Positions 1-64,000 of a stretch of 64,000 nucleotides of DNA are shown piece after piece. A program made the translations under genes and the position numbers. Origin of the DNA: Acidobacteriota bacterium (GTDB lineage: Bacteria > Acidobacteriota > Blastocatellia > RBC074); the NCBI GenBank assembly GCA_016196035.1, contig JACPYM010000029.1, forward strand, positions 124,001 through 188,000, in the 5' to 3' direction. Numbering within the stretch: the first letter of the stretch is position 1; every line of letters starts with the position of its first letter. The notes below the pieces were generated by a model, which saw only the letters and a program-made list of their open reading frames with translations, did not search any database and was not told the origin of the DNA.

Positions 1-20
1 CGCCGCACTCCAAAGATAAA

Positions 21-63
21 GCACACGCGGCTGATTACAGCAAAAAAGCGCGTGCTTTTTTCT
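21..63 (+). terminator. Candidate intrinsic terminator of the gene upstream of the window
   Basis: CACGCG (24-29) can pair with CGCGTG (49-54), and the second arm runs into a T-rich stretch (56-63). A competing small hairpin, A6GC (42-49) with GCT6 (54-61), uses the same end. Either would terminate a transcript entering from the left, just before ileS. The gene it would serve is outside the window. Confidence 0.4.
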
Positions 64-137
64 TTGGGGTGATTACGTTATCATCGCCGCTCTTTTTGAC
101 CGTAAACAATAACCCACAGGTGAGAACGCAGAGGATT

Positions 138-2960
138 ATGGCGACTGAAGCAACAACGCTCGATCTAAAAACGACTGTCAACCTACCCAAGACCGACTTC
201 CCGCTCAAAGGCAATCTGGCGCAAAACGAACCGCTGCGTTTGCAAAAGTGGGAGGCTCTCGGCCTTTACGAGAAATTGCGTGAAGCGCGCGCGGGCCAGC
301 CCTTGTTCGTTTTGCACGATGGGCCGCCGTATGCCAACGGCAATATTCACATCGGCACTGCGCTCAACAAGATTCTCAAGGATTTCGTCGTCAAATCGCG
401 TTCGATGATGGGGTATTGGGCGCCCTACATTCCCGGCTGGGATTGTCACGGCCTGCCCATTGAGATCAAGGTCGAAGAGGAACTCAAAAAGAACAAGCAG
501 GAACTCGACCGCCTGACCATTCGCAAGGCGGCGCGTGTTTACGCCGACAAGTATGTCGGCTTGCAGCGCGAAGATTTCAAACGGCTGGGCGTGTTTGGCG
601 AATGGGAAGACCCTTACATCACGATGGCCCCGCGCTATCAGGCCAACATCGTGCGCGCCTTCGGCAAATTCGTAGAGCGCGGCGCGGTTTATAAAGGCTC
701 GCGCCCGGTGCATTGGTGCATCAGTTGTGTCACCTCACTGGCCGAGGCCGAAGTTGAATATGCCGATCACACGAGCTATTCGGTCTATGTGAAATTCGCC
801 TTCCCAGATGCGGCGAAAGTTGATCAGGCGTTGGCGGGCAAGAATGTCAGCATCATCATCTGGACGACAACGCCGTGGACGCTGCCCGCGAACCTGGGCA
901 TCAGTCTCAATCCGAAATACGAGTACAACGCCGTTGCTGTCGGTGATGACGTCTTCATCGTTGCCAACGGTTTGTTGGAAGCGGTCGCGCAGAAACTTGG
1001 CTGGGAGAGCTACGAAATCATTGGCACCTACAGCGGCGAGGCATTCGACCGGCTGAAAGCGCGCCATCCCTTCGTTGACCGCGACAGCTTGTTGATGCTG
1101 GGCGATCACGTCACGCTTGATGCGGGCACGGGCGCTGTGCACACCGCGCCGGGGCATGGGTACGAAGACTTTCTGATTGGCCGCGAGTACGGGCTGGAAA
1201 TCTATAACCCGGTGGATTCGCGCGGCTATTTCATGAAAGACGTCGAGCATTTTGCCGGACAACGCGTGGTTGCTTTGAACAAGAACGATGCCGATGCCAA
1301 CAAAGCCGTTATCGCGCATCTCGAAGCCATCGGCGTGTTGCTCAAATCCGAAAAGTTCAACCACTCCTATCCGCATTGTTGGCGCTGCCGCAACCCGGTG
1401 ATCTTCCGCGCGACGCCGCAATGGTTCATCTCGATGGAAAAGAGTGGCCTGAATGCTGAAGCAGTCGCGGCCTGCGACAAGGTCGAATGGCATCCGTCGT
1501 GGGGCAACGAGCGGATGAAGAACATGTTCAAGGATCGCCCCGATTGGAACATCTCGCGCCAGCGCGCCTGGGGTGTCCCGATCACGGTCTTTTATTGCGA
1601 AGATTGCGGCGAAACGCTGCTTGATCCCAAGGTCATCAACCACGTCGCCGATCTGTTTGAGCAAGATTCCGCCGACGCCTGGTACGAACGCAGCGAAGCA
1701 GAATTGCTGCCACCCGGCACCAAATGCGCCGCCTGCGGTTCCGGCAAGCTCAGCAAAGAGCACGACATTCTGGACGTATGGTTCGATTCGGGCTGTAGCT
1801 GGATTTCGACGCTCGAACCGCGCGGCTTGCCTTATCCGGCGGATGTGTATCTGGAAGGTGGCGATCAGTTCCGCGGCTGGTTCAATTCGTCGCTGGTCAT
1901 CGGCCTCGCCGTCAAAGGCACGCCGCCCTATCACCAGATCATCACGTATGGGTGGGCGGTGGATGGCGAAGGCAAGAAGATGTCGAAATCGCTCGGCAAC
2001 ACGGTCGAGCCGGAAAAGGTGATCAAACAGAGCGGTGCCGAAATCATCCGCCTCTGGTGCGCCGCACTCGATTACCACGAAGACATGCGCATCTCGAATG
2101 AAATCCTGACGCGCATCTCGGACGCCTATCGCAAGCTGCGCAACACGGCGAAGTATTGCCTGGGCAATCTCGCTGGCTTCGATCCAGCCACAGAACGCGT
2201 GCCTTTCGCGGAATTGCAGGAGCTTGACCGTTGGGCGTTGGGCGCCTTCAACGAAGTCGTCAAGAAGGTGCTCACCGGCTATGAGCAATACGATTTTATG
2301 ACGGTCTATCAAACGCTCTATTCGTTTGCGACGGTCGAGTTGTCCTCGCTCTACTTCGACATCATCAAGGATCGTCTTTATACCTACGCGCCCAAATCGC
2401 TCGCGCGGCGTTCGGCGCAAACAGCACTCTATGAGATTGTGCATCGGATGGCGCGCTTGCTTGCACCAATCCTTGCGTTCACTGCTGACGAAATTTGGGA
2501 AAACATCCCTGGTGCAACAGCAACAGAAGAATCTGTTCACCTAGCACTTTTCCCTGAATATGAAAGCGATTGGTACGACAAAAAGTTATTAAGTGGTTAC
2601 GAATCGTTATTTAAGTCTCGCAGTGTGGTAACTCCTTGGATAGAAAAGCGTCGTGCAAATAAGGAGATCGGTGCAAGCTTAAGGGCGAAATTACTTATTG
2701 ATACGAACGATAACGAGTTACTCAATATTTTGTACTCGTTAAGCGAGGAGCAACGCAATGCCTTCTACATAGTTTCACAAGTGGTTCTGACGAAAATTGA
2801 GGCAGATACGTTAAAAACGGTGTATCGAATAGATTTAGCCGATGGGGTGAAATGCGAACGCTGCTGGCATTACACCACGGATGTTGGGGCGGACACGAGG
2901 TATCCGGGCGCGTGCGGCCGTTGCGTAAAGAACCTGGAGGAAATGTTGGGTACAGCCTAG
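138..2960 (+). CDS. ileS: Isoleucyl-tRNA synthetase
   Basis: Class I aminoacyl-tRNA synthetase that charges tRNA-Ile in the cytoplasm. The 940-residue product has normal length for bacterial IleS. The HIGH signature appears as GNIHIGTAL (HIGT at residues 71-74) and KMSKS lies at 614-618. The C-terminal zinc knuckle (CERC...CGRC) is present. The ATG at 138 is preferred over an upstream in-frame GTG at 69 because AGAGGA lies just before it and the family N-terminus begins there. Between about 2480 and 2850 (anticodon-binding domain) base and codon use change sharply: nine TTA leucine codons occur in that stretch, whereas upstream leucines are mostly CTG, TTG and CTC. GC-rich usage returns for the zinc knuckle. 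It heads a cluster with lspA and lgt; ileS-lspA linkage is classical. Confidence 0.97.
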
Positions 2961-2983
2961 TCTGGCAAACAAATGGAGGCCAT

Positions 2984-3406
2984 ATGTCAGAAGAACAAAC
3001 GAAAGAATTGAATGGTAATTCGACCAACCCTTTGCCGATTGAAGAATTGGTGACACGGCACTTTAACGTCCTGATGACGCGGTTCGATCAAGTCGAGACG
3101 CGCCTTGGTCAAGTCGAGACGCGGCTCGGTCAGGTTGAAACGCAATTCAATGCCCGCTTCGATCATCTCGAAATTCGGATGGATCAAGCCGAACAGGATG
3201 TGCGCGAGGTGAAAACAGAAGTGCGCGAGTTGAGAACCGAGGTGCACGAAGTAAAAACCGAAGTGCAAGGAGTCAATGCGCATCTTTTCAAAATCGAAGA
3301 GCGCATCCGTGACCTGGATGACAAAGTGGATGCTTTTGTCCGCGAATCGCTTTTTCTCAAACGTGAGTTGCGTGATTTCCAGGCCTCGCTTAGTCCAAGG
3401 GCCTAG
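2984..3406 (+). CDS. Small coiled-coil protein
   Basis: A 140-residue, highly charged protein. Residues from about 30 to the end form long heptad and 11-residue repeats (GQVETRL twice in tandem, then VREVKTEVRELRTEVHEVK), predicting one long coiled coil without membrane segment or signal peptide. At DNA level three 21-bp units (3086-3148) encode three consecutive heptads, so the helix seems to have grown by tandem duplication. The ATG at 2984 follows TGGAGG at good spacing and is preferred over an in-frame start at 2852 inside ileS. It lies 23 bases after ileS and is probably cotranscribed. Function unknown; similar DUF-type coiled coils occur widely, and no partner can be named. Confidence 0.75.
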   Translation: MSEEQTKELNGNSTNPLPIEELVTRHFNVLMTRFDQVETRLGQVETRLGQVETQFNARFDHLEIRMDQAEQDVREVKTEVRELRTEVHEVKTEVQGVNAHLFKIEERIRDLDDKVDAFVRESLFLKRELRDFQASLSPRA

Positions 3407-3410
3407 AACT

Positions 3411-3758
3411 ATGCCGCTCAACTATGACAACCGCCGCTTCACCTCTGTCCGCAACTCCGCGAATGGCGAAGTCAGCGCCGCGACCGTGTTTGAATATCAC
3501 CAGAGCGGCGCGCTGGTATGGGCGACCTACAGCGGTGGTTCGATTGTTTACGGGACGCTGATCGCCAAGATAGACGAACGGGATTACTTGGATATGCGCT
3601 ATCAGCATCTGAATACGGCGGGCGAGTTGAGGACAGGCCGTTGTCATTCGAGGCCCGAAGTTTTACCCGATGGCCGCTTGCAGTTGCACGAGCAATGGCA
3701 ATGGACGTCAGGTGACGGTTCGGCAGGCACGTCAGTGATAGAAGAAATACGGGATTGA
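3411..3758 (+). CDS. Small protein of the family often labelled 'n-acetylglutamate synthase'
   Basis: A 115-residue protein, MPLNYDNRRF..., with conserved features I recognise from a family of about 110 residues: FEYHQSGALVWATY, a DMRYQH stretch and LHEQWQWTSGDGS. Databases often name it n-acetylglutamate synthase, but it has no GNAT fold or acetyl-CoA motif that I can see, so that name should not be taken as function. It starts four bases after the stop of the coiled-coil gene, implying one transcript. The ATG at 3411 is chosen because family similarity starts exactly there; an upstream in-frame ATG at 3276 would overlap the coiled-coil gene. Confidence 0.8.
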   Translation: MPLNYDNRRFTSVRNSANGEVSAATVFEYHQSGALVWATYSGGSIVYGTLIAKIDERDYLDMRYQHLNTAGELRTGRCHSRPEVLPDGRLQLHEQWQWTSGDGSAGTSVIEEIRD

Positions 3759-3774
3759 GGTACCACGCAGTACG

Positions 3775-4320
3775 ATGAACAGAAAGTATGCTTTTTGGCT
3801 GCTGTCCTTTCTCACCCTGATCGCCGATCAGGCGACCAAGTTTTGGGCGACAGCGCGGCTTAAGCCGGTCGGCATGATTGAGGTCATTCCGGGTTACGTT
3901 CGCTTTAGTTACGCGCTCAATCGCGGCGTGGCCTTTAGTCTATTTGCCGATGTGCAATTCAATATCAAATGGGTGTTGGCCGCAATTTCGGGGTTGGCGG
4001 CCATGATGGTCGTGCATTATCTGGCGCGCACGCCGTTCGCCCAGCGCCTGATGTGTTGGTCATTGTCGTTGTTGCTGGCGGGCATCTTGGGCAATCTGAT
4101 TGATCGCATCCGGCTGGGCGAAGTGGTGGATTTCATCGAATTGCACTGGCGCGATCAATTCACCTGGCCGACCTTTAATATCGCGGATTCGGCGATTTGC
4201 ATTGGCGCGGTTTTGCTGGCCTTGGAATTGTTGAAAGAAGAGCGCGCGGGCCACGCAAAGCCCGTTGCTGCGGCTGCCAATCCAAACCCCGCACCTGAAG
4301 AGGCCAGCTCGGCGGAATAG
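3775..4320 (+). CDS. lspA: Lipoprotein signal peptidase (signal peptidase II)
   Basis: Inner-membrane aspartyl protease that removes the signal peptide from prolipoproteins after lipidation. The 181-residue protein has four hydrophobic segments. The family signatures are GNLIDRIRLGEVVDF and FNIADSAI; by family knowledge the catalytic aspartates are those in VVDF (about D119) and FNIAD (about D138), 19 residues apart as expected. The last 25 residues are a low-complexity Ala/Pro tail. It sits between the ileS cluster and lgt, the enzyme acting just before it in the same pathway. Confidence 0.96.
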   Translation: MNRKYAFWLLSFLTLIADQATKFWATARLKPVGMIEVIPGYVRFSYALNRGVAFSLFADVQFNIKWVLAAISGLAAMMVVHYLARTPFAQRLMCWSLSLLLAGILGNLIDRIRLGEVVDFIELHWRDQFTWPTFNIADSAICIGAVLLALELLKEERAGHAKPVAAAANPNPAPEEASSAE

Positions 4321-4348
4321 CCGCACCTTTTCGCAGGATAAAACACGC

Positions 4349-5224
4349 ATGTTTCCAGACCTCTTCAAACTTCCATTTACCAATTTCACGCTCAACAGCT
4401 ATGGCTTGTTGCTGGCGATTGCCTTCATCACCGGCCTGTTCGTCATGTCGCGGCTGGCCAAACGCGACGGTTTGCCGCAAGAGCGCGTGTACGATCTGGG
4501 CCTGTGGGTGCTGGCTTCGTCGCTGATCGGCTCGAAGCTGCTGATGATCATCACCGAATGGGATGTTTATTATCGTGATCATCCAGGCCAGATTTTCTCG
4601 CTGGATTTCTTCCGTTCGGGCGGTGTGTTTTATGGCGGTTTTATCGCCGCGATCATCGCGTCGGTGGTGGCGATGCGGCTTTACAAACTGCCCTGGTGGC
4701 GCACGGCGGACGCCTTTGCGCCGGGCATCGCCATCGGCCAGGCGATTGGGCGCCTGGGTTGTTACAGCGCGGGCTGTTGCTGGGGTGTGCCGACGACTTC
4801 GGCGCTGGGCGTGCAATTCAAAGAGCGCGGCCACGAGATCACCGGCGTGCCGACCATCGTGGCGCACCTGACCGATCCGGTGCAGCGCGAACTCTGGTCG
4901 AACAAGCTGGGCGGGTTGCTCGCGCCGCTCAAACTGCATCCGGTGCAGCTTTACGAAACGGGCGCGACCTTTGTGATCTTTCTGGTGTTACTGGCAGTCA
5001 CGGGCCGCCGCCGCTTTCACGGGCAGGTGATGCTGGCGTATGCAATGCTGTACGCCGTGGTGCGCTTCACCATCGAACACTGGCGCGACGATCCGCGCGG
5101 CGAAGTCTGGAACCTTTCGACCTCGCAATTCATCGCGATTATTTTGTTTGTCGCCTCGCTCATTGCCTACATCTGGCGCGTGCGCAAGGTGACAACTACA
5201 GAACTGGCCGAGAATGCTGTCTGA
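4349..5224 (+). CDS. lgt: Prolipoprotein diacylglyceryl transferase
   Basis: Integral membrane enzyme that transfers diacylglycerol from phosphatidylglycerol to the lipobox cysteine, the step preceding LspA. The 291-residue product contains the Lgt signature (AIGRLGCYSAGCCWG, about residues 133-147), the FYGGF segment and several membrane helices. The ATG at 4349 is chosen because MFPDLFKLPF is a typical Lgt start; an in-frame start at 4265 would read through the end of lspA. It lies 28 bases after lspA, so the two lipoprotein-processing genes are probably cotranscribed. Confidence 0.96.
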   Translation: MFPDLFKLPFTNFTLNSYGLLLAIAFITGLFVMSRLAKRDGLPQERVYDLGLWVLASSLIGSKLLMIITEWDVYYRDHPGQIFSLDFFRSGGVFYGGFIAAIIASVVAMRLYKLPWWRTADAFAPGIAIGQAIGRLGCYSAGCCWGVPTTSALGVQFKERGHEITGVPTIVAHLTDPVQRELWSNKLGGLLAPLKLHPVQLYETGATFVIFLVLLAVTGRRRFHGQVMLAYAMLYAVVRFTIEHWRDDPRGEVWNLSTSQFIAIILFVASLIAYIWRVRKVTTTELAENAV

Positions 5225-5260
5225 ACAAATGAAGCAGTGGTTGAAACCCTAGGCCTCGGC

Positions 5261-5363
5261 GCGCGGGTGTTTAGAGTTCCGCCTTTAGGCGGCGGCGCGT
5301 AGCGCCGGAATTACGCGCCTGCGGCGCGCCACCGCCTAAAGGCGGAACTCTAAACACCCGCGC
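5261..5363. repeat. Large palindrome (39-bp arms, about 25-bp loop)
   Basis: Bases 5261-5299 are the reverse complement of 5325-5363 with one mismatch. Each arm itself contains the small palindrome CCGCCTTTAGGCGG or its complement, so the element can fold as one long hairpin or as several. It fills the gap between lgt and the glycosyltransferase gene and may act as a terminator or mRNA-stabilising structure. It looks like a repetitive extragenic palindrome; no further copy was seen here. Confidence 0.85.
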
Positions 5364-5415
5364 GCGACGCGGTCTGGTTGAAGCTGAGTGTAGCCAATCC
5401 GCAATCCGCAATCTC

Positions 5416-7476
5416 ATGCGTCTCGCTTACTTTAGTCCGCTCCCCCCCAGCAAATCCGGCATCGCCGATTACAGCGCCGAGTTGTTGCCGGCGCTGGCGC
5501 GGGGCGCGGACTTGTCCGTCTTTGTCGAAAAGCCGGATGAGTTGCGCGTGAATAAAAACAGCCAGCCGTATCAGGTCTTCGACGCGACGCACTTCGACGA
5601 ATTGCACGGCCAGCAGCCTTTCGATCTGTGCCTCTATCATCAGGGCAACAACCCGCATCACGAATACATTTACGAACGCGCGCTGGCGACGCCGGGCTTG
5701 CTGGTCTTGCACGAACACTGTTTGCACCACCTGATCGCGTGGAAGACGCTGGGCCGCAAGGATGAGGCGGGGTATTGGAATGAGATGTTTTACGCCTATG
5801 GGCGGCGCGGCGCGCGTGTGGCCGTGGCGCGCGAAAACGATGCGGCCAGCGAATATCAACAGTTCCTCTTGCCGATGAATCGCCGCGTCGTCAGCCGCAG
5901 CCTGGGCATCGTGGTGCATAACGAATACGCCGCCGCGCAGCTTGAATTCGCGCCGGGCCAGGCGCTGCCGGTCGAGATCATCCCGCATCACCTGTCACCG
6001 CGCGTTTATGAACTGGATCAACTGGACAAGCTGGAATGCCGCCGCGCCTTTGGCTTGCCCGAAGACGCCTGGATCATCGCGTCGTTCGGCTTCGTCACCC
6101 AGTCAAAGCGCATTCCGACGTTGCTGAAAGCCTTCAAACGGCTGCAAGCGGTCGTGCCCAACGCGATGTGTCTGATCGTCGGCGAGGATCATTGGAAGTG
6201 GAGCGCCGCGCCTTTGATTGCCGAGATGGGTTTGCAACGCCATGTGCGACTGACCGGCTACACGGTCGAACGCGATTTCTTCCGCTATCTGAAAGCCGTG
6301 GATGTCGTCGTGAATCTGCGCTATCCGACGGCGGGCGAAACGTCGGGCACGTTGATTCGCGCGCTAGGCGCAGGCAAACCGGTCATCGTGTCTGACCACG
6401 GCCAGTTCGGCGATTTGCCCGATGATGTTTGTCTGAAAGTCACCGCTGGGCCGGAAGAAGAGCGCGAACTGGCGGCGCGATTGCGCGCGCTGGCTTGCCG
6501 TCCGAACCTGCGCGAAGGCTTGGGCGAACGGGCGTCGGCCTGGATTCGGGAAAACAACGAGGTGCAACGCTCGGCGGCGCGCTACCTGCAATTCGCCGAG
6601 CAGTTGATCGAAGGGCGCAAGCGCGGCAAAGCCCGGCAGCCGCAGCCCGTCGAATACAAACTCGATTTCAAAGAGGCCGCAACGATCAAGTTCGAGCACG
6701 CCGAGGCGCTGGATTACCTGCGCAACTTTTTCACCGACGATCCGAACGCCAGCGATTACATCCGCGTGCATGCGCGCCGCCTGTTGCGCACCGTTGAGTT
6801 GGTACCCAAAGGTTCCGCGTCGCAGCGTGCGCTCGAATTGAGCAGCTATCTGCATCTGCCGCTGCTGCTGCGGCATTACGGCGGGTATGGCGAATTGGCG
6901 GTGACCAACTGGTGGAAGGGCGAAACGCGTGAGCAGCAGCAAACCGTGCGGCACGCCGAAACGGGCGAGACGCTGAGCCTGCCGATGCACAACGTCAATG
7001 TCGAACGCGACCGGCTGCCGTTCCCCGACAATCATTTCGATGTCGCGCTCTGTTGCGAACTGATCGAGCATTTGCAGGAAGACCCCGTGCATATGCTGGC
7101 CGAGTTGCACCGTGTGGTGAAATGGGGCGGCCTGGTCATTGTCACGACGCCCAACATTGCCAGCGCCTTCAGCGTGCGCGAAGCGTTGGCCGGACGCACG
7201 CCCAACATCTATTCGCTTTACAACCGCCAAAGCGTGGGCGACCGCCACGCCCGCGAATACACGCCCGGCGACGTGCAGGCGGCGCTCGAAGCCGCCGGGT
7301 TCAAGGCCGTCCGGCTGTTCACCGAAAACGTCTGGCACGAGACGGAAGAAGATTTCTTGCGCTGGCTGGACGCGACCACCGAAGTGCAACGCGAACTGCG
7401 CGGCGATAACATTTACGCGGTGGGAAGGAAGCAGAGCGCGCAGATCGAGCGGTTTCCTGAGAATTTGTATGACTGA
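5416..7476 (+). CDS. Glycosyltransferase (GT4-like) fused to a SAM-dependent methyltransferase
   Basis: A 686-residue two-domain protein. Residues 1 to about 400 resemble family 4 (GT-B) glycosyltransferases: MRLAYFSPLPPSKSGIADY at the start, then IIASFGFVTQSKR, and GETSGTLIRALGAGKPVIVS in the nucleotide-sugar binding half. Residues from about 430 form a class I methyltransferase with LPFPDNHFDVALCCELIEHL (motif with acidic residues) and a WGGLVIVTTPN strand. Such fusions occur in surface-polysaccharide loci. The Wzt-like ATPase gene downstream supports a role in exported glycan synthesis; acceptor and sugar are unknown. No signal peptide or membrane segment is seen. The start at 5416 fits the family N-terminus. 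Confidence 0.88.
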   Translation: MRLAYFSPLPPSKSGIADYSAELLPALARGADLSVFVEKPDELRVNKNSQPYQVFDATHFDELHGQQPFDLCLYHQGNNPHHEYIYERALATPGLLVLHEHCLHHLIAWKTLGRKDEAGYWNEMFYAYGRRGARVAVARENDAASEYQQFLLPMNRRVVSRSLGIVVHNEYAAAQLEFAPGQALPVEIIPHHLSPRVYELDQLDKLECRRAFGLPEDAWIIASFGFVTQSKRIPTLLKAFKRLQAVVPNAMCLIVGEDHWKWSAAPLIAEMGLQRHVRLTGYTVERDFFRYLKAVDVVVNLRYPTAGETSGTLIRALGAGKPVIVSDHGQFGDLPDDVCLKVTAGPEEERELAARLRALACRPNLREGLGERASAWIRENNEVQRSAARYLQFAEQLIEGRKRGKARQPQPVEYKLDFKEAATIKFEHAEALDYLRNFFTDDPNASDYIRVHARRLLRTVELVPKGSASQRALELSSYLHLPLLLRHYGGYGELAVTNWWKGETREQQQTVRHAETGETLSLPMHNVNVERDRLPFPDNHFDVALCCELIEHLQEDPVHMLAELHRVVKWGGLVIVTTPNIASAFSVREALAGRTPNIYSLYNRQSVGDRHAREYTPGDVQAALEAAGFKAVRLFTENVWHETEEDFLRWLDATTEVQRELRGDNIYAVGRKQSAQIERFPENLYD

Positions 7477-7490
7477 GCGGTAAAAGTGCC

Positions 7491-7781
7491 ATGAGAATTT
7501 CAGATGGAAAAATTGAATTTGCAGAGAGTGATCTGAAAGAAGTTTTCGGGTTATTTACAAGCTGTTCAAAACAAGAACTAGATTGGAATTACGATCCCGC
7601 CCGGCAAGATTTTTTCGAGCAAATAGTTTTGTTGGAAGAGTACGAACTGACTCAAGAAAGGCGCGAGTTTGCTTTGGACGCTTTGCGAGCAACTCTGTTC
7701 TTTCTCTACCACGCAGGTTATCAATTGGAAAAAGATGGCAGAGTTGTGAGTCTGGTAGGGATTACAGATTATTTTGTTTAG
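7491..7781 (+). CDS. Hypothetical protein, AT-rich, 96 residues
   Basis: A 96-residue acidic protein (MRISDGKIEF...GITDYFV) that I do not recognise. It appears mostly alpha-helical, with no signal peptide or membrane segment. The gene is visibly AT-richer than its neighbours, with AAA, GAA and TTT codons common, suggesting separate origin. It starts 14 bases after the glycosyltransferase stop and is followed by a large palindrome. The composition and the position between repeats resemble small immunity or accessory cargo genes, but nothing shows this function. Confidence 0.6.
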   Translation: MRISDGKIEFAESDLKEVFGLFTSCSKQELDWNYDPARQDFFEQIVLLEEYELTQERREFALDALRATLFFLYHAGYQLEKDGRVVSLVGITDYFV

Positions 7782-7802
7782 CTAAGTTTTGGGCCTGTTT
7801 TC

Positions 7803-7998
7803 GCCGCGTTAGCGGCGGCTGAATTTAGCCGTGGGTTTTCAACCCACGGTGTTTGTCGAGCGAGCAACCCGCGTCGCGTTAGCGACGCTTGAATGAATAA
7901 TTCCCGAATTTTCAATCGTCGCTGACGCGACGAAACTGCTTCGTTTTGCTACCGTGGGTTGAAAACCCACGGCTAAATTCAGCCGCCGCTAACGCGGC
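7803..7998. repeat. Nested palindromic element with perfect 47-bp arms
   Basis: Bases 7803-7849 and 7952-7998 are exact reverse complements. Each arm contains two smaller palindromes (GCCGCGTTAGCGGC and CCGTGGGTTTTCAACCCACG plus G). The 102-bp interior holds another imperfect pair, 7872-7887 with 7917-7932. The whole is a cloverleaf-like set of hairpins typical of clustered extragenic palindromes. It separates the 96-residue gene from the ABC ATPase gene and fills most of the 274-base gap. Confidence 0.9.
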
Positions 7999-8055
7999 AA
8001 AGACAGGTTTCCGAATATCAGAAAACTTGGTTCTCTTACGTATTAGGCGGCTGCT

Positions 8056-9354
8056 TTGATCCTCGTTAATAACGTCTCCAAACTCTATCGCATCTACGAC
8101 AACCCCGCCGGGCGGTTGAAAGAAATCCTGCTGCGCGGGCGGCGCAAATATCACCGCGATTTTTGGGCGTTGCAGGATGTCAGTTTGGAGGTCAATCAGG
8201 GCGAGACCGTCGGCATCATCGGGCGCAACGGCGCGGGCAAGACGACGCTGCTGCAAATCATCGCGGGCGTCTTGCAGCCTACGCACGGCGAAGTGACGGT
8301 CGAAGGCCGTGTGACCGCGTTGCTGGAATTGGGCAGCGGCTTCAACCCCGAATACACTGGGCGCGAGAACATTTTGCTGAGCGGCCAGATTCTGGGGTTT
8401 TCGGAAGCCGAGATGCTGCAACGTCTGGATGTGATCGTGCAATTCGCTGAGTTGGAAAATTTCGTAGACCAACCGGTCAAGACGTATTCGACCGGGATGC
8501 TGATGCGGCTGGCCTTTGCGGCGGCGATTCACGTTGACCCCGATGTGTTAATCGTGGACGAGGCGCTATCAGTCGGCGATGTTTACTTCCAACGCAAATC
8601 GCTCGACCGCATGGAATACTTCCGCAAGTCGGGCAAGACCGTGCTGCTGGTTTCGCACGATCCGTCCATGATCCAACGCTTTTGCACGCGCGCCGTCTGG
8701 ATCGAAGGCGGCCGCGTCGCACTGACCGGCGATGCGCGCAAGGTCGTTACGGCCTATCAAGCCTTTTGCGCGCGGCTGGAAGAAGAGCATCTGCGCAACA
8801 TGGCGGCGAACAGCGGCATTCGTTCGCAGGAACACGAACAGATTTTGCGCGAACTGGAATTGACCGGCTCGCGCTGGGGCAACGGCAAGATTCGCTTCAC
8901 CAACGTAGAGATGCTCAACGCGGCGGGCGAGGCGCGCTGGGTCTTTCGCACCGGCGAAGCGGTGACGATCCGGTTGCATTACAAAGCCGACAGTGATTAT
9001 CCGCAGCCGATCTTTGCCGTGGATGTGCATCGTTACGACGGCATTTTCGTCGCCAGCGTCAACAACCACGACACGCACCCGCAAGCCCTGCCGATCAGCA
9101 AAGGCGAGGGCTTCGTTGATTTGCACATTGCCCGGCTCGAATTGCCGTTCAATGCTTATTTCCTTTCGCTCAAGGTTTATACCGAGAATGGCGCGCCCGA
9201 TTGGCGTGATCCGGCGGACATTCACAACCAGATGTATCAATTTGATGTCATCACTGACCGCGTGATTCACGGGTTAGTGCAACTTGAGGCGAAATGGTCT
9301 GCACCTGACTTGTTGCCTGCGCCCGCTCGCAGCCTTTCCAACGTCGCAGGTTGA
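8056..9354 (+). CDS. ABC transporter ATP-binding protein, Wzt-like (polysaccharide export)
   Basis: A 432-residue protein combining an ABC ATPase (residues 1 to about 240) with a C-terminal domain like that of Wzt proteins, which recognise a terminal modification of O-antigen-type glycans. Motifs seen: Walker A GRNGAGKTTLL, signature YSTGMLMRLAFAAA, Walker B VLIVDEAL, switch VLLVSHD. The start is a TTG at 8056, since the normal family N-terminus (ILVNNVSKLYRIYDNP) begins there and no ATG is available. The partner permease (Wzm) is not adjacent on either side, which is unusual. With the upstream fused glycosyltransferase-methyltransferase it may belong to a surface glycan pathway whose other genes lie elsewhere. 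Confidence 0.92.
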   Translation: MILVNNVSKLYRIYDNPAGRLKEILLRGRRKYHRDFWALQDVSLEVNQGETVGIIGRNGAGKTTLLQIIAGVLQPTHGEVTVEGRVTALLELGSGFNPEYTGRENILLSGQILGFSEAEMLQRLDVIVQFAELENFVDQPVKTYSTGMLMRLAFAAAIHVDPDVLIVDEALSVGDVYFQRKSLDRMEYFRKSGKTVLLVSHDPSMIQRFCTRAVWIEGGRVALTGDARKVVTAYQAFCARLEEEHLRNMAANSGIRSQEHEQILRELELTGSRWGNGKIRFTNVEMLNAAGEARWVFRTGEAVTIRLHYKADSDYPQPIFAVDVHRYDGIFVASVNNHDTHPQALPISKGEGFVDLHIARLELPFNAYFLSLKVYTENGAPDWRDPADIHNQMYQFDVITDRVIHGLVQLEAKWSAPDLLPAPARSLSNVAG

Positions 9355-9429
9355 CGCTGTGTTGCGGGCCGCCCAATAATCGCTGCCGTTGCTCGCCTTC
9401 CTGAATGAAGCTGAGGGGGAGAATTTGCT

Positions 9430-10215
9430 ATGAGTGAACCGATTGCCGTGCCGATTAGCCAGCCGCCAATGCCCGCAGGCACCGGGCGTTTTGTCGAACT
9501 CACAGAGCCGCCAGTGTCGCATTGGCTGGAACGACCGCCGACGCAGGACGAATTGCCATACGAAGATGGAGAGCCGATGGAGACTGATCGCCACCTGCTG
9601 CAAATTTATCTGTTGCGCGAAATCTTGACGTTACACTGGGCCGAGCGCCGCGACTTTTTCGTGGGCGGCAATATGTTCGTTTACTTCAGCCCCGATCAGG
9701 ACAAGACGGAGCATTATCGCGGGCCGGATTTTTTTGTCGTGCTCGGCGTTGATGGTCTGAGAGAGCGTAAAAGCTGGGTGGTCTGGGAAGAGAAAAAGGG
9801 GCCGGATGTGGTGGTCGAGTTTTTATCCGACCGCACCGCAAAATTTGACCGCACCGAGAAGAAGCGGATTTATGAAACGATGCTGCGCGTGCCGGAATAC
9901 TTCTGGTTCGACCCGTTCAGCGGCGAATTGGCCGGCTTCACCTTGCGCGACGGCAAGTATTTTCCGCTCGAGCCGGACGAGCGCGGGCGGCTCGTCAGCC
10001 AACAATTGGGGCTGGCATTGACTTATTGGACGGGCGAATACCTGCGCGTAACCGCCACCTGGCTGCGTTGGGAAACGCTTGACGGAACGCTGTTGCCAAC
10101 AGATCGCGAGGCCAAGCAAGCGGCCCAGCAACAAGCGCAAGCGGCTCAGCAACGCGCTGAATTGCTGGCCGCCAAATTGCGCGAGTTAGGCATTGACCCT
10201 GATGCGCTGACCTAA
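9430..10215 (+). CDS. Uma2-family (DUF820) putative endonuclease
   Basis: A 261-residue protein of the Uma2 family, PD-(D/E)XK-fold proteins common in cyanobacteria and other bacteria with large genomes. The core contains GPDFFVVLG, PDVVVEFLSDRT and the following lysine-rich helix (FDRTEKKRIYE), then VPEYFWFDPFSGEL. The C-terminus is a Gln/Ala-rich coiled coil ending LRELGIDPDAL, usual for the family. Nuclease activity is inferred from the fold; biological role is unknown. It stands alone, 75 bases after the ABC ATPase gene, with GAGGGGGAG as ribosome binding site. Confidence 0.9.
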   Translation: MSEPIAVPISQPPMPAGTGRFVELTEPPVSHWLERPPTQDELPYEDGEPMETDRHLLQIYLLREILTLHWAERRDFFVGGNMFVYFSPDQDKTEHYRGPDFFVVLGVDGLRERKSWVVWEEKKGPDVVVEFLSDRTAKFDRTEKKRIYETMLRVPEYFWFDPFSGELAGFTLRDGKYFPLEPDERGRLVSQQLGLALTYWTGEYLRVTATWLRWETLDGTLLPTDREAKQAAQQQAQAAQQRAELLAAKLRELGIDPDALT

Positions 10216-10318
10216 TGGTTGGTCGCGCGCACAACCATGCGAGCCGACCTGCTGCCGAGCGCACACAAGATAACGGATGAAACCTGTTGGGTTCATCTCG
10301 ACCCGGAACCACACCACT

Positions 10319-12001
10319 ATGCCGCTACGGAATTTGCTCGCTTCTCTCTTTTTGTTGGCGCTGGCAGTTACTGTCTCAGCCCAAACCGCTCAATACGATG
10401 TGCTAATCAAAAACGGCACCGTGTATGACGGCTCAGGCCGCGCGCCGCGCCGCGCTGATGTCGGATTGCGCGATGGCAAGATCGTTATCATCGGCAATTT
10501 GAAAACCGCCAAGGCCAAGACTGTGCTTGATGCGCGCGGGCTGGCCGTCGCGCCCGGCTTCATCAACATGCTCTCGTGGGCGGTGGATGATCTGGTGATT
10601 GACGGGCGCAGCCTGGGCGACATCAAGCAAGGTGTGACGACCGAGATTTTTGGCGAAGGCGATTCGATGGGGCCGCTCAACGCCGCGATGAAACAACGGC
10701 GGCAGGCCGATCAGGGCGATCTGAAATACCCGATCGAATGGACGACGCTGGCCGAATACCTGCAAACACTCGAACGCAAGGGTGTCGCCTGCAATGTCGC
10801 TTCGTTTATTGGCGCGACGACCATCCGTGAATACGTCATCGGGTTGGAAGATAAAAAAGCGACGCCGGAACAGCTTCAGCAAATGCGCGAACTGGTGCGC
10901 CAAGAAATGGAAGCGGGCGCGCTCGGCATCGGTTCGTCGCTGATTTACGCGCCAGCCTTTTACGCGCCGACTGAAGAGTTGATCGAATTGTGCAAAGTCG
11001 CCGCGCAATACCAGGGCAAATACATCTCGCACATGCGCAGCGAAGGCGCGCGCCTGCTCGAAGGCCTTGACGAACTCATCCGCATCGCGCGCGCGGCCCA
11101 CATCCCCGCCGAGATTTATCACCTCAAAGCCGCGGGCCGCGCCAACTGGCCAAAGCTGGAACAGGCCATCGCGCGCATCGAGCAGGCGCGCAAAGCCGGT
11201 CTGAAAATCACCGCCGATATGTACACCTATCCGGCAGGCTCGACCGGTCTGGACGCCGCGATGCCGCCCTGGGTGTTGGATGGCGGATATGACGCGCTCT
11301 TCAAACGGCTGCGCGATCCTGAAACGCGCCAGAAAATCGCCGCCGAGATGCGCACGCCGACTGACAAGTGGGAAAACCTGTATCACGCCGCCGGTTCGGG
11401 CGAACGTGTGTTGCTGGTCGGGTTCAAATCAGAGCAACTCAAACCGCTGACGGGCAAGACGCTGGCCGAGGTGGCGAAACTGCGCGGCAAAGATGATTTC
11501 GAGACGATCATGGATTTGGTGCTGGAAGATCAATCGCGCGTTGATACGGTCTATTTCATGATGTCCGAAGAGAACATCAAACGGCAGCTCAAATTGCCCT
11601 GGGTCTCGTTCGGTTCCGACGCCGGTTCGCTGGCGACCGAAGGCGTGTTTTTGAAATCATCCACGCACCCGCGCGCTTACGGCAATTTCGCCCGGCTGTT
11701 GGGCAAATATGTGCGCGATGAAAAGGTCATCCCGCTGCCCGAAGCGATTCGCCGCCTAACCAGTTTGCCCGCCACGAATCTGGGCCTGGACAAACGCGGC
11801 TTGCTCAAAGCGGGCTATTTCGCCGATGTTGTCGTTTTCGATCCCAAAACAATTGCCGACAAAGCGACGTTTGAACAGCCGCATCAATACGCCGTCGGGA
11901 TGCGGCATGTTTTTGTGAATGGCGTGCTGGTGTTGAAAGACGGCGCACACACCAACGCCAAACCGGGCCGCGCGTTGTGGGGGCCGGGCAAGGTGAAGTA
12001 G
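10319..12001 (+). CDS. Secreted amidohydrolase, N-acyl-D-amino-acid deacylase family
   Basis: A 560-residue protein with a signal peptide (PLRNLLASLFLLALAVTVSAQ cleaved after SAQ). The metal-dependent hydrolase fold is clear: YDVLIKNGTVYDGSGR, VAPGFIN, KYISHMRSEGARLLEGLDE, IYHLKAAGR and WVSFGSDAG. The site that normally reads GFIDxHxH reads GFINMLSWAVDD, so the first metal-binding HxH pair is absent. I know other members with this FINMLSWA form, so it is probably a subfamily with changed metal binding rather than damage. The ATG at 10319 gives a clean signal peptide; an in-frame ATG at 10277 would add 14 residues. Substrate is unknown. Confidence 0.88.
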   Translation: MPLRNLLASLFLLALAVTVSAQTAQYDVLIKNGTVYDGSGRAPRRADVGLRDGKIVIIGNLKTAKAKTVLDARGLAVAPGFINMLSWAVDDLVIDGRSLGDIKQGVTTEIFGEGDSMGPLNAAMKQRRQADQGDLKYPIEWTTLAEYLQTLERKGVACNVASFIGATTIREYVIGLEDKKATPEQLQQMRELVRQEMEAGALGIGSSLIYAPAFYAPTEELIELCKVAAQYQGKYISHMRSEGARLLEGLDELIRIARAAHIPAEIYHLKAAGRANWPKLEQAIARIEQARKAGLKITADMYTYPAGSTGLDAAMPPWVLDGGYDALFKRLRDPETRQKIAAEMRTPTDKWENLYHAAGSGERVLLVGFKSEQLKPLTGKTLAEVAKLRGKDDFETIMDLVLEDQSRVDTVYFMMSEENIKRQLKLPWVSFGSDAGSLATEGVFLKSSTHPRAYGNFARLLGKYVRDEKVIPLPEAIRRLTSLPATNLGLDKRGLLKAGYFADVVVFDPKTIADKATFEQPHQYAVGMRHVFVNGVLVLKDGAHTNAKPGRALWGPGKVK

Positions 12002-12025
12002 CTCAGGTTCATAGAAAACGAACTA

Positions 12026-12116
12026 TTCAGCCGCTGATCAACGCCGATAGCCGCCGATAGCCGCCGATTGATTCTGATCCGCGTCACTTCTGCGTCAATC
12101 CGCGGCTGAGTTCAGA
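12026..12116. repeat. Small tandem and inverted repeat between genes
   Basis: The unit CCGCCGATAG recurs in tandem around 12040-12068. The flanks TCAGCCGC (about 12027) and GCGGCTGA (about 12102) are inverted copies of each other. It could form a weak hairpin after the deacylase gene. No promoter was recognised in it. Confidence 0.45.
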
Positions 12117-12130
12117 AAGAAGTAAAAGTC

Positions 12131-12718
12131 ATGCGCATCGCCAAAATCGTCCGCTCAAATTCACACGTAGATTATGTCGCCCGCGTCTTCGGCCAACGTG
12201 AAATTGCCGAAGATGTCACGCCGAACGATTACCGCTTCGGCCAATTCGTCAAGATCGCCGGGCACGCGGGTGCGGTCGTCGGGGTGATCTACAATTCATT
12301 CCTGCTGAATTCGGCCTATGGCGACTTCGGGCCGCGCTTGTCCACGTCGCAGGAGCAGAACGCCATCTTCAGCCCGGACTATTTGAACGAACAGGGCGTG
12401 CTGATCGGCCTGTTGCTGGTTGGCTGGCACGACGGCCAACGCTATCAGCAGGGACTCTCACGCGAAGTGCTGCCGATCAATGCCGATGTCGAAACGCTCA
12501 GCGACGAAGAGGTGCGCGCCTTTCATCACACGGCGGCAAACGGGTTGGAATTGAAGTATTACAACCACGTCACGACGCACGCGGGCTATTTCACCTTTCA
12601 ACTGCTCTCGACCATCGTGGATCAATTGGAAGGACTGTGCGAAGAGCGCGACCGTGCGCGCTTGCAAGTCTTGCGCAAGTCGCTCGCGTGGCAGCAAACG
12701 ATGGCGACAATGCGCTGA
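12131..12718 (+). CDS. HAS-barrel-like protein of unknown function
   Basis: A 195-residue protein. The first half (MRIAKIVRSNSHVDYVARVF, then YRFGQFVKIAG and AVVGVIYNSFLL) resembles the HAS-barrel domain found at the N-terminus of HerA-type ATPases, where a small beta-barrel helps assembly. The second half (EVRAFHHTAANGLELKYYNH onward) is helical. I recall free-standing homologues in cyanobacteria and acidobacteria. No HerA or NurA gene is in the window, so the partner is unknown. No signal peptide or membrane segment. The domain call is an inference from pattern; the protein itself looks real, with good codon usage and a start after AGAAAGAAG. Confidence 0.75.
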   Translation: MRIAKIVRSNSHVDYVARVFGQREIAEDVTPNDYRFGQFVKIAGHAGAVVGVIYNSFLLNSAYGDFGPRLSTSQEQNAIFSPDYLNEQGVLIGLLLVGWHDGQRYQQGLSREVLPINADVETLSDEEVRAFHHTAANGLELKYYNHVTTHAGYFTFQLLSTIVDQLEGLCEERDRARLQVLRKSLAWQQTMATMR

Positions 12719-12754
12719 ACAATTCCTCGAAGGGCCCTCCAATGGCGAAGCCGC

Positions 12755-13138
12755 GTGGCAAGCATTTCGCAAGCAGAACGTGAAAGCGGCGCTGGGGAAT
12801 TGACCCAAGCCGCTTTCGTGCGGTTGCCGCAAGGGTTGGATGAAGGCCGCGATTCCGACGTTCAGCGTTATCTTGCGATGCACCGCCGAATGCAATCCTG
12901 GCTCGACCGCAAACGCGTTGCTGCGACCTACAACGAACGCGGCAAAGTCGAAGGCGTCAAATCCCCGCAACTGACCGTCGTGCTCACCAACCCCAGCAAC
13001 GAACAACAAGCCTTGCTCGAATGCCAGCAACCGGTGTATGAATTGCGCGCACAAAAGCTGGAAGCCAAAAACGCCGCCCCGCACGCACGGCTGCGCGCGT
13101 TGGAGCGGCGGGTGGGTAGCCGTCACCACAAGCAATAA
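12755..13138 (+). pseudogene. Decayed C-terminal remnant of an S74-type fibre protein
   Basis: The open frame encodes 127 residues. Residues 59 to 70 (TYNERGKVEGVK) match the S74 chaperone domain of the next gene (TYNQDGQVEGVK). The following segment (NPSNEQQALLECQQPVYEL, then a LEAK... helix) corresponds to its NAFKEQQAQIE... coiled-coil tail. The first 55 residues show no match and no signal peptide, and the catalytic start of an S74 domain is missing. This is best read as a broken paralogue left upstream of two intact copies. It could still be translated, but a function is unlikely. Confidence 0.65.
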
Positions 13139-13249
13139 CACCCGCATCGCTAGATCCGCATAGATGTTGGCAGGGGAGAAAGCTGGCGCGTATCGTGCCT
13201 GCGCTATTATCCCACGTCAGCCCTCGATTAACTTTACCCGGAGGGAACC

Positions 13250-15136
13250 ATGCGAAACGCCGCAAGCATACTTTTCACTTTCGCCATCATAGTCGCTTGG
13301 GTTACCTGCTACACGCGCAGCGCGCAGGCGCAAACCACGGCCTTTACTTATCAAGGCAAACTGACCGACGCGGGCCAGCCTGCTAATGGCAATTTCGATT
13401 TGCAATTCAAACTCTTTGACACCGCCACCGTTGGCACGGGCGTGCAACAGGGCGGCACGCTGACCAACGCGACCGTCACCGTCAGCAATGGCGTGTTTAC
13501 CGTCACGCTCGATTTCGGCGCGAATGTGTTTAGCGGGGCGGCGCGCTGGCTGGAAATCAGTGTGCGTCCGGCAGGTAGCGTGAATGCTTACACGGTGCTC
13601 ACGCCGCGCCAGCCGATCAATTCAACGCCCTACGCGATTCAAACTTTGCACGCGGCGAGTGCCGATGTGTTGACAAGCGCGTGCGTCGCGTGTGTGCAAG
13701 GCGCGCAAATCGCCGGTTTGCCCACGGGCAGCACGAATTACATTCAAAACAGCACAGCCCAACAGGCATCCAGCAATTTCAATATCAGCGGCAACGGTTT
13801 GATCAACGGCAATTTGGGCATCGGCACCGCCACGCCGAACGACAAGCTGACGGTGCAAACTCCAACCAGTAGTTTTGGGATCACGCACACGGACGGCATT
13901 GCGAGCGTCGGGACATACATCGGCGCGGGCAGCAGCGGATACGGCGGGTGGTTCGGCACGAAATCGAATCACCCGTTGTTTTTCTATACCAACGGTGGCA
14001 GCGCACAAATGGCTTTGACGACTGCCGGCAATCTGGGAATCGGCACGTCGAACCCGCTCAGCAAGTTCACAATCAGCGGTGCCGGCGGCACGTTCAATAC
14101 AGCGGGACTACCGCGCTTCGACCTTTTCAACACAGGCTGCAATTGTGGTATGTCGCAATTCGTGACCACTTCCGGTTACTGGGGACTGGCGACCTCGGCG
14201 GGACAAGGCTGGATGGCAGTGGGACCGACCGGTGACGTTCAAATTGGCGGGACTGCGGCTTACAACAACACCAGGGTGACCGTCTCTTCTCCAACCAACA
14301 GCTACGGCGTCTTGCAGTCAGACGGCAATATCGCCGTCGGTACGTATGCCGGCGGATTGGGCGGATGGTACGGAACGCAAAGCAATCACCCGCTTTTTTT
14401 CTTCACCAACAACGGCAATGCCCAGATGACCTTGTCAACGGCGGGCAACGTCGGCATCAATGCCATCACGCCGCTGGCGCGTTTGCACGTCAACGGCGGC
14501 ACAAGCTGGTTTCAAGGCGATTCGACGCCGCTTACCGCCGCCGCTGGTCGCGGCGTCGCCGTCGGAATGAACAATGCGGGAGGCTACGTCTTTGCTTATG
14601 ACTATGCTTTGGGTGCTCCCGTGCAACTCAACATGAATTTGCCCGGTGGCAGTATCAACCTCAATGGTTTCGTCACCCTTAACAGTATTGATACTTCTTT
14701 TGGAGGAGGCGTTCCGCTGTGTTGGAATCTAAGCTTGAACAACAGAATCGCGTCCTGCTCTTCTTCCTCAATACGTTATAAAACCAATCTGGCCGCTTTC
14801 CCCTCTGGAATGGCGTTGGTTCGGCAACTGCGCCCGGTGACCTTTGATTGGAAAGCGAATGGCCAACACGATGTCGGCTTCGTCGCCGAGGAAGTGGCTG
14901 AAGTCAATCCGTTATTCGTGACCTACAACCAAGACGGCCAGGTCGAGGGCGTGAAATATGATCGGCTGGGCACAGCCTTCGTCAACGCGTTCAAAGAACA
15001 GCAGGCGCAGATCGAATCGCAAACACAACACCTTCACACGCTGCAAAACCAACTCAAACAACAACAGCAACAGCTCGACACCTTGCGCAAGCTCGTTTGC
15101 CAAACCAACCCGCAAGCCACGGCTTGCCAGGAGTAA
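13250..15136 (+). CDS. Secreted fibre-like protein with C-terminal S74 intramolecular chaperone domain
   Basis: A 628-residue exported protein. A signal peptide ends near RSAQAQ (residue 26). Residues 28 to about 130 are a compact domain (TAFTYQGKLTDAG...TPYAIQTL) shared nearly identically with the next gene. The middle contains Gly/Asn/Thr-rich repeats with GNLGIGTATP and GIGTSNPLSKF, typical of trimeric beta-structured fibres. The C-terminus (from about residue 504, SSIRYKTNL...DVGFVAEEVAEVNP...GVKYDRL) is a Peptidase_S74 domain, which in phage tail spikes trimerises the fibre and cleaves itself off through a Ser-Lys pair. It ends in a Gln-rich coiled coil. GGAGG precedes the ATG. Probably a cell-surface trimer; ligand unknown. 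Confidence 0.87.
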   Translation: MRNAASILFTFAIIVAWVTCYTRSAQAQTTAFTYQGKLTDAGQPANGNFDLQFKLFDTATVGTGVQQGGTLTNATVTVSNGVFTVTLDFGANVFSGAARWLEISVRPAGSVNAYTVLTPRQPINSTPYAIQTLHAASADVLTSACVACVQGAQIAGLPTGSTNYIQNSTAQQASSNFNISGNGLINGNLGIGTATPNDKLTVQTPTSSFGITHTDGIASVGTYIGAGSSGYGGWFGTKSNHPLFFYTNGGSAQMALTTAGNLGIGTSNPLSKFTISGAGGTFNTAGLPRFDLFNTGCNCGMSQFVTTSGYWGLATSAGQGWMAVGPTGDVQIGGTAAYNNTRVTVSSPTNSYGVLQSDGNIAVGTYAGGLGGWYGTQSNHPLFFFTNNGNAQMTLSTAGNVGINAITPLARLHVNGGTSWFQGDSTPLTAAAGRGVAVGMNNAGGYVFAYDYALGAPVQLNMNLPGGSINLNGFVTLNSIDTSFGGGVPLCWNLSLNNRIASCSSSSIRYKTNLAAFPSGMALVRQLRPVTFDWKANGQHDVGFVAEEVAEVNPLFVTYNQDGQVEGVKYDRLGTAFVNAFKEQQAQIESQTQHLHTLQNQLKQQQQQLDTLRKLVCQTNPQATACQE

Positions 15137-15140
15137 TCCG

Positions 15141-16628
15141 ATGCAACAAAAAATCGTTGCTGCTTTGGTTGTCATTTTGCTTTCGGCTGGCGCGCTCTAT
15201 GCGCAGACGACTGCGTTCACCTATCAAGGCAAGCTGACCGACGCGGGTCAGCCTGCTAATGGCAATTTCGATTTGCAATTCAAACTCTTCGACACCGCCA
15301 CCGTTGGCACGGGCGTGCAGCAAGGCGGCACGCTGACTAACGCGACCGTCGCCGTCAGCAATGGCGTGTTTACCGTCACGCTCGATTTCGGCGCGAATGT
15401 GTTTAGCGGGGCGGTGCGCTTTCTGGAAATCGGCGTGCGTCCGGCAGGCAGTGTGAATCCGTACACGGTGCTCGCGCCGCGCCAGCCGGTGCTGTCCACG
15501 CCTTACGCGATTCAAACGCTGAATGCCACGACGGCGGTCAATTTCAGCGGCGCGCTGGCGGGCGATGTGACGGGCACGCAAAGCGCCACCTCGATCAGCA
15601 ACAACGCTGTTACGACGGCGAAGCTGGCTGATGGCAGCGTCACCAATGCGAAGATCACGGATGTCGCAGGCAGCAAGCTCACCGGCACAATCAGCAGCAG
15701 CAACCTGCCCGTGCCTTTGTCGCTGAGCGGCAACACCGCTACGCCTACGCCCATCTTCGCTGCCACGAACGCCGGCACGGGCGACGCGGTGCAAGCCACG
15801 AACAGCAACACTGGCGCCAACATCGCAGCCGTGCGCGGCATCATCAGTTCGACTACGCCAGGCGGATTTTCCGCCGGGGTGCGTGGCCTCAACAATGGGG
15901 CTGGCGGTCTTGGCGTCGGGGTTTATGGGTCACATGCTGGTTCCGGCTGGGGCGTCTATGGTACGGCCGCCAACGGCATTGGGGTCAACGGCACTGTCAG
16001 TGGCACTAGCGGCGTTGGGGTCTATGGCTCTGCCCAATTCACCGGGCTGGCTGGTAGCTTCGACGGAAATGTCCAAGTCTGCGACCGATTGAATATTGAC
16101 CAAGGCAACAGCAATAACGGCAGCCTCAGCAACAGTGCCGCTGGGGGGAATGGCCTCGTTTTTGGCGCCGCGAATGGCGAGGGTATCGCTTCGCAACGCA
16201 CGGCGGGCGGCAACCAGTTTGGCCTCGACTTTTACACCGCCGCGGCCAATCGCATGTCCATCAGCAATAGCGGCAACGTCGGCATCGGCACGACCGCGCC
16301 CGGCGCGAAGCTGGATGTAGTAGGTGCGATCAACGCGACGACACAATACAACCTCGGCGCTCAGCGGGTGTTGAGCAATGCAGGAGTGGACAACCTTTTG
16401 CGGGCGTCACTGCCGGCCAAGGCAATACGACTGGCTCAGGCAATTCCTTCTTTGGAAAGGCATCCGGTTCTCTCAACCAAACGGGCTTCGGCAATTCCTT
16501 CTTCGGTGCGTACTCAGGCCCTGCCAACATCGGCGGCATTCAAAACTCTTTCTTTGGCGCGAACGCCGGCCAAAGCAATACGACTGGCTCAGCCAATTCC
16601 TTCTTCGGTTTCGGCGCAGGCAGCCTGA
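15141..16628 (+). CDS. Second S74 fibre protein, N-terminal part (frameshifted)
   Basis: Starts four bases after the previous gene with a signal peptide (MQQKIVAALVVILLSAGALYAQ). Residues 23 to about 130 are the same N-terminal domain as in the preceding protein, about 95 percent identical at DNA level. A beta-rich middle region follows. The frame is coherent until VDNL at 16391-16399. There a TTTT run appears one T short: adding one base restores DNLFAGVTAGQGNTTGSGNS and the frame then stays open into the downstream part at 16685-17605. The residues encoded after 16400 in this frame (LLRASLPAKAIRLAQ... to the stop at 16628) are therefore out-of-frame sequence. A sequencing or assembly error and a real mutation are equally possible. 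Confidence 0.75.
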   Translation: MQQKIVAALVVILLSAGALYAQTTAFTYQGKLTDAGQPANGNFDLQFKLFDTATVGTGVQQGGTLTNATVAVSNGVFTVTLDFGANVFSGAVRFLEIGVRPAGSVNPYTVLAPRQPVLSTPYAIQTLNATTAVNFSGALAGDVTGTQSATSISNNAVTTAKLADGSVTNAKITDVAGSKLTGTISSSNLPVPLSLSGNTATPTPIFAATNAGTGDAVQATNSNTGANIAAVRGIISSTTPGGFSAGVRGLNNGAGGLGVGVYGSHAGSGWGVYGTAANGIGVNGTVSGTSGVGVYGSAQFTGLAGSFDGNVQVCDRLNIDQGNSNNGSLSNSAAGGNGLVFGAANGEGIASQRTAGGNQFGLDFYTAAANRMSISNSGNVGIGTTAPGAKLDVVGAINATTQYNLGAQRVLSNAGVDNLLRASLPAKAIRLAQAIPSLERHPVLSTKRASAIPSSVRTQALPTSAAFKTLSLARTPAKAIRLAQPIPSSVSAQAA

Positions 16629-16684
16629 ACACCACTGGCACAAGCAACACTTATCTGGGATTCAATGCGGGCGGAACCGCAGCC

Positions 16685-17605
16685 TTGAACAACGCGACCG
16701 CCCTAGGGACGCAAGCGTTGGTGGAAGCCGACAACAGCCTCGTGTTGGGCAGCATCGCCGGTAAGAACGGTGCAACAACCAGCGTCAATGTCGGCATCGG
16801 CACGACGACGCCCGGCGAGCGACTGCACGTAGCGGGCAACGGACGGTTCATCGGCAATTTGAGCGCCAGTGGCTCCGTCGTCGTGGATCGCAACGCCACG
16901 AATGACGGCACGAACAACGGCGGCCTCTTTCCGGGTTTGGTCTTTGGCGCGGATCCCGTTTCCAGCGGCGAAGGCATCGCCAGCAAGCGCACGGCGGGTG
17001 GGAATCAATTCGGCCTGGATTTGTATACCGGCTATGCGGCGCGCCTGTCGGTCACCAGCGGCGGCAACATCGGCATCGGCACGACCGCGCCCGCCGACAA
17101 ATTGCACGTCGCGGGCGAAGCGCGCGTCAACAGTTGCGTCAAAAATTCCGGCGGCACGGCCATCGCGGGCACCTGCGCCTCTGACCGGCGCTTCAAATGC
17201 GACATCACGGCCTTTCCCAACATGCTCGATCAAGTCGCGCGCTTGCGGCCCGTCCATTTTTATTGGCGCAGTCAGGACTTTCCGCAGGAACATTTTGGCG
17301 CGGAACAGAGCTACGGCCTGATTGCGCAGGAGGCCGAAGCCGTCCTGCCCGAACTGGTCGAAACGCGCGCCGATGGTTACAAGGCGGTCAATTACAGCAA
17401 GCTGCCGCTACTGATGTTGCAGGCAGTCAAGGAACTCAAAGCAGAAAACGATGCGCTCAAACAACGGAACGCACAGCAGCAACAATTGCTCAACGCTATG
17501 CAAGAACGGCTGCAAGCGATCGAACGGGCGCTCGCGCCCAAACACAGTGCGCCACGGCGGACGGCCAGGACACGGCAACCGCTACGACACACGCCGCAGC
17601 ATTGA
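16685..17605 (+). CDS. Second S74 fibre protein, C-terminal part (downstream of the frameshift)
   Basis: Continuation of the gene starting at 15141, in the other frame; the open frame actually reaches back to 16400 without a stop. Between 16400 and 16680 it encodes YadA-head-like units (NSFFGAxAGxxNTTGxxNS), a pattern of trimeric surface adhesins. Then come GIGTTTPGERLHVAG repeats and, from about 17180, an S74 chaperone domain (SDRRFKCDITAFPNML, YGLIAQEAEAVLPELVE, VNYSKLPLLMLQAVKEL) with a coiled-coil tail. The ATG at 16685 is not a plausible natural start, lacking a signal peptide. The intact product would be about 821 residues. Confidence 0.75.
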   Translation: MNNATALGTQALVEADNSLVLGSIAGKNGATTSVNVGIGTTTPGERLHVAGNGRFIGNLSASGSVVVDRNATNDGTNNGGLFPGLVFGADPVSSGEGIASKRTAGGNQFGLDLYTGYAARLSVTSGGNIGIGTTAPADKLHVAGEARVNSCVKNSGGTAIAGTCASDRRFKCDITAFPNMLDQVARLRPVHFYWRSQDFPQEHFGAEQSYGLIAQEAEAVLPELVETRADGYKAVNYSKLPLLMLQAVKELKAENDALKQRNAQQQQLLNAMQERLQAIERALAPKHSAPRRTARTRQPLRHTPQH

Positions 17606-17698
17606 TTTGGCAGGAGCCGGAGGGCGTATCTCCGGCAATGTAGCTTCATTGAGGGCGCGCGGCGCGTACCTCTCTCAGTTAACCGGGAGAACCGTGTT

Positions 17699-19819
17699 AT
17701 GAAATACCCCGCTAATCGCAGCTATGTACTCTGGCTGTGTCTGTTGCTTACGTTGGGCGCGCTGACAATCCAGGCGCGGTATGGTGTGCCGTTGCGGTGG
17801 GTGCAGCAGCCTGCCCCGCCGGTTCCCGCGTCTGCCCCTGTGGCGCAACCCACGCACCCGGCCCGCAGCGCCAAACCCGTGCTGGCGGCAGCGCCCGTGC
17901 AATCTGGCGGCACGTACAACATCACACCCTCCGTCATCGCGGGCGGCGGCGCACGCAGCAGCGGCGGTTCAAATGTGGCTGAAGGCACTCTTGGACAAGG
18001 GCTGACCGGGCAATCGAGCGGCGGCACGTATGCCCTTGAAGGAGGCTTCTGGCCGGGCGCGGGGGTGCAGGGGCAAGCGCCAACCTTCATACCGGCAGCA
18101 GCCCTTTCGCGGCAACAAGGCTCCCCCGCAGGCGCGGCAGTGACGGTTGGCACGGTGAGCGATCAGCAAGTTCCGGCGGGCAATCTGACCGTCACACAAA
18201 TCGCAGGCGGCACCGCCACCGGCATCAATGTCACGAACATCGTCAACACCAACGGCACGATCACCGCACAGATCAGTGCTGCGTGCGGCGCGACGGCTGG
18301 CACCATACGTTTTCAAGTGTCGAATGGCAGTCTGACTGGCACAGGCGATCTGCCAATCAACGTCACTGCCAACACGCCGCCGACACTGACATACGCGAAT
18401 GCCAGTGTGAACACCGGCGGCGTGACGACGGTTAACCCGGCCACGGGGCCTAGCGACAACGGCACCCTCAACAGCATCGCACTGCAATCGCAAGGCACTT
18501 ATACCGGCACGATCAGCGTCAATAATGCGACTGGTGTCGTGAGCATCAGTAACGCCGCGCCTGTGGGCACGCATACGATCACTACCCGCGCGACCGACAA
18601 TTGTGGCGCGCTCACGGACACGAGCTTCATGCTGACCATCAATGCAGGCTGTCCGGCGATCACCGTCAATCCGGTCACGCTGTCCAGCGGGACGGCGGGC
18701 GTCGTGTATCAACAGATGCTTACGCAAACCGGCGGCGTGGGGCAAATCAACTGGAGCATCAGCGCGGGCAACTTGCCGCCGGGCTGGTCACTGAACGCGG
18801 CGACCGGGCAATTAGGAGGCTTGGCGGTTATCATTGGCGTGTACAACTTCACCGCACGCGCAACCGACACAAATAGCTGTCAGGGCACGCGCACATACAC
18901 GGTGCAGATTAAGCCCAAAGCCAAAGCCGACTTCGACGGCGATGGCAAAACCGATCTGAGCATCTTCAGTCCCACTGCCGCGCCGCCCTTCCCGAACTGG
19001 AGCGTCATCAACAGCGGCAACAACGCGACCGTCACCCAGCAATGGGGCGCGGGCTATGCGCCATATTTCGATGACATCGTGCCCGGTGATTACGACGGTG
19101 ATGGCAAAGCCGATCACGCCATCTGGCGCGGGGCGGATTCGCTCTGGTACATCCGCAGGAGCAGCGATGGGCAGCCTTTCGTGCAACTCTGGGGTGCGAA
19201 CTACGCGCCGTATTTCGACATCCCGACGCCGGGTGATTACGATGGCGATGGCAAGACCGACATCGGCGTCTTCCGGCGCAGCGGCACCTGGTTCGTGCGG
19301 CGCAGCAGCGATGGGCAGAACATGATCGTCACGCACGGGCAGCAGGACGACATTCCGGTGCCAGCGGATTACGACGGTGATGGCAAGACCGACCTGGCCA
19401 TCTTCCGACCCGGTGCGATTGCGCCCGCGCCGAATTGGATCATCCTGAATAGTTCGACCAACACCATCACGAGCATTCAGTGGGGTGCAGGCTACGCGCC
19501 ATATTTCGACACGCCGGTGCCCGCCGATTATGATGGCGACGGCAAAGCGGACTTGGCGATTTGGCGCGGGGCGGATTCCATCTGGTACATCCGCAAGAGC
19601 AGCGATGGGCAAGCCATCCTGCAATTCTGGGGCGCGAACTATGCGCCATACTTCGATATTCCGACGCCGGGTGATTATGACGGCGACGGCAAGGCGGACA
19701 TTGCGGTGTGGCGGCGCTCCGGGACGTGGTTCGTCAAGCGCAGCACAGACGGTTCGTTCCTGATCCAAAACCAGGGACAAAGCGGCGATGTGCCGGTGCC
19801 GGCGTTTGGCGTGCGTTGA
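17699..19819 (+). CDS. Secreted protein with putative-Ig domain and six FG-GAP/VCBS repeats
   Basis: A 706-residue exported protein. A hydrophobic segment (LWLCLLLTLGALTI) near the N-terminus acts as signal or anchor. Residues around 65-120 carry a motif often seen in such proteins (ITPSVIAGGGARSSGGSN...GGFWPG). Cadherin/Ig-like modules follow, with a putative-Ig domain (LPPGWSLNAATGQLGG). From about residue 410 there are six calcium-binding loops of the form DYDGDGK(T/A)D spaced roughly 47-60 residues apart. Alternate units are more alike (GAGYAPYF / GANYAPYFDIPTPG), so the array grew by duplicating larger blocks. Likely a cell-surface, Ca2+-stabilised beta-propeller-like protein. Repeats are also near-identical in DNA. 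CGGGAGA precedes the ATG. Confidence 0.88.
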   Translation: MKYPANRSYVLWLCLLLTLGALTIQARYGVPLRWVQQPAPPVPASAPVAQPTHPARSAKPVLAAAPVQSGGTYNITPSVIAGGGARSSGGSNVAEGTLGQGLTGQSSGGTYALEGGFWPGAGVQGQAPTFIPAAALSRQQGSPAGAAVTVGTVSDQQVPAGNLTVTQIAGGTATGINVTNIVNTNGTITAQISAACGATAGTIRFQVSNGSLTGTGDLPINVTANTPPTLTYANASVNTGGVTTVNPATGPSDNGTLNSIALQSQGTYTGTISVNNATGVVSISNAAPVGTHTITTRATDNCGALTDTSFMLTINAGCPAITVNPVTLSSGTAGVVYQQMLTQTGGVGQINWSISAGNLPPGWSLNAATGQLGGLAVIIGVYNFTARATDTNSCQGTRTYTVQIKPKAKADFDGDGKTDLSIFSPTAAPPFPNWSVINSGNNATVTQQWGAGYAPYFDDIVPGDYDGDGKADHAIWRGADSLWYIRRSSDGQPFVQLWGANYAPYFDIPTPGDYDGDGKTDIGVFRRSGTWFVRRSSDGQNMIVTHGQQDDIPVPADYDGDGKTDLAIFRPGAIAPAPNWIILNSSTNTITSIQWGAGYAPYFDTPVPADYDGDGKADLAIWRGADSIWYIRKSSDGQAILQFWGANYAPYFDIPTPGDYDGDGKADIAVWRRSGTWFVKRSTDGSFLIQNQGQSGDVPVPAFGVR

Positions 19820-20285
19820 GATCGTCTGGAAAGTTCGAGGAAGCTTGCGAGGTTAGCAAAAGCTGGGGAAGACGATCCTTGGCAGCCTGGTTGGCTTTGC
19901 CAGACAAATCAGAATTTTTCCGGACTCTTTACGACTACGAGCGGGGCAGTGTATTGCGTAACGGGTTGAAGCACTGCCTCTGGCCGCCCTGTTTACGGGC
20001 GAATTGCGCGCATGAGGTGGAATTGCTGGTTGAGTATCGTTTCAGATGGCGCGCGACGGCAGGTATAACTCCTTTCTTAATCATTGCCTCACCAAAGCAT
20101 CACCAAAGCATCACCAAAAGCTCATGCCGCGCTGCGGCGCGCCTTGTAGACTGCGTGGCGTCAGAGATAAGCAGAGATTTTAACGGTTGTGACGACGCAG
20201 ACTCCATTCGCTGGAGCTTGCTCGGCATAAGCTAACCCAGTCAACCGAAACCAGGTCTAATACAAGCAAGAGAAAAGGAGACGCT
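19820..20285. other. 466-base intergenic stretch
   Basis: No intact gene was recognised. It holds a minus-strand gene remnant at 19935-20045 (separate entry), short direct repeats of CACCAAAGCAT around 20089-20120, and the AAGGAG ribosome binding site (20275-20280) of the next gene. Confidence 0.7.
19935..20045 (-). pseudogene. Degraded C-terminal copy of the NTF2-like gene at 22876
   Basis: Read on the minus strand, the stretch ends KQGGQRQCFNPLRNTLPRS and a TAG at 19935-19937. The intact gene at 22876-23439 ends KQKGQWQSFNAPRNALPRP. Upstream the relic also keeps NQQFHLMRA, matching SQQFQLTRA, but in a different frame, so a frameshift separates the two pieces. Nothing further upstream matches. 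Protein-level similarity in order and at the same C-terminal end makes a relic of a duplicated gene much more likely than chance. Confidence 0.6.
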
Positions 20286-22442
20286 TTGACGAGAAACAAA
20301 CGCCATTCACATCCATATTTTTTTGGCACCACGTTGCTGCGCGGCGGATTATTGGCCGCGCTGCTGGTTAGTCTGTTGGCAGGCATCGGCCAAACGCCCT
20401 GGCACGCGGCGGCGCAACAAAACGAGCGGCAGGCAATGGCTGAAATGGGCGGGCCTGTCCTGCGCCTGGAACAGCCGCAAAATCTGGCCGAAACGACCGA
20501 AGAGCAAAAACCAGCGAACGGGCTGCAAAACTTAATGATGGCTGGGAGCTTTTTGGTGGATCGGCTGACCGACAACAATCCGGGTGGCGGCGGCGAAGGT
20601 GCCGGGTTTGTGGGAGATTTGCGGTTCTGTCTCACGCAATCCAATGCGTTGGGCGGTAACAATACGATTGATTTTAGCGTGGCGGGCACTATCAATTTGG
20701 CGGGTGAATTGCCCTTGCTTAATAACAACGTGACGATCAACGGGCCGGGCGCGAGTGTCTTGACGGTGCGGCGGAATAGCGGCGGCGATTACCGCATCTT
20801 TACGATCAATTTCAACCGCGTGGTTACGATCTCCGGGCTGACCATCACCAAAGGGCGCGTTTTGCCAAACGGCTTTACCGGCGGCGGCGGTTTCTTCGTG
20901 AATTCGGGGGCGACGCTGAATCTGTCAAACAGCGTTGTGACCGACAACGAAGGCTATTCATTTGGCGGCGGCATCCTGTCGTTTGGCGCGTTGAACATCA
21001 ACAACTGCACCATCTCTTTTAACAAGGCGGGCAACGGCGGTGGGTTTTATATTCTCTTCACGACCGCGAACATCACGAACAGCACGGTCAATAACAATAT
21101 GACCGACTTTCAGGCGGGCGTCGGCATTCAGGATTCGATTGTCACGCTGACCAATTGCACCATCAGCAACAACAGCGCGACGACGGGCGGCAACGGCGTG
21201 GTGAGCCGCGCGACTTCCACAACGGCTGCCACAACGCTGACCAATTGCACGGTGGCCAACAACAGCGGGCCTGGCGCGGCGCTGTGGGCCATCAAATTCG
21301 CGGCGGCCACGGCGGCCAGCCTGAGCGTCAAAAATACACTGGCCTCTGCCAATAGCCCGGCGAATTTCGCCAACAGCGGCGGCATACTGGCCTCGCTCGG
21401 CCACAACTTGGATACGGATGGGACAAGCGGATTTGCGAACGGTCTCAACGGCAATATCGTTGGTTCTATGGGCGCGCCGATCAATGCGCAACTCGCTCCG
21501 CTCGCCAACAACGGCGGCCCGGCGCAAACGCGCGCGTTATTGTGCGGCAGCCCCGCCATTGACGCGGGTGACAACAACGGCGCACCCGCCACCGATCAAC
21601 GCGGCAGCGCGCGCCCGGTGGGCGGCGCCGTGGACATCGGCGCTTACGAATCCACGCAAATCTGTTTGGGGCCGCTGACCGATGGGCAAGCGGGCGTGCC
21701 TTACAATCAAACCATTACGGTCAACGGTTGCAGTGCGCCTTACAACTTCGCTGTGGTGCAGGGCAATCTGCCTCCCGGCCTGGTGCTCAACCCCGCGACC
21801 GGCGTCGTCAGCGGCGTAGCCACCGTCGTCGGCACTTACAGCTTTACTGTTCAAGTGACGGGCAGTCTCGGTTGCACAGGCGTGCGCAGCTACACCCTGA
21901 CGATCACGTGCCCGACCGTCACAGTCAATCCGGCGAGTTTGGTCAGCGGCACGCTTGGCGCGGCTTATAACCAAACGGTCGCCGCCGCTCCGGCTGGTGG
22001 CAACTATGTCTACGCGGTGTTCGCGGGCGCGCTGCCGCCGGGCTTGTCGCTGAATAGCGGGACGGGCGTAATCAGTGGCACGCCCGCAATGACGGGGCAA
22101 TTCGGTTTCGTGATTCAGGCGGCAGGGTTTGGCGCTTGCCCCGGCACGGCCAGCTATACGCTGACCATCGCCGGTCAGGCTTGTCAGCCGATCACGCTGT
22201 CAGCCTTGGCGAATGGAACAGCGGGACAGTTCTATTACGGGAATGTGATGGCCCAGCCCGCCGGCAGTTATACCTATGCGGTGACAAACGGCGCGTTGCC
22301 GCTGGGCCTGGTGTTACAGAGTATGACGGGGGCCGTGTATGGAACGCCCGCGCCAGCCGGCGCCTATAACTTCACGATCAGCGCCACCAACGCGAGCGGC
22401 TGCACCGGCAGCAAGGTTTACAGCCTGACCATCGCGCCGTAA
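20286..22442 (+). CDS. Secreted beta-helix protein (choice-of-anchor Q type) with putative-Ig repeats
   Basis: A 718-residue exported protein. The signal peptide is TLLRGGLLAALLVSLLAGIG, cleaved near HAAAQ. Residues about 90-340 form a right-handed parallel beta-helix (NTIDFSVAGTINLAGELPLL, ITINGP-like turns, LTNCTISNNSA ladders). A choice-of-anchor-Q-type region follows (LAPLANNGGPAQT, GSPAIDAGDNN, VDIGAYES). Residues about 460-718 are three putative-Ig domains, each with LPPGLVLNPATGVVSG or a variant. The start is a TTG at 20286, chosen because AAAAGGAG lies directly upstream and no ATG fits. Probably a large surface or secreted adhesin-like protein; no enzymatic motif was seen. Confidence 0.86.
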   Translation: MTRNKRHSHPYFFGTTLLRGGLLAALLVSLLAGIGQTPWHAAAQQNERQAMAEMGGPVLRLEQPQNLAETTEEQKPANGLQNLMMAGSFLVDRLTDNNPGGGGEGAGFVGDLRFCLTQSNALGGNNTIDFSVAGTINLAGELPLLNNNVTINGPGASVLTVRRNSGGDYRIFTINFNRVVTISGLTITKGRVLPNGFTGGGGFFVNSGATLNLSNSVVTDNEGYSFGGGILSFGALNINNCTISFNKAGNGGGFYILFTTANITNSTVNNNMTDFQAGVGIQDSIVTLTNCTISNNSATTGGNGVVSRATSTTAATTLTNCTVANNSGPGAALWAIKFAAATAASLSVKNTLASANSPANFANSGGILASLGHNLDTDGTSGFANGLNGNIVGSMGAPINAQLAPLANNGGPAQTRALLCGSPAIDAGDNNGAPATDQRGSARPVGGAVDIGAYESTQICLGPLTDGQAGVPYNQTITVNGCSAPYNFAVVQGNLPPGLVLNPATGVVSGVATVVGTYSFTVQVTGSLGCTGVRSYTLTITCPTVTVNPASLVSGTLGAAYNQTVAAAPAGGNYVYAVFAGALPPGLSLNSGTGVISGTPAMTGQFGFVIQAAGFGACPGTASYTLTIAGQACQPITLSALANGTAGQFYYGNVMAQPAGSYTYAVTNGALPLGLVLQSMTGAVYGTPAPAGAYNFTISATNASGCTGSKVYSLTIAP

Positions 22443-22464
22443 ACCGCGCCCAGCGTGCGCCTCA

Positions 22465-22515
22465 ACCAAGAACCCCAGCGAGAATGACCGCTCTTCTCGC
22501 TGGGGTTCTTGGTTT
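22465..22515 (+). terminator. Hairpin terminator after the beta-helix gene
   Basis: A perfect 21-bp inverted repeat (22465-22485 with 22495-22515) and a 9-base loop, 24 bases after the stop codon. The descending arm is followed by TATAGA rather than a clean T tract, so rho-independent termination is plausible but not certain. Confidence 0.7.
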
Positions 22516-22563
22516 ATAGAAGAGACACGCCCGGCGCGACTGACTTGGCGGGGGTGTTTAAGG

Positions 22564-22871
22564 CTTGTCATTACCCAAATCTTTGCGCGATTTCAGCCCG
22601 CGAAGGCGGGCGGCAGCATAAAGCCTGGGGTGAAGGCGCAGCCGGAACCCCAGGAAAGCGTCAAGTTGAATAACAAGCCCGCGAACGCGGGCGGCAGACG
22701 TTCGCTGGCGACCCCTAATCTGCCGCCCGCGTTCGCGGGCTTGGCGCATAATCGCCAATGTTCCCAGGGTTCCGCGCGCCACGCGCTGCACCCTGGGCTT
22801 TATGCTGCCGCCCGCCTTCGCGGGCTAAAAACCAAGCCCGCGTTTGGTGCAAAGATTTGGGTAATGACAAG
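22564..22871. repeat. 308-bp nested inverted-repeat element
   Basis: Outer arms 22564-22586 and 22849-22871 are perfect 23-bp inverted copies. Inside, CAGCCCGCGAAGGCGGGCGG (22594 on) pairs with the CCGCCCGCCTTCGCGGGCT block near 22807-22826. A central pair, AAGCCCGCGAACGCGGGCGG near 22675 with its complement near 22721-22742, completes the nest. The whole stretch between the beta-helix gene and the NTF2-like gene is one folded palindrome without coding capacity, resembling a non-autonomous mobile element or a fused set of extragenic palindromes. Open frames crossing it are artefacts. Confidence 0.85.
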
Positions 22872-22875
22872 GTGT

Positions 22876-23439
22876 TTATGGCCGGGGCAGAGCATTGCGC
22901 GGGGCATTGAAGCTCTGCCATTGGCCCTTTTGTTTGAACTCGAAGCGCGCGCGCGTGAGTTGGAATTGCTGGCTGAAGGCCGGATTTTGGTTGAGGAAGA
23001 CGGCGCGTGTGCGTTCATCGGCGGTGACGATTTTCCATTGGCCGTTTTCTTTGCGCAGGTATTGCTGGGCAGTGGCGCGCCCGGCGCTAAGCACCTGCTC
23101 GTTGATGGTCAGGGGCTTTTTCAGCTTGCCGTAAATGGTCGTATCCACGACGGCAAATTCGCCGTGTTCCTGTACGCGACCGAGTTGCAGTTTCTCGATG
23201 ATCAAAAATTCGTCCAGCCGTTTGAGACTGGCGCTGAGTTGTTCGCGCGTAGTTTCCTGTTGCATCTGGCTGGGCAGCAATTCGTAAAGCTTGTCGTACT
23301 GTTGCGCTTTGAGCAGCGTGAAAAACTGTTGCACGGCGGCGCGGGGCGTGCGCCCACCTGCGTTGTTTTGTGACAGGCTGGCAACGCAAAGCAATAAAAG
23401 GATTGGCGCGGCAAACGTGAGGCGGTTGTGTCGAAGCAT
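22876..23439 (-). CDS. Secreted NTF2-like/DUF protein of unknown function
   Basis: A 187-residue protein with a signal peptide (LTFAAPILLLLCVASLSQ). The mature part (AAVQQFFTLLKAQQYDKLYELLPSQMQ, then helices and a strand segment ATAQQYLRKENGQWKIV) has the pattern of NTF2-like or DUF3887/DUF4878-type secreted domains, a small cone-shaped fold. The ATG at 23439 follows AGAGGAG at correct spacing and gives the signal peptide; a longer in-frame start exists but would overlap the GNAT gene. It lies 20 bases after the GNAT gene on the same strand. A decayed second copy exists at 19935-20045. Function unknown. Confidence 0.75.
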   Translation of the reverse strand: MLRHNRLTFAAPILLLLCVASLSQNNAGGRTPRAAVQQFFTLLKAQQYDKLYELLPSQMQQETTREQLSASLKRLDEFLIIEKLQLGRVQEHGEFAVVDTTIYGKLKKPLTINEQVLSAGRATAQQYLRKENGQWKIVTADERTRAVFLNQNPAFSQQFQLTRARFEFKQKGQWQSFNAPRNALPRP

Positions 23440-23459
23440 GGCTCCTCTTGATGAAGTGC

Positions 23460-24296
23460 TCAGGCCGCAGCTTGCGGCAGTTGCCATTTGATGCGGGTAT
23501 AGGCGATGCGAAAGCCTTGCCGTTCGGCGTTGCGTTGCGAACTGCTGCCAGGGGCGGCGCACATCATCGCTAAATCACAGCCCTGTTCGGCGGCGAACCG
23601 CAAACGGGCTTCTAACAACGCCAGTTGCGCGCCCTGCTTGCGGCCGCTGGGAATGGTGCTGGCCCCAGCCAACAGCGCCACGCCGTCGCAGAGGCATAAA
23701 GCTCCGGTGGCGATGGGTTGGCCCGCCAGTTCGGCAATGAATGAAACGCCGCCGGTACGGTTGGCCGTGACCAGCGAAAGCCCGTGCATCATGTCGGCAA
23801 ACTCTGTGTATTCGCTCCAGCCTGCGGTGGCGATGCGCGCCCACAGATCATGCTCGTCCTCAGTGATCGGCCGCACCGCAATGTTTTCATTCAGCGCCGC
23901 ATTCAATTGCGCGCCGCGTTCCAGCGCACGAAACATCACGCTGGTGAATTCAAACGGCTGATAGCCGCGCTCGTTCAGCAACGTGAAGGTGGTCGCCTCG
24001 GCCAAGGGACTGACTTCGTGGTGAACGGGCGCTTGGCGCGTGCAAAAGAAGGCTTCGATTTCATCCAGGGCGGCAGGCGTCACCGGTTCAAAAATGCCCA
24101 GGCCGAACGTTTGCGTGCATGGCGATTGCACGCCGTCGAACATTGCATAAGTCCCGGCGACCTTGATCCAGGTGGCGCCGCTGTCGGGAAAGACGCGCGC
24201 GCGGGCTTCGACAAAATCGGCATTGCTTTGCCCTTCGGTTTTTTCCAAACGGCGCGCCAGCAACAAATCGGCAAACAGCGCGGGTGATTCAATCAT
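23460..24296 (-). CDS. GNAT-family N-acetyltransferase
   Basis: A 278-residue protein whose C-terminal 130 residues fit the GNAT fold: VSFIAELAGQPIATGALCL (strand pair), then the acetyl-CoA loop region GASTIPSGRKQGAQLALLEARL (R/Q-x-x-G-x form SGRKQGA) and a final QRQGF-like NAERQGFRIAYTRIKW. The N-terminal half (residues 1-140) is likely a second, divergent GNAT-like unit. The acceptor is unknown. It is followed closely by the secreted NTF2-like gene on the same strand and is preceded by a repeat-containing gap. Confidence 0.85.
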   Translation of the reverse strand: MIESPALFADLLLARRLEKTEGQSNADFVEARARVFPDSGATWIKVAGTYAMFDGVQSPCTQTFGLGIFEPVTPAALDEIEAFFCTRQAPVHHEVSPLAEATTFTLLNERGYQPFEFTSVMFRALERGAQLNAALNENIAVRPITEDEHDLWARIATAGWSEYTEFADMMHGLSLVTANRTGGVSFIAELAGQPIATGALCLCDGVALLAGASTIPSGRKQGAQLALLEARLRFAAEQGCDLAMMCAAPGSSSQRNAERQGFRIAYTRIKWQLPQAAA

Positions 24297-24457
24297 TGCT
24301 TTGCTCTCTTCTTATGCGGGAATTGGGCCGTCATCTTGTAGCAGCAAATTGAAGCGCGGCGCAACCGGACAAATCAATTCATAACGACGGGCAAAAAGCG
24401 AAGACGGCGCTTTAGCTCAAATTTTTACTACGGCATAGGAGAAAACCGCGCAGCCAG

Positions 24458-24546
24458 ACAGTACCGCGCGCGTGAGCCAGCGGCGCGTCAATCTTGCGCA
24501 TTGGTTGAACTGCCAAAGCTCCGCTGGCGCACGCGCGCGGTACTGT
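24458..24546. repeat. Palindromic repeat, family A, first copy
   Basis: Arms 24458-24482 and 24522-24546 are 25-bp inverted copies with one mismatch, sharing GTACCGCGCGCGTGAGC with the element at 35702-35864. The loop holds 39 unrelated bases. The conserved ends and variable interior mark a dispersed extragenic repeat family. Confidence 0.85.
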
Positions 24547-24553
24547 CCCAACG

Positions 24554-24640
24554 TCAACTGACTTTCGTAAACGCAACTGCAAACCGCTCTAGCGCCGCGT
24601 TGTCGGCGTCAGTGGCCGTCTCGATAATAAATTGCTCCAT
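24554..24640 (-). pseudogene. Possible C-terminal gene fragment (28 codons)
   Basis: On the minus strand the frame reads MEQFIIETATDADNAALERF and ends TKVS with TGA at 24554-24556. The pattern resembles the end of glycine dehydrogenase subunit 2 (MIEPTETESKETLDRF form), so this may be the tail of a deleted gcvPB-like gene, cut at the hairpin 24658-24690. The match is short and imperfect; a chance frame cannot be excluded. Confidence 0.25.
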
Positions 24641-24772
24641 ACGCTCTCCGCTGATACGCGCGGCAGTGGCGGGCTGCGCCGCTGCCGCGCAAGTTTTGTA
24701 TTCTGCTGGGAAAGCGCGAAACCCCGGTCGAAATGCTCATGCGCGAACGGTGGCCGCGAAAAATCTCTGCGC

Positions 24773-25213
24773 TCAACACCCCGTCGAACCGAAGCCGCCC
24801 GCCCCGCGCGTAGTTTCATCCAACTCATTCGCCCATTCATAAGCACAGGGCGCGGCGCGTTCGATGATGAGTTGGGCGATGCGTTCGCCCGCCGCCGCCG
24901 TGAACGGCTGGTCGCCAAGGTTGATCAGCAAGACCAGCACTTCGCCGCGATAATCGGCGTCAATGATGCCGGCCAGCGTGTCAATGCCGTGCTTCGCCGC
25001 CCAGCCCGAACGCGGCGCGACGCGTCCGTAATACCCCGGCGGAATGGCCAGCGCGAGGCCGGTCGGCACGGCTTTGCGCGCGCCTGGTTGCAGCGTGAAG
25101 GCTTCGACGCAGTGCAAATCCGCGCCCGCCGCGAAAGCGGAACCACGCCGCGGCAATTGTGCGGCGGGATGAAGTTGTTTGACCCGAAGTGTGAAGTTGT
25201 CTTGTGCAGTCAT
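24773..25213 (-). CDS. dut: dUTP diphosphatase (dUTPase)
   Basis: Hydrolyses dUTP to dUMP and pyrophosphate, keeping uracil out of DNA and feeding thymidylate synthesis. The 146-residue product has the trimeric dUTPase motifs in order: SAFAAGADLHC (motif 1), GRVAPRSGWA (motif 2), GIIDADYRGE (motif 3), ERIAQLII (motif 4) and GAGGFGSTG (motif 5, glycine-rich C-terminus). The ATG at 25213 (MTAQDNFTLRVK) gives normal length; a start 36 bases upstream would add a nonconserved stretch. Confidence 0.95.
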   Translation of the reverse strand: MTAQDNFTLRVKQLHPAAQLPRRGSAFAAGADLHCVEAFTLQPGARKAVPTGLALAIPPGYYGRVAPRSGWAAKHGIDTLAGIIDADYRGEVLVLLINLGDQPFTAAAGERIAQLIIERAAPCAYEWANELDETTRGAGGFGSTGC

Positions 25214-25243
25214 AGCATTTGCCAAAATAACGTGGCGGCGAAG

Positions 25244-25304
25244 GTCCACGGAGTCACAGAGAGAACAGGTAACTGGCTCTGTGTCTCGGCGCCTCTATGG
25301 TAAG
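25244..25304. repeat. Partial copy of repeat family B
   Basis: CCACGGAGTCACAGAG (from 25246) and CTCTGTGTCTCGGCGCCTCT (from 25277) form the two arms of the CCACAGAGGCAC/GTGCCTCTGTGG element found complete at 31613, 34636 and 61052. The left arm has lost part of its outer end, so this is a decayed copy. Confidence 0.6.
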
Positions 25305-25368
25305 CTTCCTCGCCTATGTATGGGCCTAGGTTGATTGAAATTGCGCTAAACAACAAGGAGAGAAATGT

Positions 25369-25767
25369 ATGTCGAATGTAATTCCGGAAAACTATGCAGA
25401 TTTGTTTGCGAAGAAAGTCTTCGCCGGGCTGGCGACCTTGATGCCCAACGGCGCGCCGCAAGTCACGCCGGTCTGGATTGATTACGATGGCGCGCATGTG
25501 CTGTTCAACACGGCGATTGGCCGGCAAAAAGACAAGAACCTGCAAGCGGATGGCCGCGTGTCGGTGATGCTGGTTGATCCGGATAATCAGTATCGCTATC
25601 TGGAAGTGCGCGGCAAGGTGGTCGAACGCACGACCGAGGGCGCCGACGAACACATCAACAAAATGGCGAAGAAGTATTTGGACAAGGATGTCTATCCGTT
25701 CCGGCAGCCGGGCGAGCAGCGCGTGATCTTCAAGATCAAGCCGGAACGTGTCAGTTCGATGAACTGA
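25369..25767 (+). CDS. PPOX-class F420-dependent oxidoreductase
   Basis: A 132-residue split-barrel flavin/deazaflavin-binding protein: FAGLATLMPNGAPQVTPVWI, then HVLFNTAIGRQKDKNL (phosphate-binding turn), GRVSVMLVDPDNQYRYLEVRG and a C-terminal RVIFKIKPERVSSM. This pattern is typical of the F420-dependent branch of the PPOX class, in contrast to FMN-using PdxH. Substrate is unknown. Genes for F420 tail assembly (cofC, cofD, cofE) lie a few kb away, consistent with cofactor availability. GGAGAGAAATGT places the start at 25369. Confidence 0.88.
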   Translation: MSNVIPENYADLFAKKVFAGLATLMPNGAPQVTPVWIDYDGAHVLFNTAIGRQKDKNLQADGRVSVMLVDPDNQYRYLEVRGKVVERTTEGADEHINKMAKKYLDKDVYPFRQPGEQRVIFKIKPERVSSMN

Positions 25768-25882
25768 GGCACGTTGAACAAATCCAGTGAAACGCGGCTG
25801 AGGCCTTGGTTGCGAGACCAGTGCCGCAGCCTCTTTCAACTCTTTGTACGTGACTGAAACAGATCAATATCTTGGCAGCGCT

Positions 25883-26683
25883 TTAACGGTCTGGCGTAGC
25901 TGCTGCGGCTGCCGGGAGAGGGGAAGTTTGAGTGCGCGCGAGTTGGACAAATTCCGCCAGTTCTTTCTCGTTCAGATCAGAGATCGCCAGAAAAATCAGC
26001 CCCGCTGACACCCAGCGAAACAGATGATAGCCCTGCCGCGTCACCGGGTTCAGTGCGATGTTTGGCGAAGTTTGGGTAGACGGCCAAACAAACAGATTGA
26101 TGATGTGTTGCTGGCGCCGGTAAACCAGGGCCGCGACCGGCCGGTTGTTCAGGTAATCAAGCCGCCCTCCAATCAAAGGAAATCCGCGCTCCGTCAAGTC
26201 TGTGACCGGCGGCGAAAAATCCAAGCGGCCATTGAACCACGGTTTGACGGTGTGCCGGTCTGACGACGCGACATCGGTCAGATGTTCGGCCATCAGCGAA
26301 CGCACGTGTGCCGAAATGATTTCCTGGGTGACGAGGTCAGCCGCGGCAGGACGAGTCAGCCATGGCCTGAAGGTCAGGATCAATACCGCGATAGCCGCCA
26401 GCGAAGCTCCCACGCCAAGCCAACGCCACCACACGGGCCACGAGTTGGGTTCGGTCTGATTGGTTTCGCGTGCCGCTGATTGCACGCGCCGTTGCAGCTT
26501 GGCCGGAGTCTGATAGTAAAGTCCTCCCGTCGTGATGGCAGAGCGCAACGCCTGTTGCGTTTGATAACGTTGCGCGCACGTCTGACAGGTTTGCAGATGC
26601 CGTTCGAACGCAAGGCTTCTCACCAGATCCAATTCACCATCGTGATAAGCGTGCAGCAGGTCTTGTGCTTCCGGGCAAATCAT
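25883..26683 (-). CDS. Anti-sigma factor with zinc-binding N-terminus
   Basis: A 266-residue protein whose first 40 residues form a ZAS-type zinc site (HDGELD..., then HLQTCQTCAQRY with the H-x3-C-x2-C arrangement). One transmembrane helix (LGVGASLAAIAVLILTF) follows around residues 90-110, then a periplasmic domain of about 150 residues. It would hold the partner ECF sigma factor at the membrane until a signal arrives. The start overlaps the sigma gene stop by four bases (ATGA), so the two are translationally coupled. Confidence 0.9.
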   Translation of the reverse strand: MICPEAQDLLHAYHDGELDLVRSLAFERHLQTCQTCAQRYQTQQALRSAITTGGLYYQTPAKLQRRVQSAARETNQTEPNSWPVWWRWLGVGASLAAIAVLILTFRPWLTRPAAADLVTQEIISAHVRSLMAEHLTDVASSDRHTVKPWFNGRLDFSPPVTDLTERGFPLIGGRLDYLNNRPVAALVYRRQQHIINLFVWPSTQTSPNIALNPVTRQGYHLFRWVSAGLIFLAISDLNEKELAEFVQLARTQTSPLPAAAAATPDR

Positions 26684-27219
26684 AGCGTTGTCTCCTTTCT
26701 GGTCAGGGCTTGTTGCAACCGCTGGCGCGCGCGCGCCAACCGTGACATCACGGTGCCCATCGGCAAATCGGCGATGTCGGCGATCTGTTTATAAGACAGC
26801 CCCTCCAGCTCGCGCAGGATCAGGATTTCCCGAAATTCCACCGGCAACTCTTCGAGCGCATGGCTGAGCAACTGATTGTCCGCCGCAGTTAACAACAACG
26901 CTTCCGCGTTGGGAGCAGCGCTTTCGAGGTGACGAATTTCTTCCTCGAAATCTGTCAGCGGTTCGTAGCGCCGCCGTTGTTGCAACCAGGTGTAACAAGT
27001 ATTCCGCACAACCCTGAGCAGCCAGGCGCGTCCGTCTCCGCCATGAAATCCGCTAAAAAATTTCAGGGCGCGCAGATAAGATTCCTGCACTACGTCCTGC
27101 GCGTCGTGATCGTTGCGCGTCAGCCAGCGCGCCAGATTGTAGGCAGCGGCCAGATGCGGCAGCACGGTCTGCTCAAAGCGCGCGCGTTGGTTCGGGTTTT
27201 GCAAATGCTTGTCTTCCAC
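26680..27219 (-). CDS. ECF-type RNA polymerase sigma factor
   Basis: A 179-residue sigma-70-family protein with region 2 (ARWLTRNDHDAQDVVQESYL, then ALKFFSGF and WLLRVVRNTCYTWLQ) and region 4 (LPVEFREILILRELEGLSYK, then QIADIADLPMGTVMSRLARA as helix-turn-helix). It drives transcription of a small regulon and usually its own gene. It is followed by its anti-sigma factor and faces the phosphoesterase/cupredoxin/cytochrome genes across 221 bases, suggesting these as targets; the target promoter was not identified. Confidence 0.94.
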   Translation of the reverse strand: MEDKHLQNPNQRARFEQTVLPHLAAAYNLARWLTRNDHDAQDVVQESYLRALKFFSGFHGGDGRAWLLRVVRNTCYTWLQQRRRYEPLTDFEEEIRHLESAAPNAEALLLTAADNQLLSHALEELPVEFREILILRELEGLSYKQIADIADLPMGTVMSRLARARQRLQQALTRKETTL

Positions 27220-27258
27220 TTTGGCCGCTTTGGCCTCTCCGCTTTGCTGGTCTCGTTC

Positions 27259-27285
27259 TGAGAGAAGACCGGTTGACCGGCGATT
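27259..27285 (+). repeat. 27-bp direct repeat, left copy
   Basis: The stretch starting TGAGAGAAGACCGG matches 29218-29244 at 25 of 27 bases. It lies in the gap between the sigma gene and the phosphoesterase gene. Each copy contains a small CCGG...CCGG hairpin. The pair brackets the phosphoesterase, cupredoxin and cytochrome genes exactly. Confidence 0.7.
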
Positions 27286-27440
27286 TTATTCCCGCCGCCG
27301 AATTTGCGCCCACGCGGGAATTTCCTGCTTGATAACTGAGTCTGTATCGCTGACGGCGAATTTACCATCAGGCGCGGCAAGCACTGACAAAACGATGGCA
27401 GATGAATCGCCACAATCCAAGCCGGAAAAAGGAGACAGAC

Positions 27441-28352
27441 ATGAGCAAGGTTGATAGACGCGATTTTATGAAGCTCGCGGGGCTGGGCGGCGTCGTGTTC
27501 GCTGCAGGGCTGGGCTTTGATGCAGTTGGGATGACGCAAAAACGGGGCAAGCAAAAATCTTTGCCGCAGGATTTCTACTTCGTGCAACTCTCTGACACGC
27601 ACTGGGGCTTTGACGGGCCGAAAGCCAACCCGGACGCGCAAGGCACGTTGAAGAAAGCGGTGGCTGCGGTCAACAGCCTCGATGAACAACCGGATTTCGT
27701 CGTCTTCACCGGCGACCTGACGCACACCACGGACGATCCCAAAGTGCGGCGCGCACGAATGGCTGAGTTCAAGGAGATCGTCAGTCAGCTCAAGGTCAAG
27801 ACCGTGCGCTTTATGCCCGGTGAGCACGACGCCTCGCTTGATCGCGGCGAAGCCTACCAGGAATTCTTCGGCGACCTGCATTACACCTTCGACCACAAGG
27901 GTGTGCATTTCATCGTGCTGGATAATGTCTCTGACCCCGAAGCCGTCGTGGGCGAAGCGCAGTTCGCCTGGTTGCAGGCAGACCTCAAACAACATCAGCC
28001 TGACACGCCCATCGTTGTGCTCACACATCGGCCCTTGTTTGATCTCTACCCGCAATGGGATTGGGCGACGCGTGACGCCGCGGCTGTGATTGATGCGCTG
28101 ATGCCTTACAAAAACGTCACGGTCTTTTACGGACACATTCATCAGGAACATCATCATCTGACCGGCCACATTGCGCATCACGCGGCGAAATCACTGATCT
28201 TCCCCTTGCCACCGCCTGGCTCCGTGCCCAAACGTGCTCCGGTACTTTGGGATCCGGCAACACCATACAAAGGGCTGGGCTTCCGCAATGTCGAGGCCGC
28301 CGTCAAACGGGCCAAATATGAAATAACCGAACACGCCATCACGAAAGGATAA
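27441..28352 (+). CDS. Tat-exported metallophosphoesterase
   Basis: A 303-residue calcineurin-like phosphoesterase. The N-terminus carries a twin-arginine signal (DRRDFMKLAGLGGVVFAAGL), so the folded metalloenzyme is exported. The dimetal site motifs appear in order: QLSDTHWG, VFTGDLTH, MPGEHDAS (in place of GNHD), VLTHRPLF and YGHIHQEHH. The GNHD-to-GEHD change is uncommon and touches a metal-site loop. The ATG at 27441 follows AAAGGAGA; an in-frame start at 27402 would mask the Tat signal. Followed four bases later by the cupredoxin gene, so cotranscribed. Substrate unknown. Confidence 0.9.
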   Translation: MSKVDRRDFMKLAGLGGVVFAAGLGFDAVGMTQKRGKQKSLPQDFYFVQLSDTHWGFDGPKANPDAQGTLKKAVAAVNSLDEQPDFVVFTGDLTHTTDDPKVRRARMAEFKEIVSQLKVKTVRFMPGEHDASLDRGEAYQEFFGDLHYTFDHKGVHFIVLDNVSDPEAVVGEAQFAWLQADLKQHQPDTPIVVLTHRPLFDLYPQWDWATRDAAAVIDALMPYKNVTVFYGHIHQEHHHLTGHIAHHAAKSLIFPLPPPGSVPKRAPVLWDPATPYKGLGFRNVEAAVKRAKYEITEHAITKG

Positions 28353-28356
28353 GAGG

Positions 28357-28710
28357 ATGAATCGCACTATCGTTTTATTGCTCGCGCTGACCGCTGTGAC
28401 CTGGGCTGCCGCTGTCAGAACTGGTTCTTCCACCGAGAACGTCATCCGTGTGACCGCGAAAAAGTTTGCGTTCACGCCCAGCGAGATCAGGGTCAAAAGG
28501 GGAGAGCCGCTCGTGTTGGAGCTAACTTCGACAGATCGGGGACATGGTTTCTCGCTGCCTGATTTAGGCGTGGACGCGAAGATGAAGCCGGGTGAAATCA
28601 CGCGCGTCAGTTTCACGCCGAACAAAGCCGGTAAATTCAGTTTTGTCTGTGACGTGTTTTGCGGCAGCGGCCACGATGAGATGTCCGGTACGTTGGTGGT
28701 CACAGAATAG
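28357..28710 (+). CDS. Free-standing CuA-type cupredoxin
   Basis: A 117-residue exported cupredoxin (signal peptide to about residue 19). The last strand carries CDVFCGSGHDEM, giving C98, C102, H106 and M109. With H63 (RGHGFSLPD) this reproduces the CuA ligand set C-x3-C-x3-H-x2-M of cytochrome oxidase subunit II and nitrous-oxide reductase. There is no membrane anchor of the COX II kind and no oxidase gene nearby. It probably carries electrons in the periplasm, with the downstream cytochrome c as natural partner. Metal content is inferred from the motif. Confidence 0.88.
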   Translation: MNRTIVLLLALTAVTWAAAVRTGSSTENVIRVTAKKFAFTPSEIRVKRGEPLVLELTSTDRGHGFSLPDLGVDAKMKPGEITRVSFTPNKAGKFSFVCDVFCGSGHDEMSGTLVVTE

Positions 28711-28740
28711 CTTGCGCCGAACAGAACAAGGAGTTCACAG

Positions 28741-29217
28741 ATGAAGAAGCAGTTTATCAAAGGCGCGTTGATCGGCATCGCGGCGTTCTTGCTGGGCGCA
28801 GTCGTGATCGCGCTCTTGGTGATGAAGCTTGGCTCCGTACCTGTCAACGCCGACCAGCAACCGACTGCTTTGGAGGCACGGTTGCTGGGCTTGGCGGTGC
28901 ATGCGTCAGTTGCGCGGCGTGCGCAGCAACAGCCCAATCCGGTGCTCTCCACGGAAGGAGGCTTAACCACCGGAGCGGAGATCTACACGCATATGTGCGC
29001 GAAGTGCCACGGCCAGCCGAACGCCGGGCCGAGCATCTACGGCGCATCGTTCTATCCCCCGGCCCCCCAGCTTACCAGTCACCCGCCTCAGTACACCGAG
29101 GCGGAAATTTTCTGGATCGTTAAGCATGGGATTCGCAATACCGCCATGCCAGCCTGGGGCAGACAGCTTTCCGATGAGGACATCTGGCAGGTGGTCGCCT
29201 TCCTGAAGCGGCTTTGA
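28741..29217 (+). CDS. Membrane-anchored monohaem cytochrome c
   Basis: A 158-residue protein with an N-terminal transmembrane segment (FIKGALIGIAAFLLGAVVIA) and a periplasmic c-type domain. The haem site is CAKCH at residues 86-90; M136 in RNTAMPAWG is the probable distal ligand, and the C-terminal helix (DEDIWQVVAFLKRL) is typical. CAAGGAGTTC precedes the ATG. It follows the cupredoxin by 30 bases. The stop codon lies in the right copy of a 27-bp direct repeat. Role: electron transfer, probably with the cupredoxin. Confidence 0.92.
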   Translation: MKKQFIKGALIGIAAFLLGAVVIALLVMKLGSVPVNADQQPTALEARLLGLAVHASVARRAQQQPNPVLSTEGGLTTGAEIYTHMCAKCHGQPNAGPSIYGASFYPPAPQLTSHPPQYTEAEIFWIVKHGIRNTAMPAWGRQLSDEDIWQVVAFLKRL

Positions 29218-29244
29218 TGAGAGAAGGCCGGCTGACCGGCGATT
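29218..29244 (+). repeat. 27-bp direct repeat, right copy
   Basis: Matches 27259-27285 at 25 of 27 bases and begins within the end of the cytochrome gene. GCCGGCTGACCGGC inside it can form a short hairpin between the convergent cytochrome and cofC genes. Confidence 0.7.
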
Positions 29245-29260
29245 CCAACTGGGCACCACT

Positions 29261-29935
29261 TCAATGGCTTTGTCGTTCTTGCGCTTGCGCCAGCCGCTGG
29301 CGAATACCGTGTTCGATCAGCCACTGTAGCACGGGCGAATCGTGCCCGGCCGTCAACAACGCCAGCACGTCTGCCGGTTCATCAATGTCGAGCGCAATGC
29401 GCGGGAGTTCCACGACCTGGCATTGCGCTCCTGCTTTTTCGGCCTCGGCCAAATGTTTCGGCAGACTGTTGGCGCCGAAGTGCGAAGGGAAGAGCGTGGG
29501 CGGGCAGCGCAGGATTGCATTCGTGCCCGTGCCGTCGCGCGAAGGCACGATGATGGCAGAGGGCGCGGGCGCAGCGTGCGCGAGGACGGTTTCAATGTCT
29601 TCGGCTGTAATCAATGGCAGGTCAATCGGCAAGCGCAGCACGGCCTCAGCGCCGCGTTTGCGCAATTCCCGCGCACCAAAATCCACCGAGGCGCTTTCCG
29701 AAATCTGCTCGCGTTCGAGGATCACTTCCATCCCATATTTTTCAGCTAATTCAATTGCGGGCGGATAAAGCGTGACGACGGCGATACGGTCAATCGTGCG
29801 CGTTTGTGCGGCGGCGGCGAAGGTGTTTTCGAGCATGGCCCAGGCGAGTTGCGTGCGTTCGGCTTGGGTCAGCAGGGCGGCCAGGCGCTGTTTGGCGCGC
29901 GTCAGGTCTTTGACTGGGATTAAGATGTAGCGCAT
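29261..29935 (-). CDS. cofC: 2-phospho-L-lactate (or phosphoenolpyruvate) guanylyltransferase
   Basis: Activates the phospho-acid that becomes the side chain of coenzyme F420, using GTP. The 224-residue product starts MRYILIPVKDLTRAKQRLA, the canonical CofC/FbiD nucleotide-binding N-terminus. It continues with MEVILEREQISESASVDFGA, LRLPIDLPLI (metal-binding loop) and IIVPSRDGTGTNAI. Whether the donor is 2-phospholactate or phosphoenolpyruvate cannot be told. The ATG at 29935 is chosen for the motif position; a start at 29953 would add six residues. It converges on the cytochrome gene 43 bases away. cofD and cofE follow within 4 kb. Confidence 0.92.
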   Translation of the reverse strand: MRYILIPVKDLTRAKQRLAALLTQAERTQLAWAMLENTFAAAAQTRTIDRIAVVTLYPPAIELAEKYGMEVILEREQISESASVDFGARELRKRGAEAVLRLPIDLPLITAEDIETVLAHAAPAPSAIIVPSRDGTGTNAILRCPPTLFPSHFGANSLPKHLAEAEKAGAQCQVVELPRIALDIDEPADVLALLTAGHDSPVLQWLIEHGIRQRLAQAQERQSH

Positions 29936-29947
29936 ACACAAACTGTC

Positions 29948-30023
29948 CGGCAAGCTGCCAGCTTGCCGAAGGGCTGCGAATTAGAAACAACCCGAAGTCA
30001 TTGACAAGCTGGCAGCTTGTCAA
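29948..30023. repeat. Pair of CAAGCTGGCAGCTTG-type palindromes (family C)
   Basis: Two short perfect palindromes: 29948-29968 (CGGCAAGCTGC core) and 30001-30023 (TTGACAAGCTGGCAGCTTG core). Related palindromes are at 33598-33610, 33668-33686 and 55330-55356. They sit between divergent cofC and the WYL regulator gene, where they could look like operators, but their recurrence elsewhere argues for a dispersed repeat. Confidence 0.75.
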
Positions 30024-30037
30024 ACAAGAGAACTGTT

Positions 30038-30985
30038 ATGAATCGAATGGATAGGCTACTCGGCATCGTGCTGGAGTTGCAACGGCGCGGCACCATGCGC
30101 GCTGAAGACCTGGCGGCCAAATTCGAGACCAGCAAACGCACGATTTATCGCGACGTGCAGGCGCTGTGCGAAACCGGCGTGCCCGTGATGTCGCAGGCGG
30201 GCGTGGGCTATGCGCTGGTTGCGGGTTACTTTCTGCCGCCGCTCAGTTTCACGTCGGATGAAGCGGCGATGCTGTTGCTGGGCGGCGAATTCATGGCGCA
30301 GAACTTCGACGCGCAGTACCGCGAGCGTGCCCGGCATGCCGTCAACAAGATCGAAACGGTCATCCCTGAGCGCGTGCGCGCCGAGGTGGCCGAGTTGCGC
30401 GCAAGCATTCACTTCGTCACGCCCGAAACCTTGAGCGGCGAGACGACGGCGGAGCTGTTGCTGCCGCTGCGGCGCGCGATCATCGAACGGCGGGCAGTGC
30501 GCTTTCGCTATCACACCAAATTCGCGGGCGACGACATGAGCGCCGAACGGGTGCGCGAGGCCGACCCTTACGCGCTGCTGCGTTATGGCGAATCGTGGTA
30601 CCTGATCGCCTATTGCCACTGGCGGCAGGACATCCGCAATTTCAGGATGGAGCGCGTCAGCGAGTTGGAGGTGCTGGAACAGCGGTTTGAGAAACAGCCG
30701 GGTTTCAAAATGGAGCCGCCCGTCGAAGACCAACGCCGCATCGTCGTGCGCGTCTGGTTCGACGCTGAGGTCGCGCCTTGGGTTAAAGAATCGCGGTCTT
30801 ATTACATCGAGAGCGTCGAAGAGTTCCCCGACGGTTTGCTGGTGACTTCGCGGGTGCGCTACGAGCGCGAGGCGGTGCAGTGGATTTTGGGTTGGGGCGC
30901 CAATGCCCGTGTGCTGGAGCCGGAATCGTTGAAACGACGGGTGGCGGAAGAGGCCCGCAAGATTTTTGAAATAAATTCGGCCTAG
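30038..30985 (+). CDS. WYL-domain transcriptional regulator (YafY/DeoR type)
   Basis: A 315-residue protein with an N-terminal helix-turn-helix (MRAEDLAAKFETSKRTIYRD) and a WYL domain (IIERRAVRFRYHT, LLRYGESWYLIAYCHWRQDI, NFRMERVSELEVLE). WYL domains sense ligands, in known cases nucleic acids or nucleotides. The ATG at 30038 is preferred over an upstream TTG at 30017 that lies in a palindrome; a further ATG at 30047 is possible. It precedes a DinB gene by 100 bases, a common pairing, so the DinB gene is a likely target. Confidence 0.9.
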   Translation: MNRMDRLLGIVLELQRRGTMRAEDLAAKFETSKRTIYRDVQALCETGVPVMSQAGVGYALVAGYFLPPLSFTSDEAAMLLLGGEFMAQNFDAQYRERARHAVNKIETVIPERVRAEVAELRASIHFVTPETLSGETTAELLLPLRRAIIERRAVRFRYHTKFAGDDMSAERVREADPYALLRYGESWYLIAYCHWRQDIRNFRMERVSELEVLEQRFEKQPGFKMEPPVEDQRRIVVRVWFDAEVAPWVKESRSYYIESVEEFPDGLLVTSRVRYEREAVQWILGWGANARVLEPESLKRRVAEEARKIFEINSA

Positions 30986-31085
30986 CCAAAGCCTGCTGAC
31001 ATACTGTTGTCACTCGGCCCGTGTACTCTCCAATCCGTCGGAATCAAGCAGGAACTCGAAACTACTTTCACCCAGAGGAGAGGCT

Positions 31086-31598
31086 ATGAACAAAGCGGCA
31101 CTACAAGGACAACGGTTTTATTTCAACATGGTGCACGGCGTGACATTGCGCCTGATCGGCACGTTCAGCGACGCCGATTTGGACTTTCGCCCGAAAGAGG
31201 GCCTGCGCAGCGTGCGCGAACTCATCATGCACATGTACACGATGGAACGGTCGCTGGCCGCTAACATCCGCAGCGGCAAACTGACCGAGGAATCCGAAAG
31301 TATGGCGGTGCCGGAAAAACCAGCGGGCCAGGCGGTTTTGGCCGAATTGAAGACAGTGGCCGATTTGCTGGCCTATGCGCGCCGCTATCATCAGGCGCTG
31401 GATGAGACGGCAGAAGCAATGACTGACGAAGATTTGCAAAAGCCGGTCGAAGCCTGGTACGGCAGCTTCCCGGCCTGGCAGTTTTTCGCGTTTGCCTATG
31501 ACGAGCATTGGCACCATCGCGGCCAGCTTTACACTTACGCGCGGCTGCTGGGGAAAGAGCCGCCGATGCTTTACGACTACGAAAACTCGCCGGTGTAA
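31086..31598 (+). CDS. DinB-family protein
   Basis: A 170-residue four-helix-bundle protein of the DinB/YfiT group. The probable metal-site histidines are in ELIMHMYTMERS (first) and FAYDEHWHHRGQLYTYARLL (two more). Members include thiol-dependent transferases and damage-inducible proteins; activity here is unknown. GAGGAGAGGCT precedes the ATG. It follows the WYL regulator and ends close to a family B repeat. Confidence 0.9.
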   Translation: MNKAALQGQRFYFNMVHGVTLRLIGTFSDADLDFRPKEGLRSVRELIMHMYTMERSLAANIRSGKLTEESESMAVPEKPAGQAVLAELKTVADLLAYARRYHQALDETAEAMTDEDLQKPVEAWYGSFPAWQFFAFAYDEHWHHRGQLYTYARLLGKEPPMLYDYENSPV

Positions 31599-31612
31599 CT
31601 TGAATATACGTC

Positions 31613-31701
31613 TTTGCCACAGAGGCACGGAGACACTGAGAAGAAGACTTGTTGATCTCTGTCCGCAGTTTTCCTCTGTGTCTCCGTGCCTCTGTGGCAA
31701 A
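31613..31701. repeat. Repeat family B copy with perfect 24-bp arms
   Basis: Bases 31613-31636 and 31678-31701 are exact inverted copies beginning TTTGCCACAGAGGCACGGAG. The element separates convergent dinB-like and cofD genes and may terminate both. Other copies are at 25244, 34636 and 61052. Confidence 0.88.
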
Positions 31702-31711
31702 TGGTTTTGAT

Positions 31712-32677
31712 TTAACTCTGCAACTCGACTCGACCGTTTGAGGAAGTGACCTCCTCAACTACTTGAACCGTGATTTGAGCGAGGGCCAGCTTCTCGTTGG
31801 CCCCGCTCATCACGGTATTTGTCACGAGAACGGGCACGCCGAGCGCTTCAATCTCTACCTTGGCCTCAGCATCCTGGTTATCAATGATGAACGCATCGAG
31901 GAAATCGGCATAAAGCCGTGCGATCTGCGTGGCTGAAACCGCGTGGCCCAGTTGCGCCAGCATCCGGTCGGTCGGGCCTTTGAGTGAAGCGCCGCCAACG
32001 ACGGGGCTGACGGCGATGACTTTGGCTGCCGTTTGTTGCAAGCATTCGCGCACGCCGGGGACGGCCAGAATCGGGCCGATGCTGATGAGCGGATTGCTGG
32101 GGCAGACGATGACGGCCTGGCTTTGTTGAATAGCCGCGAGCACGCCGGGCGCGGGTTGCGACGCTGCGATGTTTTCAAAACGTATGCCTTGCACAATGGG
32201 TTGCGCACGATGCTTGACCAGATATTCCTGAAAGTGCATTTCGCCCGCGTCGGTGATGATCGTGGTCGGCGTGTGTGTATCGGTCATCGGCAGGATGCGC
32301 GCACGCACGCCGAGCGTCGTGCGAATGCGGCCGGCAATTTCTGACAGCGGCACGCCCTGTTTCAATAAGTTTGTGCGGAAGATGTGTGTCGCCAGATCGC
32401 GGTCGCCCAGATTGAACCAGCGTTCGCCATCGTAAAACCGCAGCAGCGAATCCAGGCAATGAAAGCTGTCATCTTTGACGCCCCAGCCCATTGCCGGATT
32501 GACCAACCCCGCCAGCGTGTAGGTGACGATGTCCAGATCGGGCGCGATGTAGAGGCCGAACATTTCGATGTCGTCGCCCGTGTTGACGATGATGGTGAGT
32601 TCTTCGGGCGGCAGCGCGCGGGCCAGGCCATCCAGCAATTTCGACGCGCCGACGCCGCCTGCGAGTGCGGTAATCAT
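31712..32677 (-). CDS. cofD: 2-phospho-L-lactate transferase
   Basis: Joins the activated phospho-acid to the deazaflavin Fo, forming F420-0 (or dehydro-F420-0). The 321-residue product opens ITALAGGVGASKLLDGLARA (family GGxGGxKL-type loop). It has IIVNTGDDIEMFGLYIAPD, LNLGDRDLATH-like FNLGDRDLATHIFRT, IVCPSNPLISIGPIL and SPVVGGASLKGPTDRML, all diagnostic. Located 44 bases after cofE on the same strand, so probably cotranscribed. Genes for Fo synthesis (cofG/cofH) are not in the window. Confidence 0.96.
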   Translation of the reverse strand: MITALAGGVGASKLLDGLARALPPEELTIIVNTGDDIEMFGLYIAPDLDIVTYTLAGLVNPAMGWGVKDDSFHCLDSLLRFYDGERWFNLGDRDLATHIFRTNLLKQGVPLSEIAGRIRTTLGVRARILPMTDTHTPTTIITDAGEMHFQEYLVKHRAQPIVQGIRFENIAASQPAPGVLAAIQQSQAVIVCPSNPLISIGPILAVPGVRECLQQTAAKVIAVSPVVGGASLKGPTDRMLAQLGHAVSATQIARLYADFLDAFIIDNQDAEAKVEIEALGVPVLVTNTVMSGANEKLALAQITVQVVEEVTSSNGRVELQS

Positions 32678-32721
32678 CGGATTTCAGATTTGAGATTGCA
32701 GCTTGAAGATTTGAAATTGCG

Positions 32722-33483
32722 TTAGCGAAACAGATCGCGTTCGCGCGCTCTGATCAAAGGTTGCGCGCTGCCTTCGCCACGGTCATAGGGGACGCCGCGC
32801 GCAATGACGACGGGAATGCGGGCGGTTTTGCGCATCAGCAAACCCGATGCGGCGGCGATTTCATCGGCGACGGCCAGCACCGTGGCGGCGAGCGGTTTGC
32901 CGAAATCATCGGTCTCGCCGCGAAAGTCGTGCACCGGATTCAAGCCCGCGACGCCGATGGCCACGTTCGTCAGCCCCTCGCGCCAAGCCCGTCCAAACGT
33001 ATCGGTGATGAGCACAGCGACTTCGATCTTGAGCAACTCGGCCAGTCGCGCGCGCAAGAGCAGCGCTGAATCGTCCGGTGCAAGCGGCAGCAACGCCACC
33101 CAGTCTTTGCCTTTGACATTCGATTTATCCACGCCCGCGTTGGCGCACACGAAACCGTGTTTGGTCTCCGTGATCAACACGTGTTCGTCCATGCGGACAA
33201 TGCGCGCGGCTTCGCGCAGGACGATCTCGATTAGCCGGGCGTCGCGCTGTTGGCGGGCGGCAACCTCTTCGGCAAATGGCGACGGTTTGATTGCGGCCAG
33301 ATTGACCAGCCGACCTTCGGCTTTTGAGACGATCTTTTGCGCCACAACCAGCACATCGCCATCGCACAATTGCACCTCGGCCTTGCGCGCGGCGCGGGCG
33401 ATCAGTTGCGCCAAATCGTCGTTCGGCTTGACCTCAGGCAGGCTGGGCAAGGGGATGAACTGGATGGTTTGCGGACTTTCCAT
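32722..33483 (-). CDS. cofE: Coenzyme F420-0:L-glutamate ligase
   Basis: Adds the gamma-linked glutamates to F420-0 with GTP. The 253-residue protein begins [20 protein letters not shown] and shows [20 protein letters not shown], the metal-binding [28 protein letters not shown] and [19 protein letters not shown] (phosphate-binding). The ATG at 33483 gives family length; the longer frame from 33543 adds 20 nonconserved residues. The single-domain form lacks the FMN-reductase C-terminal domain found in actinobacterial FbiB. Upstream of cofD in the same operon. Confidence 0.95.
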
Positions 33484-33597
33484 GATGTTCAGATGATGCG
33501 TGAAAAGAGCGCGTATGCTAAGCGCAGCCGCTTTGACAAGCAAGTAAGCTTGTGGCGCAATGCGCGCGTCAATTCAACTCAAATCAATTGGTACCGT

Positions 33598-33686
33598 AGG
33601 CTGCCAGCCTGTTGTTGCCTGGGGCAAAAAATCGCTGGCAGTCAATCCGTTCTTGCTGCCAAGTCGCAGCAGGCTGGCAGCCTGCT
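33598..33686. repeat. Two family C palindromes upstream of the TPR gene
   Basis: AGGCTGCCAGCCT (33598-33610) and the longer 33668-33686 palindrome (AGCAGGCTGGCAGCCTGCT) lie in the divergent gap before the TPR gene. They can also pair with each other, since both are near-complements. Similar palindromes are at 29948-30023 and 55330. Confidence 0.7.
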
Positions 33687-33707
33687 GTACATCTAGGAGA
33701 TTCCGCT

Positions 33708-34565
33708 ATGCGCACCCAACGTCTGTTGGCCGGTGCGGTGTTCTGTTGGTTTTCGGCGTGCCTTTCAGTCGCGGCGCAAACCGCGCCACCGGAAACCACT
33801 TCGCTGCTCGGCGTCAAACATTACGCCCAGGCTGACGAGAAAGGCGAGGTCGCCGCTGCCGAAAAGAAGCTCGCGGCCGATCCAGGCAACCTCGAATTGC
33901 TGATCGCCTTGGGCCGCGCGCAAGCCAGCGTGTGGCGCTACAACGATGCGATTGCGACCTATACGCGGGGGATCGTTGCTGCGCCGACGAACGCCATGCT
34001 CTATCGTCAGCGCGGCCATCGCTACATCTCGACGCGGCAATTTGATAAGGCGATTGCCGACCTGGAAAAAGCCACGCAACTCAAGACCGACGATTTCGAC
34101 ATCTGGTATCACCTGGGCTTGGCCTATTACCTGAAAGGCAAATTCGACAAAGCCGCGCGCGCCTATCAAAGCTGCCTGGCTGTGGCGGAAAAAAGCGGTA
34201 AGGATGATTCGATCATCGCCGTTTCGGATTGGCTTTATATGTCGTATCGCCGCCTGGGCAAGGCTGCCGACGCTGCTAAAGTGCTCGCACGCATCACGCC
34301 GCGTATGCAGGTCGTAGAGAACAAGTCGTATTACGACCGGCTGCTGTTTTACAAAGGGCTGAAGCCGGAAGCTGAGTTGGTCAATTTGGAAAAGGCGAGC
34401 GATCTGGAAATCGCGACGGTCGGCTATGGCCTGGGCAATTGGCACTTGTACAACGGCAACAAGGCCAAAGCCGCAGAGTTTTTTCGCCGCATCGTGAGTG
34501 GCAAGTATTGGCCCGCGTTTGGCTTCATCGCGGCAGAGGCCGAGCTGGCGCGTGGGAAAAAGTGA
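33708..34565 (+). CDS. Exported TPR-repeat protein
   Basis: A 285-residue protein with a signal peptide ([20 protein letters not shown], cleaved near AAQ). Tetratricopeptide repeats follow: [40 protein letters not shown], and [20 protein letters not shown], giving a periplasmic protein-interaction scaffold. The ATG at 33708 follows AGGAGA and yields the signal peptide; the longer frame from 33612 crosses a palindrome. It stands alone, divergent from cofE; function unknown. Confidence 0.87.
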
Positions 34566-34582
34566 GTTTGGTTGATTGCGCA

Positions 34583-34615
34583 GCCAGCGGCTCAGTGCAA
34601 GCCTGAGCCGCTGGC
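34583..34615 (+). terminator. Hairpin after the TPR gene
   Basis: GCCAGCGGCTCA (34583-34594) and TGAGCCGCTGGC (34604-34615) form a perfect 12-bp stem with a 9-base loop, 17 bases after the stop codon. There is no T tract, so termination is a suggestion. Confidence 0.5.
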
Positions 34616-34635
34616 AACTCGTGATGGTCTTATTC

Positions 34636-34764
34636 AGGGCTTACGCAGAACCATTGCCACAGAGGCACCGAGTCACAGAGGAAAGGCCTGCCTGACCGGT
34701 AAACTCTCTCTCGCTCTGTGGCTCGGTGCCTCTGTGGTAAATTTCCGGCTTTTGCGTAAGCCCT
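34636..34764. repeat. Complete repeat family B element (129 bp)
   Basis: Outer arms AGGGCTTACGCA (34636-34647) and TGCGTAAGCCCT (34753-34764) are exact inverted copies. Inner arms from TTGCCACAGAGGCACCGAG (34654) and ...CTCGGTGCCTCTGTGG (ending 34737) pair with two mismatches. This is the best full-length copy. It lies between the convergent TPR and dapA genes, ending just before the dapA stop. Confidence 0.88.
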
Positions 34765-34765
34765 A

Positions 34766-35689
34766 TTATTGACTTCCCGCCTGGGTGATCGCTTTGCCCA
34801 GAATGCCAAGCTCGCTCAGTACCTGTGCCAGCTTGGCGCGATTGCCCTGTGTCATCGGCACCATTGGCAGCCGGTAGACCTCTTCGATCAGCCCCGCCAT
34901 TGCCAGCGCCGCTTTCACCGGCATCGGATTGCTTTCGATAAACAGCGTTTTGAACAGTGGCGTGAGCCGGTTGTAAAGCTTACGCGCTTCGACGTAATTG
35001 CCAGCCAAACACAAATGCGCGAGGTCGCTCGTCAGTTTGGGCGCGATGTTCGAGGCGACCGAAACGACGCCGATGCCGCCCAGCGCCGCCACCGGCAGCA
35101 CCACGCTGTCATCACCCGCGAAAAGTTTGAAATCCAGCCCGGCGGTCAGCGCGGCGACTTCGCCGATTTGCGAGATGTTGCCGGAGGCCTCTTTGATGCT
35201 GTGGATGCGCGGCAAGGAGGCCAGGCGCGCGGTCGTCGCCGGTTCCATATTCACACTCGTGCGGCCCGGCACGTTGTAGAGCATGATCGGCAGGCTCGTC
35301 GCGTCGTGGATCGCGCGGAAGTGCTGATACAAACCTTCTTGAGTAGGTTTGTTGTAATACGGTGTCACCGAAAGAATCGCGTCCGCGCCGAGCTTTTCAT
35401 AACGATGCGTCTTTTCGATGTTCTCGCGCGTGTTGTATCCGCCCGCGCCGCCCAGCACGGGCACGCGACCCGCGGCGGCTTCGATGGTGATTTGCACGAC
35501 GCGCGCTTGTTCTTCTTCGCTCAGCGTCACGCTCTCGCCGGTCGTGCCGCAGGCGATCAGGAAGTCCACGCCGTTGGCGATTTGGAATTCGACGAACCGG
35601 CGCAACGCCGCCTCGTCAATGGATTCATCCTGCTTGAAGGGCGTCACGATGGCCGTGCCGCAGCCTTTGATTTGGTTGATGGTTGCCAT
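34766..35689 (-). CDS. dapA: 4-hydroxy-tetrahydrodipicolinate synthase
   Basis: First committed step of lysine/diaminopimelate synthesis: condenses pyruvate with aspartate semialdehyde. The 307-residue TIM barrel shows GTAIVTPFKQDESID, ACGTTGESVTLSEEE (substrate-binding TT), ILSVTPYYNKPTQEGLYQHF (catalytic Tyr), LYNVPGRTS and HSIKEASGNI with the Schiff-base lysine. Last gene of the riboswitch-controlled operon after dapB, but separated by the 163-bp family A palindrome, which may modulate readthrough or give an internal promoter. Confidence 0.97.
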   Translation of the reverse strand: MATINQIKGCGTAIVTPFKQDESIDEAALRRFVEFQIANGVDFLIACGTTGESVTLSEEEQARVVQITIEAAAGRVPVLGGAGGYNTRENIEKTHRYEKLGADAILSVTPYYNKPTQEGLYQHFRAIHDATSLPIMLYNVPGRTSVNMEPATTARLASLPRIHSIKEASGNISQIGEVAALTAGLDFKLFAGDDSVVLPVAALGGIGVVSVASNIAPKLTSDLAHLCLAGNYVEARKLYNRLTPLFKTLFIESNPMPVKAALAMAGLIEEVYRLPMVPMTQGNRAKLAQVLSELGILGKAITQAGSQ

Positions 35690-35701
35690 AAGTTCCTCTT
35701 T

Positions 35702-35864
35702 ACGGTACCGCGCGCGTGAGCAAGCGGTGACTTGGCGATTGCCAAATAGGGTGACTTGGCGATTGCCAAATAGGGTGATTTGGCGATTGCCAAATAGGGT
35801 GACTTGGCAATTACCAAATCATATTGATGCGTCAGGCCCCGCTTGCTCACGCGCGCGGTACCGT
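35702..35864. repeat. Family A palindrome with four internal 24-bp tandem repeats
   Basis: Outer arms 35702-35727 and 35839-35864 are perfect 26-bp inverted copies sharing GTACCGCGCGCGTGAGC with 24458-24546. Inside are four tandem 24-bp units (35727-35822), each containing the near-palindrome TTGGCGATTGCCAA; the fourth is diverged. It fills the gap between dapB and dapA. It is not a CRISPR array, since there are no spacers. Copy number of the units may vary between strains. Confidence 0.9.
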
Positions 35865-35870
35865 TTTTGA

Positions 35871-36575
35871 CTACTCTGCAAATAACAATTCGGGAAATTC
35901 GTAAAAGCCTGTCTTGCCCGCCAGCAATTCCGCCGCCAGCACCGCACCGGTGGCGAAGCCCGCGCGCGAGCGCGCAACGTGCGTGAGCGTGACCGTATCG
36001 GCTTCGCTGTCGAACCCGACTTCGTGCGTGCCGGGAATGTGTCCGGCCCGCAGGACACTGATGCCAGTGGGAAAGTCGGGCGTGCGCTCGCCGTAACTGG
36101 CGCGCATCTCTTTGGCGAGCGACAGCGCCGTGCCCGATGGTGCATCCTTTTTGAATTTGTGGTGCGCCTCAAACAAGAACGGGTCATATTCGGTGTAGCG
36201 CGCAAACAGCACCGACGCATCGCGCACGAGCTTAAAGAATAAATTCATGCCGATGGAAAAGTTGCTGCCATAAACCAACGCGGCGTTGTGCGCGGCGACG
36301 AGTTGTTTGACTTCGTCGAGATGCGCGAGCCAGCCCGTCGTGCCGACGACCGTGGGAACCCGCAACGCAACGAGGCGGCGAATGTTGATGAGCGCCGTGG
36401 CGGGCATGGTGAATTCGATGGCGGCGTCAACGCCCGCGAGCGCCTCGGCGGTGAGGCCCGCGCCGTCCACGTTGTTATCAATGTCGAAGCGCGCGACGAC
36501 CGTGTGGCCGCGCTGTTGCGCAATGCCTTCGATCATTTTGCCCATCTTGCCGTAACCGACGAGTGCGATATTCAT
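35871..36575 (-). CDS. dapB: 4-hydroxy-tetrahydrodipicolinate reductase
   Basis: Reduces the DapA product with NAD(P)H in lysine/diaminopimelate synthesis. The 234-residue protein has the nucleotide-binding start MNIALVGYGKMGKMIEGIA, the TTGW segment (VPTVVGTTGWLAHLDE), SNFSIGMNLFFKLV, and the catalytic FEAHHKFKKDAPSGTALSLA. It is shorter than typical enzymes (about 240-270), by small loops only. The ATG at 36575 overlaps the preceding GNAT stop by four bases. Confidence 0.95.
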   Translation of the reverse strand: MNIALVGYGKMGKMIEGIAQQRGHTVVARFDIDNNVDGAGLTAEALAGVDAAIEFTMPATALINIRRLVALRVPTVVGTTGWLAHLDEVKQLVAAHNAALVYGSNFSIGMNLFFKLVRDASVLFARYTEYDPFLFEAHHKFKKDAPSGTALSLAKEMRASYGERTPDFPTGISVLRAGHIPGTHEVGFDSEADTVTLTHVARSRAGFATGAVLAAELLAGKTGFYEFPELLFAE

Positions 36576-37072
36576 GAGAGATTCAGTTCGTATTCGTGAT
36601 TGGTGCGCCAACCGCCGCGCAGCGGAAAATCCATTTCGGCAGCGCCGGTGAAAATGAACCCGGCTTTTTCCAGGATGCGGGCCGACGCTTTGTTTTCGGG
36701 GAAAACACCCGCCAACAATTTTCGCGCCTTCAGCGAACGCGCCAGCGCGATCACCAATTGCACGGCGGCGGAAGCATAGCCGTTGCCCGCGTATTTGCGC
36801 CCCACCCAATAACCGATTTCAAACGTTTGCCTGACTTGTTCGACCAACCCGATGGCGCCGACAAATTCATCCTCGGGCTGGCGCAAGATGGCGAACATGT
36901 GCGGGTGCCAGTCCAGCCGTTGCGCAAGCCATTCGCGCGCCGCCGCTTCGGTGCAGGGGTAGGGGATGCTCCCCGTGGTTTTGATACTCTCCCAATCAGC
37001 ACCGAGCAAGCGCGCGTAATGCGCAGCGTCTGCCAAGCTGAGCGGGCGTAATCTGACGAGTGTTGCTTGCAT
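36572..37072 (-). CDS. GNAT acetyltransferase inside the lysine operon (RimJ-like)
   Basis: A 166-residue acetyltransferase of the RimJ/RimL type: VRLRPLSLADAAHYARLLG, EFVGAIGLVEQ, EIGYWVGRKYAGNGYASAAV (acetyl-CoA loop) and GVFPENKASARILEKAGF. It starts four bases after the lysC stop and overlaps dapB by four bases, so it is embedded between two lysine-pathway genes and must be cotranscribed with them. Its substrate is unknown. An acylated intermediate is one idea, since some bacteria use acetylated DAP-pathway intermediates, but the standard enzyme for that (DapH) has a different fold. Confidence 0.9.
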   Translation of the reverse strand: MQATLVRLRPLSLADAAHYARLLGADWESIKTTGSIPYPCTEAAAREWLAQRLDWHPHMFAILRQPEDEFVGAIGLVEQVRQTFEIGYWVGRKYAGNGYASAAVQLVIALARSLKARKLLAGVFPENKASARILEKAGFIFTGAAEMDFPLRGGWRTNHEYELNLS

Positions 37073-37076
37073 ACTT

Positions 37077-38477
37077 TCAGCCTGCCGCTTGCGCGCGCGC
37101 CGGGGCTTCAAACGTCGCTTCATCGAGCGTGCTGAAAAACTCCCGGTGCAAGACCTTGACGGCTTTCTCGACTTCGTTGTCGGCGACGATGAAGCTGACG
37201 TTGATGGCCGACGCGCCGTGCGAAATCATCGAAACGTTGACTTCGGCAATGCTTGAAAAAATCCGCGCGGCCACGCCCGGTGTGTATTTCAACTGTTCGC
37301 CGACCACGCAAATCAACGCCTGATTGCGTTCGACCTCGACTTCGCCAAATTCATTTAAGTCAGCAATCACAGCATCCAGATGGCGCGTGTCGTCGAGCGT
37401 CATCGAAACGCTGACCTCTGACGTCGCCACCATATCCACGGGCGTCTCGTGGTTGTCGAAGATGGCGAACAGCCGCGCCAGAAAGCCGTGCGCCATCAGC
37501 ATACGGTCGGAAGTCACGTTGACAATGGTGATGCCACGCTTGAACGCAATCGCTTTGACCAAGGCGCTGGCCGCCGCCGCCTTGCGCACAATGGCCGTGC
37601 CCGCAGCTTCGGGACGGCGCGAGTTGCAGACGAAGACCGGAATGTCCTCGGCCATCGCCGGCAACAGCGTCGAAGGGTGCAAGACCTTCGCGCCGAAGTA
37701 GGCCAATTCGGAAGCCTCGGCAAACGAGATGGTTTTGACTTTGGCGGCCTCGGCGACAATGCGCGGGTCGGTCGTCATAATGCCATCCACATCCGTCCAG
37801 ATTTGAATCTCTTCGGCAGCGAGCGCCGCGCCGATGATCGAAGCCGAAAAATCCGATCCGCCGCGCCCGATGGTCGTCGTGACACCTTGCGCTGTCGAAC
37901 CGATGAAACCTTGCGTCACGGGCACACCGCCCTCGGCCAGCACGGGCACAAAGCCGCTTTTCAAACGCGGATTGGCCGCGTCGAATTGTACGGCGGCGCG
38001 CGTGAAATCGTCGTTGGTGCGCATCAATGGGCGCACGTCCACGCGCTGTCCGTTGACGCCCGCCGCGCGAAACGCCGCCGCCACGATGTGCGACGACAGC
38101 AATTCACCGCTGGCCGACACCGCGTCAGACAAGCGCGGTGTAATTGCGCCAGCCCCTTGAATCTCAGCCAGCGCGGCTTTGACTTCGTCGAATTGGCGGA
38201 TGAGCGCAGCGCGCAATTCTTCGCGTTCGTCGGGCAGCGCCAACTCATCGGCGGTTTTGAAATGATGCGCAGCCAACGGCTCGACGCGCGCATACGCAGC
38301 CGTCAAATCGTTCGCCGCCGCTAGCCGTGCGGCTTCGAGCAAGCCATTCGTCGTCTTGCCCATCGCCGAGACGACCACGATGGGCTGGCGTCGCAAACGC
38401 GGGGTAACGATGGAAACAAGGCGGCGCATGGCGGTCGCGTCTTCGACCGAAGTGCCACCAAACTTCATCACGATCAT
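37077..38477 (-). CDS. lysC: Aspartate kinase, lysine-sensitive class III-like
   Basis: Phosphorylates aspartate, the entry to the lysine, threonine and methionine family. The 466-residue product has VMKFGGTSVEDATAMRR (ATP/aspartate-binding KFGGTS), TTTIGRGGSDFSASIIGAAL and VLHPSTLLPA, then two C-terminal ACT domains (VDMVATSEVSVSMTLDD; VNVSMISHGASAINVSFIV) for feedback control. The length and architecture fit monofunctional class III enzymes. Upstream on the same strand are a promoter, lysine riboswitch, terminator and an extra hairpin, so transcription is expected to fall when lysine is abundant. TTGGAGTT acts as ribosome binding site. Confidence 0.97.
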   Translation of the reverse strand: MIVMKFGGTSVEDATAMRRLVSIVTPRLRRQPIVVVSAMGKTTNGLLEAARLAAANDLTAAYARVEPLAAHHFKTADELALPDEREELRAALIRQFDEVKAALAEIQGAGAITPRLSDAVSASGELLSSHIVAAAFRAAGVNGQRVDVRPLMRTNDDFTRAAVQFDAANPRLKSGFVPVLAEGGVPVTQGFIGSTAQGVTTTIGRGGSDFSASIIGAALAAEEIQIWTDVDGIMTTDPRIVAEAAKVKTISFAEASELAYFGAKVLHPSTLLPAMAEDIPVFVCNSRRPEAAGTAIVRKAAAASALVKAIAFKRGITIVNVTSDRMLMAHGFLARLFAIFDNHETPVDMVATSEVSVSMTLDDTRHLDAVIADLNEFGEVEVERNQALICVVGEQLKYTPGVAARIFSSIAEVNVSMISHGASAINVSFIVADNEVEKAVKVLHREFFSTLDEATFEAPARAQAAG

Positions 38478-38498
38478 AAAAGCTGTTGAACTCCAATC

Positions 38499-38532
38499 CT
38501 GGGAGCGCAGGCGTCCCCGCCTGCGCTCCCAG
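38499..38532 (-). promoter_or_regulatory. Strong hairpin between riboswitch terminator and lysC start
   Basis: CTGGGAGCGCAGGCG (38499-38513) and its exact complement (38518-38532) give a 15-bp stem with a 4-base loop. It stands between the terminator and the lysC ribosome binding site. It may protect the read-through mRNA from exonucleases or be an unrelated extragenic palindrome. Confidence 0.6.
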
Positions 38533-38540
38533 GGGAAAAT

Positions 38541-38580
38541 GAAAAAGGGTTAGCTCGCGCGTGGGCGCTGGCTAACCCTC
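38541..38580 (-). terminator. Intrinsic terminator, expression platform of the lysine riboswitch
   Basis: Read on the minus strand, AGGGTTAGC (38579-38571) pairs perfectly with GCTAACCCT (38554-38546), followed directly by TTTTTC (to 38541). It lies 45 bases or more after the riboswitch aptamer and before lysC, the expected place for a lysine-dependent off switch. Confidence 0.88.
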
Positions 38581-38624
38581 TGTCTTTGCCTCTGCTGCAA
38601 TGTGCAGTGAGGCCGAAACCGTCG

Positions 38625-38806
38625 GATTGCCGAGAGCGCGCCAGCGCGATGCTGCTGACAGTCTCAGGGATTTAGCCCTGACAACCAGCCGGTGTGGGCG
38701 GCGAAGATGCCACACCTGCTTCGGCGGCTTGCCCCTTTCGCTCATCGTCCCGGAACCTTCGCGTTCTCGGATGAGTTACTCTTGAAAGCCGCGCCTCTAC
38801 TCGTTT
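38625..38806 (-). ncRNA. Lysine riboswitch (L-box)
   Basis: Minus-strand sequence matches the lysine aptamer block by block: AGAGGCGC (38798-38791), then TTTCAAGAGTAACTC; GAAAGGGGCAAGC (from 38739), CGCCGAAGCAGG (from 38726), then CTGGTTGTCAGGGC and GACTGTC (38663-38657). These are the segments conserved around the five-way junction. The gene controlled, lysC, and the downstream terminator fit. Boundaries are approximate, since the first helix (P1) pairs only loosely in this reading. Confidence 0.93.
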
Positions 38807-38840
38807 GCAAATCAAAAGATCAGTGCGTAAAAACGGGCGC

Positions 38841-38870
38841 ATTGTGCCGGATGCGTTCTGAACGTGTCAA
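38841..38870 (-). promoter_or_regulatory. Sigma-70-like promoter of the lysine operon
   Basis: On the minus strand, TTGACA (38870-38865) and CACAAT (38846-38841) are separated by 18 bases, placing a start about 25-30 bases before the riboswitch aptamer. The -35 box is perfect, the -10 box moderate. A GGGCGC/GCGCCC pair flanks it and may serve as terminator for the kinase gene upstream. Confidence 0.55.
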
Positions 38871-38956
38871 GCAAGTGGTTCAAGCTAGGCGCCCGTTGTC
38901 GTTTTGCGTGCGGGCTTACGCACGCGTAGCGCAACCTGCTCCGCATCCCACCCGCT

Positions 38957-41900
38957 TTACCCGCTACCAGCCGGGTATTGCAGTTCCGCCAACAACGTCT
39001 TTGCCTCCCGCAAATCCGCCGTGGCAAAGCCTTCGGTGAACCAGCCGTAAATCTCCGCGAGCATCTGCCGCGCTTCAGCAATCTTGCCTTGTCGCTGCCA
39101 CAAGTGCGCGAGGCTCGTGGCGGCGCGCAGTTCCCACGCTTTCGCGCTTTGTCGCCGAGCGATTTCGAGGGCCTGGTGATAACAGCCTTCCGCCTCCGCC
39201 TGGCTTGCCTCTGCATGGTCGGCGGTGGCCTGCCGCAGCAACTCGCCTTTGATGCGCCAGAGTTCTGCTTCAACAACACGCTCTCCGGTGCGCTCGACTA
39301 GCGCCAATGCTTCTGCGATGGTCGCAAGCCCTTCCGCGCAGTGGCCTGCCAGCCCGAACACTTCGCCCAGTCTTGCGAGTAACCCGGTCATCCCCAGCAT
39401 TACGCCTTTGGCACGCAGGGATGCAAACGCCTGTTTCACCTGCTCAAGCGCTGTTTCGGTCGGTTCCTGATACGCCAGATTCAGGGCATTAAAGGCAGCG
39501 GCATAATTGAGCAAGTCTCCCAGGGCGTATTCCTTGGCGAGCGTCAACACTTTCTCATACTCTTTCTGACTGGATTGCCAATCCCGAAGAAAGGCAAGAA
39601 TTTGTCCTGTCGCAAAATGAGCGCCCCCCAGACTGAAGGGATGAGAGGTTTGCTCGGCCAGCGTGACAGCTTCCCGCGCCAGCGCCAAGGCTCTGTCCGC
39701 ATAGCCAAGCGTCCACAGACAGTAGCTATGATGACGGCGTGTTGTAATTCCCACGTTCTCGTTAGAGATGGAAAGATAAGCCTCGTGGTATTCCCGGCGA
39801 TCCAGGGCGAGCGCGCGTTCAAATTGTTGTTGGGCAGAGACAAGGTCTCCTTGATAAAAGCGGGCAACCCAGGACGCAGCGGCTCTAACCAGCAGCATCG
39901 GGTCCTGGGCTTGCTCGGCCAGTTGCAGCATTTGCTCACCCAGCCCCTGTGCCGTTTCATATTCGGCTCGGATAAAGTGATAGCTCGCCACGCCACCCAG
40001 AGCAGCGAAGAGCCGGGGATCATTACCCATCTGCTCACACAGTTGCCGTGCCCGATTGAAGGCTGCGCCGGCCTCCGGCGCAGCCCAACTCAGGGCGGAC
40101 TGCAACGAGAAGCCCAGCATCAATTGCAGGCCCAGTTCTCGCCCGTCGCGCTCCGGCGTTTCCGGCAATTTGCACACCGCTGCCAGCCCGCGCCCGGCAA
40201 GCTGCACCGCTTCCCGATGCGCATTGATCTGCGCCGCATTGCGCGCCGCCTGCAAAAAGGCATCCGCCGCCCGCGCCGAGTCCCGCGCCGCTTCCCACAG
40301 CAGCGCCAGTTCATTCGCCACGCTCGCGCTGCGCGCGCCGTAACAAGCTTCTAGGGCCAGGGCCACGTCGCGGCTGAGCGTGGCCCTGCGCGTGGCCCGC
40401 AAACTGGCATAGAGCGCGTTCTGATACAGCACGTGCACGAAGCGATACTTGAGCGTCAGCGTGCCATTCGGAAACTCCGCTTCACTCACCAGCTTCACAA
40501 ACGCAAACACCCGTTCCAGCTTTTCCAGTTGTTCTTCGATTTCGTCCGCGTCGAGGTTCAGCACCTGCGCCAAGATTGCCGAATCGAACTCGTAGCCCTG
40601 CACGCTCGCGGCAGTCAGCAGCTTGCGGTCGTCTTCACTGAGCTGCGCGAGCTTGCGTTCGATCATCCCGCGCACCGATTCCGGCAACGCGCGTTCGATG
40701 TCGGGCAAGGCTTCCGCCAGCGTCCACGTCGCGGGGGCTTCCGTCAACGACACCGTAGCAAAGGCTTCCGTCTGTTCGGTCTCAGGCGGCAACAGACTGA
40801 AGTCCGTTCTACGAATCACGTTGCGGTCGCGCAGGTAACGCACCAGGTCCGCCATAAACAATGGACTACCTTCCGTCTTCGCGTGAATCAGTTGGGGAAA
40901 CTCTGGCGGGAAGCGATGACCGGGGAATTCCAACGCCAGGTATTCGGCAATCTCCGCTGCGTTCAAAAACTCCAGCAACAATTCCCGGCACACGCCGCGC
41001 GCCTGCAAATCCGGCTTGATCTGCAAGAAAGGATGTTTCGCCAACAGCATGTCCGAAGGCCGATAGGTCACGACGATCAGCACGCGCAGCGCCTCGAACT
41101 TACCCGCCAAAAAGCTGAGCAGATCAATCGTCGAAACGTCCGCCCAATGCAGATCGTCAAAGAACAAGACCAGCGGGCGCCGTTCGGCGACGGCTTGCAG
41201 GAAGTTGGCAAGCTCGCGCTTCATCCGTTCCTGCGAAGCGGCTTTGACTTCGGCCAGCAGCTTCGCATCGGACAAATCCTCCGCAGACAGCGGCGCAACC
41301 TGTGCGTACCACGTGGCCGCAATACGCCTCATCAGTTGAGCGGCGCTGCCCAGCACTTCGTCACCCGGTTTCATGGTGCGCGCCAGTGAGTGCGTGTCAT
41401 CCAGGCGTAGCAGGGCTTCGAGCGCTTCCAGCAGCGGCAGGTAAGCCTCCGTGCCAGCCAGCCGTTCCGAACAACGTCCGCGCGCAATCGTGCCTTGCTC
41501 TGCGGCGGCCAGTTCAGCGAGGAAATCTTCGACCAGCGTCGTCTTGCCGATGCCCGGTTCGCCCGCCACACACAACAGCGCGCCGCGCCCGGCCTGCGCT
41601 GCGTTGAAAGCCGCGCGCAGTTCCGCCCGTTCCGGTTCGCGCCCGACGGTGTGACGGAGCGCGCGCGTGGCAGGAATCGCCGGGGGCAGCGTAGAGGCGG
41701 CGCCATGTCGCTCCATTGCCTGCAACGCCTGCGCGATTTCGCTGGCCGCCGGGCGCGCCTCGGCCTGTTTCGCCAGCATCCGCAAAATCAAAGCATTGAG
41801 CGCAGCGGGCAGTTCCGGATTCAACTGTGTGGGCGCGACCGGCGTTGCGGTCGTGATTTGTTGCAGTGTGCTGAGCAGTGTTGCCGCATGGAACGGATGG

Positions 41901-42607
41901 CTGCCCGTTGCCAGTTCATAAAACAAAATGCCGAGCGCGAAGATGTCGGTGGCGCTGGTGACGCGCTCGCCGCGCGCCTGTTCCGGCGACATGTATTTCA
42001 CCGTGCCGAGCAGCATGCCGGGCTGCGTGCCCGCCAGCGGTTCGGCTGCGCGGCTGGCGTCTAGGCGCGCCAAGCCGAAATCGAGCACTTTCACGTAACC
42101 GTCAGCGCGCACCATGATGTTTTCGGGTTTGATGTCGCGGTGCGTGACGCCCGCCGCGTGGGCTACGTGCAAGGCTTTGGCAAGCTGGCTGCCCCAGGCG
42201 AGCAACGAATCGAGTGCGATACGTTCTGCCGCCATCGCTCTCAGCGTGCGCCCGGCGACCAGTTCCATGACGATGAAGCGTCCGGCCTCGCTCTCGCCGA
42301 TTTCGTGAATGGTGATGATGTTCGGATGATTGAGCGCGGAAATCGCCAGTGCCTCCTGCTCGAAACGGCGCAAACGTTCGGCGTCGTTGGTGAATTCGGC
42401 GGGCAGTAGTTTGAGCGCGACCTGGCGTTTCAAGCGCGTATCTTCGGCCAGCCAAACCTCGCCCATCCCGCCTTTGCCCAGCAGGGAAATGATGCGGTAC
42501 TGATTGATCGCACGTGGTTGCGCATTCGCCAATGGGTTGGTCAGCATAGCCGTGGGCTGCTCTTCACTGGCCTGATCTTTGACTTGTCGCAAGCGTTCCG
42601 CGTTCAT
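38957..42607 (-). CDS. Serine/threonine protein kinase fused to AAA ATPase and TPR region
   Basis: A 1216-residue multidomain protein. The kinase domain is at about residues 37-300 (glycine loop GKGGMGEV 44-51, K66, HRDIKPEN 156-163, DFG 176-178, GTVKYMSPEQ). An AAA_16-type ATPase follows (Walker A GEPGIGKTT 349-357, LVLFFDDLHWADVS as Walker B), then about 450 residues of TPR-like helices. It is cytoplasmic. This arrangement resembles large signal-transducing ATPases that sense, hydrolyse ATP and phosphorylate targets. No DNA-binding domain was seen. It is divergent from the serine hydrolase gene. Substrates are unknown. Confidence 0.92.
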   Translation of the reverse strand: MNAERLRQVKDQASEEQPTAMLTNPLANAQPRAINQYRIISLLGKGGMGEVWLAEDTRLKRQVALKLLPAEFTNDAERLRRFEQEALAISALNHPNIITIHEIGESEAGRFIVMELVAGRTLRAMAAERIALDSLLAWGSQLAKALHVAHAAGVTHRDIKPENIMVRADGYVKVLDFGLARLDASRAAEPLAGTQPGMLLGTVKYMSPEQARGERVTSATDIFALGILFYELATGSHPFHAATLLSTLQQITTATPVAPTQLNPELPAALNALILRMLAKQAEARPAASEIAQALQAMERHGAASTLPPAIPATRALRHTVGREPERAELRAAFNAAQAGRGALLCVAGEPGIGKTTLVEDFLAELAAAEQGTIARGRCSERLAGTEAYLPLLEALEALLRLDDTHSLARTMKPGDEVLGSAAQLMRRIAATWYAQVAPLSAEDLSDAKLLAEVKAASQERMKRELANFLQAVAERRPLVLFFDDLHWADVSTIDLLSFLAGKFEALRVLIVVTYRPSDMLLAKHPFLQIKPDLQARGVCRELLLEFLNAAEIAEYLALEFPGHRFPPEFPQLIHAKTEGSPLFMADLVRYLRDRNVIRRTDFSLLPPETEQTEAFATVSLTEAPATWTLAEALPDIERALPESVRGMIERKLAQLSEDDRKLLTAASVQGYEFDSAILAQVLNLDADEIEEQLEKLERVFAFVKLVSEAEFPNGTLTLKYRFVHVLYQNALYASLRATRRATLSRDVALALEACYGARSASVANELALLWEAARDSARAADAFLQAARNAAQINAHREAVQLAGRGLAAVCKLPETPERDGRELGLQLMLGFSLQSALSWAAPEAGAAFNRARQLCEQMGNDPRLFAALGGVASYHFIRAEYETAQGLGEQMLQLAEQAQDPMLLVRAAASWVARFYQGDLVSAQQQFERALALDRREYHEAYLSISNENVGITTRRHHSYCLWTLGYADRALALAREAVTLAEQTSHPFSLGGAHFATGQILAFLRDWQSSQKEYEKVLTLAKEYALGDLLNYAAAFNALNLAYQEPTETALEQVKQAFASLRAKGVMLGMTGLLARLGEVFGLAGHCAEGLATIAEALALVERTGERVVEAELWRIKGELLRQATADHAEASQAEAEGCYHQALEIARRQSAKAWELRAATSLAHLWQRQGKIAEARQMLAEIYGWFTEGFATADLREAKTLLAELQYPAGSG

Positions 42608-42817
42608 GCTCGTTCAGTCGCGTGATGTTTGATGGCGGGCAGTGTCTATCGAACTTAGCGCCGCCCGGTCTGGCGTGTAAAACGGTGCGCACTTTAGCAC
42701 AGCACGCCAACCGCAGACAGCGCCGGCAAGCCCCTGCTGCTTCCGCACTGCCGCGTTTCGGCTTATCATCCGCAGCGTTTTCATTGCCGGACAACACCAC
42801 TAGAAAAAGGAAAGACT

Positions 42818-44032
42818 ATGCGTCACATCACGCGCGCCGCTGGCACATTGTTTTTGCTGGGAACAATGGTTATGGCTCAAACACCCAAAGGCTTCGATCA
42901 GATCAACCAGGAATTCAAAACCTTCTACGAACAGCAACTCAAACAGCACGGCATCGTCGGCAGCAGCTTCATGCTGATTCACGACAACCAGGTCGTCGCG
43001 CAAAACTTTTACGGCCTGGCACACGCCGAACAAAAGCGTGCGGTGGATGAGAACACCATTTACCACTGGGCTTCGATCACGAAGACCTTCACCGGCATTG
43101 CGATCATGCAATTGCGCGATCGTGGCTTGCTCAAGCTGGATGATCCGATCATCAAATACGTGCCCGAATTGAAAGAGGTGCACAATCCGTTCGGCCCAAT
43201 GGAAAGCATCACGATTCGCCATTTGATGTCGCATAGCGCGGGCTTTCGTGGCGGGACGTGGCCTTGGGGTGGCGACAAAGACTGGCAGCCGCACGAACCG
43301 CAGTATTGGTCGCAATTGGTGGCGATGCTGCCCTATACCGAAATCCTCTTTCCGCCCGGCAGCAAGTTCAGTTATTCAAACCCCGGCATCATCTTTCTGG
43401 GTCGCGTGATCGAGTCGCTGACGCACGATGATTACGAGGTTTACATTGACAAGAACATCTTCAAGCCGCTCGAAATGTATCGCAGCTATTTCGATACGAC
43501 GCCGTATCATCTGTTGAAATACCGCTCGCACAGCTATTACTTACAAGACGGCAAGCTGACCCCCGCGCGCTTTGACGTAGACACCGGCATCACTGTCTCG
43601 AACGGCGGATTGAATGCGCCGCTGCCGGATATGGTCAAGTATCTGAACTTCCTGTTGGGCGATCCGAAAAGGCAAGACGTTTATGACCAGGTGTTGAAAC
43701 GCAGTTCGCTGGAAGAGATGTGGCAGCCGCAAGTCGCCATCACGCCCGATGCCATCGTCACGCCGGAAGGGAAGCAGCGCAAGGATGCGTTGGGCCTGTG
43801 TTATTTCATCGAAGACAACTTCGGCCAGCATTTCATCGGTCACAGCGGCGGGCAAAACGGCTTCATCTCGCATTTCTATGTGCGGCCTGACAATCGCACG
43901 GCTTACCTTGTGGCATTTAACACGCACGCCATCCCGACCGAGAAGAACAAAAGCCAGGACACGCGGCTGTTAGATCACGAGTTGAAGGAGTGGCTGTTTG
44001 CGCGGGTGTTTCCGTTATTTGGAAACCCATAG
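42818..44032 (+). CDS. Secreted serine hydrolase, class C beta-lactamase / penicillin-binding fold
   Basis: A 404-residue protein with a signal peptide (about 20 residues, cleaved after VMAQ). The three active-site elements are in place: S86-I-T-K89 in YHWASITKTF, Y186-S-N188 in FSYSNPG, and H342-S-G344 in IGHSGGQNGF. Such enzymes cover beta-lactamases, D-amino peptidases and esterases; substrate cannot be deduced. Divergent from the kinase gene; the MFS gene follows on the same strand after 62 bases. Confidence 0.93.
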   Translation: MRHITRAAGTLFLLGTMVMAQTPKGFDQINQEFKTFYEQQLKQHGIVGSSFMLIHDNQVVAQNFYGLAHAEQKRAVDENTIYHWASITKTFTGIAIMQLRDRGLLKLDDPIIKYVPELKEVHNPFGPMESITIRHLMSHSAGFRGGTWPWGGDKDWQPHEPQYWSQLVAMLPYTEILFPPGSKFSYSNPGIIFLGRVIESLTHDDYEVYIDKNIFKPLEMYRSYFDTTPYHLLKYRSHSYYLQDGKLTPARFDVDTGITVSNGGLNAPLPDMVKYLNFLLGDPKRQDVYDQVLKRSSLEEMWQPQVAITPDAIVTPEGKQRKDALGLCYFIEDNFGQHFIGHSGGQNGFISHFYVRPDNRTAYLVAFNTHAIPTEKNKSQDTRLLDHELKEWLFARVFPLFGNP

Positions 44033-44094
44033 TAGTATGCGCGCCACCAATCGCTTTACCCGTAACAATCCAATCAACAAGGAGACCTTCCTAA

Positions 44095-45561
44095 ATGGCG
44101 GTCAACGAAGCTGGCTCGCTGTCTGTCGCCGAGCGCGCGCACAAACGTATCACCTGGCGGCTGATGCCCTTTCTGCTGCTGCTTTATTTCCTCGCCTACA
44201 TTGATCGCACCAACGTGGGTGTGGCGGCGCTTGATATGAAAAAGTCGCTGGGCGAAGGCGGTCTGGGGTTTGACGATGCGATCATCGGCATCGGCGCGGG
44301 CATCTTTTTCATCGGCTACTTTTTGCTGGAAATCCCCGGCACGCTGATCGTCGAGAAATGGAGCGCCAGCAAATGGATCGCGCGCATCATGATTACGTGG
44401 GGCCTCGTCGCTTCGCTGATGGGTTTGGTGGGCACGCCTTATCTCAATTTTTTATGCATCGTGGATTGGTGCGCGGTCTTTCACCCGGTCACGGCGGCGC
44501 TCGGCTCAATCACATCGCTGATGGGCGTCAATCCGCCGCAGATGCAAAACTGTTCCTGCGAAGTGAAGCAGTTTTATTTCCTGCGCTTCCTGCTGGGCAT
44601 TGCCGAAGCCGGCTTCTTCCCCGGCATCATTGTTTATCTTTCGCACTGGTTCCGCTATGCCGACCGCGCCAAGGCCAAATCGCAATTTATGATCGGCTTG
44701 CCCGTCGCGACGATCCTGGGCTTGCCCGTCTCGCAATGGATCATGCACAAGGTGCAATGGGGCGGCACGGCGGGTTGGCGCTGGGTTTACATTATCGAAG
44801 GCATCCCGTCGGTCATCCTCGGCATTGTGACGCTGTTCTATCTGACCGACTGGCCCGCGCAGGCCAAGTGGCTGCCCGCAGATGAAAAGAAGTGGATTAT
44901 GGAAGAGTTGGAACGCGAACGCCGCGAAAAACAATCCGGGCCGCAACTCTCGTTCTGGCAGGAAGTCTGGCACGCGCTCAAAAAGAAAGAGACGCTCTTG
45001 TTGTCGGCGATTTATCTAAGCGTGGTGATCGGCTATTACGGCCTGACGTTTTTTATCCCGGCGATCACCGCGCGTATGCAAGGGCGCTCCACCGTCGAAC
45101 AAACGATCATCGCCATGCTGCCGTACATTTGCGGCTTGATCACCATGCTCTGGAATGCCAGGCATTCTGACCAAACCGGCGAACGACGCATTCACACTGT
45201 CTGGCCGCTGTTGCTGGGTGCGGTCGCGCTGGGCGTGGCAAGCTTCACGACCGAAAACCTGCCGGTGACGATCATCTGTCTCTGCTTGATTGGCGTCGGT
45301 GTGCACGCCTATCTGCCCGTGTTCTGGACCTGGCCGAGCGCGTTTATGACTTCGGCAATGGCGGCGACGGCGGTTGGCGTGATCAACTCGGTCGGCAACC
45401 TCGGCGGCTATTTCGGCCCGCAAGTCGTAGGCCAGATGAAAAAGCAAAGCGGGTCGTATGTGCGGGGCTTGCAGTTTTTGGCAGTGTGCGTGTTGGTATC
45501 GGGGCTGTTGGCGTTGTTGTTGAAATTACCGGAAAAGAAAGCGGCGGCAGGCGGGCAATGA
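44095..45561 (+). CDS. MFS transporter (anion:cation symporter type) with a Cys-rich insertion
   Basis: A 488-residue membrane protein of the ACS group of major facilitators, usually importers of organic anions: LMPFLLLLYFLAYIDRTNVG, FFIGYFLLEIPGTLIVEKW and FLLGIAEAGFFPGIIVYLSH. Between the third and fourth helix (about residues 117-157) it has an extra stretch with four cysteines (LCIVDWC..., MQNCSCEV) that usual members lack. Cargo is unknown. A clear AAGGAGACC precedes the ATG. Confidence 0.92.
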   Translation: MAVNEAGSLSVAERAHKRITWRLMPFLLLLYFLAYIDRTNVGVAALDMKKSLGEGGLGFDDAIIGIGAGIFFIGYFLLEIPGTLIVEKWSASKWIARIMITWGLVASLMGLVGTPYLNFLCIVDWCAVFHPVTAALGSITSLMGVNPPQMQNCSCEVKQFYFLRFLLGIAEAGFFPGIIVYLSHWFRYADRAKAKSQFMIGLPVATILGLPVSQWIMHKVQWGGTAGWRWVYIIEGIPSVILGIVTLFYLTDWPAQAKWLPADEKKWIMEELERERREKQSGPQLSFWQEVWHALKKKETLLLSAIYLSVVIGYYGLTFFIPAITARMQGRSTVEQTIIAMLPYICGLITMLWNARHSDQTGERRIHTVWPLLLGAVALGVASFTTENLPVTIICLCLIGVGVHAYLPVFWTWPSAFMTSAMAATAVGVINSVGNLGGYFGPQVVGQMKKQSGSYVRGLQFLAVCVLVSGLLALLLKLPEKKAAAGGQ

Positions 45562-45572
45562 TTCGGCATGCA

Positions 45573-45992
45573 TCAATTGCCTGAATCGTCGCGCATCAAC
45601 GCCTTAAACCCAGCTTGTACGAAATGCTGATCGAAGGTCAGGGCTTCGGTCATACCTGCTTGGCGCATGACGATAAAAGAAAGGCAGTCCACCAGACCCC
45701 ATTCCTTGTCTCGATACCCTTTGTAAAGCTCGAATCCTTGTTCAAACAGGGAAGGGTTGAGCGGCACAATTTCAACTTCGGCCGAGAGCCGAAATCCTTC
45801 AATTACCTCGACCGCTTGCGTTTTGAAATTACGAGCCAAGGCATTGCCGATTTCCAGCAAGACAGCCTCGGTTACGACGAGCGGATGACCATCGTAAAAG
45901 TCTGCCAACTCGGTTGCACGTTGGTGATATTGATCGCGCTTGTTGATCAGCGCCAAGACAAAGACCGTATCAATCAGAATGCGATTGGTCAT
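45573..45992 (-). CDS. VapC-type PIN-domain toxin (ribonuclease)
   Basis: A 139-residue PIN-domain protein. The acidic metal-binding set is D8 (LIDTVF), E47 (LLEIGNAL), D102 (LVDCLSF) and D121 (TFDQHF). Such toxins cut RNA until the antitoxin binds. The start overlaps the preceding antitoxin-like frame by 23 bases. It is last in a WYL-antitoxin-toxin unit on the minus strand. Confidence 0.87.
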   Translation of the reverse strand: MTNRILIDTVFVLALINKRDQYHQRATELADFYDGHPLVVTEAVLLEIGNALARNFKTQAVEVIEGFRLSAEVEIVPLNPSLFEQGFELYKGYRDKEWGLVDCLSFIVMRQAGMTEALTFDQHFVQAGFKALMRDDSGN

Positions 45993-46197
45993 CTTCCGCC
46001 CCAGTCAGGTAAAGCTCGAAGTTCACTGAAAAATCTGCTGGCGCATCAATTTCAATCTGCTTTAAGCGGGCCATCAGCGTTGCGTTAGGCATGGCAGCAA
46101 CTGGTTCCGCCAGCTTTTTGACGATGGCATATAGCTTAGTCAGTTGCGTTGGGCTTAGCTTTTCGATTTCACCGTGAAGCATTTCTTTGGTGGTCAT
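45970..46197 (-). CDS. Probable antitoxin of the VapC-like toxin
   Basis: A 75-residue, mostly helical protein (MTTKEMLHGEIEKLSPTQLT...) placed directly upstream of, and overlapping, the toxin gene. Size, position and overlap are typical for an antitoxin, and the N-terminal helix resembles short antitoxins of DUF2281-type families. No clear DNA-binding fold is seen, so the WYL gene just upstream may supply control. Starts within the WYL gene stop (4-base overlap). Confidence 0.75.
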   Translation of the reverse strand: MTTKEMLHGEIEKLSPTQLTKLYAIVKKLAEPVAAMPNATLMARLKQIEIDAPADFSVNFELYLTGAEDDQSHSD

Positions 46198-47183
46198 TTG
46201 GCCTCCTCAATTAAAGTATAAAATGCCAGCACGCTCCGCGCCAACGCCACCAGCATCTCCCGCAATTCCACCGGCTCCACAATCTCGACCTGTGCGCCCA
46301 AGCCAATCAAATTCCCGCAAGCATTCTCTGCCACCTGATAATTCATCTGCACCGTGATCCGTCCATCCGCCTCCGGTTTACCCACGTGCTCGACGCTGGC
46401 AAAGCGCCCGGCGAATTGCAGTCGCCAGAGGGCGTCAGGATGCACGCGCAGCGTGACCGGATAGCGCGGGAACTTCGCTTTGAATTCCACATTGGATTGC
46501 TGCCACGTCGCGGCCAGATCGAAATCGGCAGGACGCACAAAACCCTCATCCAACAACTCTGCTATCCGCACACGCGAGACTCGATAGTTGCGAATAGCGT
46601 CGTCAATCGCGGCGAGCAAGTACCACACGCTGCCTTTGGCAACCAGGCCGAGCGGTTCGACGATGCGTTCGACGCCGCATTCATCACCGCCCCCGCCACG
46701 CTGATAACTGATGCGCAACTTGCGCTCTTGCCAGACGGCTTCCTGAATCACCGGCAAGCAGGGCACGGCTTCGTCGGCGCGCTGCCAGCCCGCCACGTCC
46801 ACATAAATGCGTTGGCTAACCTGTTCGGCGTTGTGGCGGGCGTTGGCCGGAATCGCGGCCAGCAGCTTGATCTGCGCGCCGTCCGCAGCCTTCGCCAAAC
46901 CCAGATCGGCCAGCAAGCGTGCGGGGCGCGTCAGAAAGAGCGCCTGCACTTCGGCTTCGTTCAGCCCAGTCAGATTGGTGCGGTAATTTTCGGTCAACGA
47001 CCAGCCGCCGCCCGTGCCGCGTTCGGCAAAGACGGGAATGCCCGCGATGCTCAAGGCTTCCATATCGCGCAGGATCGTGCGTTCGGAAACTTCCAGCCGT
47101 TCGGCCAGCGCGCGCGCGGTGATGCGCGTGTGGATTTGCAGCAACAGCAGAATCGAGATCAGTCGGTCGGCTCGCATCGCCAT
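46194..47183 (-). CDS. WYL-domain transcriptional regulator
   Basis: A 329-residue regulator: helix-turn-helix (TARALAERLEVSERTILRDM) then a WYL domain (WQERKLRISYQRG, GLVAKGSVWYLLAAIDDAIR, NYRVSRVRIAELLDEGFV) and a C-terminal WCX region. The ATG at 47183 (MAMRADRLISILL) is preferred, with AAAGGT upstream; 47177 is an alternative. It overlaps the antitoxin by four bases, and faces a PPOX gene across about 100 bases, so both could be targets. Confidence 0.88.
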   Translation of the reverse strand: MAMRADRLISILLLLQIHTRITARALAERLEVSERTILRDMEALSIAGIPVFAERGTGGGWSLTENYRTNLTGLNEAEVQALFLTRPARLLADLGLAKAADGAQIKLLAAIPANARHNAEQVSQRIYVDVAGWQRADEAVPCLPVIQEAVWQERKLRISYQRGGGGDECGVERIVEPLGLVAKGSVWYLLAAIDDAIRNYRVSRVRIAELLDEGFVRPADFDLAATWQQSNVEFKAKFPRYPVTLRVHPDALWRLQFAGRFASVEHVGKPEADGRITVQMNYQVAENACGNLIGLGAQVEIVEPVELREMLVALARSVLAFYTLIEEAK

Positions 47184-47286
47184 GTACCTTTCTTTGAGGA
47201 TGTGCAATTTTACTGCGGCAATATGACAGATGATGTCAGGAATGGGCGCGTATTTTTCTGCCACACCCTAACCGGAGGCGACAAAC

Positions 47287-47814
47287 ATGAACTGGGCTGC
47301 ATTCAAATCCGCCGCGCCCGCGTTGGCCGAGGCGGCCGAGGCGCTCTTTGACAAAAGCGGCGTTGTGCTGGTTGGCACGCTGCGCAAAGATGGTTCGCCG
47401 CGCATCTCGCCAGTTGAGCCGCTGTTGCTGGCGGGCGAATTGTATCTGGGCATGATGCCGCAATCGTTCAAAGTGGCTGATTTGCTGCGCGACCCGCGCT
47501 GCACAGTGCACAGCACAATCAGCGACCGGCACGCCACCGAAGGCGAATTCAAGCTGCACGGGTGCGCGCGCAATGTGCTGGACGCCGCAGAACGTCAGCG
47601 TTACTGCGAGGGACTGAACGCAAAAATTGGCTGGAGCCCTGAAGGCATGCCCTTTGAACTGTTTGCCGTGGAAGTGCAGAGCGCGGGCCATTTCAAAACC
47701 GAAGCGGCGGCGCGGGTGATGCAAAAATGGCGCGCGGGCGAAGCGGTGCACACCTTCCGCCAGGGAATTGATGGCAAGGCGGTAGAAGTGACGGAGGGAG
47801 GCGCGGATCAATGA
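47287..47814 (+). CDS. Pyridoxamine-5'-phosphate-oxidase-like (PPOX fold) protein
   Basis: A 175-residue split-barrel protein: VVLVGTLRKDGSPRISPVEP, LYLGMMPQSFKVADLLRDP (phosphate-binding segment), CTVHSTISDRH and GEFKLHGCARNVLD. It could bind FMN, F420 or haem; the substrate is unknown. ACCGGAGGC precedes the ATG. It overlaps the next gene by four bases and is divergent from a WYL regulator. Confidence 0.85.
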   Translation: MNWAAFKSAAPALAEAAEALFDKSGVVLVGTLRKDGSPRISPVEPLLLAGELYLGMMPQSFKVADLLRDPRCTVHSTISDRHATEGEFKLHGCARNVLDAAERQRYCEGLNAKIGWSPEGMPFELFAVEVQSAGHFKTEAAARVMQKWRAGEAVHTFRQGIDGKAVEVTEGGADQ

Positions 47815-48398
47815 AAGTGGCCTTTGGTTTAAAAGCGCATTCAGGCTGGGCGGCGCTGATCGTTCTCGGCGAGGACGCTGACGGTTGCGTAATCGTTGAG
47901 CGGCGGCGCATTGAGTTAGTTGATGACGAATGGGCCAAGCAGCCCTATCACGCTGCCGAAAACTTGCCGCTAGCGGACGCGCGCGACTTGGTCACACGCG
48001 GTGTTGCCGCTGCGCAGCGGATTGCGTTGCGCGAGCTGCGCGCCATGCTCAAGCGCGAACACGCACGAAAAAACGAGGTGTGCGGCTGCGCGGTGCTCAC
48101 GGCCAATCCCATGCCTGATTGGAACATTGCTGAAATCCTCGCCGTGCACTTCCGCATGCACAAAGCCGAAGGAGTTTTGTTTCGGGAGGCGCTGGCGCAC
48201 GCCGCTGAAAGCTGCGGGCTAAAGCTGGTCGCCATCCCGGAAAAGTCGCTGACGCAATACGCCGAGCAGTCGTTTGGAGCTTCGGCGGACAGCTTGTTAA
48301 GGCAAATTGCAGCACTTGGCAAAGCCGCTGGCCCACCGTGGGGCAAAGACCAGAAGGATGCCGCCCTGGCCGCACTCGTGGCCTTGTATAGGCGCTAA
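47811..48398 (+). CDS. Unrecognised 195-residue protein, possibly RNase H-like
   Basis: Translated by four-base overlap from the upstream PPOX gene. The N-terminus (MKVAFGLKAHSGWAALIVLG) and the C-terminus (WGKDQKDAALAALVAL) recall the first strand and the last acidic helix of RNase H/RuvC-like folds, but the first catalytic acid position reads Lys/His, so nuclease activity is doubtful. No signal peptide or membrane segment. Middle region CGCAVLTANPMPDWNIAEIL is unassigned. Its place between two PPOX genes suggests a shared role. Confidence 0.7.
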   Translation: MKVAFGLKAHSGWAALIVLGEDADGCVIVERRRIELVDDEWAKQPYHAAENLPLADARDLVTRGVAAAQRIALRELRAMLKREHARKNEVCGCAVLTANPMPDWNIAEILAVHFRMHKAEGVLFREALAHAAESCGLKLVAIPEKSLTQYAEQSFGASADSLLRQIAALGKAAGPPWGKDQKDAALAALVALYRR

Positions 48399-48413
48399 CC
48401 GTGAGTTGAAAAC

Positions 48414-48950
48414 ATGAAAACCACCAAACGTGCTGTGCCGAAAAAACAAGCCGCGTCACCCAGCGGCCCAATTGCTGACCGCCCGCACATGCCCGGTTAC
48501 GGTGTGCCTACAGACAAGAAAGGCCTGCTGCCCTGGCCGCACGTCGTCGAACGCATGAACGAAGCGCAGAACTATTGGGTCTGTACCGTCGGCCCCAATT
48601 ACGAGCCGCACGCGACGCCGGTCTGGGGCTTGTGGTTGGATGACCGGCTCTACTTTGGCGGTCGCGCGACTTCGCGCCGCCAACGCAATCTAGCCGCGAA
48701 TTCGGCGGTGTGCATTCATCTCGAAAGCGGTTCCGATGTCGTCATTCTGCACGGCGCGGCGCATAAGCTGGCCGCGCCAGAGCGCCCGTTGACGTTGCGC
48801 CTGCTTGAAATCTCGCGCCGGAAATACGGCTATGCGCCGACGCCGGAGGAATACGAAGCGGGCGAAAACGTGTGGGTTTTTCGCCCGCAGAAGGTGTTAG
48901 CCTGGATGCAATTTCCCAAAGACGCGACACGTTTCTGGCTGCAATCATGA
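48414..48950 (+). CDS. PPOX-fold pyridoxamine 5'-phosphate oxidase family protein
   Basis: A 178-residue protein with a charged N-terminal tail ([18 protein letters not shown]) and a split barrel: [59 protein letters not shown]. The [11 protein letters not shown] segment fits a cofactor-phosphate site. F420 or FMN use cannot be decided. Closely follows the 195-residue gene on the same strand (15 bases). Confidence 0.86.
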
Positions 48951-48990
48951 GCTTCTCCCGCCGGTTAAAAGACAGTTGTCTGATGATGGA

Positions 48991-51264
48991 TCAGAAGAAT
49001 CGAATCGTATAAACCACCCGCACGCCGCGCCCAATTTCCGGCGCAAAATCTTTGATGAACGAGAGGTGGTTGCGATAGAGCTTGTTGTTCAGGTTGAACG
49101 CATTGACCGAGACGATCTGCGCCCGATGCTGGCTGGCCAGCGTGTAGGAAGCCGTCACATTCACCGTCGCGTAACCGGCGGTCTTCTCTTCGGTCGTGAA
49201 GACGCGGTTCTGATCGCGTGCCATCACCACTTCCGGGTTGAAGCGGAATTCTTTATAAAGCCATTCGAACCCGGCGTGTGCGCGCAACGGCGGGATGCGC
49301 GGCAGTGGCGTTTTGAGTTCAGTCAGTTTGGCGTTGACGTAATCGAGGCTTGAAAGCAGCCAAAAGCTGCGCGTCAACCCGGCCTCGAAGCGCGCTTCCG
49401 TGCCGACGAACCGGCTCTTGCCCTGGTCGTAGTCGGCCTCGATCAAACCGTCTTCGATATTGCCGGTCGGCGCGAGAAAGATGAAGTCGCGGATGTGATA
49501 GTAAAAGACATTCCACTCGGTGCGCAGCCGCTCGGAAGAGTGCCGCAAGCCCACATCGAGTCCATCAGTGCTCTCGCGGTTGAGATTCACGTTGCCGATT
49601 TCGAAGGTCGCGTTGCCCGGATGCGGGCCGTGGTTGTATAGCTCTTCGAGCGCGGGCGCGCGGTACGAATGCGTGTAATTGGCGACGAAGGCCGTGCTCT
49701 GGGGCAGCGGAACACGAAAGCCCACCGCGCCCGAAAAGCCGGTGAACGAACGGTCGCGCAAGCCCTGTGGGTCGTAACCGTTGTGCTCGACACGTCCGCC
49801 GAATTGAAAGCCGATGTGCTCGAAGTCAACCCGTTGGAGAGTAAACGCCGCGAAAGAATTCTGTGTCGTGGGCGGCGCCAGCGCCTCTGCGCCAGCGGAA
49901 GTGTAATCGCGGTAATAACCTGAGAAGCCGAAGCTCCCTGACAATTTGCCCGTGCGCCGCTCATCGAAGACGCCGCGATAGACCAGCGTCTTGTTCTTAA
50001 ACGCAGTGTTGATTGCGCCCGTGTCGGCGGCGACTTCATCGTGCCGGTAATTATTGTATTGCAGCGAGAACTGCATGCTGTTGACGAATGAATCCAAATC
50101 GCGCAGCCCAAAGCGCCCTTGCACACTCTGGCGGCGCGGCGTCAGGTAAACGATCTCCGGCGCTGCCTCGTTCGGGTCATAGGGGATGCCATAGCGGCGA
50201 TTGTCATACGCGTAGTCGGCGCTAAACCAGCCCTTGCCAGAGAAGTAGCCCAAGCCGCCCGCGCCGTTGGCGTTGCGCGCGTAAGAATTGCGCACGCGGC
50301 CAAGTGGCGTGTCGTACTCGCCCGCGCGCTGCGCTCCGCCATTGCCCCACACCAGCCAATTCTTGGTGCCGTACTCGATCCCGCCGCTGCCGCCACCTTG
50401 CCAATTGTTGCTACTACCCAAAGCGGTGAAGAAACCGCGTATACCCGGATGCGCTTCATCGTGACCGGCGATGGCGTTGACCACGCCGCCGATGGCGCTG
50501 GAGCCATAGAGCAAGGTCGCGGGGCCCTTGACCACTTCGACGCGATCCACGCTCAGGATGTCAACCGGCTCAGCATGGTCGCCTGATTGGAAGCCGAGCG
50601 CGCCGATGCGCTCACCGTCCTTCAAAACCAGCACGCGGTCTCCATCAAAGCCGCGAATCACCGGGCGCGCCGAACCAGGGCCGAAGCTGCGTTTGGCTAC
50701 GCCCAACTCGTTGTCGAGCGCTTCGCCTAAGCTAATCGGATTCTTCTTCGCCAAATCCAGCGAGCCGATGATGGTCACCGATTGAATGGAGTTGAAGGTC
50801 GTCTCTTCGCTGCCGGTCGCCGTGACTGTGACCTGCTCACGCAAGGCGCCGAGCTTGATCTTGAAATCAGCGGTTGCCCCGCTGTTGCCGACATCCACCT
50901 GTTGCACGACATCAGGCGTTCCTTCCAGATGCGCCGTCACGTCATACTTGCCGGGCGGGATGTTCTGAAACTCATACTTTCCGTCATCATCCGTTTCGGT
51001 CGAACGTTTCAGTTGCAGAATCATGACGTGCACGCCGTGGACAGCTTTTTCGTTGTCGCCGAGTGTCACTTTGCCTTTGAGCGTGCCGTTCGACTGGGGT
51101 AAGCCAGGGCTATGAATTGGCCAGCTTGTTGGCACAGTCGCCGTGCTGTTGAGCGTGCTTTCCGCTTGGGCTGCATTGGCCGCTTGCGCAAAGACGCCGA
51201 CGGTCAGCAGCAGCAGACCGCATATGAGCCACGCAAAGTTGGCGTTAGGTTTTTTGATAAGCAT
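48991..51264 (-). CDS. TonB-dependent outer-membrane receptor
   Basis: A 757-residue outer-membrane transporter. The signal peptide lies in FAWLICGLLLLTVGVFAQA. A carboxypeptidase-regulatory-like domain follows (LKGKVTLGDNEKAVHGVHVM, then YEFQNIPPGKYDVTAHLEG), then the plug (PVIRGFDGDRVLVLKDGERI, VEVVKGPATLLYGSSAIGG) and the beta-barrel ending VVYTIRFF, with the terminal Phe needed for assembly. The ligand is not evident; plug similarity suggests a metal complex such as a siderophore, copper or zinc chelate. GAAGGAGGAGGAT precedes the ATG at 51264. A LytTR-type regulator gene lies upstream on the same strand. Confidence 0.94.
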   Translation of the reverse strand: MLIKKPNANFAWLICGLLLLTVGVFAQAANAAQAESTLNSTATVPTSWPIHSPGLPQSNGTLKGKVTLGDNEKAVHGVHVMILQLKRSTETDDDGKYEFQNIPPGKYDVTAHLEGTPDVVQQVDVGNSGATADFKIKLGALREQVTVTATGSEETTFNSIQSVTIIGSLDLAKKNPISLGEALDNELGVAKRSFGPGSARPVIRGFDGDRVLVLKDGERIGALGFQSGDHAEPVDILSVDRVEVVKGPATLLYGSSAIGGVVNAIAGHDEAHPGIRGFFTALGSSNNWQGGGSGGIEYGTKNWLVWGNGGAQRAGEYDTPLGRVRNSYARNANGAGGLGYFSGKGWFSADYAYDNRRYGIPYDPNEAAPEIVYLTPRRQSVQGRFGLRDLDSFVNSMQFSLQYNNYRHDEVAADTGAINTAFKNKTLVYRGVFDERRTGKLSGSFGFSGYYRDYTSAGAEALAPPTTQNSFAAFTLQRVDFEHIGFQFGGRVEHNGYDPQGLRDRSFTGFSGAVGFRVPLPQSTAFVANYTHSYRAPALEELYNHGPHPGNATFEIGNVNLNRESTDGLDVGLRHSSERLRTEWNVFYYHIRDFIFLAPTGNIEDGLIEADYDQGKSRFVGTEARFEAGLTRSFWLLSSLDYVNAKLTELKTPLPRIPPLRAHAGFEWLYKEFRFNPEVVMARDQNRVFTTEEKTAGYATVNVTASYTLASQHRAQIVSVNAFNLNNKLYRNHLSFIKDFAPEIGRGVRVVYTIRFF

Positions 51265-51447
51265 TAAGAATCCTCCTCCTTCGGCTGCGCAGGCCGCAGC
51301 ATTGGAAATGTGGGACATTAAGTTTGCCAAGTCGTGATTGAACCACCGGATGCTAGGCGAAAGGCGGATAAACAGCATCCGGTTTTCAATGAAGCGCTGG
51401 TTGGCGTGGACAAATGGTCGGATGGCTCGGACGAGCAGCAACTGCGG

Positions 51448-52230
51448 TCAAAGCCGTAAAAGCTGCTCGCGCAAAATACGGGATTGAATGCGGCTGACAT
51501 TGAGTTGCTGCCCGGTGCTCAAGGTCACGAGATACGTGCCGCCCGGCAGCGCATTCACGCGGCGGATCAAGGTGAGATTGGCGAGCGCCCCGCGTCCCAG
51601 CCGCACGAAACGCGCCGCGTCGAGCCGCGCCTCCAAATCTTTCAAGCGATAAATAATCGTGTAATTCTCGTTGTGAATCGTCGTTAGATGCAGTATCTCG
51701 GCTTCGGCCACGATGGACGCAATTTCGTCAACCGGGATGATGACAATCGCGTCTTTCTGGCGCACGGGAATGCGTTCGAGTCGTGCCGGGCGAGTCGCGG
51801 CATCGTATGCATCAGCCGCCGCGCGTACATTGGCGACCGCTTCCCGCTTGAGTTCCGCGCGCTCCAGGCGCTCTTGCGCGCGATTGAGCGTGTCGCGCAA
51901 ACGCTTGGCCTCGACCGGCTTGAGCAGATAGTCCACGGCATTCAAATCGAACGCGCGCACGGCGTATGCGTCGTAGGCTGTGACGAAGACGATCAGCGGC
52001 AGCCGTTTTTTTTTGAGCAACCGCACCACACCCAGGCCGTCCAGTTCCGGCATCTGTAAATCGAGCAGCGCGAGGTCAGGGCGGCGTTTTTCAATCAATT
52101 CGAGCGCCTCCGTACCCGTGGCGGCTTCGCCGATCAACTCGACATCTTCAAATCCGCGCAGCAACGCGGCGAGGAACGAACGCGCGGGGCGTTCGTCGTC
52201 CGCAATTACGACGCGTAATTTCTGGTTCAT
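51448..52230 (-). CDS. LytTR-type response regulator
   Basis: A 260-residue two-domain regulator: receiver domain (DDER at 11-14, phosphoacceptor D57 in LALLDLQMPELDG, LLKPVEA with the conserved Lys) and a LytTR DNA-binding domain (IPVRQKDAIVIIPVDEIASI, then YRLKDLEARLDAARFVRLGR, ALANLTLIRRVN). The ATG at 52230 follows AGGAG at six bases. No sensor kinase is adjacent on either side, so it is an orphan. Upstream of a TonB receptor gene by about 180 bases; it may control that gene. Confidence 0.92.
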   Translation of the reverse strand: MNQKLRVVIADDERPARSFLAALLRGFEDVELIGEAATGTEALELIEKRRPDLALLDLQMPELDGLGVVRLLKKKRLPLIVFVTAYDAYAVRAFDLNAVDYLLKPVEAKRLRDTLNRAQERLERAELKREAVANVRAAADAYDAATRPARLERIPVRQKDAIVIIPVDEIASIVAEAEILHLTTIHNENYTIIYRLKDLEARLDAARFVRLGRGALANLTLIRRVNALPGGTYLVTLSTGQQLNVSRIQSRILREQLLRL

Positions 52231-52770
52231 GCGCAACTCCTGTAAGCTGGTTCCCGACGAAACCGGTCACTGTGGTGTGCGTTCGCGCTTGCCATTGGTA
52301 ACAGTACTTTCCAAAGTGAGCACCTCCATCCAAGTTGCGCATCGCAGACCCAGTTGTTCGTGTGTGAGAAACGAACGCTGCCATGATCAAGATGCCGCTC
52401 CTGTAATGAGCCTCGGCAAAGTGGGCTAAGCCGCTACCGGCATCCTCATACTTCATCTGTTTCTAACTATGCTTGAGAGCGAAATCGTAGGCGGGCTTAG
52501 GCAAGGGCAGCAATCAGTAATTAATGATCTGTCGCTGATTGCAGGTGAATGGCGAGTTTCTCCTGCTCAGCGGCTGCTAGCTTTTGCTCACGACGCTTAA
52601 CGTTCGTGTTGACTGGAGTGTTGATGGATTGGAAGGGCCACCACAGGCGCTAGGTCAGCCCGAGGCAGGTGAAGAGCCGTTAAAGCAACCGGCCATGAAG
52701 GCAGCTTCAGTCTGGCGCACAATTCTCACGTTTGTGTGGCGGCGACCTTTTCGCTCGTACACCTGCTAAC
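52231..52770. other. 540-base intergenic stretch, no recognised gene
   Basis: Between the LytTR regulator and the P-type ATPase gene end. It holds short imperfect repeats (CAATCAGTAATTAATGATC near 52510) and no sizeable, convincingly coding frame. The LytTR promoter must lie in its left part. I see no repeat family or RNA. Confidence 0.6.
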
Positions 52771-55227
52771 TTAAGCCAGGCGAAGCACCCGGCTGGTCAG
52801 TTCCGCCACAAACCAACCCAAGGCCACGGTCAAGGCGATCCATCCCAGCATTTCGACATTCGGCAGCGTCAACCCCAACACCCTGCGCAAAGTCGGCCAA
52901 AGCACGACCAACGCCTGCAAGCCCGCGCCCAGCAGCACCGCGAAGTGCAAGGCCGCGTTTGGCAGCGGCTCGACCTTGACGCGGCGCGCCGGGTAAGCAA
53001 ACAGCAATTGTGCGCTGCACGCATACAAAAATAACGCGCTGCGCACCGCGACATCGTCATAGCCGTAATGCGGCAGGCGCAACAGCAACAGACCGCCGAT
53101 GATGGCTTGGGCCGCGCCCGCAAGGACGACGAACCGCAGCGAGGCCCGATCCAGCAACGGCGCGCGCGGGTCGCGTGGGCCGCGTGCCATCACACCGTGG
53201 TTGCGATCCAGGCCCAGCGCAATGGCGGGCGGCCCGTTGGTGATGACGTTGAGCCAGAGCAATTGAATCGCCGTGAGCGGCAGCAACAATCCGCCGCCCG
53301 CTTCTTGCAAGCCCCGCACGAACGAGCCGAGCGCGCCGCCGATGACCAGCAAAACCAGCGCCAGATTGGCGGCAGACAGGAAACGGATGAATGTCTGGAT
53401 GTTCTCGTAAATGCTGCGGCCTTCTTCAATCGCGGCGACGATGGTGGCGAAGTTGTCGTCGAGCAATACCAGATCGGCGACTTCGCGCGACACGTCGCTG
53501 CCGCGCTGGCCCATCGCCACGCCCACATCGGCGCGTTTCAAGGCGGGCGCATCATTCACGCCGTCGCCAGTCATGGCGACGATCTCGCCATTGGCTTTCA
53601 GCGCTTCAACTAAACGCAGTTTGTGTTCGGGGGCGACGCGGGCAAAGACGTTGGTTTCTTTGACGGCTGCGCGCAAGACTTCATCCGAGAAGGTTTCCAG
53701 TTCCCAGCCCGTCAGCACGCGGCCAGGCGGGATACCGACTTCGTTGGCGATGGCCAGCGCGGTGGCGGGATGATCGCCCGTGATCATCACGACGCGAACG
53801 CCTGCGTCCTGCGCGTGGCGGATAGCTGGCGGGACTTCCGCACGCGGCGGATCCCAGAGCAGCACCAAACCCAGAAAGGACAATTCGTCTTCGCCTTCGC
53901 CGGCGCGCCACGCCAGCGCGATGACGCGGAAGCCCTCGTGTGCGTAAGCGTCGGCTTTCTCCACCCAGTTCAGGCGTTGCGCCTCGGTCAACACGCTGCG
54001 TTGCAACAGCACCTCGGGCGCGCCTTTAACGTAGCTGGTCAACTGGCCCGCTTCTTTCACGGTGGCGCGCATGAACTTGGCGGCGCTGTCAAAGGGCACG
54101 CTGCTATGGCGCACGTGCCGGGCGTGCAATTGCGCGGCTTCGAGTTGGTGCGTGCGGGCGAATTCAAACAGCGCCAGTTCCAGCGGGTCGCCCGCGCCGG
54201 TCTCAGTTTCGGCATCATTGGCGAGCACCAGCGCGTGCAGCGCGCGCGCCGTATCGGGCGTGTCCAAATGTTTTACGGTCATGCGGTTTTCGGTCAGCGT
54301 GCCGGTTTTGTCGGTGGCGATGACGGTGACCGAGCCGAGCGCTTCGACGGCGCTCAAGCGGCGCACGACGGCCTGGCGTTTGGCCATGCGTTCGACGCCC
54401 AAGGCCAGCGTCAGCGTCAGCACGGCAGGCAAACCCTCGGGCACGGCGGCGACGGCCAGCGCGACGGCGAAAAAGAGTACGTGACCGGCGCGCGCCCAAC
54501 CTTCGACCAAAAGGCCGCCGATGACGATTAAGACTGACAGCGCCAGGATCGCGCGCGCGATTTGGTTGCCAAATAGCTCCAAGCGTTTTTCGAGCGGCGT
54601 CTTTTCGGTTTCAAGCTGGCCGAGCAGCGCGGCCAGCTTGCCCATCGTGCTGGCCGCGCCGGTGCGCGTGATTTCCAAATATCCCTTGCCCCGCACGAGC
54701 AGCGTGCCGCTGAACGTCTCGCTGGCGACGGCTTTATCCACCGGTGCCGATTCGCCTGTCAGCACGGCTTCATCCACCAGCAAGCCTTGGCCCTCGCGCC
54801 AGGCGCCATCCGCTGGGATGCGGTCGCCCGCTTCCAACCGAATCACATCCCCAGGCACCAGCGCGGTGCTGGACAATTGCACCAGCCTGCCATCACGCAA
54901 CCCCCAAACTTGTGCGGCGGTCAGTGCTTTCAAACGCGCCAGGGCCGTTTCGGCCTTGCTCTCCTGGTAAACACCTAAGCCGGCGTTGAGCAGCAGGATC
55001 AAGGCAATCGCCAGTGACTCAAGGGGCAAGCCGGGCGCGCCCGCGCCAACCCAGATGACCAGATCAACGGCAAGCGCGCACAGCAGAATGTAAATCAACG
55101 GGCTTTGAAACTGGCGCAGGGAACGTTGCCAGAGTGACTTGGGCGGTTGTTCGGAAAGTGCGTTGGGGCCGTGTTGCGCGAGGCGTTGTTGCGCTTCGGT
55201 GGTGGATAGTCCGGGCATCGCATTCAT
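52771..55227 (-). CDS. P-type cation-transporting ATPase, Ca2+-type (P2)
   Basis: An 818-residue membrane pump. Motifs in order: [10 protein letters not shown] (actuator, TGE), the membrane-embedded [19 protein letters not shown] (PEGLP), [11 protein letters not shown] with the phosphorylated Asp, [18 protein letters not shown] and [18 protein letters not shown]. The N-terminal cation-ATPase domain begins [16 protein letters not shown]. These features fit SERCA/PMR1-like pumps (Ca2+ or Mn2+). The start at 55227 has GGAG eight bases before; a longer frame begins at 55362 within a palindrome. Followed on the plus side by an antiporter operon. Confidence 0.94.
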
Positions 55228-55329
55228 GGGGCAATCTCCAGTTGAACGTGCCCAAGCTTGTCCCAGGCTCGAGGGGATTGCAAATGCGATGGATTTCAAG
55301 CAACTGCTTGCCCCCGAAGACGTTACGGT

Positions 55330-55356
55330 GTTCGACAAGCTGGCAGCTTGTCGAAC
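55330..55356. repeat. Family C palindrome
   Basis: A perfect 27-bp palindrome around TTCGACAAGCTGGCAGCTTG. It lies between the antiporter gene end and the P-type ATPase start. Same core as 29948-30023 and 33598-33686, so a dispersed repeat. Confidence 0.8.
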
Positions 55357-55411
55357 ATACAAGCCTCACGAAGCGGCACAAAGAAGCGCGCCAAGGCCGG
55401 GGGCAGACCTG

Positions 55412-56643
<1,232 letters not shown>

Positions 56644-56647
<4 letters not shown>

Positions 56648-58008
56648 GCGCTTTCCGCCCGGTATTCATCCAGCTTGCGATAGAGCGTTTTGCGATCCAG
56701 GCCGAGCATTTCTGCCGCGCGCGATTTATTGCCGCCCGTCTTGCGCAGCACTTCCAGGATGTAATCGCGTTCCAGTTCGCGCAGGGTGAGATTCTGTGCG
56801 CTGGATTGCGCGATGAGCCGGGCCGCCGCGCCGCCCGCCCGGATGCGGTCGGGCAAATCATTGGGGGTCAGTTGCGCGCCGCGCGTCAGGGCGGCGGCGC
56901 GCTCAATGGCGTTTTCCAATTCCCGCACATTGCCGGGCCATGAATACGCCGTCAGCAAGGCCAGCGTTTCGGGTGACACATCCAGCGGCGGCTGGCCGGA
57001 GGCGTTGGCGCTGCGGCTGATGAAATGTTCAACCAGCAGCGGAATGTCATAGGCGCGTTCGCGCAACGGCGGCACGCGCAGGTGGATGACATTCAAACGC
57101 CAATACAAATCCTGGCGGAAACGCCGGGTGTGCACATCCTCTTCCAACTCGCGGTTGGTGGCGGCGATGACGCGCACCTCAATCGCGCGTTCGTGCTCGG
57201 AACCCACACGCCGCACTGCTCCGGCTTGCAAGGCGCGCAACAATTTGGGTTGGACTGACAACGGCAGTTCGCCGATTTCGTCCAGGAAAAGCGTACCGTG
57301 ATCGGCGGCTTCAAACAGGCCCGTGCGCGCTTGGCGTGCGCCGGTGAAGGCCTGACCGGTGTGGCCGAAGAGTTCTGACTCGATCAGGTCGGCGGGGATG
57401 GCGGCGCAATTGACCGGGACAAAATTTCCTTTGCGTCCCGAAGCTTCGTGCACGGCGCGCGCCACCAACTCTTTGCCAGTGCCGGATTCGCCGGTGATGA
57501 GCACGGTGCTATTGCTTTGCGCGGCACGCGCAATCAGATCAAAGAGTTCGCGCATCGGACGCGAGGCTCCGATGATGAGTGTGGGCGTGGTGGGAATTTC
57601 GCGGCGCAGGCGTGCTTGAGCGCGTTGCGGCGCGCTGCGTTCGAGGGCTTGTTCGATGGTGGAGAGCAGTTCAGCGGTCTTGAAGGGTTTGGTGACGTAT
57701 TGAAACGCGCCTGCCTTGACCAATTCGACGGCCTGCTCCACCGAACCGAACGCGGTGATGACGATGACGGGAACTTCGGCGCGCCGGGCGCGGGCGGTGC
57801 GCAACAATTCATCGCCTTTCAGCAATGGCATTTGCACATCGGTGATGAGCAGGTCGAGCGGTTCGTGGTCGCGTTGCAACAGGGCCAGGGCCGCCCGGCC
57901 ATCCGCCGCCAGCACGGGTTCGTGGCCCGCCTCTTCCAACACTTCCTGCAACAGGTCGCGCATATCGGCGTCGTCTTCGGCAATTAACAAACGTGCTTTG
58001 TTCATCAT
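56644..58008 (-). CDS. Sigma-54-dependent response regulator (NtrC family)
   Basis: A 454-residue activator. Receiver domain 1-120 (phosphoacceptor D57 in [10 protein letters not shown]). AAA+ domain with Walker [21 protein letters not shown] (sigma-54 contact loop, GAFTGA form changed to QAFTGA), and DEIGELPL. C-terminal Fis-type helix-turn-helix ([33 protein letters not shown]). Partner of the histidine kinase gene at 58070. The first position of the contact loop differing from G is worth noting; activity with sigma-54 is not guaranteed. No sigma-54 promoter was identified here. Confidence 0.94.
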
Positions 58009-58069
58009 ATTTTCACGGCACGACCCGCGTCGTCAGGTGAAACCGCCAGGACGAATGCACGCCGCCCCC

Positions 58070-59650
58070 TCAAACCGGTTGCGGAGCTTGCGCGGCCTGT
58101 TCCCGGGGTTTTCTTTGTTTTATCCCCGCGCTGGGTTGAAGTTCCTTGGTACCCGGCACCTCAGCGACTGTTGCTGCTTCGGCGACAGCCTCCTTGGCGA
58201 CTGGCAGATAAAGGGTGAATTGCGCACCCCGGGTTGCGTTATTGGTGGCGGTGATCCACCCACCGTGCTCTTCGACAATGCGGCGCGAGACAGCCAGTCC
58301 CAGTCCGGTGCCGTTGCCGATGTCCTTGGTTGTAAAGAAGGGATCAAAAAGGTGCATGAGATGTTCGGGGGCAATGCCAGTGCCGGTGTCGCGCACGCTG
58401 ATGCTGGCGAAGCGTTGCCCGTTGCGCAGCAGCAATGGCCCCGCGCATGCGATCAACAAACGGCCACCGTCGGGCATGGCGTGCAATCCGTTTTGACAAA
58501 CATTGAGCAAGACCTGATGGATCAATTCGCTGTCTATGTCAAAAAGAACATTTTCAACCTTGTGAATGACCAACTCGATTTGCTGGCGGGCCGCATCGGC
58601 TTCGAGCAATTCAACGACCCCGGCGACTAGCGGGCCTGCGGCGGTCGGGGTGCGGTGCAATTGATAGGGCCGCGCCAGATTGAGCAATTGCCGCACAATG
58701 CGCGTGATGCGTTCGATTTGTCCGCGAATGATCGTCAGGTTGCGTTGGCGAATCGGCAAAGGCGCGTCAACGCGTTCCAGCAATTGCTCGGCGCGCGCGT
58801 CAATGACGTTGAGCGGCGTGCCGATTTCATGCGCGACACCGGCGGCCAGCCGGCCCACGGCGGCCAAACGTTCGGTGTCGCGCAGTTCGCGTTCCAGTTT
58901 CAAGCGGCGCTCGGCCTCGCGCTCAGCGGTTTGGCGCTGTTCCGCCAAACTGTCGGCCATGCGGTTAAATTCGCGCGCGAGTTGGGCCAGTTCACTGCCT
59001 TGGCGCGGTTCGGGCACGCGGTAATTCAGATCGCCCCGCCCGAGCGCCGCCGCCCCGCGCACCAGCGCGCGGATCGGTTGCACCAGGCTATAACGCATCA
59101 CCGCCAGGACGGCGAGCAGAATGGCCGCAAAGACTAGTAAGGTGACAACCGTAATGTCGCGGCGCGCCAGCGCGAGTTCCGTTTTGATGAAACTGGTGGG
59201 TTGCGCCAACTCAAACGCGCCGCGCCGCGCCGCGCCCAGCGAAAGCGGCGTGAGCAGGGAAGCGACTTCCTCATTGTTGAAGCGGCGCGTGCGTTCCGTG
59301 GGGATACCGGTCGTGGCAACGCTGCGCGCGGCTTCATTCTGTTGCCGGTTTTCAGCCGTCATTGAACTGGAGGCCAACACGGCGGTTCCCGTTTCATCAA
59401 AGACCAGCACGCCAAAAACCTTCGGATTTTGGCTCAGGCTGTCAATCAACAGTTGCGCTTCTTGTGGGCGTCCCGCGCGAAAAACATTTTCCAGGGCGAT
59501 TTGCAGCGTCAAGGCTTGGGCATGCATTTCATTTTGCAACATCCGTTGCAGAAACGTTTCACGTTGGCGCAACCGGTAATAGCCGCCCGCCGCCATAATC
59601 AGGCCCACCAAAACAGTCAGAATCAAAATGAGTCGAGTACTGGTTCGCAT
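58070..59650 (-). CDS. Sensor histidine kinase with HAMP domain
   Basis: A 526-residue membrane sensor: transmembrane segment ([19 protein letters not shown]), periplasmic sensor (about residues 30-170), second transmembrane segment ([18 protein letters not shown]), HAMP ([20 protein letters not shown]), dimerisation helix with H274 in [15 protein letters not shown], and ATP-binding domain ([54 protein letters not shown]). Cognate of the NtrC-type regulator 61 bases downstream. The stimulus is unknown; the antiporter suggests ion, pH or osmotic stress. Confidence 0.94.
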
Positions 59651-60522
59651 TTCATTTCAGCCGTTGACAGATCTCAGCTTGGGTGTGCCTTGCAAGATAC
59701 GACACACGAGAGGGTGAACTCAAAAGCAGACCTGCCCACGCGGTTGCCAAGCAAGTTGTCGGCCACGCACAGCGCCCGGCCTGGCTTGCTGCTGGAACCC
59801 CGCTCAATGGACGACCCGTTGGCGCGCAGGCCTTTCTTACGAACTCCGTTAGCTTGAAATCCATAACCGTGGCCGTCTGCTTCCCTCACCAGGCTTGGCG
59901 CTGGCCCGCAGGCGCGGCGCTGACAGTCCGGCGTAACTTAGCCGGTGCGCAGGTGTAGCGAAGGGCAACAGGGCTGTCCCAAAAATCAGCACTGCGCGGC
60001 GTTCGTTCCAATTCCGCCTGAAACTCAAACGGTGCGATCCAACGGGCCTGCTATGTTTTATCTCGCCGCGCCTGGCTCGAGCTGGCGTGGCACACAGTTT
60101 GAGTTGGCTTGGTCGGTTCAGAGTAGCGGACAAACTATTGACGCCAAGCGGCAAGCACAGACCCGTAGCAATCAATCGCAGACGCCACAATGACGAAACT
60201 GCAACTGCGGCGATTTGGCCGTTGCACTTGGCGCTGGCTGCCGTGTGAAAAGTTTTTGCCGCAGCTCTTGCGGTATGGCGAATGGCCTGTGTCGTGGCCG
60301 CCTGAATTTCTTTACCTGGGGCGCATGGCAGTTAGCCCTGGGGGCTGACTGAAATTACCTCCATTTTGCCTGTCGCGGGCCGCACCCCGCTCAGGCTCTG
60401 CTCATCGCTGCGATGTGTGCGCCGGGTGGACGCCATGCTATGAAGCGGCGTTGGCGATTGCCGCCGTTTCCTCCGTTTGCCGGTTCAGGTCACCGCAGCG
60501 ATGAGATTTTTTCTGCTGCTCC
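59651..60522. other. 872-base region with little recognisable content
   Basis: Between the divergent histidine kinase and small membrane protein genes. A 52-codon frame at 60190-60348 is the longest tidy plus-strand frame (separate entry). I see no repeat family, RNA gene or promoter that I trust, and codon-like structure is weak, suggesting decayed sequence. Confidence 0.5.
60190..60348 (+). CDS. Uncertain 52-residue ORF
   Basis: Reads MTKLQLRRFGRCTWRWLPCE and continues to VSPGG before TGA at 60346. Arg/Trp-rich, no signal peptide, no clear ribosome binding site. Not recognised. It may be the remnant of a gene or no gene at all; entered because nothing else occupies the region. Confidence 0.15.
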   Translation: MTKLQLRRFGRCTWRWLPCEKFLPQLLRYGEWPVSWPPEFLYLGRMAVSPGG

Positions 60523-60744
60523 ATGCAACGCGAACCTGTAAAAAGCGCTGTTTTGCCGGGGTTGCAACAGTTATGTGCAGTGGCCGGCGCCATTTGCCTG
60601 GTGGTGGGCGCGCTGGCCGTGGTGGGCTGGCTGCTGCGCGACATCCTGGGGTTCGAGTTGCGCTTTCACGGAAGCTTTTTTCCGTTTGCCATGCTCATGG
60701 TCGTCGGCGCCGGGTTTGTCATTGGCAGTTGGCGTGAACCTTAG
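60523..60744 (+). CDS. Small membrane protein of unknown function
   Basis: A 73-residue protein with two hydrophobic segments (LCAVAGAICLVVGALAVVGW and FFPFAMLMVVGAGFVIGSW) linked by a short charged loop (LRDILGFELRFHG), so a two-helix inner-membrane hairpin. Not recognised. The start lacks an obvious ribosome binding site. A 9-bp stem (60763-60771 with 60787-60795, CGAAGTTGC) follows the stop and may terminate transcription. Confidence 0.5.
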   Translation: MQREPVKSAVLPGLQQLCAVAGAICLVVGALAVVGWLLRDILGFELRFHGSFFPFAMLMVVGAGFVIGSWREP

Positions 60745-60908
60745 TTTCAAACGTATTTTCAGCGAAGTTGCTACAGGCCCCGTGCCGCAACTTCGACACT
60801 TTGCCGCGAAAAGGCGTCAAGAACACAAATAGGCTGGCTAGCTTTGGAATCCTAACGCAACGTGTGATGCGCGTCCCTTAAACGCAGCATACTTGCGGAG
60901 GAGGTGTA

Positions 60909-60986
60909 ATGCCTATTGGTTCGTTTGCGCCTAACGCCTTTTTGCGGCAAGCAATCGCTCGGATGTTTTACCGGGACGCGATGTGA
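60909..60986 (+). CDS. Candidate 25-residue leader peptide
   Basis: An ATG directly preceded by GGAGGAGGTG (60897-60906), an almost ideal ribosome binding site. The peptide begins MPIGSFAPNAFLRQAIARMF and ends YRDAM. The last codons and the TGA overlap the terminator hairpin. Not recognised; the evidence is the ribosome binding site and the overlap with the terminator. Confidence 0.45.
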   Translation: MPIGSFAPNAFLRQAIARMFYRDAM

Positions 60987-61009
60987 AACACATGGCGTCC
61001 CGTTTTTTT
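60972..61009 (+). terminator. Strong intrinsic terminator
   Basis: CGGGACGC (60972-60979) pairs with GCGTCCCG (60995-61002); inside, ATGTG pairs with CACAT around an AAA loop, with one G-G mismatch. Seven T's follow immediately (61003-61009). This is the strongest terminator in the window. Confidence 0.9.
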
Positions 61010-61051
61010 GCCTGTGAAAATTGAGGATAACTTGCCACCTACAGACACTGA

Positions 61052-61179
61052 CAGGACTTACGCAAAACGCGAGGTAGTCACAGCGGCACAGAGGCACAGA
61101 GCTTTGTTTAGTTCTGCCAGTGATCGCGGTCTTTCTCTGTGTCTCCGTGCCTCTGTGGCAAATCTTTGCGTCAGCCCTG
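61052..61179. repeat. Repeat family B element
   Basis: Outer arms CAGGACTTACGCAAA (61052) and TTTGCGTCAGCCCTG (ends 61179) pair with two mismatches; inside are CAGAGGCACAGAG and CTCCGTGCCTCTGTGG arms. Same design as 34636-34764. It lies in the leader region upstream of the glutamate dehydrogenase gene; the remainder of 60745-61418 apart from this and the attenuator region holds nothing else recognised. Confidence 0.85.
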
Positions 61180-61418
61180 ACTGAAATACCTACGCCAGTT
61201 AACGTCTAAGCCTAAGTCCCTGCCTCTCGCTGTACACATCTGCATGCCGTAAACGCCGCCTGCCCGGGTTTCAATGGATAAGGTTTGCGCGAACCTTGTG
61301 CGAAGCGGCGGATTCGCTTGTCATTTCTCCGGCACACAGGTTTAATCTGCGCGCGGTTCGACCGGCCTGAAGGCGAATAGAAATACATAACATAAATGAT
61401 TGATACGGGGAGTCCACC

Positions 61419-64000
61419 ATGATTGATAAAACCGAGAGAATGGAAGAAGTCCTGGCGCTTGTCCGCGCCAAAGCGCCTGCCGAACAACGCGCCACACTCG
61501 AACGTTTCGTCAATGCGTACTATGACCAGGTGGCGCCGGAAGATTTGATCGAACGGCGGGCCGATGATCTGTATGGCGCGGCCCTTTCGCTCTGGAATTT
61601 TGCGCGCAAACGCATGCCAGGGCAGCCCAAAGTGCGCGCCTTCAACCCGACCGTCGAAGAACACGGCTGGCAATCCACCCACACGGTGATCGAAGTCGTC
61701 AACAACGATATGCCTTTTCTGGTGGATTCGGTGACGATGGAAATCAACCGCCACAGCCAGATGCTGCATTTGATCATTCACCCGATTTTGCGCGTGCGCC
61801 GTCAGGCCGAGGGCGAACTGACCGCGCTGGTCAACGCAGATGAAAAAGAGGCACGGGCCGAATCGTTCATGCACGTCGAAGTTGACCGGCTAGTCGCGCC
61901 GCAGCAATTGGCGCAGTTGGCCGAGGATGTCTTGAAAGTGCTGGGCGATGTGCGCGTCGCGGTCGAAGACTGGCCGAAGATGATGGCGCAGGTCAACGCC
62001 GTGCTCGAAGAGATAGAGCAGCGCAACCCGCCGGTCGCGCCGGACGAAAGCGCCGAGGGCAAAGCCTTTTTGCGCTGGCTGGCCGACGATCATTTCACCT
62101 TTCTGGGCTACCGCTGCTACGACCTGACCCAGGTCAACGGCGAAGATGCCTTGAGCATTGTGCCTGAATCCGGGTTGGGCATTTTGCGCGAACGCGAAGG
62201 GCATGAGGTTTCCGGCCAACCTTCCATTTTGCCCGCCAATCAACGCGCGTTCGCCCGTTTGCCGCGTCTGGTGTTTGTGACCAAAGCCAATTCCAAGGCC
62301 ACGGTGCATCGTTCGGCCTATCTTGATTACATCGGCGTCAAACGCTTCAACGAACGGGGCGAGGTGTGTGGCGAGCATCGGTTCTTGGGGCTGTTCACCT
62401 CGACAGCCTATAGCGCCGAGCCGGAATTTATTCCGTACTTGCGCCGCAAAACGGCCAACGTCATCGCGCGTTCAGGCATTGCGCCCGGCAGTCACGCCGG
62501 CAAGACCTTGCTCGACATCATCGAAAATTATCCGCGCGATGAGTTGTTCCAGATCGGCGAAATGGAGTTGCTCAAAACCGTCACGGCCATCGTGCATCTG
62601 GGCGAACGCCAGCGCTTGCGTCTGTTTGTGCGGCGCGATCCGTTCGACCGGTTTATTTCCTGCCTGATCTATGCGCCGCGCGAAAATTACAACACCGATT
62701 TGCGCCAGCATTGGCAGCGCATTTTGCAGCAGGCCTTCAATGGCACGGGCACCGATTACAACGCCTTGCTCTCGCAGCAATCCGTGCTGGTGCGCACGCT
62801 GATCACGGTGCGCACGACGCCGGGGCTGATTCCCGACTACGACATCGCCGATCTCGAACGGCGCTTGATTTTGGCGGCACGCCGTTGGGAAGACGATTTG
62901 CAGGATGCCTTGCGCGAGGCGCTGGGTGAAGCGCGCGGCGGCGCCTTGTTCCAGCGGTATCAACATGCTTTTCCGGCGGCGTATAGCGAAGATTTCGCCG
63001 CGCGCAGCGCCGTGCCCGACATTCAACGCGTCGAACGTTTGCTGGCGGGCGAACCGTTCAGTCTCTCGCTTTACCGTCCGCTCGAAGCCGCGCCCAACAC
63101 GCTGCGCTTCAAACTCGTGCACAAAGGCAAACCGGTCGCGCTCTCTGACAGCTTGCCGATGCTCGAATGCATGGGCTTGCGCGTGCTGGATGAGCGGCCC
63201 TACCACCTGTCGTTGGCAGGCGAAGAGACCGTCTGGATTCACGATTTCGGCCTGATGAGCCAGCGCGCCGATTTCGATTTGGAAATCGAGCAATTGCACG
63301 AAATCTTTGAGGACGCCTTTAGCCGCATCTTTCGCGGCGAGATCGAGCGCGATGATTTCAACCGCCTGGTCATCGCCGCGCGCCTGCCGGCAGAAGAGAT
63401 CGTGATCCTGCGTGCTTATGCCAAATACATGCGCCAGATCGGCTTCCCGCTCTCGCAAAGCTTTATCGAAGCCACGCTCGCCAACAACGCCGCGTTGGCT
63501 CAGCATTTGATTGCGCTCTTCAAACTACGCTTCGATCCGGCGCAAGCCGGCGCGTTCAGCGAAACAGCCGAGGGCGAATTGATCAAAGAGATTCGCGCGG
63601 CGCTCGAACATGTGCAAAACCTGAACGAAGACCGTGTGCTGCGCCAATACCTCAACCTGATTCGCGCCACCACGCGCACCAATTTCTGGCGCGTGGATGG
63701 TCTGCACGGGCCAGCGGGCAAACGCCGCAGCTTCCTCTCGTTCAAATTCGATCCGTCAAAAGTGCCGGGCCTGCCCGAACCGAAACCGATGTTCGAGATT
63801 TTCGTTTACTCGCCGCGTTTCGAGGGCGTGCATTTGCGCGGCGGCAAGGTGGCGCGCGGCGGTTTGCGCTGGTCGGATCGCCCCGAGGATTTCCGCACCG
63901 AAATTCTGGGCCTGGTCAAAGCGCAGATGGTCAAGAACACCGTCATCGTGCCCGTCGGTTCGAAAGGCGGCTTCGTGCTCAAACGTCCCATCTCGCCCGC
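61419..64000 (+). CDS. NAD-specific glutamate dehydrogenase, large (about 180 kDa) type, 5' part
   Basis: Oxidatively deaminates glutamate to 2-oxoglutarate. The first 860 codons are in the window and the frame stays open to its end. N-terminal regulatory half: NNDMPFLVDSVTMEINRH (start of the Bac_GDH N-domain), ADDHFTFLGYRCYDL, RSAYLDYIGVKRFNERGEV, GLFTSTAY, then ACT-like segments (LIYAPRENYNTDL). Near the end come GGLRWSDRPEDFRTEILGL and MVKNTVIVPVGSKGGFVLK, the beginning of the catalytic domain with the substrate lysine. The intact enzyme is typically about 1600 residues. GGGGAG seven bases before the ATG at 61419 fixes the start. A repeat and an attenuator-like leader precede it. Confidence 0.95.
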   Translation, partial: MIDKTERMEEVLALVRAKAPAEQRATLERFVNAYYDQVAPEDLIERRADDLYGAALSLWNFARKRMPGQPKVRAFNPTVEEHGWQSTHTVIEVVNNDMPFLVDSVTMEINRHSQMLHLIIHPILRVRRQAEGELTALVNADEKEARAESFMHVEVDRLVAPQQLAQLAEDVLKVLGDVRVAVEDWPKMMAQVNAVLEEIEQRNPPVAPDESAEGKAFLRWLADDHFTFLGYRCYDLTQVNGEDALSIVPESGLGILREREGHEVSGQPSILPANQRAFARLPRLVFVTKANSKATVHRSAYLDYIGVKRFNERGEVCGEHRFLGLFTSTAYSAEPEFIPYLRRKTANVIARSGIAPGSHAGKTLLDIIENYPRDELFQIGEMELLKTVTAIVHLGERQRLRLFVRRDPFDRFISCLIYAPRENYNTDLRQHWQRILQQAFNGTGTDYNALLSQQSVLVRTLITVRTTPGLIPDYDIADLERRLILAARRWEDDLQDALREALGEARGGALFQRYQHAFPAAYSEDFAARSAVPDIQRVERLLAGEPFSLSLYRPLEAAPNTLRFKLVHKGKPVALSDSLPMLECMGLRVLDERPYHLSLAGEETVWIHDFGLMSQRADFDLEIEQLHEIFEDAFSRIFRGEIERDDFNRLVIAARLPAEEIVILRAYAKYMRQIGFPLSQSFIEATLANNAALAQHLIALFKLRFDPAQAGAFSETAEGELIKEIRAALEHVQNLNEDRVLRQYLNLIRATTRTNFWRVDGLHGPAGKRRSFLSFKFDPSKVPGLPEPKPMFEIFVYSPRFEGVHLRGGKVARGGLRWSDRPEDFRTEILGLVKAQMVKNTVIVPVGSKGGFVLKRPISP

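Follow-up and report, generated by a model that had tools for sequence, protein, structure and literature searches.

Does the 25-codon open reading frame (ORF) that runs into a strong terminator ahead of a glutamate dehydrogenase (GDH) gene in the genome of a soil Acidobacteriota bacterium control that gene, or does it belong to a transcription unit of its own? We addressed this question computationally in a window of 64,000 nucleotides, the whole stretch of DNA that was analyzed. An earlier note had read the arrangement as translation-coupled attenuation of GDH, and had also considered a new leader or a small RNA/peptide gene. We consider it unlikely that the unit is a regulator of GDH. Judging from its sequence, the region from about 60763 or 60801 to 61009 may be an independent, self-terminated short unit unique to its lineage, namely a folded candidate small RNA with a 25-codon ORF, and we put the probability of this reading at roughly 0.5.

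Setting of the locus

The host draft genome comprises 9.6 Mb in 139 contigs, of which 1.2 Mb was sampled for genome-wide background counts. The candidate unit is located between a minus-strand regulator pair and the GDH gene, on the same strand as GDH. The neighboring genes are as follows.

56644-59650, minus strand: histidine kinase/NtrC-type regulator pair, flanking the candidate unit on one side
60523-60744, plus strand: probable small membrane protein of 73 aa; codon score 0.32, like real genes
61419-63998, plus strand: large-type NAD-dependent GDH, running past the window end; Pfam GDH_ACT1-3, HM1-3 and Bac_GDH_CD

Elsewhere in the window, a lysine riboswitch (Rfam RF00168, 86.5 bits) was found on the minus strand at 38627-38807, ~150 nt ahead of an ORF of 466 aa (37077-38477, minus strand) that we take to be aspartokinase-like. 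Beyond this ORF, downstream of the riboswitch, lies a further minus-strand ORF (35871-36809), which is presumably dihydrodipicolinate-reductase-like.

A strongly initiated ORF ends inside the terminator

The core of the unit consists of three elements.

60897-60905, plus strand: Shine-Dalgarno (SD) sequence GGAGGAGGT; anti-SD duplex -12.0 kcal/mol
60909 (ATG) to 60984-60986 (TGA), plus strand: 25-codon ORF MPIGSFAPNAFLRQAIARMFYRDAM, read from the sequence, with its TGA in the terminator loop
60972-61009, plus strand: intrinsic terminator with a 13-pair stem containing one G-G mismatch, an AAA loop and T7; -22.9 kcal/mol

The near-ideal ribosome binding site proposed in the earlier note is borne out by the SD at 60897-60905. 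A duplex of -12.0 kcal/mol before an ATG was found only 3 times per 600 kb (one strand of the host genome) and 0 times in a shuffle. Likewise, the stop of the ORF (60909-60986) does lie inside a very strong terminator: the hairpin at 60972-61002 (-22.9 kcal/mol) is followed by T7 at 61003-61009, and its fold z is -6.7. Among 264 terminator-like sites surveyed in the 1.2 Mb of host genome, 32 reached -22 kcal/mol or lower. ORF overlap was examined for 257 of these sites. Only one hairpin, that entered by 60909-60986, contained the end of an ATG ORF no longer than 60 codons with a convincing SD; three other sites overlapped ORFs with weak TTG starts. At 0.08, the codon score of the ORF is higher than in 98.5% of random ORFs and lower than in most genes. 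This one case in 257, together with the rarity of the SD and the codon usage, places the overlap of SD, ORF and terminator above ordinary background.

The codon listing contained no Glu codon, a single Gln codon and no codon run, and the peptide indeed lacks a run of any one amino acid, as had been remarked before. A type I toxin-like hydrophobic peptide was considered and rejected, the 25 residues having a mean hydropathy of 0.25, which is not membrane-like.

Since the TGA lies within the terminator hairpin, a ribosome completing the ORF would itself block hairpin formation. When a stop codon in E. coli was shifted to a position 5 bp ahead of a terminator, termination fell from ~90% to <10% (PMC4824070), and pyrL acts through such ribosome-terminator coupling (PMC5021804).

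A long-range inverted repeat encloses the initiation region

We observed additional structure upstream of the segment described so far.

60763-60795, plus strand: hairpin CGAAGTTGC...GCAACTTCG, an inverted repeat of 9 perfect pairs at -15.9 kcal/mol; possible transcript 5' end
60801-60817, plus strand: left arm TTGCCGCGAAAAGGCGT of a 17-bp long-range inverted repeat (P1), 94% complementary, its single mismatch being a G-U pair in RNA
60934-60950, plus strand: P1 right arm ACGCCTTTTTGCGGCAA, located within the ORF, from the inverted-repeat scan

P1 encloses both the SD and the start codon and was absent from the earlier note, whose coordinates were correct and too narrow, missing the inverted repeat back to 60801. 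The predicted folding energy of 60763-61012 is -104.4 kcal/mol (z -5.53), matched by 0 of 200 shuffles, and a z of -4.1 was obtained for 60795-60956. Without the segment before 60850 the leader is ordinary (60850-60965, z -0.56). With a transcript start at 60763 or 60801, the SD is predicted to be only ~16-19% unpaired. Upstream regions more structured than that of the candidate unit were found at 6 of 137 strong terminators.

Inverted repeats are common in this genome, with 218 pairs of arms of at least 17 bp and loops of 40-250 in the 1.2-Mb host sample (L127-L186). Palindromic repeat families with arms of at least 17 bp are abundant in the host; CGGGACGGTACCGCGCG, CTTTGGAGTGCGGCGGC, CCTGGGTACGCACCGCT and GAGATTACGGAACAGAC are examples. 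P1 might represent the terminal inverted repeats of a palindromic mobile-repeat remnant, or another nonfunctional coincidence, with the ORF being accidental. The 218 palindromic repeats are in keeping with this explanation, as are a palindromic repeat only 40 nt away and the failure to find conservation in the genomes searched. However, P1 occurs only once in the 1.2 Mb examined, the core of the unit is not repeated elsewhere in the genome, and no target-site duplication was seen; a mobile element bounded by P1 was rejected for these reasons. Moreover, SD and terminator strength combined are unlikely to arise by chance. We regard a repeat remnant as quite unlikely.

Pairing with the terminator left arm is common by chance and energetically disfavored

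The earlier note had assigned the role of an alternative pairing partner to a segment upstream of the SD.

60856-60898, plus strand: hairpin with the proposed antiterminator segment in its loop region; -16.6 kcal/mol, z -2.5
60870-60877, plus strand: CGCGTCCC, an 8-nt complement of the terminator left arm found by the inverted-repeat scan, pairing with GGGACGCG at 60973-60980

The complement is present, and it spans 8 nt rather than the 7 reported. A perfect left-arm complement of at least 7 nt within the preceding 120 nt was found for 19 of 135 strong terminators (14%), which is the level of chance. Forcing the alternative helix cost +12.3 kcal/mol in a transcript from 60850 and ~30 kcal/mol in longer ones, computed without a pseudoknotted kissing pairing. 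This alternative pairing is therefore common by chance and energetically disfavored.

The upstream gene and the search for a promoter

The interval 60745-60850 yielded no good promoter. The best upstream candidate (60729-60759) scored 7.4, a level reached about 2 times per kb by chance. A sigma-54 promoter for the unit, an idea taken from the nearby NtrC-type regulator, was searched for and no convincing site emerged.

The unit could alternatively be the 3' untranslated region (UTR) and terminator of the 73-aa gene (60523-60744), the SD and ORF then being either a small cotranscribed second gene or a coincidence. This would fit the gene-like codon usage of the 73-aa ORF, the lack of a clear promoter between 60745 and 60850 and the position of the terminator, which is closer to this gene than to GDH. 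On the other hand, a 3' UTR of 228 nt would be long, such a reading leaves the very strong SD at 60897 unexplained, and the 73-aa ORF itself has no visible SD, no family match and no match in the genomes of the host's family. We rank the 3' end of an upstream small gene's transcript second after the orphan self-terminated unit, as a possible though rather doubtful explanation.

GDH has its own predicted promoter behind an interspersed repeat

Two elements lie between the terminator and GDH.

~61052-61180 (~130 bp), unstranded: high-copy palindromic MITE-like interspersed repeat CACAGAGGCACAGAG...CTCTGTGTCTCCGTGCCTCTGTGG, separating the terminator from GDH
61318-61346, plus strand: predicted GDH promoter TTGTCA-N17-TTTAAT, near-consensus, score 13.6, supported by congener comparison

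As the earlier note had indicated, GDH starts (61419) 410 nt past the T-run and behind a repeat, for which we obtained 72 genome alignments at E<=1e-3, in roughly 40 places. The predicted promoter is located downstream of both the terminator and this repeat, and its score of 13.6 has a genome background of <0.05 per kb. In a congener (L032, an Acidobacteria MAG) whose GDH is 83% identical, both promoter hexamers and their spacing are identical, while the spacer differs.

The terminator lies 410 nt from the GDH start and 228 nt from the upstream 73-aa ORF. In predicting attenuators, Naville and Gautheret applied a filter that accepts a terminator within 300 nt of, and nearer to, the downstream gene (PMC2965389), and the candidate terminator falls outside it on these distances.

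These data bear on the proposal that a ribosome on the 25-codon ORF sets the terminator of a GDH attenuator, that read-through transcribes GDH and that the repeat was inserted later. The proposal can draw on the only convincing SD-ORF-terminator overlap among 257 terminators, on the shared strand of unit and GDH, and on the stop in the hairpin, which provides real coupling physics (PMC4824070; pyrL, PMC5021804). However, a strong, conserved predicted GDH promoter lies downstream of the terminator, the gene is 410 nt away with a mobile repeat in between, the ORF has no Glu codon, one Gln codon and no run, and the alternative helix is frequent by chance and 12-30 kcal/mol worse. The terminator is also very strong, whereas 5' regulatory terminators tend toward lower stability (PMC2965389). 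Given GDH's own promoter, a geometry that is not that of trp, the absence of a Glu codon or run and the 410/228-nt distances, translation-coupled attenuation of GDH appears improbable, and this part of the earlier note is not sustained. The other option that it raised, a small RNA/peptide gene, is compatible with all findings.

The GDH itself (61419-63998) is 83% identical to that of one congener; its next closest matches are from Betaproteobacteria (67%), and hardly any other member of the class has it. This distribution suggests that the large NAD-GDH was acquired horizontally.

Searches for relatives

Searches by DNA, peptide and covariance model (in the family and in up to 162 class genomes) recovered only the unit's own locus above chance, and a DNA search of 58 relatives returned no counterpart. 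Peptide matches in the 162 class genomes were weak, all in unrelated frames and several with stops, and were rejected. The other matches of a single-sequence covariance model (E 0.06-0.6) were likewise discarded, those inspected being generic hairpins without the SD-ORF layout. Apart from chance microRNA matches on the repeat, no Rfam family matched the region at E<=5, and no curated covariance model of a known riboswitch or cis-regulatory RNA did so. A plasmid search returned nothing.

GDH of the same type occurs in only 2 other of the 162 class genomes, G003 (83%) and G021 (28%). G003, the only genome sharing this GDH type closely, is 73% complete, and only 117 nt of contig precede its GDH, too little to reach the unit. 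The neighboring histidine kinase has best homologues elsewhere in the family of 44-54% identity, and the intergenic region was not recognizable in any of their flanks. Conservation of the ORF and helix, on which the earlier proposal depended, was lacking in all genomes that could be searched, with the contig of the closest relative, G003, stopping short of the site.

Comparison with known systems

The unit resembles E. coli pyrBI, in which a short ORF (pyrL) runs into an intrinsic terminator and a close ribosome would prevent the hairpin (PMC5021804; PMC4824070). Here too, the ORF reaches the hairpin, with its TGA (60984-60986) within 60972-61002. In contrast to pyrBI, the downstream gene has its own predicted promoter and is set apart by a repeat, neither a pause nor a UTP-sensing element was identified, and no relatives were found. 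This promoter of GDH argues against a dependence of the gene on read-through.

A ribosome binding site, a short ORF and a terminator are shared with leader-peptide attenuators of the trp/his/ilv type. Unlike in those, the ORF lacks a run of regulatory codons specifying the amino acid product, and the stop lies within the terminator itself. The competing segment is located upstream of the ORF and not after control codons: the only complement, 60870-60877, precedes the SD, and we found no competing antiterminator that a stalled ribosome would release. Attenuators of the trp/his type also have no promoter between terminator and gene, whereas a conserved promoter-like site intervenes here (61318-61346).

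With dual-function small RNAs, which are self-terminated and contain a small ORF, the candidate would have in common a short structured transcript, a strong SD-led ORF and a strong terminator; it differs in that neither a homologue nor a promoter was recognized. Acidobacterial RNA motifs and other Rfam families are similar as structured RNAs in an acidobacterial genome, and none of these families matches.

Proposed behavior of the unit and its meaning

The reading as an independent unit draws on the terminator with its T7, the exceptional SD, the fold z of -5.53, P1, the separate GDH promoter, the filter distances and the codon usage. Against it stand the lack of a convincing near promoter, the lack of relatives found, a genome rich in inverted repeats, the 6 of 137 terminators with more structure upstream and the unremarkable fold of 60850-60965.

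If transcribed as proposed, the RNA would fold through P1 and the local hairpins so that the SD and start are mostly masked. A ribosome translating as far as the TGA in the hairpin would melt P1 and the terminator left arm. Translation would then favor read-through, and its absence termination, in a pyrBI-like coupling. Since the predicted fold masks initiation, and since GDH is served by a predicted promoter of its own beyond the repeat, the usual product would probably be a short terminated RNA.

The same structure could be cast as a lineage-specific attenuator of a masked-start, coupling type, in which translation opens the long-range helix and the terminator and so switches between short RNA and read-through toward GDH. 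We consider this very improbable; if true, it would be unlike described families. If the independent, self-terminated unit is expressed, it would add another orphan small RNA/small protein with a clean overlap of terminator and stop, and would provide a useful test of transcription-translation coupling outside model bacteria.
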